Made by a program: the position numbers and the translations under genes. From a virus: a stretch of DNA of 37,171 nt. Shown one piece after another: positions 1 to 37,171 of this stretch (position 1 is its first letter; each line of letters begins with the position of its first letter). The DNA is taken from positions 1 to 37,171 of IMG/VR virus record IMGVR_UViG_3300043775_000392; one strand, given 5' to 3'. The notes beneath the pieces were generated by a model. It was given only the letters and a program-made list of their open reading frames with translations. It did no database searches and had not been told where the DNA came from.

Positions 1-341
1 CTACAGCTTTAGCATTATCGCAATACCCAAAAACTAAAAAGATAGGTCAGGATTCTGTGGTAATCATAACCATAGGACAAGCCGATACTATAAATAGACT
101 TTATAGATCGTATAATGACTCTATTAATATTTTACAATTAAAATTAAAAACAAATGACTCTTTACTCAGCATTAGAACTATTGAAAAAGATAGCTTCTAC
201 AATTGGAAATATAAGTACACAGCTAACAAATCTTTATACCAAGATTGGGCAGAAAATCAAAAAAAAATAGATAAGCTTCACGCATGGAGTAAGATACTTT
301 TGATCTTTATAATAATATTTCAGTTTAATCAATTACAGTAA
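1..341 (+). CDS. C-terminal part of a small coiled-coil/membrane protein, cut by the left window edge
   Basis: The frame is open from position 3, upstream of the first ATG at 57, so this is the C-terminal part of a longer protein. The first visible residues (TALALSQYP) look like the end of a signal peptide or membrane segment. The middle (IGQADTINRLY onward) is charged and predicted helical or coiled coil, and the last 15 or so residues (ILLIFIIIFQF) form a hydrophobic segment. It sits directly before a holin-like gene (1-nt gap) in the late operon, so a role in lysis or the envelope is plausible. The family was not recognised. The frame is also in register with the gene cut at the right edge (36886), which may be the same gene on a circular map. 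Confidence 0.7.
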   Translation, partial: TALALSQYPKTKKIGQDSVVIITIGQADTINRLYRSYNDSINILQLKLKTNDSLLSIRTIEKDSFYNWKYKYTANKSLYQDWAENQKKIDKLHAWSKILLIFIIIFQFNQLQ

Positions 342-342
342 T

Positions 343-558
343 ATGAAACAATTTTTTCAGGAAGATAATGGCACTTTTAGCATGAAGCGTTTATGTGGTT
401 TGTTATGCGTACTAACGTTATGCGTTACTATGTATCATAACAGCTTTAGCGAAGAGCATATAGCTCCAAGTACAATTCTGGTAGAATCAGTAGCTTTGTT
501 AGCGTTTGGCTGTTTAGGCCTGACATCAGTAGAGAAAATATTTAAAAAGAATGACTAA
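343..558 (+). CDS. Putative holin, 71 aa with two membrane segments
   Basis: A short basic N-terminus (MKQFFQEDNG) is followed by two hydrophobic segments at about residues 17-33 and 44-61, then a charged tail (EKIFKKND). Size, topology and position two genes before an M15 peptidase fit a small class II-type holin, which would permeabilise the inner membrane so that the endolysin can act. It starts one base after the preceding stop and overlaps the next tiny ORF by 8 nt, so it is translationally packed into the lysis cassette. The assignment rests on context and topology, not on a specific motif. A structural membrane protein is the alternative. Confidence 0.6.
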   Translation: MKQFFQEDNGTFSMKRLCGLLCVLTLCVTMYHNSFSEEHIAPSTILVESVALLAFGCLGLTSVEKIFKKND

Positions 559-637
559 TTACGAGAAAAGAATATTATTAGGTGCGGCTGTAATGTGGCT
601 TAGCTTTATATTATTATTTTTAGTTAAAACGATATAA
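551..637 (+). CDS. 28-aa single-pass membrane microprotein
   Basis: An ATG overlapping the end of the holin-like gene by 8 nt opens a 28-codon frame that stops one base before the endolysin start. The product begins MTNYEKRILL and is mostly one hydrophobic helix (about residues 8-25) ending in KTI. It fills exactly the gap that would otherwise separate the holin-like gene from the endolysin, and the overlapping start is typical of this operon. It could be a second holin component or antiholin-like peptide. Function is inferred only from topology and position. Confidence 0.5.
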   Translation: MTNYEKRILLGAAVMWLSFILLFLVKTI

Positions 638-638
638 A

Positions 639-1100
639 ATGAAATTATCTGCACATTTTAATTTAGCTGAGTTTACAAGAAGCGAATCAGCGAAAAGACA
701 TGGAGTATCTAACGAGCCAACTCCTGACCATCAGGCTAATCTTAAAGTGCTTTGCGAGAAGATACTTGAGCCTGTAAGAATTTTTAATGAAGGTCCTTTG
801 AACATATCTTCAGGATATAGAAGTAAAAATTTAAATCACTTTATCGGTGGATCATTAAGTTCACAACATTGTGAAGGTAAGGCTGCTGACATAGATATGG
901 ATGGCATGAGTGGCAAGAACAATGCTGAAATCTTTAACTACATTAAAGACAATTTAGAGTTTGACCAATTGATCTGGGAGTTCGGTGACAACAATAAACC
1001 TGACTGGGTTCATGTTTCTTATAATGCAGGAAAGAATAGAAAGCAAGTGTTAAGGGCACTAAAAACAAACGGAAGAACAGCTTACGCACCATATAAGTAA
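639..1100 (+). CDS. Endolysin: M15-family (M15A-type) peptidase
   Basis: This 153-aa protein has the hallmarks of zinc D-Ala-D-Ala carboxypeptidase-like M15 enzymes. An SSGYRS motif lies near residues 57-62, and SQHCEGKAADID at 75-86 supplies the zinc ligands His77 and Asp84. WVHVS at 123-127 supplies the third ligand, His125. Family members cleave peptide bonds in the peptidoglycan stem or cross-links and serve as phage endolysins. There is no signal peptide, which fits export or release through a holin, and a holin-like gene lies just upstream. Length matches stand-alone M15 lysins without an added cell-wall-binding domain. Confidence 0.9.
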   Translation: MKLSAHFNLAEFTRSESAKRHGVSNEPTPDHQANLKVLCEKILEPVRIFNEGPLNISSGYRSKNLNHFIGGSLSSQHCEGKAADIDMDGMSGKNNAEIFNYIKDNLEFDQLIWEFGDNNKPDWVHVSYNAGKNRKQVLRALKTNGRTAYAPYK

Positions 1101-1120
1101 TCTAACCAACAACCAACATA

Positions 1121-1828
1121 ATGAGCAAAAAAAACGTAGGCATCATAGGAGATACGCATTTCCCATTTTGCCACTCTCAGTACTTACAATTCTGCTACGA
1201 AGTCTTTAACAAGTTCCAATGTTCTGAAATCATACACATTGGTGACGAAGTAGATAACCACGCTATTAGCTATCACGAGTCCAACCCTAACGGACACTCA
1301 GCTTCTAAAGAGTCAGAAGAAGCACAAAAACAATTAAACATCTGGTATAAGAGGTTCCCAAACGTAAAGGTTTGCATAGGGAACCATTCTGCTTTACATA
1401 AACGCAAGGCGCAAACGACTGGATTACCTAACCGATTTATTAAATCATATGAAGATGCATGGGATGCTCCTAAAGGTTGGAAATGGGCTTTAGAATGGGA
1501 AATAGACGGTGTTTTATACACTCATGGTACAGGTAGCTCAGGACAAGCTGGTGCTATCAATAGAGCAAGAGATGCAAGACAATCTACTGTTATAGGTCAC
1601 ATTCATAGCTTTGGAGGTGTGCTGTATAGTAGCTCAGATAAAGACATGATATTCGGTATGAATGTAGGCTGTGGGATCGATATTAATGCCTATGCTATGG
1701 AGTATTCTAAACCTTTCCCCAAAAGACCAACATTAGGGTGTGGGGTAGTTTTAGATGGTGGGAGAATTGCTATATTTGTTCCGATGCCTTTAGGTAGTAA
1801 AATAATAAGACTACCCAAGACGAAATAA
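1121..1828 (+). CDS. Calcineurin-like metallophosphoesterase
   Basis: All blocks of the metallophosphoesterase fold are present: GDTHF with Asp11 and His13, HIGDEVD with Asp42, GNHSALH with Asn88 and His89, THGT with His135, and GHIHS with His160 and His162. These residues bind two metal ions and hydrolyse phosphoester bonds; the substrate cannot be told from sequence. It is the last sizeable gene of the late operon, 20 nt after the endolysin and just before a terminator-like hairpin, so it is probably made late. Phage relatives are often annotated as phosphoesterases of unknown target; DNA, RNA and nucleotides are all possible. Confidence 0.88.
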   Translation: MSKKNVGIIGDTHFPFCHSQYLQFCYEVFNKFQCSEIIHIGDEVDNHAISYHESNPNGHSASKESEEAQKQLNIWYKRFPNVKVCIGNHSALHKRKAQTTGLPNRFIKSYEDAWDAPKGWKWALEWEIDGVLYTHGTGSSGQAGAINRARDARQSTVIGHIHSFGGVLYSSSDKDMIFGMNVGCGIDINAYAMEYSKPFPKRPTLGCGVVLDGGRIAIFVPMPLGSKIIRLPKTK

Positions 1829-1847
1829 GGCAGTAGTTTAAAAAACT

Positions 1848-1891
1848 AAAGTGTGTATTTAATTGATAATCAATTGAGTATGCACTTTTTT
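1848..1891 (+). terminator. Terminator-like hairpin after the phosphoesterase gene
   Basis: An imperfect inverted repeat pairs AAGTG near 1849 with CACTT at 1883-1887, and TTAATTGA with TCAATTGA inside. It is followed by a T run at 1886-1891. It lies 20 nt after the phosphoesterase stop and just before a promoter-like box, as expected for a rightward terminator. Confidence 0.55.
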
Positions 1892-1910
1892 ATCTAAAAT
1901 AATTAAAACG

Positions 1911-1918
1911 TAAATTTG
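1911..1918 (+). promoter_or_regulatory. TAAATTTG, Bacteroidetes-type -7 box
   Basis: TAAATTTG matches the TAnnTTTG -7 consensus of Bacteroidetes promoters. Transcription would begin at about 1923-1925, just after a candidate ATG at 1920. If the box is active, translation would start at the downstream ATGs at 1956 or 2041/2047. Inferred from motif only. Confidence 0.35.
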
Positions 1919-1919
1919 T

Positions 1920-2075
1920 ATGAGTAGAGAAGCAGATGTTAAGATTGCCGAGTTAATGAAAGAGAAGCAGTATTTGGAAGCAAAATTGCAATTGATTATT
2001 AGGGAGCTAAGACTAACTGTACTAAAAAATAGTGTACTAAATGTTAATGCACATAACACAACTTACGGAGGATGA
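1920..2075 (+). CDS. Small helical hypothetical protein (51 aa)
   Basis: The frame from ATG 1920 encodes 51 residues; the first 35 are strongly helical and charged (EADVKIAELMKEKQYLEAKL), the tail is not. It follows the terminator-like hairpin and promoter-like box. That box lies so close that the true start could be the internal ATG at 1956, giving 39 aa. It overlaps the next gene by 35 nt. No family was recognised. Confidence 0.45.
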   Translation: MSREADVKIAELMKEKQYLEAKLQLIIRELRLTVLKNSVLNVNAHNTTYGG

Positions 2076-2307
2076 CAGCTATGAGTACGAGGAAAGCTAC
2101 GAACCAGTGGACTCGTATATCAATGTTCATTTAGTAGAGAGTGTGGTACCTGATGATGAAGATGCCGATAGGTGTTTCATCTATATGCAATCTGAGGACT
2201 ATTTCCATTTGGATGAGCCTATGGATAGCTTTGTAAATAGACTACAAAGCGTTCTCTACGGATCAGTATTAACTAAGTTCTACGATAAAAGCAATCGTAG
2301 TCAATAA
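2041..2307 (+). CDS. Acidic hypothetical protein (88 aa)
   Basis: The product is strongly acidic at its N-terminus (TEDDSYEYEESYEPVDSY) with a mixed alpha/beta remainder. The start may be the second ATG at 2047. It is the last rightward gene before the convergent terminator at 2338. An acidic protein of this size could be a nucleic-acid mimic or a small regulator, but nothing in the sequence demonstrates that. The first 35 nt overlap the preceding small ORF in another frame. Function unknown. Confidence 0.55.
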   Translation: MLMHITQLTEDDSYEYEESYEPVDSYINVHLVESVVPDDEDADRCFIYMQSEDYFHLDEPMDSFVNRLQSVLYGSVLTKFYDKSNRSQ

Positions 2308-2337
2308 GATGCTCTCATGTTGTGTTGGTTATGGTTA

Positions 2338-2365
2338 AATCCCCCTTAAAAAAGGGGATTTTTTT
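2338..2365 (+). terminator. Intrinsic terminator at the late-operon end
   Basis: AATCCCC (2338-2344) pairs with GGGGATT (2354-2360) around a short A-rich loop and is followed by a T run (2359-2365). It lies between the convergent gene ends at 2307 and 2364, as expected for the end of rightward late transcription. Confidence 0.85.
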
Positions 2366-2855
2366 ATACAGCAATCAATGAAGTTTTGTTTGTTCGCTTA
2401 CCTGAAATATAATCTTTAAGTGTTCCTTTGTTATATCCTAACATATCAGCAGCTTCTTTAATCGAATTATAATAAATGCCAGTATTTTTATCAAGTAATA
2501 CTTTGTTTTTAGGTTGCCTAACTATGCCATGATTCTTTGCTTTCTTTCTAAGCCCAATCATAAATGCGTGGTCTTGATTTTCCCTATTAGTTGACCATTC
2601 TAAATTTTCAATTCTATTGTCAGTTTTTATTCCATTTATATGATTGACTTGAGGTTTATTGTCAGGATTTGGGATGTATGACATAGCTATAAGCCTATGA
2701 ACAAACATACTTTTTGTTTTACCATTGACAAATAGATTAACTCTTACATAGCCTCTTTTGTCTAAAGACTTGCTCAAAATCCTCTTTTTTAATGTGCTGT
2801 AAATTATTCCACTCTTGGAAATAATGTAATGGGGGAATTGTTCTAAAATATGCAT
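2364..2855 (-). CDS. HNH homing endonuclease with NUMOD-like N- and C-terminal modules
   Basis: The core reads VHRLIAMSYIPNP (His53), then VNHINGIKTDNRIENLEW with Asn71-His72 and a downstream Asn, the HNH fold of I-HmuI-like homing enzymes. The N-terminus resembles NUMOD4 (ILEQFPHYIISKSGIIYS), and the C-terminus has a NUMOD1-like DNA-binding helix (GIYYNSIKEAADMLG, about 126-140). The start at 2855 was chosen because it aligns with the first residues of the second HNH protein (4442-4912). An in-frame ATG at 2903 would add 16 atypical residues. It is a stand-alone gene with its own promoter-like box (2946-2953), between terminators. Such enzymes nick or cut DNA and spread their own gene; no intron was seen. 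Confidence 0.88.
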   Translation of the reverse strand: MHILEQFPHYIISKSGIIYSTLKKRILSKSLDKRGYVRVNLFVNGKTKSMFVHRLIAMSYIPNPDNKPQVNHINGIKTDNRIENLEWSTNRENQDHAFMIGLRKKAKNHGIVRQPKNKVLLDKNTGIYYNSIKEAADMLGYNKGTLKDYISGKRTNKTSLIAV

Positions 2856-2945
2856 AAAATAAAAATGGCTTCGGAATCCACAGTAGTACCAGTACTGTTT
2901 CATCCTTAGCCAAATAAGTTTTAAATGAACCTGGTACGTTCAAAA

Positions 2946-2953
2946 CAAAGATA
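2946..2953 (-). promoter_or_regulatory. TATCTTTG, -7 box for the HNH gene
   Basis: On the minus strand TATCTTTG matches TAnnTTTG. Transcription would start near 2939, upstream of both possible HNH starts (2903, 2855). It lies downstream of the early-operon terminator, so the HNH gene probably has its own transcript. Confidence 0.45.
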
Positions 2954-3039
2954 CAAAAATATTTGGTGGAATCAAATAGGCTTATTAATTTTACACATAT
3001 AGTTTCTTTAATTTGACTTTGATTTTTATTGCATGTACG

Positions 3040-3064
3040 AGCCCTATTTCTATAGGGCTTTTTT
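3040..3064 (+). terminator. Rightward terminator-like hairpin beyond the HNH gene
   Basis: A perfect 8-bp stem, AGCCCTAT (3040-3047) with ATAGGGCT (3052-3059), has a 4-nt loop and a T run (3059-3064). No rightward gene ends here. It would stop late transcription that reads past the terminator at 2338, or end an unseen rightward RNA. Confidence 0.65.
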
Positions 3065-3071
3065 ATTGCAT

Positions 3072-3096
3072 AAAAAAAGGTAGTATTTCTACTACC
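3072..3096 (-). terminator. Intrinsic terminator of the early operon
   Basis: On the minus strand GGTAGTA pairs with TACTACC (3079-3085 with 3090-3096, 4-nt loop) and is followed by seven T residues (plus-strand A run 3072-3078). It lies 35 nt after the stop of the last leftward gene before the HNH unit. Confidence 0.85.
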
Positions 3097-3130
3097 CTTT
3101 CACTTTAAACTATAAACTACAAAACACAAA

Positions 3131-3313
3131 TTATTTCTTTTTGTATTGTTCTAATCCGAAGGTTATTACAGCTACATAACTAAGCACATATAATGCCCTG
3201 ATGTATATATTCCATTCAGTAGGATTCCAGTTATTTACTATAAATGCAAATGGTAAATAGAGGACTACTAATAAGGCAATAATATTGCCAAGCATTTGTA
3301 AGATTAGTTTCAT
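3131..3313 (-). CDS. Two-pass membrane protein (60 aa)
   Basis: Two hydrophobic segments (LQMLGNIIALLVVLYLPFAF at about residues 4-23, and the ALYVLSYVAVITFG region near 40-53) are followed by a basic tail, EQYKKK. The start at 3313 was preferred because it lies one base after the upstream stop codon. The ATG at 3349 would overlap the upstream gene by 35 nt. It is the last gene of the early operon. A two-pass peptide in an early phage operon could affect the host envelope or superinfection, but that is inference only. Confidence 0.65.
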   Translation of the reverse strand: MKLILQMLGNIIALLVVLYLPFAFIVNNWNPTEWNIYIRALYVLSYVAVITFGLEQYKKK

Positions 3314-3314
3314 A

Positions 3315-3569
3315 TTAGAATGGTAAATCTTTTTTGTAATTACCTCCATCTGGCTTCCAAGTATCGAGTGTTACATAGAAATCTGATTGGTCTGGAGACG
3401 TTGTCTTTTTAGTCTTGATTAGGATATTAACCCAACCTTTGTTGTCTTTAGCCCATTCGTTCATCTTCTTTAAGTCATCTGGTCCGAATGATACTTTCTT
3501 AAAAGAACCATAAGCTGATTTCATTGTTTGGCATCTGCCTAAGAAATCTTCATTTTTTGTTGTTGCCAT
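3315..3569 (-). CDS. Conserved-looking hypothetical protein (84 aa)
   Basis: A basic N-terminus (MATTKNEDFLGRCQTMKSAYG) is followed by a KKMNEWAKDNKGWVNILI segment and a beta-like C-terminus containing YVTLDTWKPDGG. The composition is that of a compact soluble single-domain protein. It is separated by one base from the downstream membrane-protein gene and by 16 nt from the upstream gene. The function is unknown; it resembles small early proteins of Bacteroidetes phages in general character, with no assignable domain. Confidence 0.7.
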   Translation of the reverse strand: MATTKNEDFLGRCQTMKSAYGSFKKVSFGPDDLKKMNEWAKDNKGWVNILIKTKKTTSPDQSDFYVTLDTWKPDGGNYKKDLPF

Positions 3570-3585
3570 GTTATTTGTTTTATGA

Positions 3586-3786
3586 TTAAATACTTTTCTT
3601 TAATTCCTGCTTTAGCTTCTCTAAGTAAAGGACTGCATCCATAAGTTCCTGTTGTAAATGCTCTACCCAATCCTTAGTGTTTAAATCGTTTCTATCTAAG
3701 TTAGTTCCGTATTTAGTAAAGCCTATGTTTGCTCTGTCTTTATACTTCTCTATTACTGATGAAACTACTGAATCTAAATTATCCAT
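3586..3786 (-). CDS. Small helical protein, possibly MazG-like (66 aa)
   Basis: The pattern KYGTNLDRNDLNTKDWVEHL followed by QQELMDAVLYLEKL is seen in short phage proteins related to all-alpha NTP pyrophosphohydrolases (MazG-like). The protein is far shorter than a full MazG enzyme and only a partial acidic metal-binding helix is visible (Glu and Asp in QELMDA), so catalytic activity is doubtful. It overlaps the upstream gene by 8 nt. If functional it would act on nucleotide pools; otherwise it may be a small regulatory or structural relative. Confidence 0.65.
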   Translation of the reverse strand: MDNLDSVVSSVIEKYKDRANIGFTKYGTNLDRNDLNTKDWVEHLQQELMDAVLYLEKLKQELKKSI

Positions 3787-3961
3787 TCTTTCTATATTCG
3801 TTAACTAATTTCTTTATAAAAGGTCTATACTTTAATTCAATAGCATAGTCTTTTAATATCTCCTCAAAAGTAACAATAGTTTCTTCTGAAACAAATTCTT
3901 TTTGCTTTTTAGTTACTTTAGGTGCTTTTAGTTCTTTGTTTTCTAATTCTATATTTTCCAT
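3779..3961 (-). CDS. Small charged hypothetical protein (60 aa)
   Basis: The protein is rich in Lys and Glu, with a disordered start (MENIELENKELKAPKVTKKQ) and a helical second half (TFEEILKDYAIELKYRPFIK). It overlaps the downstream gene by 8 nt and is preceded by an A-rich region without Shine-Dalgarno sequence. No family was recognised. Confidence 0.6.
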   Translation of the reverse strand: MENIELENKELKAPKVTKKQKEFVSEETIVTFEEILKDYAIELKYRPFIKKLVNEYRKNG

Positions 3962-3971
3962 ATTATTTGTT

Positions 3972-4043
3972 TTATCTACCCTGACCTCTGTAATCCTTTG
4001 GTTTAGGTGAATGTTTGTTATAAGATTTCTTTGCTCTACCCAT
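3972..4043 (-). CDS. Possible 23-aa basic microprotein
   Basis: The ATG at 4043 overlaps the stop region of the VRR-NUC gene by 8 nt and opens a 24-codon frame (MGRAKKSYNKHSPKPKDYRG and three more residues) ending 10 nt before the next start. The product is very basic and Pro/Tyr-rich. The overlapping start matches local gene packing, but the frame is so short that chance is a serious alternative. Confidence 0.3.
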   Translation of the reverse strand: MGRAKKSYNKHSPKPKDYRGQGR

Positions 4044-4410
4044 TTTCCTTTTTCCGAAGTTCACCTTCTGCGAACTCGTAGTCTTTGCTTTCGCCATCGT
4101 TATTAAATATTTTTACAATTATTGATTCGTCTCTAACCTGCTGACATATCATTGCAATACCTCCTGCTATTGCTAAGTTAGTAAGGAACAACATCTGGTC
4201 AGGGCTTATTCTATCACCTATAGCTTTTACTTCACAAGCTATAAACTGACCATACTTTTTAGAGTAACCAATCACATCAGGTACTCCTTTCCTTCCTATA
4301 AATGATCTACCCTTAACTGCTAGATTATTGTTTCTCCAAACATCATTACCTCTACTCTTTAAATAATCCAGCATCATCTTGGTTAAATCACTTGCTGTCA
4401 TGTATGCCAT
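4036..4410 (-). CDS. VRR-NUC domain nuclease
   Basis: The catalytic core of the PD-(D/E)XK VRR-NUC family is visible: GRKGVPDVIG with Asp45, then FIACEVKAIGDRISPDQ with Glu60, Lys62 and Gln72. The N-terminus (TASDLTKMMLDYLKSRGNDVWRN) matches the helix-strand leading into the fold, and length (124 aa) is normal for phage stand-alone versions. Such proteins act as structure-specific or Holliday-junction-type nucleases in replication and recombination. Its place in the early operon with the helicase, the methylase and the putative annealing protein fits that role. Confidence 0.88.
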   Translation of the reverse strand: MAYMTASDLTKMMLDYLKSRGNDVWRNNNLAVKGRSFIGRKGVPDVIGYSKKYGQFIACEVKAIGDRISPDQMLFLTNLAIAGGIAMICQQVRDESIIVKIFNNDGESKDYEFAEGELRKKENG

Positions 4411-4441
4411 GAACCAAAATTACAATATATTATTAATATAT

Positions 4442-4912
4442 TTAAGCATACCTAATATTGGTGTTGTTTTTCCTATGTCCAGATAGTCTATTTGCTAATG
4501 TTTGTGGCTTCATATTTATTGCATTTGCAGCTTCCTTAACTGAATCATAAAATATACCATAAACAATGTCAACAACCTTAGTTCTTCTTTTTGGACCAGG
4601 TATTTGTAAGCCAGTCTTATAAGCGTGAATTAAATTTTGGCTATGAGTTACCCATTCTAAATTTGATATACTAAAATCCTTTTTGTTGCCATTTATATGA
4701 TTTACTTCTTTTAAATTCAAAGGATTATCTATATAAGCCTTTGCAACAATTGTATGTACTCTTCTGGTAACAACTTTGCCATTTACATAAAAATTTACTT
4801 TAGGGTAACCTTTGTCACAAATAGAAACTGATAATGTTTTATTTGTTTTTGTGTTTACAATAACTCCGTTTTCATAAACAACATAATTTTTAAATTCTTC
4901 TACTATTTTCAT
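4442..4912 (-). CDS. Second HNH homing endonuclease with NUMOD-like modules
   Basis: The core VHTIVAKAYIDNP (His53) and VNHINGNKKDFSISNLEW (Asn71-His72) match the other HNH protein of this window. The ends also correspond: the N-terminal KIVEEFKNYVVYENGVI and the C-terminal FYDSVKEAANAINMKPQTLA (NUMOD1-like helix-turn-helix). The start at 4912 (MKIVEEF) was chosen to match its paralogue; an in-frame ATG at 4936 would overlap the upstream stop. It lies between two early genes and in their direction, so it probably rides on the operon transcript. The two proteins are clearly related but diverged. Confidence 0.88.
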   Translation of the reverse strand: MKIVEEFKNYVVYENGVIVNTKTNKTLSVSICDKGYPKVNFYVNGKVVTRRVHTIVAKAYIDNPLNLKEVNHINGNKKDFSISNLEWVTHSQNLIHAYKTGLQIPGPKRRTKVVDIVYGIFYDSVKEAANAINMKPQTLANRLSGHRKNNTNIRYA

Positions 4913-4926
4913 ATTTTTAATTTTTA

Positions 4927-5304
4927 TCATTCCCAACGGATAAACTCTGTCATATGCATCTTCACATATCGTACTTTATCCTTGTATTTTAGTTTACTAA
5001 TCTTAAAGTATCTACGAGCTTTTTGACGTAGTAAATCTGCTCTCATAAAGTATATCCTATGCCTAATATCTAAGTTGATTGCAAAAAACTCTACTCTCAT
5101 ATCTGCTATACCTGATGGTTTACCTTCTCTTTCATACTCCAACCATATGTAACCTCTCTGTAAGGCTTTTAGGTCTGTGATGACCATTATCTTAGTATTC
5201 TTAGCAAATAGCCTTAGTGCGTTATATGTACCATCCTCATATTTTGCTAGGTCTATTTCGAACTTTCTTTTGTTTCGGTAGTTTCCTGGATTCGGTTTCT
5301 CCAT
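4927..5304 (-). CDS. Hypothetical early protein (125 aa)
   Basis: A soluble, basic protein with many aromatic residues. The N-terminus (NPGNYRNKRKFEIDLAKYED) is polar, and the middle contains GYIWLEYEREGKPSGIADMR followed by a positively charged helix near LLRQKARRY. No catalytic motif is certain. Charge and position beside the replicative helicase suggest a nucleic-acid-associated role, but this is inference. Its start lies inside the preceding small ORF (68-nt overlap), so one of the two boundaries may be wrong. Confidence 0.65.
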   Translation of the reverse strand: MEKPNPGNYRNKRKFEIDLAKYEDGTYNALRLFAKNTKIMVITDLKALQRGYIWLEYEREGKPSGIADMRVEFFAINLDIRHRIYFMRADLLRQKARRYFKISKLKYKDKVRYVKMHMTEFIRWE

Positions 5305-5431
5305 TGTCTTGTTTTTTATATAAAATACTGGACAACTGCTCAGTAAGTCTTTTTAATTCTATTTCATTGATATCAGCTCGTAGTTTTATGTTTACTACGG
5401 CATCATGCATTTGGATAAATTGTTCTCTCAT
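5237..5431 (-). CDS. Small coiled-coil hypothetical protein (64 aa)
   Basis: The ATG overlaps the helicase stop in an ATGA arrangement, which suggests translational coupling. The first 40 residues are helical (ADINEIELKRLTEQLSSILY) and the tail is basic (KLPKQKKVRNRPSKI). The last 68 nt overlap the next gene in another frame, which is long for this genome, so the two may compete. It could be a helicase accessory factor, but no family was recognised. Confidence 0.55.
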   Translation of the reverse strand: MREQFIQMHDAVVNIKLRADINEIELKRLTEQLSSILYKKQDNGETESRKLPKQKKVRNRPSKI

Positions 5432-6768
5432 TCGTTATGGTTTTGTATGGTTATGGTTTCTCCTATAAATCTTAAAGGAATATTTGTTGTAATGCCATGT
5501 CTATTCTTTTCTACCTTGCAAATAACAAGTCCATTGGGATGGTATTCTTTGCCCTTAATTTCTACTGACTCTTGCATTTCATAGTATTCAGGTCGCATAA
5601 GCATCACTACAATGTCAGCATCTTGCTCGATTGATCCTGATTCTCTAAGGTCAGAAAGCTGGGGTATCTTGTCAGCTCTTTCCTCAACCCTTCTACTTAA
5701 CTGAGACAAAGCAATAATAGGTACTTCTAGTTCTTTAGCTAACGCTTTTATGTTCCTACTTATTGTGCTGACCTCTTGTTCTCTATTTTGGTTAGACTTC
5801 CCTTGACCTGACATTAGCTGTAGATAGTCTATAAAAATCACCTTTATGCCATATTTCTGCTTCAAAATGGTAGCTTTAGCCCTTAACTGACTGATATTTA
5901 ACCCACCAGTATCGTCTATGTAGATAGGTGCTTGGATTATCTTATCATCAGCCTTCATAACTACGTCTTTTTCATAGTCATTCAAAATATTCATTCTAAG
6001 ACGTTTTAAGGGCACTTGTGAGCTTATTGACTCTAACCTTTCAACTAGCTGTTCGGAGCTCATTTCGAGGCTAAAAATAGCCGTAGAAACGTTTTTTAAG
6101 ATAGCTAAGTGATAAACCGAAGAAAGCATGAAGGCAGTCTTACCTGCACCTGGTCTAGCAGCTACCACAACCATATCAGGAGCACACCATCCACCAATAG
6201 TAGTATTTAGTTCGGTAAATCCTGTATCAAAGCCTAATAACTCACCTTTATTAGCCATGTCTCTTTTGGTTATTACTTGCATAACTATCTGATCTATAGT
6301 CTGTTCGTAGATATTTCCAAACTCTTGTAAACCTAAAAGTTTACTAATTAGTGAACTTATTGACTCAAGTGACTCAGTATCAGGATGTAAGAACTCACTA
6401 GATTTTTGTATTAGGGTTAGGTAGGCTTGACGTTTCTTATACAGCTCCACTACCATCTCAATATGAGTATTAAGATGGTTAGTGTGTACGATGTTGTCAG
6501 TTAGTTTAGATAGGTAGTAAGCACCACCTACTTCATCCATAGCTTTATCACCTTGTAGCTTTTGGGCTATAGTGGTGATGTCTATAGAAATATGCTTGTC
6601 AAACATGGATTTTATAGTAGAAAATATCTTCTTGTGTTTAAGGTCATAGAAAACATCTTCGTTAAGCAATCCAATTACCAATGGTAAAGCATTCTTATCT
6701 ATTAATAATGAGCCAAGTATATTCTTTTCTAGTTCGAGGTTTTTAGGTAGGTTAGTAGCTTCTATCAT
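5428..6768 (-). CDS. dnaB: Replicative DNA helicase, DnaB type
   Basis: This full-length 446-aa DnaB-family protein has an N-terminal helical domain (LEKNILGSLLID near 13-24) and a linker. The RecA-like ATPase core has Walker A ARPGAGKT at 204-211, IFSLEMSSEQL at 231-241, Walker B IFIDYLQLM at 311-319, and the LSQLSRRVEERADKIPQLSDLRESGSIEQDADIV region at about 354-387 with the helicase loop and arginine finger. It unwinds DNA 5' to 3' at the phage fork. Its ATG overlaps the stop of the upstream helix-turn-helix protein gene (ATGA), forming a coupled primosome-like pair. No phage DNA polymerase was seen, so host replisome use is likely. Confidence 0.96.
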   Translation of the reverse strand: MIEATNLPKNLELEKNILGSLLIDKNALPLVIGLLNEDVFYDLKHKKIFSTIKSMFDKHISIDITTIAQKLQGDKAMDEVGGAYYLSKLTDNIVHTNHLNTHIEMVVELYKKRQAYLTLIQKSSEFLHPDTESLESISSLISKLLGLQEFGNIYEQTIDQIVMQVITKRDMANKGELLGFDTGFTELNTTIGGWCAPDMVVVAARPGAGKTAFMLSSVYHLAILKNVSTAIFSLEMSSEQLVERLESISSQVPLKRLRMNILNDYEKDVVMKADDKIIQAPIYIDDTGGLNISQLRAKATILKQKYGIKVIFIDYLQLMSGQGKSNQNREQEVSTISRNIKALAKELEVPIIALSQLSRRVEERADKIPQLSDLRESGSIEQDADIVVMLMRPEYYEMQESVEIKGKEYHPNGLVICKVEKNRHGITTNIPLRFIGETITIQNHNE

Positions 6769-7379
6769 TTAAGTTTGATTTTAGGTGCGTCTTGATTTAT
6801 TGGCTGAAAGTTTTTTGAGTTCTTTACCCATGTAGCTATTCTTCTACTAATGTCAAAGAATTTTTGATCTTGAAATCTCATCTTACCTTTATCATTAGCT
6901 TCAGTCCAATAACTAATGAATGCATCGTACTGATTACCAAGTTTATCTCTAAACTCATTAACCCTACCAACAAAGGCATCTTTACCATTATATATCTTAT
7001 TAACTTTGTTATTATATTCTTTGTTATTATGTGCCAGTTTTTCGGCTGGGGGGTGGGTTGGAATTTCGGCTGGGGTGGTAGTATTTTCTGGCTGAGGTAT
7101 CTCGATAGTAATTACCAATGATCTAAACTCAACTTCACCATTTTGTTTTAGTTTAACAATCCTTCCTAAAATTGCCATGTCTTCTAATTTCTTTAAATGT
7201 TCTTTGATTGTAGATTCAGAACAATCTAAACATTCACCTAAATAACGATTAGATGCAAAGCAATAGCCTCTTTCGTTTGAAAGATTAGAAATCAAAGCAA
7301 TAAGCAATTTTTGTTTGTCTGTAAGTTCTTTGCTTAGTAGAACTTGTGCAGGTAATACTGCGTACCAATTATGTGACAT
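6765..7379 (-). CDS. Helix-turn-helix replication initiator/helicase-loader-like protein
   Basis: The start at 7379 (MSHNWYAVLPAQVLLSKELT) was chosen because the seven residues added by the ATG at 7400 are atypical. Residues about 15-75 form a winged helix-turn-helix of the HTH_36 type (DKQKLLIALISNLSNERGYC, then CSESTIKEHLKKLEDMAIL). A Pro/Asn-rich linker follows, then a C-terminal helical domain (NQYDAFISYWTEANDKGKMR). This two-domain form is typical of phage initiator or DnaD/loader-like proteins encoded just before DnaB. It is translationally coupled to the helicase by a 4-nt overlap. It probably binds the origin or delivers the helicase; the exact biochemical role is inferred. Confidence 0.75.
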   Translation of the reverse strand: MSHNWYAVLPAQVLLSKELTDKQKLLIALISNLSNERGYCFASNRYLGECLDCSESTIKEHLKKLEDMAILGRIVKLKQNGEVEFRSLVITIEIPQPENTTTPAEIPTHPPAEKLAHNNKEYNNKVNKIYNGKDAFVGRVNEFRDKLGNQYDAFISYWTEANDKGKMRFQDQKFFDISRRIATWVKNSKNFQPINQDAPKIKLK

Positions 7380-7390
7380 AAAATAAAAGA

Positions 7391-7437
7391 GCCCTATCAA
7401 ATTCCCCCCAGTCGGATTGGGGGTTCATCTCAAGGGC
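7391..7437 (-). promoter_or_regulatory. Nested hairpin in the leader of the helix-turn-helix/helicase operon
   Basis: An outer repeat GCCCT (7391-7395) / AGGGC (7433-7437) encloses an inner stem of C residues (7404-7408) with G residues (7419-7423). It lies between a promoter-like box at 7471-7478 and the ATG at 7379, so it would fold in the 5' leader. It could act as an attenuator, processing site or mRNA-stability element. Confidence 0.45.
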
Positions 7438-7470
7438 AATAAGTTCTAAATGAGTATCCGACACTCACTA

Positions 7471-7478
7471 CAAAGTTA
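7471..7478 (-). promoter_or_regulatory. TAACTTTG promoter box for the primosome genes
   Basis: Minus-strand TAACTTTG fits TAnnTTTG, and a TTG lies 20 nt upstream, matching the -33 spacing of Bacteroidetes promoters. The expected start is near 7464, giving a leader of about 85 nt that contains the nested hairpin. Confidence 0.5.
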
Positions 7479-8252
7479 ATTCAATTCGTCAAACTTCTCA
7501 ATTGCCTTAAATATCTGGTGTGCTACTTGAGGAACTACAGCATTTCCAGCTGCTTTTATTGTTTCTCTTCTAATACTTGGAAAGGTTTTAGTGTCCAATC
7601 CGCAGGGTACCCCATTATCTCGCAATAAAACATAGGGTTGTTTTGGCCAATTATCCCAGTGATTTCCCTGATCTTGCCTGGTACACTTTCTATTTTCATG
7701 AAGTATGGCTCTCCCCTCAGTTTCTTTAGTTCTTGTGCTTGTGGTCCTTGTGTGTCTCTCGCTGTTGGAGTAGGCCAAAAAGAAAACTCTTTGCCTTTGA
7801 TGGGGTGCACCGACACCTGCAGCTGGAATAAGAAACGATTGGACTTCATATCCTTCCCTTTCCAAATCATCGTACACCTCGTTGAATACCATCCCTCCAT
7901 TCCAGTTAACAAGTCCACGAACATTCTCGCCAACGATCCATGTGGGTTTGACTTCTTTAATGCACCTAAGCATTTCAGGAAAGAGGTGTCTTTCATCGTC
8001 TTTCCCAAGTCGTTTTCCTGCACTTGAATATGGTTGGCAAGGGAATCCTCCTGTGAGTATGTCAATTGATCCTCTGTGAATAGTGAAGTCTGTTTTAGTA
8101 ATGTCATGATAAGAAATTGAGTTTGGGAAATGATGTTTTAATACTTGTTGTCCAAATGGATTCCATTCACAATGGAATATGTTATTCCATCCCATCCATT
8201 CGGCTGCTAAATCAAAGCCTCCAATGCCACTAAATAATGATCCATGATTCAT
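7476..8252 (-). CDS. DNA (cytosine-5)-methyltransferase
   Basis: The catalytic motifs are in order: motif I LFSGIGGFDLA (6-16, AdoMet binding), motif IV GGFPCQPYSSAG (68-79, catalytic Cys72), motif VI ENVRG (109-113), motif VIII QRQRVFF (152-158) and motif X AAGNAVVPQVA (234-244). At 258 aa it is short. Only about 75 residues separate motif VIII from X, so the target-recognition domain is minimal and the target site cannot be inferred. It probably protects phage DNA from host restriction. No partner restriction gene was seen. The gene looks richer in G and C than its neighbours, suggesting separate acquisition, and a long second frame overlaps it. Confidence 0.93.
   Translation of the reverse strand: MNHGSLFSGIGGFDLAAEWMGWNNIFHCEWNPFGQQVLKHHFPNSISYHDITKTDFTIHRGSIDILTGGFPCQPYSSAGKRLGKDDERHLFPEMLRCIKEVKPTWIVGENVRGLVNWNGGMVFNEVYDDLEREGYEVQSFLIPAAGVGAPHQRQRVFFLAYSNSERHTRTTSTRTKETEGRAILHENRKCTRQDQGNHWDNWPKQPYVLLRDNGVPCGLDTKTFPSIRRETIKAAGNAVVPQVAHQIFKAIEKFDELN
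7556..8107 (-). CDS. 183-aa open frame nested in the methyltransferase gene
   Basis: On the same strand as the methyltransferase but in another frame, an ATG at 8107 opens 183 codons without a stop. The product is not random-looking. It has a KCLGALKKSNPHGSLARMF segment, then LLTGMEGWYSTRCTMIWKGK (67-86), FWPTPTARD (110-118) and NPMFYCEIMGYPADWT (157-172). The latter two resemble signatures in phage DNA-methylase-type proteins (general form W-P-T-P-T-A-R-D ... N-P-x-F-x-x-x-x-M-G-x-P-x-x-W-T). Either this is a genuine dual-coded protein, or conserved methylase motif VIII and the C-terminus are being read in a shifted frame. No independent promoter is evident. Confidence 0.35.
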   Translation of the reverse strand: MTLLKQTSLFTEDQLTYSQEDSLANHIQVQENDLGKTMKDTSFLKCLGALKKSNPHGSLARMFVDLLTGMEGWYSTRCTMIWKGKDMKSNRFLFQLQVSVHPIKGKEFSFWPTPTARDTQGPQAQELKKLRGEPYFMKIESVPGKIREITGIIGQNNPMFYCEIMGYPADWTLKPFQVLEEKQ

Positions 8253-8254
8253 AA

Positions 8255-8470
8255 TTATTTTTTTATTCTAAATACTATTGTTCTATTTTCATAGCTAAAC
8301 TTCTTCTTAGCTATAGGATTTAAGCTATCCCTTATAGTTTTAGGATTAATCCTTGTCTTTCTACTCGCTGCCGCTATAGATTGAAACAATATTTCTGACT
8401 TATCATCTGTAAATATAATTCGTATAGGTATATTGTTTTCAAATCCATTAGGCTCTAATTCTAAACCCAT
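8255..8470 (-). CDS. Small NUMOD1-like helix-turn-helix protein (71 aa)
   Basis: After a variable N-terminus (IPIRIIFTDDKSEILF), residues about 31-51 (SIAAASRKTRINPKTIRDSL) form a helix-turn-helix like the NUMOD1 module found at the ends of homing endonucleases. It ends with a basic strand (RTIVFRIKK). There is no nuclease domain. It ends 2 nt before the methyltransferase gene, suggesting cotranscription and possibly a DNA-binding or regulatory role. It overlaps the upstream membrane microprotein by 23 nt. Confidence 0.65.
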   Translation of the reverse strand: MGLELEPNGFENNIPIRIIFTDDKSEILFQSIAAASRKTRINPKTIRDSLNPIAKKKFSYENRTIVFRIKK

Positions 8471-8564
8471 TATATAATCGTTTTAATTCAAAGTAAATGT
8501 TAGCTGTTACAAGTAAAGCTATAGCTAATGGTGCACTTATCAAAAAGAATTTAATGTATTTCAT
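8448..8564 (-). CDS. 38-aa single-pass membrane microprotein
   Basis: The ATG at 8564 opens a 38-codon frame starting MKYIKFFLISAPLAIALLVT. One hydrophobic helix (about residues 6-24) is followed by a basic tail (FELKRLYNGFRIRA), which predicts an N-out/C-in or signal-anchor topology. It follows a hairpin-bearing leader and overlaps the next gene by 23 nt. Codon-scale placement and topology support it; function is unknown. Confidence 0.5.
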   Translation of the reverse strand: MKYIKFFLISAPLAIALLVTANIYFELKRLYNGFRIRA

Positions 8565-8576
8565 AAAATAAAAATA

Positions 8577-8632
8577 AGCCCCCTTTGAAACATAACTCAC
8601 ACCACTAAGTTAAATAATAATTGTAGGGGGCT
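8577..8632 (-). promoter_or_regulatory. Leader inverted repeat before the membrane microprotein
   Basis: AGCCCCC (8577-8583) and GGGGGCT (8626-8632) are perfect inverted repeats separated by 42 nt. They fill the 74-nt gap between two leftward genes. The stem ends 12 nt before the ATG at 8564, resembling the leader of the helix-turn-helix/helicase unit. Confidence 0.4.
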
Positions 8633-8638
8633 ATAAGT

Positions 8639-8836
8639 TTAATAAGATTGTTTTGTTCTAAATGCATTCATCATGTTAACGATGCCTTGATCTAACTTGT
8701 AAGCATCATCCATCATATTGATGACTTTTCTTTCAGCATCTAAATATGAATCTAATTGCTCTTGGAGTTTTTTGACCTTATCTCTAAGCATCTCATTCTC
8801 TAGTTCAAGTGTGTCGGTGTAGGTTCCTAGTCTCAT
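8639..8836 (-). CDS. Coiled-coil hypothetical protein (65 aa)
   Basis: A heptad-like pattern of leucines and charged residues (LELENEMLRDKVKKLQEQLD, about 10-29) predicts a coiled coil, followed by a Met-rich helical tail (VINMMDDAYKLDQGIVNMMN). It is 2 nt downstream of the recombination-associated gene at 8839 and likely cotranscribed. It might be an oligomerisation or adaptor factor. No family was recognised. Confidence 0.65.
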   Translation of the reverse strand: MRLGTYTDTLELENEMLRDKVKKLQEQLDSYLDAERKVINMMDDAYKLDQGIVNMMNAFRTKQSY

Positions 8837-8838
8837 GA

Positions 8839-9303
8839 TTATTTCTTTAGACTTATTTTAAATGTGGTTGTACTATACTTTGGTGCAGGATAAATCATCT
8901 CACCAGTCTCAGGATCAACCAATGGTTCTTTAATAGCTTTAAGTAAGCCTTCTCTTTCCTTCAGCTTATACTTGACAGCTTCTACTTCCTGGTTAAGTTT
9001 TTGCCATGTATAATCACCATCATAGGCATATTTAATACCTGACTCCATCTTAGATAATTCAGCACCTAATACGTCTGCTTTACCTTGTGGGTATTTATCT
9101 AATTCAGCAATAACATCTTCTTTTAATTCAGCTCTGATGCCATCTAAAAGTTGTTGTAATGCTTCTGACTTAACTAACATCTCTAATGGTGATTCACCAG
9201 AGTCTCTAAAGTGTGCTACGATTGTTTGCTTTAATAATTCAATGTTAAATTTAGTAGGCTCTATGCTACTCAATTCAATTTTAGGTAATAATTCTAAACT
9301 CAT
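8839..9303 (-). CDS. Hypothetical protein paired with the annealing-like gene (154 aa)
   Basis: This is a helical protein containing EALQQLLDGIRAELKEDVIA (about 47-66), a charged segment KLKEREGLLKAI and a DPETGEMIYPAPKYSTTTFK C-terminal stretch ending in ISLKK. The DPxTGE-xIYxPxKxSTTTxK tail is a pattern seen in conserved uncharacterised proteins of gut and environmental Bacteroidetes phages. It follows the annealing-like gene by 4 nt, as a functional partner would. Function unknown; recombination or replication accessory role inferred only from context. Confidence 0.7.
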   Translation of the reverse strand: MSLELLPKIELSSIEPTKFNIELLKQTIVAHFRDSGESPLEMLVKSEALQQLLDGIRAELKEDVIAELDKYPQGKADVLGAELSKMESGIKYAYDGDYTWQKLNQEVEAVKYKLKEREGLLKAIKEPLVDPETGEMIYPAPKYSTTTFKISLKK

Positions 9304-9307
9304 GTTT

Positions 9308-9976
9308 TTATTTTTTGGTTAAATTATCTTTTTTAGCTTTTAATACTGACATCAAATTATCATCAGAATCAAATGCTTGTTTATATCCATAATACAAGTC
9401 AGTTAATTGCTTTAGCTTAGTACATTTAGCAATCTCAAACATTATTTCTTCTTTACTTGGTCCTTCTTCTACAATCTCTGCTACTACTTCTACTACAGGC
9501 TTAGAGGGTTTTTTTAGCTCTTCTACTGCAAAGTCCATTTCCTCAGCAGGAGTAGCTTCGAAACCTGCAGCTTTCATCAACCATGCTAATAGGTTACGAT
9601 ACGCTTTGCCAATTGCTCTAGTCTGAGCCATTGAAAGTATAGCGTATTCATCAAAATAACGCTTAGTTTTTTCCCCATTGGAACATAAAGCAATACCAGT
9701 TGCAACGACCAAACCAGTGTTAATGTTACGAACTTCACAAGTAGCCATATACTTAATAGTAGTTTCATTTGATAAGTCTTTTGTGTCTGTAATAATTGGC
9801 ATCAATCCTAAAGAAGCACCAGCAAATTGCCATCCTTCTACGTTAACGAATTGTTTGCCTTGAATGTTTGAGCTTAATCCTTTTTCTTTGATTAATTTAG
9901 ATAGCTCATTAGATAATTGTAGCATTGAGTCTTTATTGATTAACTCATAGCTTGGGTTAGTTTTTTGCAATTCCAT
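9308..9976 (-). CDS. Putative single-strand DNA annealing protein (ERF/Rad52-like)
   Basis: The central region has KQFVNVEGWQFAGASLGLMP (41-60), a beta-rich stretch, and SMAQTRAIGKAYRNLLAW (115-132) followed by GFEATPAEEM (138-147). The arrangement (beta sheet, then a helix with MAQTRA-x-x-KA, then an ATPAEEM-like end and a variable acidic linker) is characteristic of phage ERF/Sak-type annealing proteins, which coat ssDNA and promote annealing in recombination-dependent replication. The C-terminal 60 residues form a separate helical domain. The nearby VRR-NUC nuclease supports a recombination module, although no dedicated exonuclease was recognised. Family assignment is from pattern only. 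Confidence 0.6.
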   Translation of the reverse strand: MELQKTNPSYELINKDSMLQLSNELSKLIKEKGLSSNIQGKQFVNVEGWQFAGASLGLMPIITDTKDLSNETTIKYMATCEVRNINTGLVVATGIALCSNGEKTKRYFDEYAILSMAQTRAIGKAYRNLLAWLMKAAGFEATPAEEMDFAVEELKKPSKPVVEVVAEIVEEGPSKEEIMFEIAKCTKLKQLTDLYYGYKQAFDSDDNLMSVLKAKKDNLTKK

Positions 9977-10151
9977 TGTAAGTGTTTTGAGTGTTAAAGT
10001 AATTAGCTTGTCTTGTTGGGTATTGCTCCCATACTTTAATCAACGAAGTGATTAGATCAAACGAAGCCTGTGAATAGTTTATCTCGTGCAAGATTTTTGC
10101 AACTAAGAGTTTTTTGTCATTATCTGACATTTGGTGGAAGGTTGATAACAT
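9957..10151 (-). CDS. Small hypothetical protein (64 aa)
   Basis: A compact helical protein (MSDNDKKLLVAKILHEINYS from residue 8) whose end overlaps the annealing-like gene by 20 nt. The start could be the internal Met8 (10130). The arrangement suggests translational coupling to recombination. No family was recognised. Confidence 0.6.
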   Translation of the reverse strand: MLSTFHQMSDNDKKLLVAKILHEINYSQASFDLITSLIKVWEQYPTRQANYFNTQNTYNGIAKN

Positions 10152-10169
10152 ATTGTGTTGGTTTATGGT

Positions 10170-10550
10170 TTAACGTAATGCATAAATTGCTTCTGGTAAT
10201 CTTCCTAAAGTTTTTAGGATTGACTCATATTTCTCAAAATAGAATGGGATGTAATTAATGTCTCTATGGAAATTATTTACTGCGTGTAATACTGTTGTTC
10301 TATCTCTGTGAAAATATGGTGCTATTTGTGATGCTCTTTGTCTATATGTTGTATGCAAAATATAGAATGCCATATTTCTAGCCATTACAAGCTCAAAATT
10401 TCTTCTTCTGCATATCATCTTACTAACAGGCAATCCAAATTCATTTGCCACAATTTCAATTACTTGCTTATATATTTCAGTATCTAAGTCAAGTCTCTTA
10501 TGTGCCAATAATGTTCCTCTAGGAACTCTCTTAACTTTCTGTATACTCAT
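10170..10550 (-). CDS. DnaA domain IV-like DNA-binding protein
   Basis: Residues about 25-100 resemble the C-terminal DNA-binding domain of bacterial DnaA. A helical region (YKQVIEIVANEFGLPVSKMI) and an arginine-rich turn (CRRRNFELVMARNMAFYI) are followed by the DnaA signature, here RQRASQIAPYF then HRDRTTVLHA (81-90). The AAA+ ATPase domain of DnaA is absent, so this is not a complete initiator. It could bind DnaA-box-like sites at a phage origin, recruit or block the host initiator, or act as a transcription regulator. It is encoded in the early block with the helicase. No perfect DnaA box was spotted by eye in the 13.1-13.7 kb intergenic region. Confidence 0.8.
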   Translation of the reverse strand: MSIQKVKRVPRGTLLAHKRLDLDTEIYKQVIEIVANEFGLPVSKMICRRRNFELVMARNMAFYILHTTYRQRASQIAPYFHRDRTTVLHAVNNFHRDINYIPFYFEKYESILKTLGRLPEAIYALR

Positions 10551-10731
10551 TTAATTGGTTTTTAAGTGTTTCTAATCTCTTCTCAAAATAGGCTTTAAGG
10601 ATTTCGTGCATTTCCCAATCGCCTTTCTCTATTCTAGTCTCAATTAAATACCTACTCAAGCCTGTTAGTTGCATGAGTTTTTTGATGTCTCCATGTCTAA
10701 TCATGGATCTATAATCCTTTACCTCAATCAT
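10531..10731 (-). CDS. Small helical, possibly helix-turn-helix protein (66 aa)
   Basis: Residues 14-36 (GDIKKLMQLTGLSRYLIETR) look like a helix-turn-helix followed by a charged coiled coil (LKAYFEKRLETLKNQLNEY). The end overlaps the DnaA-like gene by 20 nt. A DNA-binding regulator is plausible but unproven. Confidence 0.6.
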   Translation of the reverse strand: MIEVKDYRSMIRHGDIKKLMQLTGLSRYLIETRIEKGDWEMHEILKAYFEKRLETLKNQLNEYTES

Positions 10732-10734
10732 AGT

Positions 10735-10962
10735 TTACTTTTTATAATGGTTTAAATGTCTGTCGATCCCATTGATACAAGCCTCAAGACTCGCATAGAA
10801 AGAGGCTCTCCAATAGTAGAACTTGCCATTTAGGATGAAATTATCCCATTTAATAATCATTCCTTTATAGGTAAAACGCTTTGAGATTTTGCCATTGGAA
10901 TTTACATAGGTTAGTTCTTCTTTGACTCCTTTTCTTTTTAAGTCTTGAGTAATCTTGTTCAT
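10735..10962 (-). CDS. Small basic hypothetical protein (75 aa)
   Basis: A Lys-rich protein (MNKITQDLKRKGVKEELTYV) with aromatic beta-like strands (IIKWDNFILNGKFYYWRASF) and a short helical end. Positive charge fits nucleic-acid binding, but there is no recognised motif. It is 3 nt upstream of the next gene in the early operon. Confidence 0.6.
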   Translation of the reverse strand: MNKITQDLKRKGVKEELTYVNSNGKISKRFTYKGMIIKWDNFILNGKFYYWRASFYASLEACINGIDRHLNHYKK

Positions 10963-10983
10963 GGGTTTTTAGGGGTTTTTGTT

Positions 10984-11184
10984 TTATTCGTTGGGGGAAG
11001 TTTTTGTTTCCAGGATTTCAAACATCTCCAAAGGTTCTTGGTTAGATAGTTTGATAAAAATGTCATAGGCATCATCTTTGTTTAGCCTCAAGCTACTAGG
11101 AACATATAAACCATCTTCTCTAGTAAGCCAACAGGTTTGACCTGTGATAAGATCTGTCTTGCAGATAAATTCAAATTTTTTCAT
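10984..11184 (-). CDS. Small hypothetical protein (66 aa)
   Basis: A soluble alpha/beta protein starting KKFEFICKTDLITGQTCWLT with a DDAYDIFIKLSNQEPLEMFE helical part. It lies 3 nt after the upstream gene, and an A-rich stretch replaces a ribosome-binding site. No family recognised. Confidence 0.6.
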   Translation of the reverse strand: MKKFEFICKTDLITGQTCWLTREDGLYVPSSLRLNKDDAYDIFIKLSNQEPLEMFEILETKTSPNE

Positions 11185-11187
11185 AGT

Positions 11188-11400
11188 TTATTTGTTTATT
11201 TGATTTAAGATTTTATTTTGTAAGTCAATAGGTAAATCAGTACAACTGATAACCTCTTCATCTTCATTTTTGTCTAAATCCAAAATAGCTTCATCATAAG
11301 ATCCGTAAATAACAACATCTTGATTGCCATCTGAAAATTGAAACATAGCATTTTCAGTTCTGCTGTAGATTACATAGTCATTTGAGTTTAAAGTTTTCAT
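11188..11400 (-). CDS. Small acidic hypothetical protein (70 aa)
   Basis: An acidic protein (YDEAILDLDKNEDEEVISC) with short strands near the N-terminus (NDYVIYSRTENAMFQF). Its ATG lies directly downstream of the phased T-tract array (11411-11565), which therefore forms its upstream region on the leftward transcript. Function unknown. Confidence 0.6.
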   Translation of the reverse strand: MKTLNSNDYVIYSRTENAMFQFSDGNQDVVIYGSYDEAILDLDKNEDEEVISCTDLPIDLQNKILNQINK

Positions 11401-11618
11401 AGTTTTAAAGTTTTTGGTAAAATTATAAAGTTTTTGGAATTATTTAAAATATTTTTGTTAATTTTTTGTGAAAGGTTTTTGGCAGATTTTTGGCTGCTGG
11501 ATTTTTGTGGGGTTTTTGGGGAGTTTTTGTGGAGTTTTTGCATAGGGTTTTTGGTAGGTTTTTTGCTGATGATCCTAGCAACTAATAAACAGTTACCAGG
11601 ATGCACCAGGCAAAGCAC
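11397..11618 (-). CDS. Doubtful Lys/Asn/Ser/Pro-rich open frame across the T-tract array (73 aa)
   Basis: The frame ends in an ATGA overlap with the next gene, which favours coupling. Its composition, however, is simply that of the repeated CCAAAAAC-type units read as protein (KKPTKNPMQKLHKNSPKTPQ). After MLCLVHPGNCLLVARIIS there is no fold-like pattern. Because the DNA repeat period is about 11 bp, not a multiple of 3, selection on DNA structure explains the sequence better than coding. A short basic disordered protein remains possible. Confidence 0.25.
   Translation of the reverse strand: MLCLVHPGNCLLVARIISKKPTKNPMQKLHKNSPKTPQKSSSQKSAKNLSQKINKNILNNSKNFIILPKTLKL
11411..11565. repeat. Array of 12 helically phased T5G tracts (predicted bent DNA)
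   Basis: TTTTTG occurs starting at 11411, 11431, 11452, 11463, 11476, 11487, 11502, 11513, 11524, 11535, 11548 and 11560. Gaps are 11-15 bp, or 20-21 bp at the left end, so most tracts recur about once per DNA turn. Phased A/T tracts bend DNA strongly. The core unit is roughly GG-TTTTTGG. The array lies upstream of a leftward early gene and could be an origin, an architectural-protein site or a promoter enhancer. Confidence 0.75.
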
Positions 11619-11635
11619 CCAATAAAAAAATCTAT

Positions 11636-11863
11636 CTATTTTGCCTCAAACTCACTTTGTTTTATTTGTTCGATCCTTTGCTCTAATTGTTCGATGTTGT
11701 AAGATTGGAAAGCAATTCCGCCTCCATATTGTTTATTGTGAAACTTTCTACCTCCAATTTTACGAGCTAAAAAAAGGGCTCTTTGGTAACTATCAGCAAT
11801 TTGTAAAAAATGCACAACATAACGAGGGTTCCCATTGATGTCGTTGTTAATTCTTGTAAACAT
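11636..11863 (-). CDS. Conserved-type small early protein (75 aa)
   Basis: The sequence MFTRINNDINGNPRYVVHFL, then a helix (QRALFLARKIGG), the GRKFHNKQYGGGIAFQSYN block and a helical end form a compact alpha/beta domain. Proteins of this pattern recur in Bacteroidetes phages and plasmid-like elements without assigned function. A hairpin lies in its leader (11886-11907). Confidence 0.65.
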   Translation of the reverse strand: MFTRINNDINGNPRYVVHFLQIADSYQRALFLARKIGGRKFHNKQYGGGIAFQSYNIEQLEQRIEQIKQSEFEAK

Positions 11864-11885
11864 TTGTTTTATTTTTGGTTAAGAT

Positions 11886-11907
11886 AAAAGGGCTAAATAG
11901 CCCCTTT
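11886..11907 (-). promoter_or_regulatory. Leader hairpin with T run
   Basis: GGGCT (11890-11894) and AGCCC (11899-11903) form a stem with a 4-nt loop; on the minus strand it is followed by TTTTAT. It lies between two early genes, 23 nt before the ATG at 11863, and could be a leaky terminator or processing site. Confidence 0.45.
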
Positions 11908-11932
11908 ATTTCGTCTATTCAAGACTCTTCAG

Positions 11933-12241
11933 TTAACCTTTTACTTCTACCCATTCTCCATCCCATTCCGCACCATTTAAAAACCATTTTCCCTTTCTTT
12001 GATAAACTGAAACATTTGGCAACCCATTTAATCTTTCTTTGGTTGTGTTAGTAAACCAACCACAATTTGTGATAGATATAACACCACTTCTCAAGCATTT
12101 TTGAGCTATTAAGTTGCCATGAAGGTACAATTGAGTCAATGGGTTATTAAAATTCCTATCTAAAAAAACCCTTGTATTGTCTTTATTGAAGGGTAAGTCA
12201 TTAATAAAAGCATAAACGCTTTCTTTTGTAATTTTTCTCAT
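11933..12241 (-). CDS. Conserved-type hypothetical early protein (102 aa)
   Basis: The protein contains a basic helical start (MRKITKESVYAFINDLPF), a strand-rich centre (TQLYLHGNLIAQKC, VISITNCGWFTNTTKERLNG) and a C-terminal VYQRKGKWFLNGAEWDGEW. The CGW-x-TNTTKERLNGLP block with a KGxWYLNG-like end looks like a conserved phage family without known function. It has no nuclease or polymerase motif. It is early and probably soluble. Confidence 0.65.
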   Translation of the reverse strand: MRKITKESVYAFINDLPFNKDNTRVFLDRNFNNPLTQLYLHGNLIAQKCLRSGVISITNCGWFTNTTKERLNGLPNVSVYQRKGKWFLNGAEWDGEWVEVKG

Positions 12242-12253
12242 TGTGTTTTATTT

Positions 12254-12616
12254 TTAATAGTTTTGAAATATCATGTCATTAATTGCTTTGATTAGTTCTT
12301 CTTTTGTTATGGGCTCTTGTCCTTCCTCATCCGCATCCCATGAGCCATTCCAATCTAAAGAGTAAGCTAATTCTATGAGCTCATCTCTTGTCATATTATT
12401 AAGATTTACTTTTTCTAAATCTATGTTTTGGAATACTTGCTCTGAAATCATGTAAGGCAACTCCTCAATAATATTGTCTAGGATTCTTTGTTGCATTGGC
12501 GAAATATCACCTCCTAAAGTATTGTACTTTTTATGCAATATTTGAAAGATTAAGTCAATAGAATTGCTTAACATCTTTGTGGCATCTTTTCTGATTTCTG
12601 ATTTTAAAGGTTTCAT
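12254..12616 (-). CDS. Hypothetical helical early protein (120 aa)
   Basis: A largely alpha-helical protein (DLIFQILHKKYNTLGGDISP, QQRILDNIIEELPYMISEQV). The C-terminal segment MTRDELIELAYSLDWNGSWD followed by EEGQEPITKEELIKAI resembles a small SAP- or helix-hairpin-like motif. No clear family. It is encoded near the head of the early operon. Confidence 0.65.
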   Translation of the reverse strand: MKPLKSEIRKDATKMLSNSIDLIFQILHKKYNTLGGDISPMQQRILDNIIEELPYMISEQVFQNIDLEKVNLNNMTRDELIELAYSLDWNGSWDADEEGQEPITKEELIKAINDMIFQNY

Positions 12617-12637
12617 TTTGTGTTGTTTTATGATTTA

Positions 12638-12964
12638 TTAATAGTTTACTTTTTCCCATGTCCAATTGTAGTTATTTATATCGTAGTATTTAACGCCATT
12701 TATAACTATTGGGCTTGTGGTTTCTTCACTTATGAACTCATCCTCTTCATAGTATTTGCTTATGATAACATCATTAATTGAATCATAAGATATTAATTCA
12801 TATTGGCACGCTTTGTGCTCTAGGTTTTGAGCATTAAAGTATTTAATAACTTTCTTAGCTTGCCCAATAGTAAATAATGGACAACTCCAACCATTCCATG
12901 AATCGTTTGAATCATATCCATGAAACTCTATTGGAGTGCCACAACAAAATTTAGCTTTTTCCAT
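12638..12964 (-). CDS. Hypothetical early protein (108 aa)
   Basis: A soluble, Tyr/Trp/Asn-rich protein beginning MEKAKFCCGTPIEFHGYDSN, with two adjacent Cys and a further Cys in SCPLF that could bind metal. Then come a helix (GQAKKVIKYFNAQNLEHKA) and a beta-rich acidic C-terminus. It starts 3 nt after the 36-aa membrane peptide gene. Early position suggests a host-takeover role, but the function is unknown. Confidence 0.65.
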   Translation of the reverse strand: MEKAKFCCGTPIEFHGYDSNDSWNGWSCPLFTIGQAKKVIKYFNAQNLEHKACQYELISYDSINDVIISKYYEEDEFISEETTSPIVINGVKYYDINNYNWTWEKVNY

Positions 12965-12966
12965 GT

Positions 12967-13077
12967 TTAATTGTTTTGATTGTTTTTGTAATTGTAGATA
13001 TAACCAAAGGCAATGATTAATAATAATACAATGCCAAGATAGAAAGGGATGCTTTCTTGTAATGCTGATTGGTGCAT
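12967..13077 (-). CDS. 36-aa membrane microprotein heading the early operon
   Basis: The ATG at 13077 opens MHQSALQESIPFYLGIVLLL and continues through a hydrophobic helix (about 11-28) to a polar Asn/Lys tail. It stops 2 nt before the next gene. It is the first leftward frame after the intergenic region and would be translated from the early leader. Topology and tight spacing support it; function is unknown. Confidence 0.5.
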   Translation of the reverse strand: MHQSALQESIPFYLGIVLLLIIAFGYIYNYKNNQNN

Positions 13078-13132
13078 AATTAAAAATTTAACTTGTGATT
13101 TAATGATCTAAAGTTAAGGACTATATTAATAC

Positions 13133-13152
13133 AAAGTACAAAAAAGTACAAA
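13133..13152. repeat. Perfect tandem repeat AAAGTACAAA x2
   Basis: Two adjacent identical 10-bp units sit about 55 bp upstream of the first early gene. Each contains GTAC, and one turn of DNA separates the copies. They lie where the early promoter is expected (minus strand reads TTTGTACTTT twice), so they may be an operator. Confidence 0.7.
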
Positions 13153-13246
13153 TATTTTTAAATTATTTGGAATCCTGGTACGAGCTAGAATGGATCATTC
13201 GGATGTATTTAGATAGTTCTATCTTATAATTGATATTATAATATGC

Positions 13247-13270
13247 ATTATATAATATATATTATATAAT
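13247..13270. repeat. Perfect 24-bp AT-only palindrome
   Basis: All 12 base pairs of the dyad match with no loop, centred between 13258 and 13259. It could extrude as a cruciform or unwind easily and lies centrally in the divergent region. Confidence 0.7.
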
Positions 13271-13710
13271 ATATGATATCCGATATATTGTATATTAACT
13301 AGATAAATTGAATATATAATGGGATATGTAATATTAATTAAATTAGTCCTATTCATTGTTAGTTGGCGAAAATGACTAAGTAACATATCATTAAATTATT
13401 CCCTAACTTTGAACGCACATAAACTAACCTTATTTAACATAATGGTAATTATAAGAAAAAACAAACATTGATAATCAACAAGTTATATTTATGGATATTG
13501 GAATTACTAAGGAATTTAGCACCGTATACCCTTTTTATTCGTAAGAAAGTTTTCGTAGGTGGCTTGTGCCCCCTAAAATTCTGATACCAAACAATGACTT
13601 TAACTTTTTTGTATTTTGATTTTTTTTATTTTGTAATAGACACATTAAAATAATATATAATATGTACAAGTGTAAACCAAAACCTAAGAAGTAACTTAAA
13701 CCACACAACA

Positions 13711-14271
13711 ATGAATGCGGAATTTAAAGAGATAAGTAAAGAGGCTTTTATCATAGCCTATAAGGAGAACTTTGGCAATATCACCATTAGCTGTGAAGCT
13801 GCAGGAGTATCAAGAGGGATGTATAAGTCTTGGTGTGAGAAAGATCCTGAGTTCAGAAAGCGTTTAGCTGAAATAGAGCCTGAAGAGATTATGTTAGACT
13901 TTGGAGAGCAGAAGCTTATGGAAAGGATTGCTAGGGGTGATACCTTAGCTACGATGTTCCTACTAAAAACTAAAGGAAAGCGTAGAGGCTATATCGAGAA
14001 ACAAGAGGTTGCTCACGAAGGTGATGTAGTGAAGCAGATTACAGTTAACGTAGTTAGACCAGAAGAACTGCCGAATATTCAAAAGCAGTTAGATGGTGAT
14101 GAGCACAAAGAGTTACCTGAAAGTTCTCCAATAGTAAACTTTGATACCCAAGTAGAACCAGGAATGGTTATACCAGCTACGATGGCTGGTGAAATCGATG
14201 AAATTCCATTGTATGACCATGATAAAGGCGAATATTTAGACCTAAATGACCAAGATGAATACGAAGAGTAG
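13711..14271 (+). CDS. Terminase small subunit
   Basis: The N-terminal part carries a helix-turn-helix (FGNITISCEAAGVSRGMYKS, about 21-40) typical of small terminases. Then come DPEFRKRLAEIE and LMERIARGDTLATMFLLKTK, a block shared by phage small terminases of this type, then an acidic disordered tail. The protein recognises the packaging site and regulates the large subunit. It is the first rightward gene and is followed by the large terminase after a 115-nt gap containing only a small GGCTT/AAGCC hairpin. Length (186 aa) is normal. Confidence 0.85.
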   Translation: MNAEFKEISKEAFIIAYKENFGNITISCEAAGVSRGMYKSWCEKDPEFRKRLAEIEPEEIMLDFGEQKLMERIARGDTLATMFLLKTKGKRRGYIEKQEVAHEGDVVKQITVNVVRPEELPNIQKQLDGDEHKELPESSPIVNFDTQVEPGMVIPATMAGEIDEIPLYDHDKGEYLDLNDQDEYEE

Positions 14272-14386
14272 TCTAAAATCAATTTAAAGGGCATTTAGAG
14301 ACGATTTAAGACACTTTTAGTATAAAATAGTACCATAATACCAAAAAGAGAAAATAATGGCTTAAAAAGCCTTAAAACCAACATGA

Positions 14387-15523
14387 ATGAACGTAACTAC
14401 CAACAAAGTATTCCAAATCTTGCAAGAGAGCCCAAAAAAAATCTCAGTTATGCAAGGAGGAACAAGAAGTGGCAAGACATACAATATCTTGACATGGTTT
14501 ATCGTCAAACTGTTACAAGAAAAGGGAAAGACTTTGACTATCTGCCGTTCCTCGCTTCCGTCTATCAAGGGTTCTGTAATGAGAGACTTCATAGAGATAC
14601 TTTCAAAATATGGCTTGTACTCAGAAGACAAACACAACAAATCCGAAAGTTTATATTTTCTAGGAGGCAACACCGTAGAGTTCGTATCTACAGATCAGCC
14701 TCAAAAAATCAGAGGTCGTAAGCGTAACTATCTTTTCATCAACGAGGCAAATGAGGTGAACTACGAATCTTGGATGCAGTTAGCCCTTCGTACAACCGAG
14801 AAGATTGTAATTGACTATAACCCATCAGATTATTACTCTTGGATATATGACAAGGTAATTCCTCGTGAGGATGCTGACTTTACCATCACTACCTACAGAG
14901 ATAACCCATTTTTAGAAAAATCTATCGTTGAGGAGATTGAAAGGCTTAAAGATGCTGACCATGAATACTGGAGAGTTTATGGTTTAGGAGAAAGAGCTAT
15001 CTCGGAAGCGACTATTTATACTCATTGGAAACGCAGAAGAACTTTCCCAGAAGGAGGGGATATATTTTATGGTTTGGACTTTGGCTTCAACAATCAGACA
15101 GCACTCGTTCGTGTCAAACTCTACGATAACGAAATGTATGTGGACCAGCTCATTTACGACACTAAAATGTCAACAGCCCTTTTAATCGACAGAATGAGGG
15201 CATTGGGCTTAGATAGGAACTCAGAAATCTTTGCTGATCCTGCAGAACCTAAAACTATCTCGGAGGTTAACAAAGCAGGGTTTAATTTGAAGAGTGCAGT
15301 AAAAGATGTCTTTGCAGGAATCAATAAGGTTAAATCCTTTCCACTAGTAATCAAAAGTGATTCTTTGGATTTGTTAGATGAAGTAAAGAATTACAAATGG
15401 AAAACGGATACGGATGGCAATACTTTGGATGAACCTGTGAAATATCGAGACCACTTAATGGATGCAATGAGGTATGCTATATACACAAAATTTGCTAAAC
15501 CGAAAAGAGGATGGGTTGTATAG
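14387..15523 (+). CDS. terL: Terminase large subunit
   Basis: The ATPase domain has Walker A GGTRSGKT (24-31) and Walker B with the catalytic acid YLFINEAN (115-122). The coupling region contains TTYRDNPFL (168-176). The RNase H-like nuclease follows, with Asp231 in YGLDFGFNNQTA, Asp284 in FADPAEP, and a third acid near Asp359 in HLMDAMRYA. It powers DNA translocation into the prohead and cuts the DNA. At 378 aa it is shorter than many TerL proteins but contains both domains. It lies in the conserved order small terminase - TerL - portal. Confidence 0.95.
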   Translation: MNVTTNKVFQILQESPKKISVMQGGTRSGKTYNILTWFIVKLLQEKGKTLTICRSSLPSIKGSVMRDFIEILSKYGLYSEDKHNKSESLYFLGGNTVEFVSTDQPQKIRGRKRNYLFINEANEVNYESWMQLALRTTEKIVIDYNPSDYYSWIYDKVIPREDADFTITTYRDNPFLEKSIVEEIERLKDADHEYWRVYGLGERAISEATIYTHWKRRRTFPEGGDIFYGLDFGFNNQTALVRVKLYDNEMYVDQLIYDTKMSTALLIDRMRALGLDRNSEIFADPAEPKTISEVNKAGFNLKSAVKDVFAGINKVKSFPLVIKSDSLDLLDEVKNYKWKTDTDGNTLDEPVKYRDHLMDAMRYAIYTKFAKPKRGWVV

Positions 15524-15536
15524 GTTAAAAATTGTT

Positions 15537-15544
15537 TACTTTTG
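15537..15544 (+). promoter_or_regulatory. TACTTTTG box before the portal gene
   Basis: TACTTTTG fits TAnnTTTG, is followed by TAAAAA, and has a TTG 18 nt upstream. It lies 18 nt before the GTG start at 15562, and the preceding gene ends at 15523. Confidence 0.5.
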
Positions 15545-15561
15545 TAAAAACATCTTATAGC

Positions 15562-16971
15562 GTGAAATTTACTGAATTTATAGGAGGTATCATTCCCTTC
15601 AAAAAGAAAGCGGCAACTAATATAGGTTTCTCAAGTAATCCTTTAGCCGACTTTGCAGGTTTAATTCAAGGAAGAGTTTTATATCCTGAGATAAATCAAA
15701 AGAAATATGTAAATGACTATTGTAACAATAGTGAAGTATATGCTATCATCAAAAGAATAGCTAAGACTGTATCTACAGTTCCTTTCTACGTTTATAGCGT
15801 TAAAAACAAAAAAGCGTTTAATCAGTACAAGTCATTAATCGCAAACGCAAATTCAGTAGCTGATTTAGCTAAGGCTGAGTTGGTTAGAGTAAAAGCAATC
15901 GAAGAAGTTGCTGATTCTCCACTAAATGATTTATTACAACAACCAAATGAATATCAATCATTCTCCGAGTTAATGGAGAACATGGTTGGTTACAAACTAA
16001 TAACAGGTAATACTTACATATGGGCAAATAGATTGTCTAATGGTAAGGTGCAAGAATTAGTAGTTCTCCCATCCCAATATGTGGCTATCGTTTCTGATGG
16101 CACTATTAATGGGGTTGAAGCGTACACATTTACTTTGGTAGGATGGGATAATTTACCAGCAAGTGATGTGATACATCTTAAGTACTTCAACCCTTACTTT
16201 GACACTAATGGTCAGCAATTATACGGATTGTCACCTTTACAAGCTGCATTTAGAACAGTACAACGTTCTAACGATGCAAAAGATACATCTGTTGGTATGT
16301 TGCAGAATCAAGGACCTAAAGGTGTATTGTTTGCTAAAGAAGGCAACAATGATTTCGGACCAGAGGCAGCAGGTAAGTTAAAAGAAGATTTCTACAATCA
16401 ATACGGAACTAAAACTCAGGGCGGTATCGTTCAGAACGCTGGAAGAATATTAATTGCAGGTGCAGAATTAGGTTGGTTGAATATGGGCTTGTCTCCTATA
16501 GACTTGCAGTTGTTAGAATCAGAGAAGATTACGCTTAGAGAACTTTGTAACGTATATGGAGTTAACTCTGCGTTGTTTAATGATCCTGATAACAAGACCT
16601 ATAACAACATGAAGGAAGCTAAGAAGGAAATGTTGACGCAAGTTGTACTTCCTGAGTTAGTAGCAATTCGTGATGCGTTAAATAGATTTTTTGCAAATGA
16701 GATGGGTAGAGATACTTACATCGACTTTGACTTAACTGTGTTCCCTGAATTACAAGAGGACATGAAAGAGTTAAGTTCAATCCTTTCTCAGTCTTGGTGG
16801 ATTACTCCTAACGAAAAGCGTGTGGCTATGCGTTATGAGACTATACCTGATGAGGTAATGAACGAAATCTTTATTCCTGCAGGTTACTTGCCTATAGACG
16901 AATTGACTATGTTGCAAGACCCTCGTAATGCTCAACAACAAAGCGATTATAACAGACCTCCTGTAAAATAG
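15562..16971 (+). CDS. Portal protein (HK97/SPP1-like phage portal)
   Basis: The GTG at 15562 (MKFTEFIGGIIPFKKK) was chosen as start. The frame is open back to a TTG at 15532, but that stretch overlaps a promoter-like box. The body matches phage portal proteins: NSEVYAIIKRIAKTVSTVPF near the N-terminus, VADSPLNDLLQQPNEYQSFS, GNTYIWANRL, VIHLKYFNPYFDTNGQQLYG, and the C-terminal FNDPDNKTYNNMKEAKKEML and LPELVAIRDALNRFF blocks. Twelve copies would form the ring at the capsid vertex through which DNA passes. It is followed 2 nt later by the MuF-like gene. Confidence 0.93.
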   Translation: MKFTEFIGGIIPFKKKAATNIGFSSNPLADFAGLIQGRVLYPEINQKKYVNDYCNNSEVYAIIKRIAKTVSTVPFYVYSVKNKKAFNQYKSLIANANSVADLAKAELVRVKAIEEVADSPLNDLLQQPNEYQSFSELMENMVGYKLITGNTYIWANRLSNGKVQELVVLPSQYVAIVSDGTINGVEAYTFTLVGWDNLPASDVIHLKYFNPYFDTNGQQLYGLSPLQAAFRTVQRSNDAKDTSVGMLQNQGPKGVLFAKEGNNDFGPEAAGKLKEDFYNQYGTKTQGGIVQNAGRILIAGAELGWLNMGLSPIDLQLLESEKITLRELCNVYGVNSALFNDPDNKTYNNMKEAKKEMLTQVVLPELVAIRDALNRFFANEMGRDTYIDFDLTVFPELQEDMKELSSILSQSWWITPNEKRVAMRYETIPDEVMNEIFIPAGYLPIDELTMLQDPRNAQQQSDYNRPPVK

Positions 16972-16973
16972 TA

Positions 16974-17804
16974 ATGGCTAAAATACTATATCCATCTCAG
17001 CAATTTGCTTTGCAACAAAAGATTGCAAGGAAATCAATCAGAGAATATCAGCCACAAATAAAGGCTGTATTGCAGAAAGATTTTGACAAAGCTGCGGATT
17101 TGGTTGCTAGTATGGGAGCACAGCAAACTGTAAATAATCGACAAGCATTATTTGACTCAAAGTCAATTAATAATATTTTACGAAATTTGTATGAGAACGT
17201 GGGCGGCTATACCGCAATGCGTTACGAAAAGATATTTGACAACTTTAAAAAAGAAGAGTCTATAGACTTTGATCCACTAGATATTGCTGACGAATGGTTA
17301 GCGTTTATGTTGTCTTATTGGACAGCTATTAGTGGAGCTAAAATGTATGGCATTGAGAATACAACCGAAACAGAGATTGCTAGGTTGATTAATAACGCAA
17401 TACGTTATGGTCAAGAGAATAATCTTACAGAAAGAGAAGTAAATAACATGGCGATTACTTTACTTAGAGATGGTAAGATTAATAGCTCAAGAAGTTTATT
17501 GATTGCTCGTACTGAATCGCATCAGGCTTTAAGCACAGGTGCATTTGGTGCAACTAAATACTCAGTAGTTCCTTTGCTAAAGCAATGGGTACACTCAGAG
17601 TATATGGCAGCTCCTAGATTGTGGCATTTAGATTTGGATAGACAAACTAATCCTGACACACAAGGAACGAGAATATTGGTGAATCAGCCATTTATGGTAA
17701 ACACACCAAACTTAGGGGTGATACAAATGCAATACGCACATGACGCTATAGGCGGTGCTATAAATAACTGCAACTGCAGATGCTGTACGGTGTATATTGC
17801 GTAA
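16974..17804 (+). CDS. MuF-like minor head/morphogenesis protein
   Basis: The N-terminal 130 residues are helical. The C-terminal half carries the Mu gpF-like domain: SSRSLLIARTESHQALSTGA, then WVHSEYMAAPRLWHLDLD and a terminal NNCNCRCCTVYIA. The W-x(n)-APR-xWHxxLD and N-C-R-C pattern is diagnostic of this family. MuF proteins associate with the portal inside the head and are needed for head assembly or for genome ejection. It lies between portal and prohead protease as usual. No fused toxin or enzyme domain is evident. Confidence 0.88.
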   Translation: MAKILYPSQQFALQQKIARKSIREYQPQIKAVLQKDFDKAADLVASMGAQQTVNNRQALFDSKSINNILRNLYENVGGYTAMRYEKIFDNFKKEESIDFDPLDIADEWLAFMLSYWTAISGAKMYGIENTTETEIARLINNAIRYGQENNLTEREVNNMAITLLRDGKINSSRSLLIARTESHQALSTGAFGATKYSVVPLLKQWVHSEYMAAPRLWHLDLDRQTNPDTQGTRILVNQPFMVNTPNLGVIQMQYAHDAIGGAINNCNCRCCTVYIA

Positions 17805-17814
17805 ACAAATAAAT

Positions 17815-18588
17815 ATGAGTAATTTTTATAACAGAAAAGGAGTAAGTGGAGCACCGATAGATATGTCGGATGACTCAAGAACCGTAGTGGTTTACTATTC
17901 CGCATTTGGTAACGTAGATAGTGATGGTGATGTAATCACTCCTGGTGCGTTCACTAAATCATTAAAAGAGAATGGTCCAAAAGCTAAGAATAGAATCTGG
18001 CATTTGTTCAACCATTCTACAGACAAGCCTATTGCAAAACCATTCGACATGGAAGAAGATGCTTTTGGTTTAAAGGCTTACGTTAAAATGCCAAACACAA
18101 CTTTAGGTAGAGATACTTACGAGTTGTATAGAGATGGGCATATAACTGAACATAGCATTGGATTCCAAACTGTGAAGTCTCAAGCTAAGTCTGGTTATAA
18201 CGAAATATCAGAAATTAAATTGTTTGAAGGTTCCTCAGTTTTATGGGGAGCTAATTCTAATACACCAACAGTAATGGTTAAGTCTGAAATTAAGGCTACA
18301 GTTATTGATGAGATAGCTAAGACTATCAAATCTTTAAGAAATGGCTTTTATACAGACGAGACATTCGGTTTGTTGGAATTAAAACTTAAACAATTACAGC
18401 AATACCTTGCAGAAATGGAAGATGAAGAGTCAGTTCCTTCAGAAGAACAACCGCCTATAGAAGAACCATCTGAATTGCAACCAGAAGGTGAATCAGAAGA
18501 AGAGGCATTGGAAGAAGAAGAAAACCCGACTATTTCCATCGACATCGAGGTTAGCAAATATTTACAATCATTTAAAATTTTCAACTAA
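17815..18588 (+). CDS. Prohead protease (HK97 family, S78-like)
   Basis: The start at 17815 (MSNFYNRKGV) is the first ATG; a TTG-opened extension from 17797 would overlap the MuF stop. Residues 22-48 (RTVVVYYSAFGNVDSDGDVI then TPGAFTKSL) match the protease N-terminal block. Catalytic residues are His67 in LFNHS and Ser114 in TEHSIGF, with Glu near 132-138. The C-terminal 60 residues are acidic and Glu/Ser-rich, not conserved in the catalytic fold. The enzyme cleaves the scaffold-like part of the capsid protein during maturation. Its stop overlaps the capsid start by 1 nt. Confidence 0.92.
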   Translation: MSNFYNRKGVSGAPIDMSDDSRTVVVYYSAFGNVDSDGDVITPGAFTKSLKENGPKAKNRIWHLFNHSTDKPIAKPFDMEEDAFGLKAYVKMPNTTLGRDTYELYRDGHITEHSIGFQTVKSQAKSGYNEISEIKLFEGSSVLWGANSNTPTVMVKSEIKATVIDEIAKTIKSLRNGFYTDETFGLLELKLKQLQQYLAEMEDEESVPSEEQPPIEEPSELQPEGESEEEALEEEENPTISIDIEVSKYLQSFKIFN

Positions 18589-19754
18589 TGGTAGAAGAAA
18601 TTAAAAGTGCTTTTGAAGGTATCAAGTCTGAATTAAACGGACAATTTGATGCTGCTAAAGCTGAAAACGTAGCTGCAGTAGACGCAGTTAAGTCTGAATT
18701 AGAAGAATTAAAATCTCAAGTAGCTGTAGTTAAAGATGCTGCAGACAAACTTGAAGCAAAAAACAATCGTATTAAAATGAACGAAAATCAAGTAAAAGGG
18801 TTCAACGCAACTCTTGCTGAAGCAATCGAGAAGAATGCTGACAGCATCGCAAAATTAGGTCGTGGTGAAGTAAAGCGTTCTGGCTTTGTATTAGACACTA
18901 AGGCTGTAGGTAACATGACAGAAGCAGTTAACTTAACTGGTGATATTCCTCGTCAATATGCTCCACAAGTTTATGCTCTTCCTAATCGTAAAGTACACGT
19001 TAGAAGTTTGTTACCAGTAGGTACAATCTCTACAGGTTTATTTACTTTCCCTAAGGAAACTGGTGGTGAAGGTGATGTAGCTCCTCAAACTCAAGGTAGC
19101 ACTAAATCTCAATTAGATTTCGATATCACAATGACTGATGCTCCTGCTCAGTACATCGCTGGTTTCGTAAGAATCTCTCGTCAAATGTTGGATGACGTTC
19201 CTGCAATGACTTCTTTCTTACAAGCTCGTTTGTTAGAGAAATATTTATTAGCTGAAGATGCTCAATTATTGAATGGTAGTGGTACAGCTCCAAACTTAAC
19301 TGGTTTGACTATTAACGCTGCTGCTCCAACTGGTGCTGCAACTGTAGACGTTGAGCAATTAGTACAAGCTATTGCACAAGTTTCTGCTACTAACTATTCT
19401 GCTAATGGTATCTTGATTAACCCAACTGATTGGGCTAACATCATGAATACAAAGAATACTAACGCTGCTTATAGCCTTCCAGGTTCTACAGTTGTTACTA
19501 CTGATGGTTCTTTAACTATTGCTGGTGTACCTGTATTCCAATCTACAGCAATCGCTGCTGATAAGTTCTTAGTAGGTGACTGGGCAATGGGTGCTCAAAT
19601 CATGCAAAATCAAGGTATCTCTGTTCAGTTCTCTGAATTTGATAGCGATAACTTCCAAAAGAACTTGATTACTGTAAGAGTTGAAGCTCGTATTGCATTC
19701 CCTATCTACTACAACAATGCGTTTGTATATGGTGATTTCGGTAACGTAGCTTAG
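18588..19754 (+). CDS. Major capsid protein (HK97 fold) with N-terminal scaffold-like domain
   Basis: The first 65 residues or so are a charged coiled coil (KSELEELKSQVAVVKDAADK) that would act as a delta/scaffold domain and be removed by the protease. The HK97 fold follows, with RKVHVRSLLPVGTISTGLF, FRISRQ-type signature FVRISRQMLDDVPAMTSFLQ, LLNGSGTAPNLTGL, ILINPTDWANIMNTK and the C-terminal VRVEARIAFPIYYNNAFVYG. It is the major structural subunit. The gene is immediately followed by a strong terminator (19776-19804), which fits high expression. Protease and capsid start/stop codons overlap. Confidence 0.95.
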   Translation: MVEEIKSAFEGIKSELNGQFDAAKAENVAAVDAVKSELEELKSQVAVVKDAADKLEAKNNRIKMNENQVKGFNATLAEAIEKNADSIAKLGRGEVKRSGFVLDTKAVGNMTEAVNLTGDIPRQYAPQVYALPNRKVHVRSLLPVGTISTGLFTFPKETGGEGDVAPQTQGSTKSQLDFDITMTDAPAQYIAGFVRISRQMLDDVPAMTSFLQARLLEKYLLAEDAQLLNGSGTAPNLTGLTINAAAPTGAATVDVEQLVQAIAQVSATNYSANGILINPTDWANIMNTKNTNAAYSLPGSTVVTTDGSLTIAGVPVFQSTAIAADKFLVGDWAMGAQIMQNQGISVQFSEFDSDNFQKNLITVRVEARIAFPIYYNNAFVYGDFGNVA

Positions 19755-19775
19755 TCTTAGACTAATCTAAAATAT

Positions 19776-19804
19776 AAGGGGTAGCCAAAAACTACCCCTT
19801 TTTT
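19776..19804 (+). terminator. Strong intrinsic terminator after the capsid gene
   Basis: AAGGGGTAG (19776-19784) pairs perfectly with CTACCCCTT (19792-19800) around a 7-nt loop, followed by a T run to 19804. It lies 22 nt after the capsid stop and just before a promoter-like box. Confidence 0.88.
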
Positions 19805-19822
19805 AATGCGTTAAATTTTGAC

Positions 19823-19830
19823 TATTTTTG
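19823..19830 (+). promoter_or_regulatory. TATTTTTG box before the connector gene
   Basis: TATTTTTG is followed by TAAAAA and lies 15 nt before the ATG at 19846, directly after the capsid terminator. It would restart transcription for the connector and tail genes. Confidence 0.5.
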
Positions 19831-19845
19831 TAAAAAACATACAGG

Positions 19846-20391
19846 ATGCAAATTGTAAGAGATATAGCGGTTTTATCTGATACTGTTTCAGAAGCAATAA
19901 CCTTAGCAGAGGCTAAAAACTATCTAAGAGTAGATTATTCAGAAGATGATGCATTGATTGAAGCTTTAATTACTTCAGCAAGAGTAAGATTAGAGCAATA
20001 TGCTGGTGTGGCTATGACACAAAGAAACTTACAAGTAGTTGCTTTTATGAGTGAGTTTATCGAGCTTCCATATGTGCCAGTTGGTGTTTTGATGTCAGTT
20101 GAATATTGGAATGGACAAGATTGGTTAACATTAGAAGAAGGGGATTATTATACTTTAGGCACAAACACCATGAAAATTTATTCTGTATCTTATCCAGGCG
20201 GAGAATATAGGTTTACATATACTTGTGGGTACTGTGAACCAACTCCTACTATGAGAACAGCTTGTTTTAAGATGTTGGCTGATCTATACGAGTATAGAGA
20301 ATCAAGCGTAGAGTCAAGTAGACCAAGTGCCAACTTAACAACTGCTTATGAGCTTATGAAGCCATATAAGCGTATTAACTACATATTATAA
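19846..20391 (+). CDS. Head-tail connector protein (gp6-like)
   Basis: The N-terminus ITLAEAKNYLRVDYSEDDAL followed by IEALITSARVRLEQYAGVAM is the helical signature of phage gp6-like head-tail connectors. The middle has ELPYVPVGVLMSVEYWNG, and the C-terminus YRFTYTCGYCEPTPTMRTAC-type block is usual for this family. Twelve copies would sit under the portal. It is the first gene after the capsid terminator, in the standard order connector, closure, completion protein. It overlaps the next gene by 1 nt. Confidence 0.85.
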   Translation: MQIVRDIAVLSDTVSEAITLAEAKNYLRVDYSEDDALIEALITSARVRLEQYAGVAMTQRNLQVVAFMSEFIELPYVPVGVLMSVEYWNGQDWLTLEEGDYYTLGTNTMKIYSVSYPGGEYRFTYTCGYCEPTPTMRTACFKMLADLYEYRESSVESSRPSANLTTAYELMKPYKRINYIL

Positions 20392-20717
20392 TGATAGGTA
20401 AATTACACGAAAGAATAACTTTTAAAAGTAAGACAGGTGTATCTGATGGAGCTGGTGGGTATGTTAATACCCTTGCTGATTATTATACTTGTTGGGCTCA
20501 GATCGTAAGAGACTCTGAAGCTAAAACAGACATAGTAAGCAAGGACTCTTTAAATCGTGATATTAGCTTTAGAATTAGATATACTACATCTAAGACATTT
20601 GATAACAAGTTGATTATCAGCTATAAAAACGATTTATATTTGATAAACTCAGTTATAAACGAAGGTGACTTAAATAAGTATTTTATCATAGGATGCTCAA
20701 CTATTAAGAATGGCTAG
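20391..20717 (+). CDS. Head-tail adaptor/head closure protein (SPP1 gp16-like)
   Basis: The small beta-rich protein begins MIGKLHERITFKSKTGVSDG and contains GAGGYVNTLADYYTCWAQI, with SFRIRYTTSKTFDNKLIISY near the middle and a short end. The RITFK..G...DGxGGYxxTxxxYYxxWAxI pattern is that of phage head-tail joining or head closure proteins. It sits between connector and completion genes and overlaps the latter by 8 nt. Confidence 0.8.
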   Translation: MIGKLHERITFKSKTGVSDGAGGYVNTLADYYTCWAQIVRDSEAKTDIVSKDSLNRDISFRIRYTTSKTFDNKLIISYKNDLYLINSVINEGDLNKYFIIGCSTIKNG

Positions 20718-21198
20718 TTTTACGATGGATGTAAAAGGGCTGAATACCCTACATAAAAAGTATGCGGCAGTTGCAGATAAGTTTAAAAACTATGCAGTTA
20801 TCGAATTAGATAAGGCTGTAAAGAAAATGGAACTTGAGGCTACTAAAAAATCAAGTAAACAAAAGCTACCAAAATTAAATCCTAACTCAACATACGAAAG
20901 AACAGGTAATTTGTCAAGAAGTATCTTTTCAAGACCATATACGGCAGGTTATGCTGTTATAGGGATGGGGCAAGGTATAAACTATGCTCCATATGTGGAG
21001 TTTGGTACAGGTAAGGGATATGGTTATCCTTATGCTGCCTCTAAGCAATATATTGGCAAAGTTCAAGATATAGCTAGAACATTTAAAGGATCTAATATTA
21101 AAAATAATAATATGAAGGCTAGGTCATTCTTCTTTAGCACTATAAATAACAATATGAATGCCCTTTATAGAAAGCTTAATAAAGGCTTACCAATATAA
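20710..21198 (+). CDS. Tail completion/HK97 gp10-like protein
   Basis: The N-terminal half is a basic helix-rich segment (KAVKKMELEATKKSSKQKLP). RTGNLSRSIFSRPYTAGYAV and YAPYVEFGTGKGYG follow, and the YAxYVExGT motif is characteristic of HK97 gp10-like proteins, which work at the head-tail interface or tail tip end during assembly. The 162-aa length is in range. The next gene starts 24 nt further after a promoter-like box. Confidence 0.85.
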   Translation: MASFTMDVKGLNTLHKKYAAVADKFKNYAVIELDKAVKKMELEATKKSSKQKLPKLNPNSTYERTGNLSRSIFSRPYTAGYAVIGMGQGINYAPYVEFGTGKGYGYPYAASKQYIGKVQDIARTFKGSNIKNNNMKARSFFFSTINNNMNALYRKLNKGLPI

Positions 21199-21209
21199 AT
21201 ATATTTCGC

Positions 21210-21217
21210 TAAATTTG
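21210..21217 (+). promoter_or_regulatory. TAAATTTG box 5 nt before the tail-terminator gene
   Basis: The motif matches TAnnTTTG, but its distance from the ATG at 21223 would put the transcript start on or next to the start codon, implying a leaderless mRNA if active. Confidence 0.3.
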
Positions 21218-21222
21218 TGTAA

Positions 21223-21651
21223 ATGAAAGACTGCGGATTAGCTATAAGAAAGGGGTATTTTGACAAACTAACTAGCGAATCGTATTCGTTAGGGGTTTAT
21301 GATACAATAGCTCCAGATAGTGCAAATCCACCATTCTTAATCATTAGTAGCCAAACACAAGCTGAAAATAGTGACAAACAAAGCTATAGCCAAAATGTTA
21401 CAATTCAGTTTGATATTGTCTACAGAACTTTTAAAGCTGGGGAAGTTGGTCAAAAATCAGTAGATGATTGGGCTAACGAGTTACTAGAAATTATAGGAGT
21501 ATATCCTGCAGATTATCCAAGTGCTGCTCCAAACTTTAAAATAGTTACTAGAAGAGTTGCTTCAAACATAGCTACATTTGATTATGTAGATGAAGCATAC
21601 ATCTTCAGAAGAGTAATAACAATGGAACATTTTGTGAATCAAATATTATAA
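21223..21651 (+). CDS. Tail terminator-like protein (DUF3168-like)
   Basis: A 142-aa alpha/beta protein containing APDSANPPFLIISSQTQAEN and SQNVTIQFDIVYRTFKAGEV, followed by a helix (SVDDWANELLEIIG) and a C-terminal strand region ending EAYIFRRVITMEHFVNQIL. The pattern (small protein with a PPFIxI-x-Q and V-F-x-Y-R core) and the position between gp10-like and tail tube genes match tail terminators of siphoviruses. These cap the tail tube and join it to the head. Confidence 0.72.
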   Translation: MKDCGLAIRKGYFDKLTSESYSLGVYDTIAPDSANPPFLIISSQTQAENSDKQSYSQNVTIQFDIVYRTFKAGEVGQKSVDDWANELLEIIGVYPADYPSAAPNFKIVTRRVASNIATFDYVDEAYIFRRVITMEHFVNQIL

Positions 21652-21670
21652 AAAAATAAAATAAAAAAAA

Positions 21671-22117
21671 ATGCCAACATCAGGTGTATTTAACGGAACC
21701 TCATTGGTTGTATTAGTAGGAACAGAAGTGGTAGCTCACGCTACATCTTGTTCTTTAAGTTTTTCTGTAGACTTACCAGATAGTACTACAAAGCAAAGTA
21801 ATGGTTGGGTAGACCATATTGGTGGTGCTAAGTCTTGGACTTTGACTACAGATGGTTTAGCTACAGTTGATCCTGCTGCTACAGCTTCTTACTATACTAC
21901 AGGTGAATTAATGACTGCAATTGCAAATAGAACTGCTGTAACAGTTAAGTTTACTACGGTTAGTGGAACAACTCCAGTAAATGGTGACTTAATTTGGTAT
22001 GGTCAAGCTTTTATTGAAAGCATGGATATTACTGCTGATATGGAATCTCCAGTAACTTATTCAGTATCTTTTACAGGATCTGGTCAGTTACAACAAGCTA
22101 CTAACCCAGTAGTATAA
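21671..22117 (+). CDS. Major tail (tube) protein
   Basis: The short beta-rich protein starts NGTSLVVLVGTEVVAHATSC, continues with SNGWVDHIGGAKSWTLTTDG, and ends in the typical SPVTYSVSFTGSGQL block. This matches the TP901-1-like tail tube family, whose hexamer rings stack into the tail. It precedes the tail-chaperone and tape-measure genes as expected. A second, longer protein of the same fold is encoded at 26660-27364. Confidence 0.88.
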   Translation: MPTSGVFNGTSLVVLVGTEVVAHATSCSLSFSVDLPDSTTKQSNGWVDHIGGAKSWTLTTDGLATVDPAATASYYTTGELMTAIANRTAVTVKFTTVSGTTPVNGDLIWYGQAFIESMDITADMESPVTYSVSFTGSGQLQQATNPVV

Positions 22118-22143
22118 ACTAATAACCAAAAACAACAACATAT

Positions 22144-22512
22144 ATGAGAGGACATTACGAATTAAAACTTTCGGATGGCACAAGCATACCAATGCGTTTC
22201 TGCACATGGTCTTTAAAAAGATTTTGTCAGTTACAAGGTATCGGACCTTCTGAAATAGGACAAGCTTTAAGTGGTAATCAAACATTGGATGCGATAATCA
22301 ATTTATTGCGTTCTGCTGCTGAATACCCATTGTACAAAGAAGGTATTACTCCAACTTTTACAGATTTAGAGGTATGTGATTGGGTTGATGATCTAGGTGG
22401 TCTTGGAAGCCCTAAATTTCAAGAGATAATGAACTCGCTATCTGAAAGCATGAATAGTGGTTTGGACAATGAAACTAAAGGCAAAAAAAGTAATGTGGTA
22501 AAAAAAAATTAG
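22144..22512 (+). CDS. Tail assembly chaperone G-like protein (pre-frameshift product)
   Basis: A 122-aa helical protein starting MRGHYELKLSDGTSIPMRFC, with WSLKRFCQLQGIGPSEIGQA and a C-terminal low-complexity region. Position between the tail tube and tape measure, size, and a slippery A-run at its very end mark it as the G-type tail chaperone. This product coats the tape measure during tail assembly. The zero-frame stop is the TAG at 22510, directly after the slippery site. Confidence 0.82.
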   Translation: MRGHYELKLSDGTSIPMRFCTWSLKRFCQLQGIGPSEIGQALSGNQTLDAIINLLRSAAEYPLYKEGITPTFTDLEVCDWVDDLGGLGSPKFQEIMNSLSESMNSGLDNETKGKKSNVVKKN

Positions 22513-22835
22513 AGTGGATTGATATTGAAAGATATACAATGGGGGAGTGCCAAGTGCTTCCCCATTTGTTTTGGGACATGACGATGGCTGAAATGGATTT
22601 TATATGGTATGGATATAGGCACAAAGAGGAGCAGGAGTGGGTTAGGACAAGGTGGCAAACTACAATTTTGGTTAATTTAGTAGCACCTAAAAATAAAAAA
22701 ATCAAGCCAACAGACCTAATTGAACTTGATTGTGATAATCGTAACTTTGTGAAACAGAAAGTAATGACTCAAGAAGAGTTAAATGAGGTTCTTAATAAGT
22801 ATAATAATGTAAAACCAACTAGTAATGGCAAATAG
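22144..22835 (+). CDS. Tail assembly chaperone GT fusion made by -1 ribosomal frameshift
   Basis: A -1 slip on the A-run at 22500-22506 joins the first 121 codons of the G protein to a second frame that is open from the slip site through 22835. The transition is KLEWIDIERYTMGECQVLPH. The T part includes WDMTMAEMDFIWYGYRHKEE and would total 109 residues, giving about 230 aa. An ATG at 22539 exists, but the open frame runs back to the slip site without a stop, which favours frameshifting. GT chaperones recruit tail tube subunits to the tape measure. The end overlaps the tape-measure start by 11 nt. Confidence 0.8.
22500..22509 (+). promoter_or_regulatory. -1 ribosomal frameshift slippery site
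   Basis: A nine-A run provides A-AAA-AAA at 22500-22506 in the zero frame (and A-AAA-AAT at 22503-22509). The zero-frame stop follows at once at 22510. The -1 frame continues open to 22835. This is the classic tail-chaperone arrangement. Confidence 0.8.
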
Positions 22836-24759
22836 TGATAATCAAGTAGAATTAAAACTCAATCTAAATATATCTGGGGTACAAAGTGCCTTATATGACA
22901 TGATTGGGGATTTTACTGGTACAGGTAAGCAATTTGATAAGATTACTAAAAAGATAGAAGATAGTTTTAAGAATCTTGAAGCTGTAATAAAAAGATTTGG
23001 TGTTAATTCTAAAGAAGCTGAAATAGCTATGAAGAATTACCAAAAAACATTAACATCTCTTGTAGCTAATGGAATTAACCCAATGGCACCTAGTTTTAAT
23101 AAACTACAAAATGCCGTTAATGGTACAACTGGAGCAATTAATAATGCAGGTAATAGTGTCAAAAAAACTAATATGACATGGACTAACCTTGCATTAGTTG
23201 TTCAAGATTTACCTTATGGATTTAGAGGTATCCAAAACAACTTACCTGCATTAGTAGGTAGTTTTGCCTCTGCTACAGGAGCAATTTATTTAGCTGTTTC
23301 AGTTGTTATCGCTGCTATTACAGCATGGGATATGGGTATGTTTAAAACAAAAGAAACTACCGATGAATTAAAAAAATCTCAAGAAGATTTTGCAAAGACA
23401 CTTTTAAGTGCACAAAGCTCCGCTTTAGAATCAGGCATAAAACTAAAAAAATATCTTCAAATTGCAGAAGATTCTACAGTTTCTGAATACAGAAGAAAAG
23501 AAGCTCTAAATGCAGTAAAACAAGAAATTACTAAAGTAGATGAAAATTTAGGAAAATCAATAACAACATTAGCTAAGGCAAAGGCGGCAGTAGATTTATA
23601 TACCGAATCTTTAGTTCAAAATGCTATTGTAACTACTTATACTCAAAGAGCGGCTGATTTAACAATACAACAAACTGACGCTCAAAAGAAATTAAATACT
23701 GAATATCAAAAGTTTACAGAAATAGCTAAAAAATATGGTGTATCTGTAAATATGACAAATGAAGAGTTGTTAAACAAATCTTATAGAAAAGACAACTTTT
23801 TAGCTAGAATATCTGGAGACGGATTAGATTCTGCGGTAAATAATCTAATTACAATTAATTCATTATTAAAGGAGACTAATACAGATTTAGACAAATCATT
23901 AAAACTAGCTTTACAAAACCCATTATTTAAACTTGGCGATGCAGATAAAGCTGTAGGATCAGATGATACTTTTTCTTCTAATTTAAGAAAAGAAAATAAT
24001 TTAATATTAAATGAGATTAAAAAAAGAGCTCAATTATTAAAAAATTATGATGATGGAGGATTTATATTAGGGGAAACTCCTACAGAAAAAGCTAAAGCGG
24101 CTAAAAAAAGAAAAAATGATCTTGAGACTTTCAAAGACTATGCAATGTCTGGAGATTTTGGTAAATCATTACAAGGCAAAACTTCATCATTTTTTGAATC
24201 ATTAAATCCAACTCAAAGAGAAGCAGATAATGAAATTATAGTAGCTAGAAACAAATTAATAAATGATCAAGCAGATGCATATTTAAGACTAGCAGATTCA
24301 ATATCAAATTATGCAACTAATGCATTTTTGGGATTATGGAATGCAATGGAACAAGGTGCAACAATTGGAGAAGCTTTAAAATTAATGTTTATAGATTTAG
24401 TAAAACAAATAGCTGCTGCTGCTCTTAAAGCTTTAGTATTTTCAATAGTTTTATCATTATTGCCAACTACTGGAACTGCAGGTATGGCTTCGACTGTTGC
24501 AAAAACAAAAGCAGGTGGATTTGGAGACATTTTTAAAGGTGTTTTAGGTTTTGCTAATGGAGGTATAGTATCTGGCCCTACAATGGGATTGATAGGAGAA
24601 TATCCAGGTGCTAAATCAAATCCTGAAGTAGTAGCTCCTTTAGATAAACTAAAAGATTTGATGGCAAGTGATAGTGGTGGTACATTTACAATTAAAGGGC
24701 AAGACTTAGTTTTGGCAATGAATAGAAGCGAAACAGCATTAAAATATAGAAGAGGATAA
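22825..24759 (+). CDS. Tail tape measure protein
   Basis: At 644 aa this is the expected length ruler. It has helical/coiled-coil segments (residues 35-110), two hydrophobic segments (about 152-169 and 519-546), and the classic C-terminal ANGGIVSGPTMGLIGEYPGA (from residue 577) followed by NPEVVAPLDKLKDLM. It follows the chaperones and precedes the baseplate gene. It sets tail length and is ejected ahead of the DNA. Its moderate length implies a relatively short siphovirus tail. A hydrophobic segment could insert in the host membrane during entry. Confidence 0.92.
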   Translation: MANSDNQVELKLNLNISGVQSALYDMIGDFTGTGKQFDKITKKIEDSFKNLEAVIKRFGVNSKEAEIAMKNYQKTLTSLVANGINPMAPSFNKLQNAVNGTTGAINNAGNSVKKTNMTWTNLALVVQDLPYGFRGIQNNLPALVGSFASATGAIYLAVSVVIAAITAWDMGMFKTKETTDELKKSQEDFAKTLLSAQSSALESGIKLKKYLQIAEDSTVSEYRRKEALNAVKQEITKVDENLGKSITTLAKAKAAVDLYTESLVQNAIVTTYTQRAADLTIQQTDAQKKLNTEYQKFTEIAKKYGVSVNMTNEELLNKSYRKDNFLARISGDGLDSAVNNLITINSLLKETNTDLDKSLKLALQNPLFKLGDADKAVGSDDTFSSNLRKENNLILNEIKKRAQLLKNYDDGGFILGETPTEKAKAAKKRKNDLETFKDYAMSGDFGKSLQGKTSSFFESLNPTQREADNEIIVARNKLINDQADAYLRLADSISNYATNAFLGLWNAMEQGATIGEALKLMFIDLVKQIAAAALKALVFSIVLSLLPTTGTAGMASTVAKTKAGGFGDIFKGVLGFANGGIVSGPTMGLIGEYPGAKSNPEVVAPLDKLKDLMASDSGGTFTIKGQDLVLAMNRSETALKYRRG

Positions 24760-26645
24760 TGGCATATTACGATAAATATAAAATAACCTTTGCTACAAAG
24801 ACAAGCAAGACTGTTTACCTATATCTACAAGAAGATTTGCCATCTGCACCTACGCTAGTAGAGTTTATAGGTGTAGACATATCTTTAAGTTATATACCAA
24901 GTGGAGATGAGATTTACGAAGCTATGTATGCTAGTGAACTTAGCGTTGTAATGGATGTAACTGATAATTTAGCTAACATACCTGACTTTGTAACAGTTAA
25001 TGACAGAAAGTACTTTGTTAAATTATTCTTAGGATCAGATTTAGAGTGGACTGGCTTTACACTAAGCGATAACATACAAATGACCTATACATCAGGTAGA
25101 AAGCAATTAGCTTTTACTTGTGTTGACGGATTAGGTATGCTTAGAAATATACCTTTAAATATTAGTAATGTAGGCAATAGAACTAATAGTCTAAAAAGTG
25201 TTTTAGAATATATTCTAACTTGTTTAAACTCTTTGAATTTCCCTACCACACCTAATCTAATGACATCTTGTTCTTATTATGCACTTGATATGAATGATAG
25301 GGGCGATGGAACACAATACGAGCCATTTAGCCAAACTTATTTACCATTAAGGACATTTAAGAATGAAGATTATACATATGAGAATAGCTATGATGTATTA
25401 AATAAAATTGTTAAGTCTTTTGGTTGTAGATTGTTTCAAGCTGGTGGCAAATGGTGGATAGTGGCAGTTAATGAGTTTGCTAACACAAATAATTACTTTA
25501 CTCAATATAATTACTTAGGTGCACTTGTTTCTAGTGGTAGTAATCTAAACACTCTAAGCACAATACAAGGGTATTCTGCTAATACAAGTGGTCTATACTT
25601 TATCAATAATGACCAAATTAAATTAATACTAAAAGGATTTAATAGAGTTGAATATTCTGTAGATATAGATTATAGCAAAAATCTTGTAGATAATGGTAAT
25701 TTAAAGATATATCCCAACCTTGTATCTTCCCCTCAATCATGGACAGTAACTAACGTAGGGGTAGGTTCTTCTTTTTATATTGTAGATAATGCAACTGAAT
25801 CATATGCCCAAATGACATTAGTAAGAGGAGGAGGTGGAGGTTATACAAGAATGATTAATAACTTTATGCCTAAGATTAGTGCATCGGCTGTTTTAAATTA
25901 CTCAATGTTATTTTTAAATGGAGGAGGAGGAACTAGAGGCTATATATCAATGACTGTATTTGATGGCACTACTACTTACTATTTAAACAATGATTTAGAT
26001 TGGCAAAGTGCAGCTAGTTCAGGTTATGTAATACCAGAAGGTAGCGATGGAGTATTTAGTATTTCAACCAAGCCTTGTCCTGTTAGTGGTCAATTAACAA
26101 TAGAGTTTAATAATCAAGTAGGTAATACTTGTACTGTAAGTCAGTTTGTTTTAACTGCTGAATATACATATAATAAGATTGACTACTTTGCTTATTTAAA
26201 CAATAATAAAGAATATAAAAAAGAGGCTGATATTCCTTTTGGATTTAGGGGATTATATGGTTTCCCTACATCAGTTGGTGTATTCTTAAAATCAGATGCT
26301 AGTCCTTTGTTAAACTGGTATAGATATGGGATGGCTGGTGCCTATGGTAGCTTAGGAGAGTTGTTAATGCAACAATACATAAACTCTTATGGTAAAAATA
26401 TCATCAACATAGATGCTTCAGTAAGTAGTTTTGTCACAACAAATGCTACCTATCCATATTTAAACGCATCTAAGATGGTAAGAGCAACCGATACTGATCC
26501 AGCTCAAATAAGTGTAAATAGTAAATCATTTATGCTAGGGAACTCAAGCATTAGCTATATAGGGAACTCTATGAATGGCACTTTACTAGAAATAAGCAAT
26601 ACAGATATAGCAGCAACTATAAATTATATAGAATACTTTAAATAA
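24759..26645 (+). CDS. Baseplate/tail-tip protein
   Basis: This 628-aa beta-rich protein starts 1 nt inside the tape-measure stop. The first 110 residues form strands (YYDKYKITFATKTSKTVYLY; VTVNDRKYFVKLFLGSDLEW) like distal tail or hub domains. The middle carries ENSYDVLNKIVKSFGCRLFQ and AGGKWWIVAVNEFANTNNYF. A Gly-rich jelly-roll-like part (RGGGGGYTRM and LNGGGGTRGYISM) follows. The position after the tape measure is that of the distal tail/hub protein, and the KSFGxRLFxxGGxWWIV block is common in Bacteroidetes phage tail genes. The exact homologue is uncertain. Confidence 0.75.
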   Translation: MAYYDKYKITFATKTSKTVYLYLQEDLPSAPTLVEFIGVDISLSYIPSGDEIYEAMYASELSVVMDVTDNLANIPDFVTVNDRKYFVKLFLGSDLEWTGFTLSDNIQMTYTSGRKQLAFTCVDGLGMLRNIPLNISNVGNRTNSLKSVLEYILTCLNSLNFPTTPNLMTSCSYYALDMNDRGDGTQYEPFSQTYLPLRTFKNEDYTYENSYDVLNKIVKSFGCRLFQAGGKWWIVAVNEFANTNNYFTQYNYLGALVSSGSNLNTLSTIQGYSANTSGLYFINNDQIKLILKGFNRVEYSVDIDYSKNLVDNGNLKIYPNLVSSPQSWTVTNVGVGSSFYIVDNATESYAQMTLVRGGGGGYTRMINNFMPKISASAVLNYSMLFLNGGGGTRGYISMTVFDGTTTYYLNNDLDWQSAASSGYVIPEGSDGVFSISTKPCPVSGQLTIEFNNQVGNTCTVSQFVLTAEYTYNKIDYFAYLNNNKEYKKEADIPFGFRGLYGFPTSVGVFLKSDASPLLNWYRYGMAGAYGSLGELLMQQYINSYGKNIINIDASVSSFVTTNATYPYLNASKMVRATDTDPAQISVNSKSFMLGNSSISYIGNSMNGTLLEISNTDIAATINYIEYFK

Positions 26646-26647
26646 AT

Positions 26648-26655
26648 TAAATTTG
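26648..26655 (+). promoter_or_regulatory. TAAATTTG box 4-5 nt before the second tail-tube-like gene
   Basis: Matches TAnnTTTG immediately before ATG 26660. If active, the transcript would be nearly leaderless, as at 21210. Confidence 0.3.
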
Positions 26656-26659
26656 TCAC

Positions 26660-27364
26660 ATGGCATCAGTAATTAACGGAACCAATATAGTCTTATACTA
26701 CTTTAACCCTGCAACAAGTACTGCTGTTCCTTTTGGTGCTGCAACTAACTGCTCTTTTGAGACTAGCGTTGAGCAAGTAGAGGTTTCTAGTCAATCATCA
26801 GCATGGTTTAGAGAATATAAAAATGATTTTATTACATGGTCGGTAAATTGTGATGGCTTTGTATCTCTTAGCGACAATTACAATTATGCTTATTTATTGC
26901 AATTAGTTTTAGATAAGACTCCAATTACAATCAAATTCTCAATAGATAATGACAACGGAACTGGTAGTGGTTTATTAGGATATACCATCTTAACAGGACT
27001 AGCTAACCTAACCAACGTATCACTTAGTGGACCAGTAGAAGGAGCTTCTACATATAGTGTAAGCTTACAAGGAACTGGTGGATATTCTATAGATGGAGTA
27101 GAGGTAACTCAAGAGGGAATCAATATTAGCAGTCAGATTGTTAAGATGTATGACTATACAGCTACAGGAGGTGAAACAACTGTAACCCTTCCTGGTGCAA
27201 TTGGGTTTACTTGCTTTAGTGTAACACGAGGTGGTGTAGAGGTGCAAGACATTAATCCAGTAAGTGTAGATGCGAATGATGTATCATTTAACTCAGTTAC
27301 AGGTGTTTTAACATTCGGATCATCATTGGCTGCAGGAGAACATATAAGAGCATTATTCAAATAA
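26660..27364 (+). CDS. Second tail-tube-like protein (paralogue with extra C-terminal domain)
   Basis: The first 150 residues mirror the major tail protein: NGTNIVLYY corresponds to NGTSLVVLV, CSFETSVEQVEVSSQSSAWF to the CSLSFSVDLPDSTTKQSNGW region, and FITWSVNCDGFVSL to SWTLTTDGLATV. The YSVSLQGTGGY segment corresponds to YSVSFTGSGQL. A further 65-residue domain (TVTLPGAIGFTCFSVTRGGV onward) is beta-rich. Located between baseplate and fibre genes, it may be a tail-tip ring or adapter built on the tube fold. The 27366 fibre gene begins 1 nt after it. Confidence 0.7.
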   Translation: MASVINGTNIVLYYFNPATSTAVPFGAATNCSFETSVEQVEVSSQSSAWFREYKNDFITWSVNCDGFVSLSDNYNYAYLLQLVLDKTPITIKFSIDNDNGTGSGLLGYTILTGLANLTNVSLSGPVEGASTYSVSLQGTGGYSIDGVEVTQEGINISSQIVKMYDYTATGGETTVTLPGAIGFTCFSVTRGGVEVQDINPVSVDANDVSFNSVTGVLTFGSSLAAGEHIRALFK

Positions 27365-27365
27365 T

Positions 27366-28670
27366 ATGGCACAATTAGTACTTAAAAATATTCTAGCAGG
27401 TTCAGGGAACGTACTTGCAGGAGGTGATAACGCAGGTAATGTAACCAAGATAACCATTGGTAGTGGCTTAACATTATCAGGTGGTGTTCTTACTTCAAGT
27501 GGTGGTACTTCATTAACTTTAACCACAACTGGCAATAGCGGTGCTGCAACGCTTGTTTCTGGTACCTTAAATATTCCAAATTATAGTTTAACTGGGTTGG
27601 GTGGTGTTCCTACAACAAGAACGCTAACAATTAATGGAACAACTTATGATTTATCTGCTGATAGAACATGGACTATAGCAGGAGGGGTTACAAGCGTTTT
27701 TGGTCGTACTGGAGCAGTTGTAGCTGTTAGTGGTGATTACAATACTGATTTAGTTACAGAAGGTTCTACTAACCTATACTATACTAATGCTAGAGCAAGG
27801 GCAGCTTTTAGTGCCAATGTAGGATCTGCATTGACCTATAATAGCTCAACTGGTAGATATACTTTATTAGCGGCAAATAGTTCTACTGCTGGATATGTTA
27901 CGGCTGCTGATTATAACTATTGGGATGCTAAACAACAATCTTTAGGAACAGGTACAACAAGCCAGTATTTAAGAGGTGACTTAGTATGGTCAACTCCTCC
28001 TGCTCCATCTTTAGATGAATTAGCAGATGTAACAATAACAAGCCCATCAAATGGTCAATTATTAAGATATACTCTAGGCGGCTGGATTAACTTTACACCA
28101 ACCTATGTAGCTGCTGGTTTCTTTTCAGCTACAGCTCCTTTATCTTATAATAGTTCTACTGGTGTATTCAGCATTAGTCAAGCAGGTTCAGGCTCTAATG
28201 GATTCCTGAGTAGCACAGATTGGAATACCTTTAATGGTAAGCAAAATCAATTGAGTGGTAATGGATTTGTAAAGGTTAGTGGTACAAGTGTATCATATGA
28301 CAATAGCACCTACCTAACCACTTCTGCTGCTTCAAGCACCTACTTACCTTTAACTGGAGGAACCTTATCAGGCAACCTAACGGCAACAGGTTTCTTCGAG
28401 TCATCAGATAAGCGTCTTAAAAAGCAAATAGAGGCGAATTATGCCCCTAAAAACATTCAGAATATACAAACCTACCTTTATCAAAAAGACGGCAAAATTG
28501 AGGTAGGATATTACGCACAAGAGGTATCTGAGATTATGCCTTATGCAGTAGCTGAAGGTAAAGATGGTTTCTTGGCAGTAGCCTATAACCAAGTCTTAGT
28601 ATCAAAGGTTCAATACTTAGAAAATAAACTAAAAGATTTAGAACATGAGTTGGGCAGGATTAGCAAATAA
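27366..28670 (+). CDS. Tail fibre with C-terminal S74 auto-processing chaperone domain
   Basis: The N-terminal 330 residues are Gly/Thr/Ser-rich repeats such as TSVFGRTGAVVAVSGDY and STNLYYTNARARAAFS, which build a trimeric shaft. The C-terminal part is a peptidase S74/intramolecular chaperone domain with SSDKRLKKQIE, where Ser347 and Lys352 form the expected Ser-Lys pair five residues apart. YYAQEVSEIMPYAVAEGKDG and a terminal coiled coil follow. The domain trimerises and then cleaves itself off. The protein is part of the receptor-binding machinery. Its last 26 nt overlap the next gene. Confidence 0.88.
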   Translation: MAQLVLKNILAGSGNVLAGGDNAGNVTKITIGSGLTLSGGVLTSSGGTSLTLTTTGNSGAATLVSGTLNIPNYSLTGLGGVPTTRTLTINGTTYDLSADRTWTIAGGVTSVFGRTGAVVAVSGDYNTDLVTEGSTNLYYTNARARAAFSANVGSALTYNSSTGRYTLLAANSSTAGYVTAADYNYWDAKQQSLGTGTTSQYLRGDLVWSTPPAPSLDELADVTITSPSNGQLLRYTLGGWINFTPTYVAAGFFSATAPLSYNSSTGVFSISQAGSGSNGFLSSTDWNTFNGKQNQLSGNGFVKVSGTSVSYDNSTYLTTSAASSTYLPLTGGTLSGNLTATGFFESSDKRLKKQIEANYAPKNIQNIQTYLYQKDGKIEVGYYAQEVSEIMPYAVAEGKDGFLAVAYNQVLVSKVQYLENKLKDLEHELGRISK

Positions 28671-29139
28671 TCAATGTATAAGCAGAAATAACCTTTTGGA
28701 TGCTGTTAATACTGGGGTATTCCAATTAGCTGGATCATCTACACCTCCTGGTAGCCTTATGGTAACAAGGAACGAGGCTGAGGCTTATGTGGTTATTAAT
28801 CCTATTACGTCTAAAGCACTAAATCAATTGCCTGTTAAAACTGACTTAACTCCCATAACAGGTGTTTACAAATGGGAACTTTCCTCAAATGGAGATACAT
28901 CTTCCCTAACTGCTTGTTCTTTATTTTTAGACATTTATACAATAGCTTGGACTAATACGGCAACCCCTGTAGCTGGAACTGTGTTTTATGAAGATTATAC
29001 ATTGACAACGATATTCCCTATGAGTGGCTATAGCGGTCTATTCTTACACTTTAGACCTTGGAACACTACAGGTGCTGGTTTTAGAGCAAGATTTAACTTG
29101 GCAACCTCTACTATAAATAGCCTTGTTGTTGCTTGTTAG
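28645..29139 (+). CDS. Virion-associated hypothetical protein (164 aa)
   Basis: A beta-rich protein starting MSWAGLANNQCISRNNLLDA, with SSTPPGSLMVTRNEAEAYVV and a C-terminal FLHFRPWNTTGAGFRARFNL. It has no fibre repeats. The start lies inside the S74 fibre end, and it is followed by a promoter-like box and the BppU-like gene. Location in the fibre cluster suggests an accessory receptor-binding or tail-tip protein. No family was recognised. Confidence 0.65.
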   Translation: MSWAGLANNQCISRNNLLDAVNTGVFQLAGSSTPPGSLMVTRNEAEAYVVINPITSKALNQLPVKTDLTPITGVYKWELSSNGDTSSLTACSLFLDIYTIAWTNTATPVAGTVFYEDYTLTTIFPMSGYSGLFLHFRPWNTTGAGFRARFNLATSTINSLVVAC

Positions 29140-29158
29140 GCATTGTCTAATAATTGGT

Positions 29159-29166
29159 TATTTTTG
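29159..29166 (+). promoter_or_regulatory. TATTTTTG box before the BppU-like and giant fibre genes
   Basis: TATTTTTG followed by TAAAAA lies 15 nt before the ATG at 29182, in the 42-nt gap between genes. It could supply the long fibre transcript. Confidence 0.5.
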
Positions 29167-29181
29167 TAAAAATATATTATA

Positions 29182-29550
29182 ATGTCTTGTTTAAGTACAA
29201 ATGCTGATTTTAGACCAGCACAATACAACATCTCGATATGGCGAAATGATACTTGGAGTCAGGTAATGGTAATTACTGCTAATGACGTACCTGTTAGTTT
29301 AGTAGGTTCTGAAGTAGAGATTCAAGTAAGAAAGAAGCCTAATTCTGATACTGCTGAAATGACACTTACCGAACAAAACGGAGGTATAACAGTAGGAGGT
29401 GTTAACAACAACCAAATCACCATTAATTATCCTGTTGATATAGCTGCTGGAACCTATGTTTATGACATGGTTGTAGTGTTTCCTAATGGAAATGAAAAGA
29501 CTTACATATGGGGTAATTTTATTGTTTACGAAGATATAACTAAGATATAA
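29182..29550 (+). CDS. Small beta-sandwich baseplate/fibre adapter (BppU N-terminal-like)
   Basis: The 122-aa protein has RPAQYNISIWRNDTWSQVMV, PVSLVGSEVEIQVRKKPNSD, and a C-terminal AGTYVYDMVVVFPNGNEKTY with a W-x-F-I-V strand. This is the pattern of the N-terminal domain of upper baseplate proteins and small Ig-like adapters that attach fibres to the tail tip. Its stop overlaps the start of the giant fibre gene by 1 nt, suggesting that the two form one adhesion unit. Confidence 0.72.
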   Translation: MSCLSTNADFRPAQYNISIWRNDTWSQVMVITANDVPVSLVGSEVEIQVRKKPNSDTAEMTLTEQNGGITVGGVNNNQITINYPVDIAAGTYVYDMVVVFPNGNEKTYIWGNFIVYEDITKI

Positions 29551-32500
29551 TGAGTACAGAAATAACTGTAGTTAACGACATAGTAGAAATAAACGTACAA
29601 GAAGATGTAATTGTGATTGAAGCTCCATCAGGGGCTTATCCTTTACCTACTGGTGTTTATTCAGTATATGGAAGGACTGGTAACGTAGTGGCACAAGATG
29701 GCGATTACAACCTAACTCAGTTAGGAGATGTAACCATTACAAGCCCTGCTACTGGTCAAGTATTGAGATACAATGGTACAACATGGGTAAACTCTACTGA
29801 GTCTTATGTGGGTACTGTTACATCAGTAGCAATGACTACACCAACAGGACTAACTGTAACTGGATCACCAATCACTACCGCAGGTACATTAGCTTTAGGT
29901 TTAGCGAGTGGATATTCAATTCCAACTACTGCTAACCAATCTTTATGGACAACTGCATATAACGATAAAATTAATAGTGCAGCCGTAACTGGTCTTGCAA
30001 CTAAGACACTTACTTTAACACAACAAGATGGTGGTACTATAACTGCTTCTTGGGATGATGCAGAGGCTACAAGACTTGTAACTGAAGTTTATAACTCAAC
30101 TGGTGCAACATTATCTAAGGGAACAGTAGTTTATATTAATGGTGGTCAAGGCAACTTGCCAACTGTTACTAAGGCTATTGCAACTGGAGATGCTACGTCT
30201 GCTCAAACATATGGGGTAGTTCAATTTGATATTACTAACATGAATAATGGTTATGTAGTAGTATTTGGTTCTTTAAACAATTTAGATACTCAAGCATACC
30301 CAGTAGGTACACAACTTTATTTAAGTGGTACAACTGCTGGTGCGTGGACATCAACTAAGCCTTATGCACCTATTCACTTGGTGTATGTAGGTATTGTAGT
30401 AAGAAGCCATCCAACTCAAGGTGTGGTAGAAATTAAGATACAAAATGGATATGAATTAGATGAATTACATGACGTATCTGCTCAAAATCCTACAAACGGA
30501 GATATTTTACAATATGTAGCTGCTACTGACTTATGGACTAAGACTGCTGGTACTACAACTAACATAGCTGAAGGCACAAACCTTTATTATACAGATGCTC
30601 GTTCAAGGGCTGCTTTTAGCGAAAGTGTAACTGGTTTAGACTATAACTCTACAACTGGTGTTTTAAGCACTACAACTGGCTACGGAATACCTACAACGGC
30701 AAGTCAAGCTACTTGGAATACTGCTTACAATGATTCAATCGTTTCTGCTGGTGTTACTGGTACAACAACAAAGACTTTGACTCTTAACCAACAAGACGGA
30801 GGAACAATAACTGCATCATGGACTGATGATAATACCGATGCGGTTACTTCGGTGTTTGGTAGAATTGGTGCCGTAACTGCTCAAAGTGGTGATTATACAA
30901 CAACACAAGTAACAGAGGGTACAAACTTATACTTTACTAATACTCGTGCAAGAGCAGCGATTAGTGAAACAGTAACTGGACTTGACTACGATAACACAAC
31001 TGGTGTGCTTAGTACATCTGCTGGTTATGGCATACCTACTACTGCTTCTCAAACAAACTGGGATACTGCATATACTAATAGAATCACAAGTGCATCTGCA
31101 CCTTTAAGCATAGCATCAAACGCTATCTCTATTAGCCAAGCTAATACAACAACAGATGGTTACCTTTCTTCAACTGATTGGAATACATTTAACAATAAAC
31201 AAGCTGCTGGTAACTATATCACTGCATTAACTGGAGAAGCTACTGCAAGTGGTCCAGGTTCAGCTTCGGTTACTTTAACGAATAGTGCGGTAATCGGAAA
31301 AGTACTTACTGGATTAAATGTAACTGGTGGTAGTGTAAGTGCTACTGATTCAATCTTAGACGCTTTTGGTAAAGTACAAAATCAAATCAACGGATTGATT
31401 GGTGGTTCTATTTATCAAGGTGTATGGAACGCATCTACTAATACTCCTACCTTAACATCAAGTGTGGGTACTAAGGGTTACTATTATATCGTAAATGTAG
31501 CTGGTTCTACTAATTTAAACGGCATTACCGATTGGAAAGTAGGAGACTGGGCTATATACGATGGTACTGCATGGCAAAAGGTAGATAACACAGATGCAGT
31601 AAGTTCGGTAAATGGATTTACTGGTGCGGTTAGTTTAACTACTGATAACATTAGTGAAGGTTCTACTAATCTTTACTTTACAAATACGAGAGCACAAAAC
31701 GCAATCACTTTAACTACAACTGGTACAAGTGGTGCTGCGACATATAGTGGTGGAACTTTAAACATCCCACAATATCAAGCGGTATTAACAAACCCAGTAA
31801 CTGGAACTGGTACTACAAACACTTTACCTAAATTTACTGGTACAAGTGCAATTGGTAATAGTAATATTACAGATGATGGTTCTTTGATTACTTTAGGTTC
31901 TAATAGTTATATAAATGGTGCATTAGGGATTGGGACATCTACATTAACTGGTAGAAACTTAGTAATAGAAAAAAATCTAACTGGCTCAACAATAGGTGTA
32001 AGTGTTTTTAATAATTCTATAATTCAATCAGATGTAAGTAATACTGCTACATATTATAGAAGTGATTCTTCAACACAAGCAGCTACATTTACTATAAATA
32101 CTCTTAGACATTATTTTGCTACTCAAGGTACTTTTGGAGCAGGGAGTACAGTATCTGTTCAAACTGCATTTGATGCTTCTTCGGCATTAGTTGGAGCAAC
32201 TACCAACTACGGATTTAGAGGTCAAATACCAAGCGGAACAAATAGATGGAATATCTACATGGATGGTACTGCAAACAATTACCTTGCAGGAAGTTTAGGA
32301 ATTGGTACTACATCTTTAACACAATATAATTTAAGAGTATCAAGAAATGTTACAGGCTCTACTTCTGGTTATGGTATTGTATCTGATGGTATAATTCAAT
32401 CGGATGTAACAACTGCACTTATGAATGCAGTATTTATAAATACGGCAGCTTCTGCATTTACTATAAATAATGCTTATGCGTATTATGTTTCCCAATCTAC

Positions 32501-34445
32501 CATAGGTGCAAATTCTGCAATTACATCTCAACATGGTTATTATGCACATTCAACTTTAATTGGTGCTACAAACAACTACGGATTTAGAGGTGCTATCCCT
32601 TCAGGTACAGGTCGCTTTAACTTATATATGGATGGAACTGCTGATAATTTTTTATCAGGTAATACAGGCATAGGTGTTTCAGGTAATCTTGTTTCAAGTG
32701 GTCCGATTTTAACAACAACACTTACTAATGGTGGCAGTGGTTATGTTGATGGAACTTACACAGATTTAGCTTCTTCAATTATTTCTGGAAGTGCTTTTGC
32801 TGATTTTGCTTTATTTACAATAGTAGTTAGTGGTGGAATAGTAACAACTGCAACATTAACTTGGGCAGGTATAAATTACAAAGCAGGTGATACATTAACA
32901 ATATCAAATACTTTATTAGGTGGTACAGGAAGTGGTTTAATTATAACTGTTGTAACTGTTGATTCATCACAATTAACTATTGCAAATGCTAATGGTGGAG
33001 ATATTACCTTATTAAGAAATGATAGTTCTTTAGCGGCAGGAGAAAATATTGGAACAATTAAATGGGGTGGTAGAGATTCAAGTCTAAAATCAAGTGGATT
33101 ATACGCTGAAATAGGAGCATTTGCTGCAGGTACATTAGGTGGTGCATACTTATCATTCTTTACTCGTTCAATTACTGCTGGTACATCTTTAGTAGAAGCA
33201 ATGAGGATTGATTCTCGTGGTGGCGTTGGTATTGGTGGAAGTTATGGATTAGCAGGATATGGATTAAGAGTTCAAAAGGATATTACAGGTGCAACTACTG
33301 CTTATGGAATTGCATCTGATGGCACAATACAATCAGATGTAACTGCTGCTGCTTATTATAACAGAACCTTAGGAAGTACACAAGCTGCAACATTTACTTT
33401 AGGTACTCTTGGACATTATATGGCATCACAAGGAACATTTGGTGTAGGTTCTACCGTAACTAATCAATATGGGTTTATAGTATTATCTACATTAACAGGA
33501 GCAACTAATAACTATGCATTTACAGGTCAATTAGCAGCTGCATCTAATGTATGGAATCTTTATATGTCAGGAAATGCTAACAACTACTTAGCAGGTTCAT
33601 TAGGTATAGGTAGTACTGCATTAACTGGATATAATCTAAGAATAGCTAAAAGTATAACTGGAGGAACTTCAGTATTTTCAGTAAGACAAGAAGGTACTGT
33701 TCAAGCCGATGTAACAAGTGATGCAATAGGTTTTAGAAATGATTTAAATACAACTGGCTCAGCATTCACTTTAACAAACTACTTTCATTATTACGCTATT
33801 CAAAATACAATAGGTGCAGGTAGTGCAGTAACAAACCAATATGGTTACGCAGTTACATCAAATATGACTGGTGCAACAAATAACTATGGATTTCACGGAG
33901 GTATTCCAAGTGGCACTAACAGATGGAACTTGTATATGGCAGGAACGGCTGCTAACTATATGGCTGGTGATACATCAATAGGTACAACAACCGGAGGTTA
34001 TAAGTTAAATGTTAATGGTACAACAAATATAAATGGACGTTTAACAGGTGCTGATGCATTTTTTTCTAGTACAGTAGCTAATGGTAACACTATTGCATGG
34101 TTTGATAATAATAATACAACTACTGACCAATCTTTTGGATTATTAGTAGATGCAGGTACATCTGTAAATGATTATGCTTTAAGAGTTAGAAACGCTGCTG
34201 CAAGTGAATTATTTAGAGTATCAGGTAATGGAGGTGTCGGGGTAAATACCGGTGCATCAATAAACGCTTCAGCAAGATTACAAGTAGATTCAACTACTCA
34301 AGGTTTTTTACCTCCAAGAATGACTGCTGCTCAAAGGGCTGCAATAGCATCCCCAGCGACTGGTTTAATGGTTTATCAAACAGATGGTACAGAGGGTGTG
34401 TATGTGTATAGTGGTGGTACTTGGAAATCTTTAACAATGGTATAA
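29550..34445 (+). CDS. Giant modular tail fibre (1631 aa)
   Basis: The first 30 residues or so resemble a tail-attachment segment (ITVVNDIVEINVQEDVIVIE). Repeated shaft motifs follow: YGRTGNVVAQDGDY, SVFGRIGAVTAQSGDY, LYYTDARSRAAFS, LYFTNTRARAAIS, TGLDYNSTTGVLS, DWNTFNNKQ and GTTNTLPKFTG. Four related units of about 123 aa come next (residues about 790-1473), each with an IQSDVT-like, a GATNNYGFRG-like and an IPSGTxRWNLYMDGT-like segment. The C-terminus, GFLPPRMTAAQRAAIASPAT and WKSLTMV, is a common fibre end. No S74 domain is present. It would be the long side or tip fibre determining host range. It is the longest gene in the window. Confidence 0.88.
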   Translation: MSTEITVVNDIVEINVQEDVIVIEAPSGAYPLPTGVYSVYGRTGNVVAQDGDYNLTQLGDVTITSPATGQVLRYNGTTWVNSTESYVGTVTSVAMTTPTGLTVTGSPITTAGTLALGLASGYSIPTTANQSLWTTAYNDKINSAAVTGLATKTLTLTQQDGGTITASWDDAEATRLVTEVYNSTGATLSKGTVVYINGGQGNLPTVTKAIATGDATSAQTYGVVQFDITNMNNGYVVVFGSLNNLDTQAYPVGTQLYLSGTTAGAWTSTKPYAPIHLVYVGIVVRSHPTQGVVEIKIQNGYELDELHDVSAQNPTNGDILQYVAATDLWTKTAGTTTNIAEGTNLYYTDARSRAAFSESVTGLDYNSTTGVLSTTTGYGIPTTASQATWNTAYNDSIVSAGVTGTTTKTLTLNQQDGGTITASWTDDNTDAVTSVFGRIGAVTAQSGDYTTTQVTEGTNLYFTNTRARAAISETVTGLDYDNTTGVLSTSAGYGIPTTASQTNWDTAYTNRITSASAPLSIASNAISISQANTTTDGYLSSTDWNTFNNKQAAGNYITALTGEATASGPGSASVTLTNSAVIGKVLTGLNVTGGSVSATDSILDAFGKVQNQINGLIGGSIYQGVWNASTNTPTLTSSVGTKGYYYIVNVAGSTNLNGITDWKVGDWAIYDGTAWQKVDNTDAVSSVNGFTGAVSLTTDNISEGSTNLYFTNTRAQNAITLTTTGTSGAATYSGGTLNIPQYQAVLTNPVTGTGTTNTLPKFTGTSAIGNSNITDDGSLITLGSNSYINGALGIGTSTLTGRNLVIEKNLTGSTIGVSVFNNSIIQSDVSNTATYYRSDSSTQAATFTINTLRHYFATQGTFGAGSTVSVQTAFDASSALVGATTNYGFRGQIPSGTNRWNIYMDGTANNYLAGSLGIGTTSLTQYNLRVSRNVTGSTSGYGIVSDGIIQSDVTTALMNAVFINTAASAFTINNAYAYYVSQSTIGANSAITSQHGYYAHSTLIGATNNYGFRGAIPSGTGRFNLYMDGTADNFLSGNTGIGVSGNLVSSGPILTTTLTNGGSGYVDGTYTDLASSIISGSAFADFALFTIVVSGGIVTTATLTWAGINYKAGDTLTISNTLLGGTGSGLIITVVTVDSSQLTIANANGGDITLLRNDSSLAAGENIGTIKWGGRDSSLKSSGLYAEIGAFAAGTLGGAYLSFFTRSITAGTSLVEAMRIDSRGGVGIGGSYGLAGYGLRVQKDITGATTAYGIASDGTIQSDVTAAAYYNRTLGSTQAATFTLGTLGHYMASQGTFGVGSTVTNQYGFIVLSTLTGATNNYAFTGQLAAASNVWNLYMSGNANNYLAGSLGIGSTALTGYNLRIAKSITGGTSVFSVRQEGTVQADVTSDAIGFRNDLNTTGSAFTLTNYFHYYAIQNTIGAGSAVTNQYGYAVTSNMTGATNNYGFHGGIPSGTNRWNLYMAGTAANYMAGDTSIGTTTGGYKLNVNGTTNINGRLTGADAFFSSTVANGNTIAWFDNNNTTTDQSFGLLVDAGTSVNDYALRVRNAAASELFRVSGNGGVGVNTGASINASARLQVDSTTQGFLPPRMTAAQRAAIASPATGLMVYQTDGTEGVYVYSGGTWKSLTMV
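31918..33969 (+). repeat. Four protein-level repeat units of about 123 aa in the giant fibre
   Basis: Units lie at about 31918-32290, 32291-32660, 33220-33596 and 33597-33969. Each begins LGIGTxxLTxYNLRI-like, contains QSDVT and AxTFT, then GATNNYGFRG and RWNLYMDGT. Units 2 and 3 are separated by a different 185-residue Gly-rich insert (about 32661-33219). They are homologous but not identical, as expected for old duplications. Confidence 0.75.
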
Positions 34446-34455
34446 ATAATATAAT

Positions 34456-34770
34456 ATGACAAATACATTATGGGTAATCCCACAAGATGCAATGGTAACG
34501 GCTAAACAAATTGGTACAGAAGTAGATGTAGTAATACAAGTAAACGCATTTAGAATGATTACAGATGGTACTACATCAACTCAAATTCCAGTATGCGTAG
34601 GATTAACTCCTCCAACAGAAGGTTTTGTACCTTACCAAGACTTAACTCAAGAGATTGTAGAAGGCTGGTTAAATCAAGGTACGGATGTTCCTGCTTTAGA
34701 TGCAGAGTTAGCGATTCAATTAGACAATATTATCAACCCTAAGACAGTAGTCTTACCTAATCCTTTCTAA
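34456..34770 (+). CDS. Conserved-type small phage protein (104 aa)
   Basis: A small acidic protein beginning MTNTLWVIPQDAMVTAKQIG, with YQDLTQEIVEGWLNQGTDVP and an end VLPNPF. The Y-x-D-L-T-x-E-x-V-x-G-W-x-x-x helix followed by LDxxLAxQLDxxxxPxxVxLPxPF is a recurrent small tail-cluster protein in environmental phages. It lies between two fibre genes, so a fibre-assembly or chaperone role is likely, as for tail-fibre-assembly proteins. Not proved. Confidence 0.65.
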   Translation: MTNTLWVIPQDAMVTAKQIGTEVDVVIQVNAFRMITDGTTSTQIPVCVGLTPPTEGFVPYQDLTQEIVEGWLNQGTDVPALDAELAIQLDNIINPKTVVLPNPF

Positions 34771-34772
34771 AA

Positions 34773-35816
34773 ATGGCAATAGCTAATATAACTGGGAATA
34801 TTTTAACTGATAGTGGTGTAGCAATATCAAGCCTTGTAAGTGGTAGTGGTACAACAAACTACCTACCTAAGTTTAGTGGAGCAAGTGCTTTAGGTAATAG
34901 TGCAATACAAGATAGTGGTAGTTTAGTAACAATAACAAGTTCAACAGATATTTTAACATCAAGCGGAATTGGATCATCTGGAGTTACTGGTTTATTAAGA
35001 GTGGTAACTGCTGGTACAAGTACTGGTATAGCGGTAGGTCAAGCTAATAGTTCAAGATATACTGCTATTCAACCTAATGAGCATATCATATATAATGATG
35101 ACTTTTTTATGCGTACTAATGGTGCATTCCCATTATCATTAGGTACAAATAATACCATTAGAATGACAATTACCTCTACTGGTTTAGTTAGAATAAATAC
35201 AACAAGTACTTTAGGTGGAGGTATATTAGGATTAAATGGTAATTTAGAATTTGGTGGTACTGCTGGAGGTAATTATAGAATTATAAACTATCAAGCTGGT
35301 TTCTTAGCTTTTGATACAGATAATACCGAAAGAATGCGTATTACAAGTGGGGGGCAAGTTCAAATTAAACAAGGTGCAGATACTGGATCTGATGGCATAA
35401 GATTAATAAATATTTCGGCTGGTAATCGTTGGACAATTGTAAATGGAGGTGATAATTTTTTATATCTTGTTTATAATGAAGTATCAAAAGGTAATTTTAA
35501 TTTTTCAAGTGGTGTCTATACTCCTTTATCAGATAAAAATAAAAAGAAAGATTTTGAAGAATCTAATATTGGACTTAATGAAATTTTAGGTTTAAAACCT
35601 ACTTTGTATAGAATAGAAGATGAGGAAATATTAGCTGATAAACATCTTGGATTAATTGCACAAGAAGTAAAAGAATTTATACCACAAGCATATGTTGAAT
35701 CTATAAATGGCGAAAATACATTTATAGGATTAGATTATCAAGCAATCACTTGCGCTTTAGTTAAAGCAATCCAAGAACTTTCTGCTAAAGTATCAGCATT
35801 AGAGAATAAATCATAA
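34773..35816 (+). CDS. Second S74-type tail fibre (347 aa)
   Basis: The N-terminus (NITGNILTDSGVAISSLVSG) and the GTTNYLPKFSGASALGNSAI module match part of the giant fibre, suggesting a shared origin. The middle has RMTITSTGLVRINTTSTLGG-like repeats and ERMRITSGGQVQI. The C-terminus is an S74 domain with LSDKNKKKDFEESN, in which Ser253 and Lys258 are the expected catalytic pair, followed by HLGLIAQEVKEFIPQAYVES and a coiled coil. It would trimerise and be cleaved. With 27366 it makes two S74 fibres in the virion. Confidence 0.86.
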   Translation: MAIANITGNILTDSGVAISSLVSGSGTTNYLPKFSGASALGNSAIQDSGSLVTITSSTDILTSSGIGSSGVTGLLRVVTAGTSTGIAVGQANSSRYTAIQPNEHIIYNDDFFMRTNGAFPLSLGTNNTIRMTITSTGLVRINTTSTLGGGILGLNGNLEFGGTAGGNYRIINYQAGFLAFDTDNTERMRITSGGQVQIKQGADTGSDGIRLINISAGNRWTIVNGGDNFLYLVYNEVSKGNFNFSSGVYTPLSDKNKKKDFEESNIGLNEILGLKPTLYRIEDEEILADKHLGLIAQEVKEFIPQAYVESINGENTFIGLDYQAITCALVKAIQELSAKVSALENKS

Positions 35817-35821
35817 ATTTG
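35814..35821 (+). promoter_or_regulatory. TAAATTTG box followed by TAAAAAATA
   Basis: The box overlaps the end of the preceding gene and lies 14 nt before the ATG at 35836. It resembles the boxes at 15537, 19823 and 29159 in sequence and spacing. Confidence 0.5.
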
Positions 35822-35835
35822 TAAAAAATAATCAT

Positions 35836-35976
35836 ATGACATTAAGCAACGAACAATTACAACAGTTAGAAGCTATCTTATTGGAAACTCCATTTAAGTA
35901 TGCTCAACCTATTTTAAACATCTTACAAAAGGCTGCTCAAGAACAAGCACCTAAAGAAGAAGTAAAAGCTGACTAA
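35836..35976 (+). CDS. Small helical protein (46 aa)
   Basis: The 46-aa frame starts MTLSNEQLQQLEAILLETPF and ends in a Lys/Glu-rich tail (EQAPKEEVKAD). It is entirely helical in appearance, and stops 1 nt before the next gene. A promoter-like box 14 nt upstream supports expression. No family was recognised; a small late accessory protein is plausible. Confidence 0.6.
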   Translation: MTLSNEQLQQLEAILLETPFKYAQPILNILQKAAQEQAPKEEVKAD

Positions 35977-35977
35977 A

Positions 35978-36577
35978 ATGATCCGCATTAAGGACATCTT
36001 ATTGGTAGCCATAGTATTCGTATTATGGCTATTGTTTTTTAAGGATTCTACCTACATAGACAAGGCGCATCCGACTAAGCTCGGCAACTACAAAAAGGTG
36101 GCAGAAATCCACGATACAGTTTACCAGCAGAAAACTATCACTAAGTACAAACAAGGGAAAGATATACAATCATATATCATTTTAACCGATACAGAGAAGG
36201 TATATATACATGACACTATTAAGGTCCTTAACGACTATTATGCCCTAAGAGCCTATAATGATACTATTTATCAGGATAGTAATAACTTTGTGATTACAGA
36301 CACTATAAGCCAAAACAAGATACTTTCGAGGTCTTTTAAGGCTAATTTGGCTGAAAAAACCATCATTACCAAGCAACTATATGTAGAGAAACCAAAGAAT
36401 ACCCTTTATTGGGGCTTTAGAGGCGAATTTAGACCATCTAATGGCTTACAAGTACTAAGTCCTTCCTTGATGCTAAATGCCAAAAATAAGGCTCTAATTG
36501 GTCTTAGTTTGGATTTGTATAGAAATAACAATATTGGCTACTCTGGTAGCTTATATTTTAAAATTGGTAAAAAATAA
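35978..36577 (+). CDS. Membrane-anchored late protein (199 aa)
   Basis: An N-terminal membrane anchor (DILLVAIVFVLWLLFF, residues 6-21) is followed by a helical/coiled periplasmic part (KVYIHDTIKVLNDYYALRAY). The C-terminal beta-rich part contains TLYWGFRGEFRPSNG and LYRNNNIGYSGSLYFKIGKK, reminiscent of outer-membrane-type beta strands. The gene lies at the fibre/lysis boundary, so a spanin-like role in envelope disruption or an envelope modification is possible. Identity is not established. Confidence 0.65.
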   Translation: MIRIKDILLVAIVFVLWLLFFKDSTYIDKAHPTKLGNYKKVAEIHDTVYQQKTITKYKQGKDIQSYIILTDTEKVYIHDTIKVLNDYYALRAYNDTIYQDSNNFVITDTISQNKILSRSFKANLAEKTIITKQLYVEKPKNTLYWGFRGEFRPSNGLQVLSPSLMLNAKNKALIGLSLDLYRNNNIGYSGSLYFKIGKK

Positions 36578-36580
36578 AAG

Positions 36581-36886
36581 ATGGCTCCGAAAAAAAGTTT
36601 AAATGTGAGTGCTAATCCTCTTCCGATTAGCTTTAAAGATTTCGCTAAAAACCCTATTGTGGGAACCCTATTCCTGGTTATTGTAGGAATTTCTGCATTG
36701 TATGTAGATATTAGAGGTAATTTTAATAGCAGAATAGACAATCAAGAACAGCGTATAAATAACCTTGAGTATAAAGATAGTCTAAAGACTCAAGCATTAA
36801 TAGAATGTAAAACAGCCCTTTCCTCTACTACGACTAAGCTCGAGACTTTAGATGCTATGGGGGCAATTAAAAAATCAGTTAAATAA
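36581..36886 (+). CDS. Small membrane protein with coiled-coil tail (101 aa)
   Basis: A polar start, one membrane segment (PIVGTLFLVIVGISALYV, about 25-42) and a charged coiled coil (SRIDNQEQRINNLEYKDSLK). It starts 3 nt after the preceding stop and overlaps the next ATG by 1 nt (TAATG). Topology is like inner-membrane spanin subunits or other lysis-cassette proteins. Inferred from features only. Confidence 0.6.
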   Translation: MAPKKSLNVSANPLPISFKDFAKNPIVGTLFLVIVGISALYVDIRGNFNSRIDNQEQRINNLEYKDSLKTQALIECKTALSSTTTKLETLDAMGAIKKSVK

Positions 36887-37171
36887 TGAAAGCGACCTTC
36901 TTAATTTTATTATTATCTGGTGCAGTAGTAGTTGGTAATAAGGTTGCCAATAAGCCAGTAATAGCTCCGACTGAGGATAAAGAGTTTCAGCAGTTAATGA
37001 ATGACTTTAATCAAACCTTGTCTAAGAATAAAGAAATACAAGTTCAGGCTGACAAAGCTAAAGAAGCTATAGTTAGCCAAACCATTAGCAAGGTAACTGA
37101 ATTGAAACAAGAAACCATAGCTCTAAAAACAGAATTAAATGAAGTTAAGATTAAGCTTGATAGCGTTGGTG
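36886..37171 (+). CDS. Membrane/coiled-coil protein cut by the right window edge
   Basis: The gene begins MKATFLILLLSGAVVVGNKV, a signal-anchor-like segment, followed by a long coiled-coil stretch (TISKVTELKQETIALKTELN). It is still open at the window edge after 95 codons. Its frame is in register with the open frame at position 3 of the left edge. Either the gene continues there on a circular map, giving about 208 aa, or a short missing segment separates two genes. In the lysis-proximal context it could be a spanin-like protein. Confidence 0.7.
   Translation, partial: MKATFLILLLSGAVVVGNKVANKPVIAPTEDKEFQQLMNDFNQTLSKNKEIQVQADKAKEAIVSQTISKVTELKQETIALKTELNEVKIKLDSVG

Follow-up and report, generated by a model that had tools for sequence, protein, structure and literature searches.

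A conserved +1-frame gene nested in a phage C5-cytosine methyltransferase gene, probably encoding the target-recognition and motif-IX part of the enzyme

The window analyzed here is the complete IMG/VR virus record IMGVR_UViG_3300043775_000392, a stretch of 37,171 nucleotides. Its minus strand carries a gene for a C5-cytosine DNA methyltransferase, here called alpha, which exceeds the PF00145 cut-off and has both the PCQ and the ENV motif. The nearby genes are of phage type and include those for a DnaB helicase, a replication initiation protein, an HNH endonuclease, a terminase and a portal protein, while no restriction enzyme was recognized among the window neighbors searched. The HNH endonuclease gene (4442-4936, minus strand; phrog_59, PF13392) belongs to the same gene block. 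At 10170-10550 on the minus strand, in the phage replication region, lies a gene for a small protein that has the C-terminal helix-turn-helix domain of DnaA (PF08299).

Translation of the window revealed a second open reading frame, beta, that lies entirely within alpha in the +1 frame relative to it. Beta starts with ATG and has 183 codons, or 193 codons when counted from stop to stop. The features of the locus are as follows.

7476-8252, minus strand: alpha, C5-cytosine DNA methyltransferase with motifs I-VIII and X, 258 aa (PF00145, E 7.9e-51; phrog_363, E 2.6e-72)
7556-8107, minus strand: beta, nested +1-frame ORF of 183 aa, proposed TRD/motif-IX subunit (phrog_1008, shuffles, selection)
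7778-8107, minus strand: beta N-terminal domain, residues 1-110, over alpha motifs IV-VIII, containing the FLFQL stretch (alignments A1 and A2)
7646-7777, minus strand: beta LPTP-type module, residues 111-154, beginning WPTPTARD, family M7, proposed target-recognition cassette (module analysis, frame-specific rates in relatives)
7592-7645, minus strand: beta motif-IX-like segment QNNPMFYCEIMGYPADWT, residues 155-172 (alignment A2; the same segment precedes motif X in actinophage methylases)
8037-8039, minus strand: codon of the alpha catalytic Cys72 (PCQ, motif IV), within the overlap (translation)
7539-7547, minus strand: core of alpha motif X (GNA), beyond the overlap (translation)
8108-8252, minus strand: alpha-only 5' part (motif I region), an internal control of the selection tests (4-fold differences 47%)
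7476-7555, minus strand: alpha-only 3' part (motif X), an internal control (4-fold differences 45%)

A sequence-only reading of the window had drawn attention to a stop-free second frame of 183 codons in the methyltransferase gene, and beta occupies exactly that position. The two motifs singled out in that reading, FWPTPTARD and NPMFYCEIMGYPADWT, are both present in the translation. Their supposed likeness to proteins associated with phage DNA methylases is borne out by a match of beta to phrog_1008, labeled DNA methyltransferase (E 1.5e-19 over residues 12-126), and beta gave no match in Pfam, NCBIfam or PADLOC. The overlap had been described as covering motif VIII and the C-terminus of alpha. 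The overlap is wider than this: it starts shortly ahead of motif IV and ends shortly ahead of motif X, and motif X of alpha (AGNAVVPQ) follows past the stop codon of beta.

The openness of the second frame was compared with that in 2000 synonymous-codon shuffles of alpha in which the protein and the codon usage were kept. The longest +1 frame in these shuffles averaged 80 codons and never exceeded 180, whereas the window has 193; the +2 frame of alpha was unremarkable (p about 0.3). In nearly all relatives the openness of the +1 frame is likewise beyond that of synonymous shuffles. Taken alone, it was non-significant for Rhodobacter, Rhodoplanes and DVV SI2, and the betas of the first two are assigned by profile match. 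With a beta profile built from loci L001, L006 and L181, the window beta scored 76.7 bits, whereas 500 alpha-synonymous shuffles scored 14.2 +/- 8.5 bits with a maximum of 41.8. Over all cross-scored profiles the real frames reached 70-98 bits and the shuffle maxima 42-59 bits. The shuffled alphas averaged 14-24 bits with beta profiles, which means that part of the beta similarity is a shadow of alpha conservation. In a control set of 198 Bacteroidota genomes, C5-methylases were matched in 116 and beta in 2, the latter count being a lower bound because the phrog_1008 profile is remote from the betas of Bacteroidota.

Searches with beta yielded 23 viral loci, then at least 80 viral loci, plus 80 genomic loci. 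When beta was queried against six-frame translations, 181 of the 193 loci among the matches listed had beta fully nested in the +1 frame of an alpha. The other 12, where beta is partly nested, comprise loci at contig ends, loci with a broken alpha and the split arrangement described below, and a standalone beta gene was found at none of these 193 loci. The homologues that were checked for stops in the second frame had none interrupting it. A profile made from an alignment of 102 betas (A2) matched nested methylases of Bacillota, Gammaproteobacteria and Alphaproteobacteria phages in their +1 frame, with E values of 1e-8 to 1e-72. N15 gp58, K1ind1, Pseudomonas 5399, Vibrio Baybae and Rhodobacter RcMcDreamy are among them. 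With this profile, no significant match was obtained in frames 0 and 2 of the nested methylase genes. The wider profile reach of beta, again in the +1 frame, covers methylases of Bacteroidota, Bacillota and Pseudomonadota phages. Across the 102 betas, M165, G166 and P168 of the motif-IX-like segment are invariant.

DNA resembling N15 gp58 occurs as prophage methylases in 63 of 5426 E. coli genomes. In three E. coli prophage regions (L204, L205 and L206) the profile identified a +1-frame beta with E values of 1e-14 to 1e-17, where RefSeq annotates only alpha as 'DNA cytosine methyltransferase'; no restriction enzyme is annotated next to the methylase in the three regions read. Some relatives have a disrupted alpha. 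Loci L022 and L023 (GGGTTCCCGTAATGACCTTGC) and L067 (GGGTTCCCATGATGGTCATGT) carry a 9-nt insertion directly 5' of the catalytic PCQ, with stops in alpha and an open beta; since it occurs in two differing sequences, the insertion is perhaps not an error. Five loci in Bacteroides genomes (L186, L188, L191, L192 and L195) have TGA codons in alpha, some at conserved Trp positions (SR*RQAS, DP*N), with motif X after the TGA conserved and beta intact. These loci may represent a broken alpha, read-through or another arrangement.

To follow selection along the overlap, substitutions between related pairs were classed by their effect in each frame and normalized by the available sites. The pairs were independent and were aligned by the alpha protein, which if anything favors alpha. 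All ratios that follow are approximate because doubly synonymous changes were few (48-153). In the parts of alpha outside the overlap, the rate of substitutions that are silent in alpha and alter the +1 frame was 0.98 (0.78-1.28) relative to that of doubly synonymous ones, which, as expected, indicates no constraint. Over motifs IV-VIII, the ratio in pairs of relatives was 0.39 (0.32-0.47) for the +1 frame and 0.13 for alpha, and over the modules together with motif IX it was 0.27 (0.19-0.39) for beta and 0.54 for alpha. For the modules alone, 94 pairs gave 0.16 (0.10-0.24) for beta and 1.17 (0.81-1.83) for alpha. These 94 pairs were picked by nucleotide similarity only, as grouping by beta protein similarity would favor beta. 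The pairs aligned by the alpha protein had been passed through a local-identity filter, without which unrelated modules become aligned together and blur the result. The synonymous sites of alpha are constrained in the overlap: of its 4-fold sites, 47% and 45% differed in the two parts outside and 27% and 10% inside. From the rates per segment it follows that the constrained protein switches along the gene, being alpha over the catalytic part and beta over the C-terminal half, which holds the motifs pointed out in the sequence-only reading. Judged from these rates, the read-through of the C-terminal module region by alpha is near neutral in the relatives.

The sequence-only reading had offered coincidence between conserved codons, dual coding and an ancient frameshift relation as explanations for the second frame. 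Frame-specific purifying selection was found, as dual coding entails. At the sequence level beta is a genuine frame that is conserved and evolves under selection, and dual coding can be regarded as established with near certainty. The third explanation is supported as well, in that the module and motif-IX segment of beta is found in frame 0 of a single-chain methylase and as a separate ORF in two split ones.

The single-chain case is gene 76 of mycobacteriophage Rita (L032), in which motifs I-VIII are followed by LPTP modules, NPRLAPAFSEWMMGWPAGW and motif X (GNGVVPQQ); the modules and the MMGWP segment thus lie between motifs VIII and X. In canonical C5-methylases this is the location of the TRD and motif IX. 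LoneWolf gp85/gp84 and Idergollasper gp6/gp5 are split forms in which an ORF with motifs I-VIII is followed by a second ORF, the two sharing an open +1 overlap of approximately 200 nt; the second ORFs (gp84 and gp5) contain the modules, a motif-IX-like segment and motif X. The family phrog_1008 covers the window beta, Rita residues 196-388, LoneWolf gp84 and Idergollasper gp5, and hhalign of beta against the C-terminal halves of the actinophage proteins gave a probability of 98% with an E value of 1.7e-13. On this profile evidence, the C-terminal half of beta is homologous to the part of the single-chain and split enzymes that lies between motifs VIII and X. The Rita gene scores in both frames, its +1 frame as the beta N-terminal domain plus LPTP motifs (9e-14) and its frame 0 over the modules and motif IX (5e-11), which points directly to a change of frame in this lineage. 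The Rita chain is possibly a fusion that arose by frameshift.

Beta carries an MGYPADWT segment and alpha carries motif X (GNAVVPQ). Neither beta nor the actinophage C-terminal half matched a solved C5-methylase significantly; a sequence search with beta and LoneWolf gp84 against solved structures returned no methylase, and Rita matched solved methylases over motifs I-VIII only. AlphaFold models of beta alone were poor (pLDDT 39.5 and 56.8), and no informative fold match to them came from Foldseek or VIA-align. A C5-methylase was absent from the structure-search listing, which given the poor models is uninformative either way. The TRD and motif-IX assignment is for these reasons derived from position, homology to single-chain enzymes and selection, and for motif IX in particular from likeness to the motif, the order of the segments and family bridging.

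The betas of the relatives differ in their modules. With boundaries set by the LPTP pattern, 175 betas contained 346 LPTP-started segments, 1 to 5 per beta and with a median length of 41 aa, while 4 of the 175 had no recognized segment. Grouping of the segments gave 52 families with several members and 66 singletons. The module arrays are different in 85 locus pairs whose N-terminal domain DNA is at least 90% identical; L016 and L017, for instance, have identical N-terminal domains and a different middle module. Such differences recall the way recognition domains are exchanged in multispecific phage methylases. The LPTP modules of the relatives are probably TRD cassettes. We narrowly favor the further view that these betas would be arrays of exchangeable target-recognition cassettes written in the frame of another gene, in which swaps of about 41 aa change or widen specificity, and which alpha reads as a neutral linker that merely has to be open. 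Multispecificity is not proposed for the window beta since it has a single module.

Taking these observations together, we consider that the enzyme is most probably a C5-methyltransferase made of two polypeptides, of the M.EcoHK31I type, with beta as its nested TRD/motif-IX subunit. Alpha would supply SAM binding and catalysis (motifs I-VIII) as well as motif X, and beta would supply the recognition part, consisting of the overprinted N-terminal domain, one LPTP-type module as the probable TRD, and motif IX. Both polypeptides would assemble into one active heterodimer that marks phage DNA, probably protecting it against host restriction. Translation of beta would begin in the +1 frame at a separate ATG within alpha. 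This ATG is located 142-148 nt downstream of the alpha ATG in 109 of 154 loci, and in Paenibacillus phages it is preceded by GAGGTG or GGAGGTG, which resemble a Shine-Dalgarno sequence; no obvious sequence of this kind is present upstream of the beta ATG in the window and its Bacteroidota relatives. The conserved spacing and the Paenibacillus sequences make independent initiation at the internal ATG likely. As to its history, a canonical single-chain gene probably lost its TRD-IX-X part to the +1 frame, giving the split state that persists in LoneWolf and Idergollasper, after which a second shift between motifs IX and X would have returned motif X to alpha.

Other explanations of the second frame were weighed against this one. 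If conserved alpha codons merely created an open +1 frame and a spurious similarity, beta would not be made at all, and the alpha shadow does explain some of the similarity (the 14-24 bits of shuffled alphas). The scores of the real frames exceed the shuffle maxima, however, the +1 constraint is confined to the overlap, C5-methylases without beta are common, and within the modules neutral-like evolution is seen in alpha. Shuffling, profile scoring, frame-specific selection and the prevalence in Bacteroidota together rule out coincidence for practical purposes, and we consider it extremely improbable. Beta could also be a genuine product of overprinting that has nothing to do with methylation, such as a regulator or an anti-defense factor, next to an alpha that is a complete methylase. 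The uninformative structure search of beta leaves room for such a role, but beta shares its family with portions of the single-chain and split enzymes, has a motif-IX-like segment that is not seen in alpha, and was never found without alpha at the 193 loci among the matches listed, which makes an unrelated role very unlikely.

Two further alternatives keep the enzyme but divide it differently. Programmed frameshifting out of alpha would produce one chain with motifs I-VIII, TRD and IX and no separate beta. Rita is in keeping with this: its one chain holds the modules and motifs IX and X in frame 0, and its +1 frame still scores as the beta N-terminal domain. The chain resulting from such a shift would nevertheless be devoid of motif X, selection on the +1 frame spans motifs IV-VIII of alpha, which precede any point where a shift would be useful, and both the conserved internal ATG and the Shine-Dalgarno-like sequence in Paenibacillus phages argue for separate initiation; we rate frameshifting as highly doubtful. 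Alternatively the TRD may reside in alpha and beta provide motif IX only, which is the division stated for EcoHK31I (PMC3404938). Against this, the module region evolves in the alphas of the relatives as if neutral and is strongly constrained in their betas, and homologous modules occupy the TRD position in single-chain methylases. A TRD in alpha is accordingly unlikely, and the division in which beta carries both TRD and motif IX is the one we retain.

Nested ORFs of this kind have been annotated in some phages, namely Lily (g63, 'g62 internal gene'), K1ind1 (gp33), fTaEco03 (TE3_033) and Tadhana; those of Lily, K1ind1 and fTaEco03 are labeled hypothetical or methyltransferase, with no role stated. 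Only alpha is annotated in Lc-Nu, N15 and the E. coli RefSeq regions, and beta is annotated without a full alpha in a Porphyromonas phage and in C739. The second protein is thus frequently omitted in the annotated genomes examined. The deposited annotation of loci L003 (KT997847.1) and L004 (BK068099.1) is beta, with alpha missed or fragmented. No account of nested or overprinted phage C5-methylases was found in the open literature searched, which is weak evidence of novelty, and a search for the name 'Mte8-like' gave no informative lead. What is apparently new is the spread of the arrangement over phage groups and the occurrence in relatives of betas with 1-5 exchangeable LPTP modules of about 41 aa. 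The single gene resembles a known type; its spread, the hand-over of constraint along the overlap and the exchangeable cassettes in relatives look like the new aspects.

Few cases are documented in bacteria and phages of long dual coding on one strand in which selection can be demonstrated for both frames. Here it recurs in several groups of phages, and along the overlap the functional load passes from alpha to beta. Because gene callers tend to keep one frame, the probable specificity subunit is often missing from annotation, and a methylation target predicted from alpha alone would then mislead. Since split, single-chain and nested forms coexist, the steps by which part of a gene moves into another frame can be studied directly. 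If the modules are recognition cassettes, they form a natural library for changing methylation specificity.

Among known systems M.EcoHK31I (specificity YGGCCR) is the closest in layout. Its small polypeptide of 176 aa is reportedly encoded within the large gene in another frame, a description credited to Lee, Kam and Shaw in 1995. Nesting of the small ORF in another frame of the large gene is presumably shared with the window. M.EcoHK31I consists of two polypeptides, the larger with motifs I-VIII and X and a predicted TRD and the smaller with motif IX only (PMC3404938). Compared by description rather than by sequence, the window likewise has a large chain with motifs I-VIII and X, and the motif-IX-like segment of its small chain would correspond to the motif IX of EcoHK31I; the TRD is on beta in our reading and on the large chain in the prediction for EcoHK31I (PMC3404938). 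M.EcoHK31I is also part of a restriction-modification system, unlike the window, where the neighbors searched show no restriction enzyme. In M.AquI, motifs I-VIII are on one chain and IX-X on the other (PMC3404938). As proposed for the nested system, the recognition part is on a separate polypeptide, and LoneWolf gp85/gp84 and Idergollasper gp6/gp5 look like AquI. The AquI small subunit has both IX and X, however, whereas in the window motif X is in alpha and beta is fully nested. An AquI-type layout was rejected for the window since beta ends before motif X, in contrast to the second ORF of LoneWolf and Idergollasper, which has IX and X. The label of phrog_1008 is silent on nested subunits, and the last part of this family (motif X) is absent from the window beta.

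Multispecific phage C5-methyltransferases of the SPR and phi3T type are single chains with several short tandem recognition domains. Work on such enzymes by Behrens (1987) is cited in PMC4081073. The relatives with several modules would resemble them in having several short tandem recognition domains, and would differ in that the proposed modules are on beta, in another frame, rather than in a single chain.
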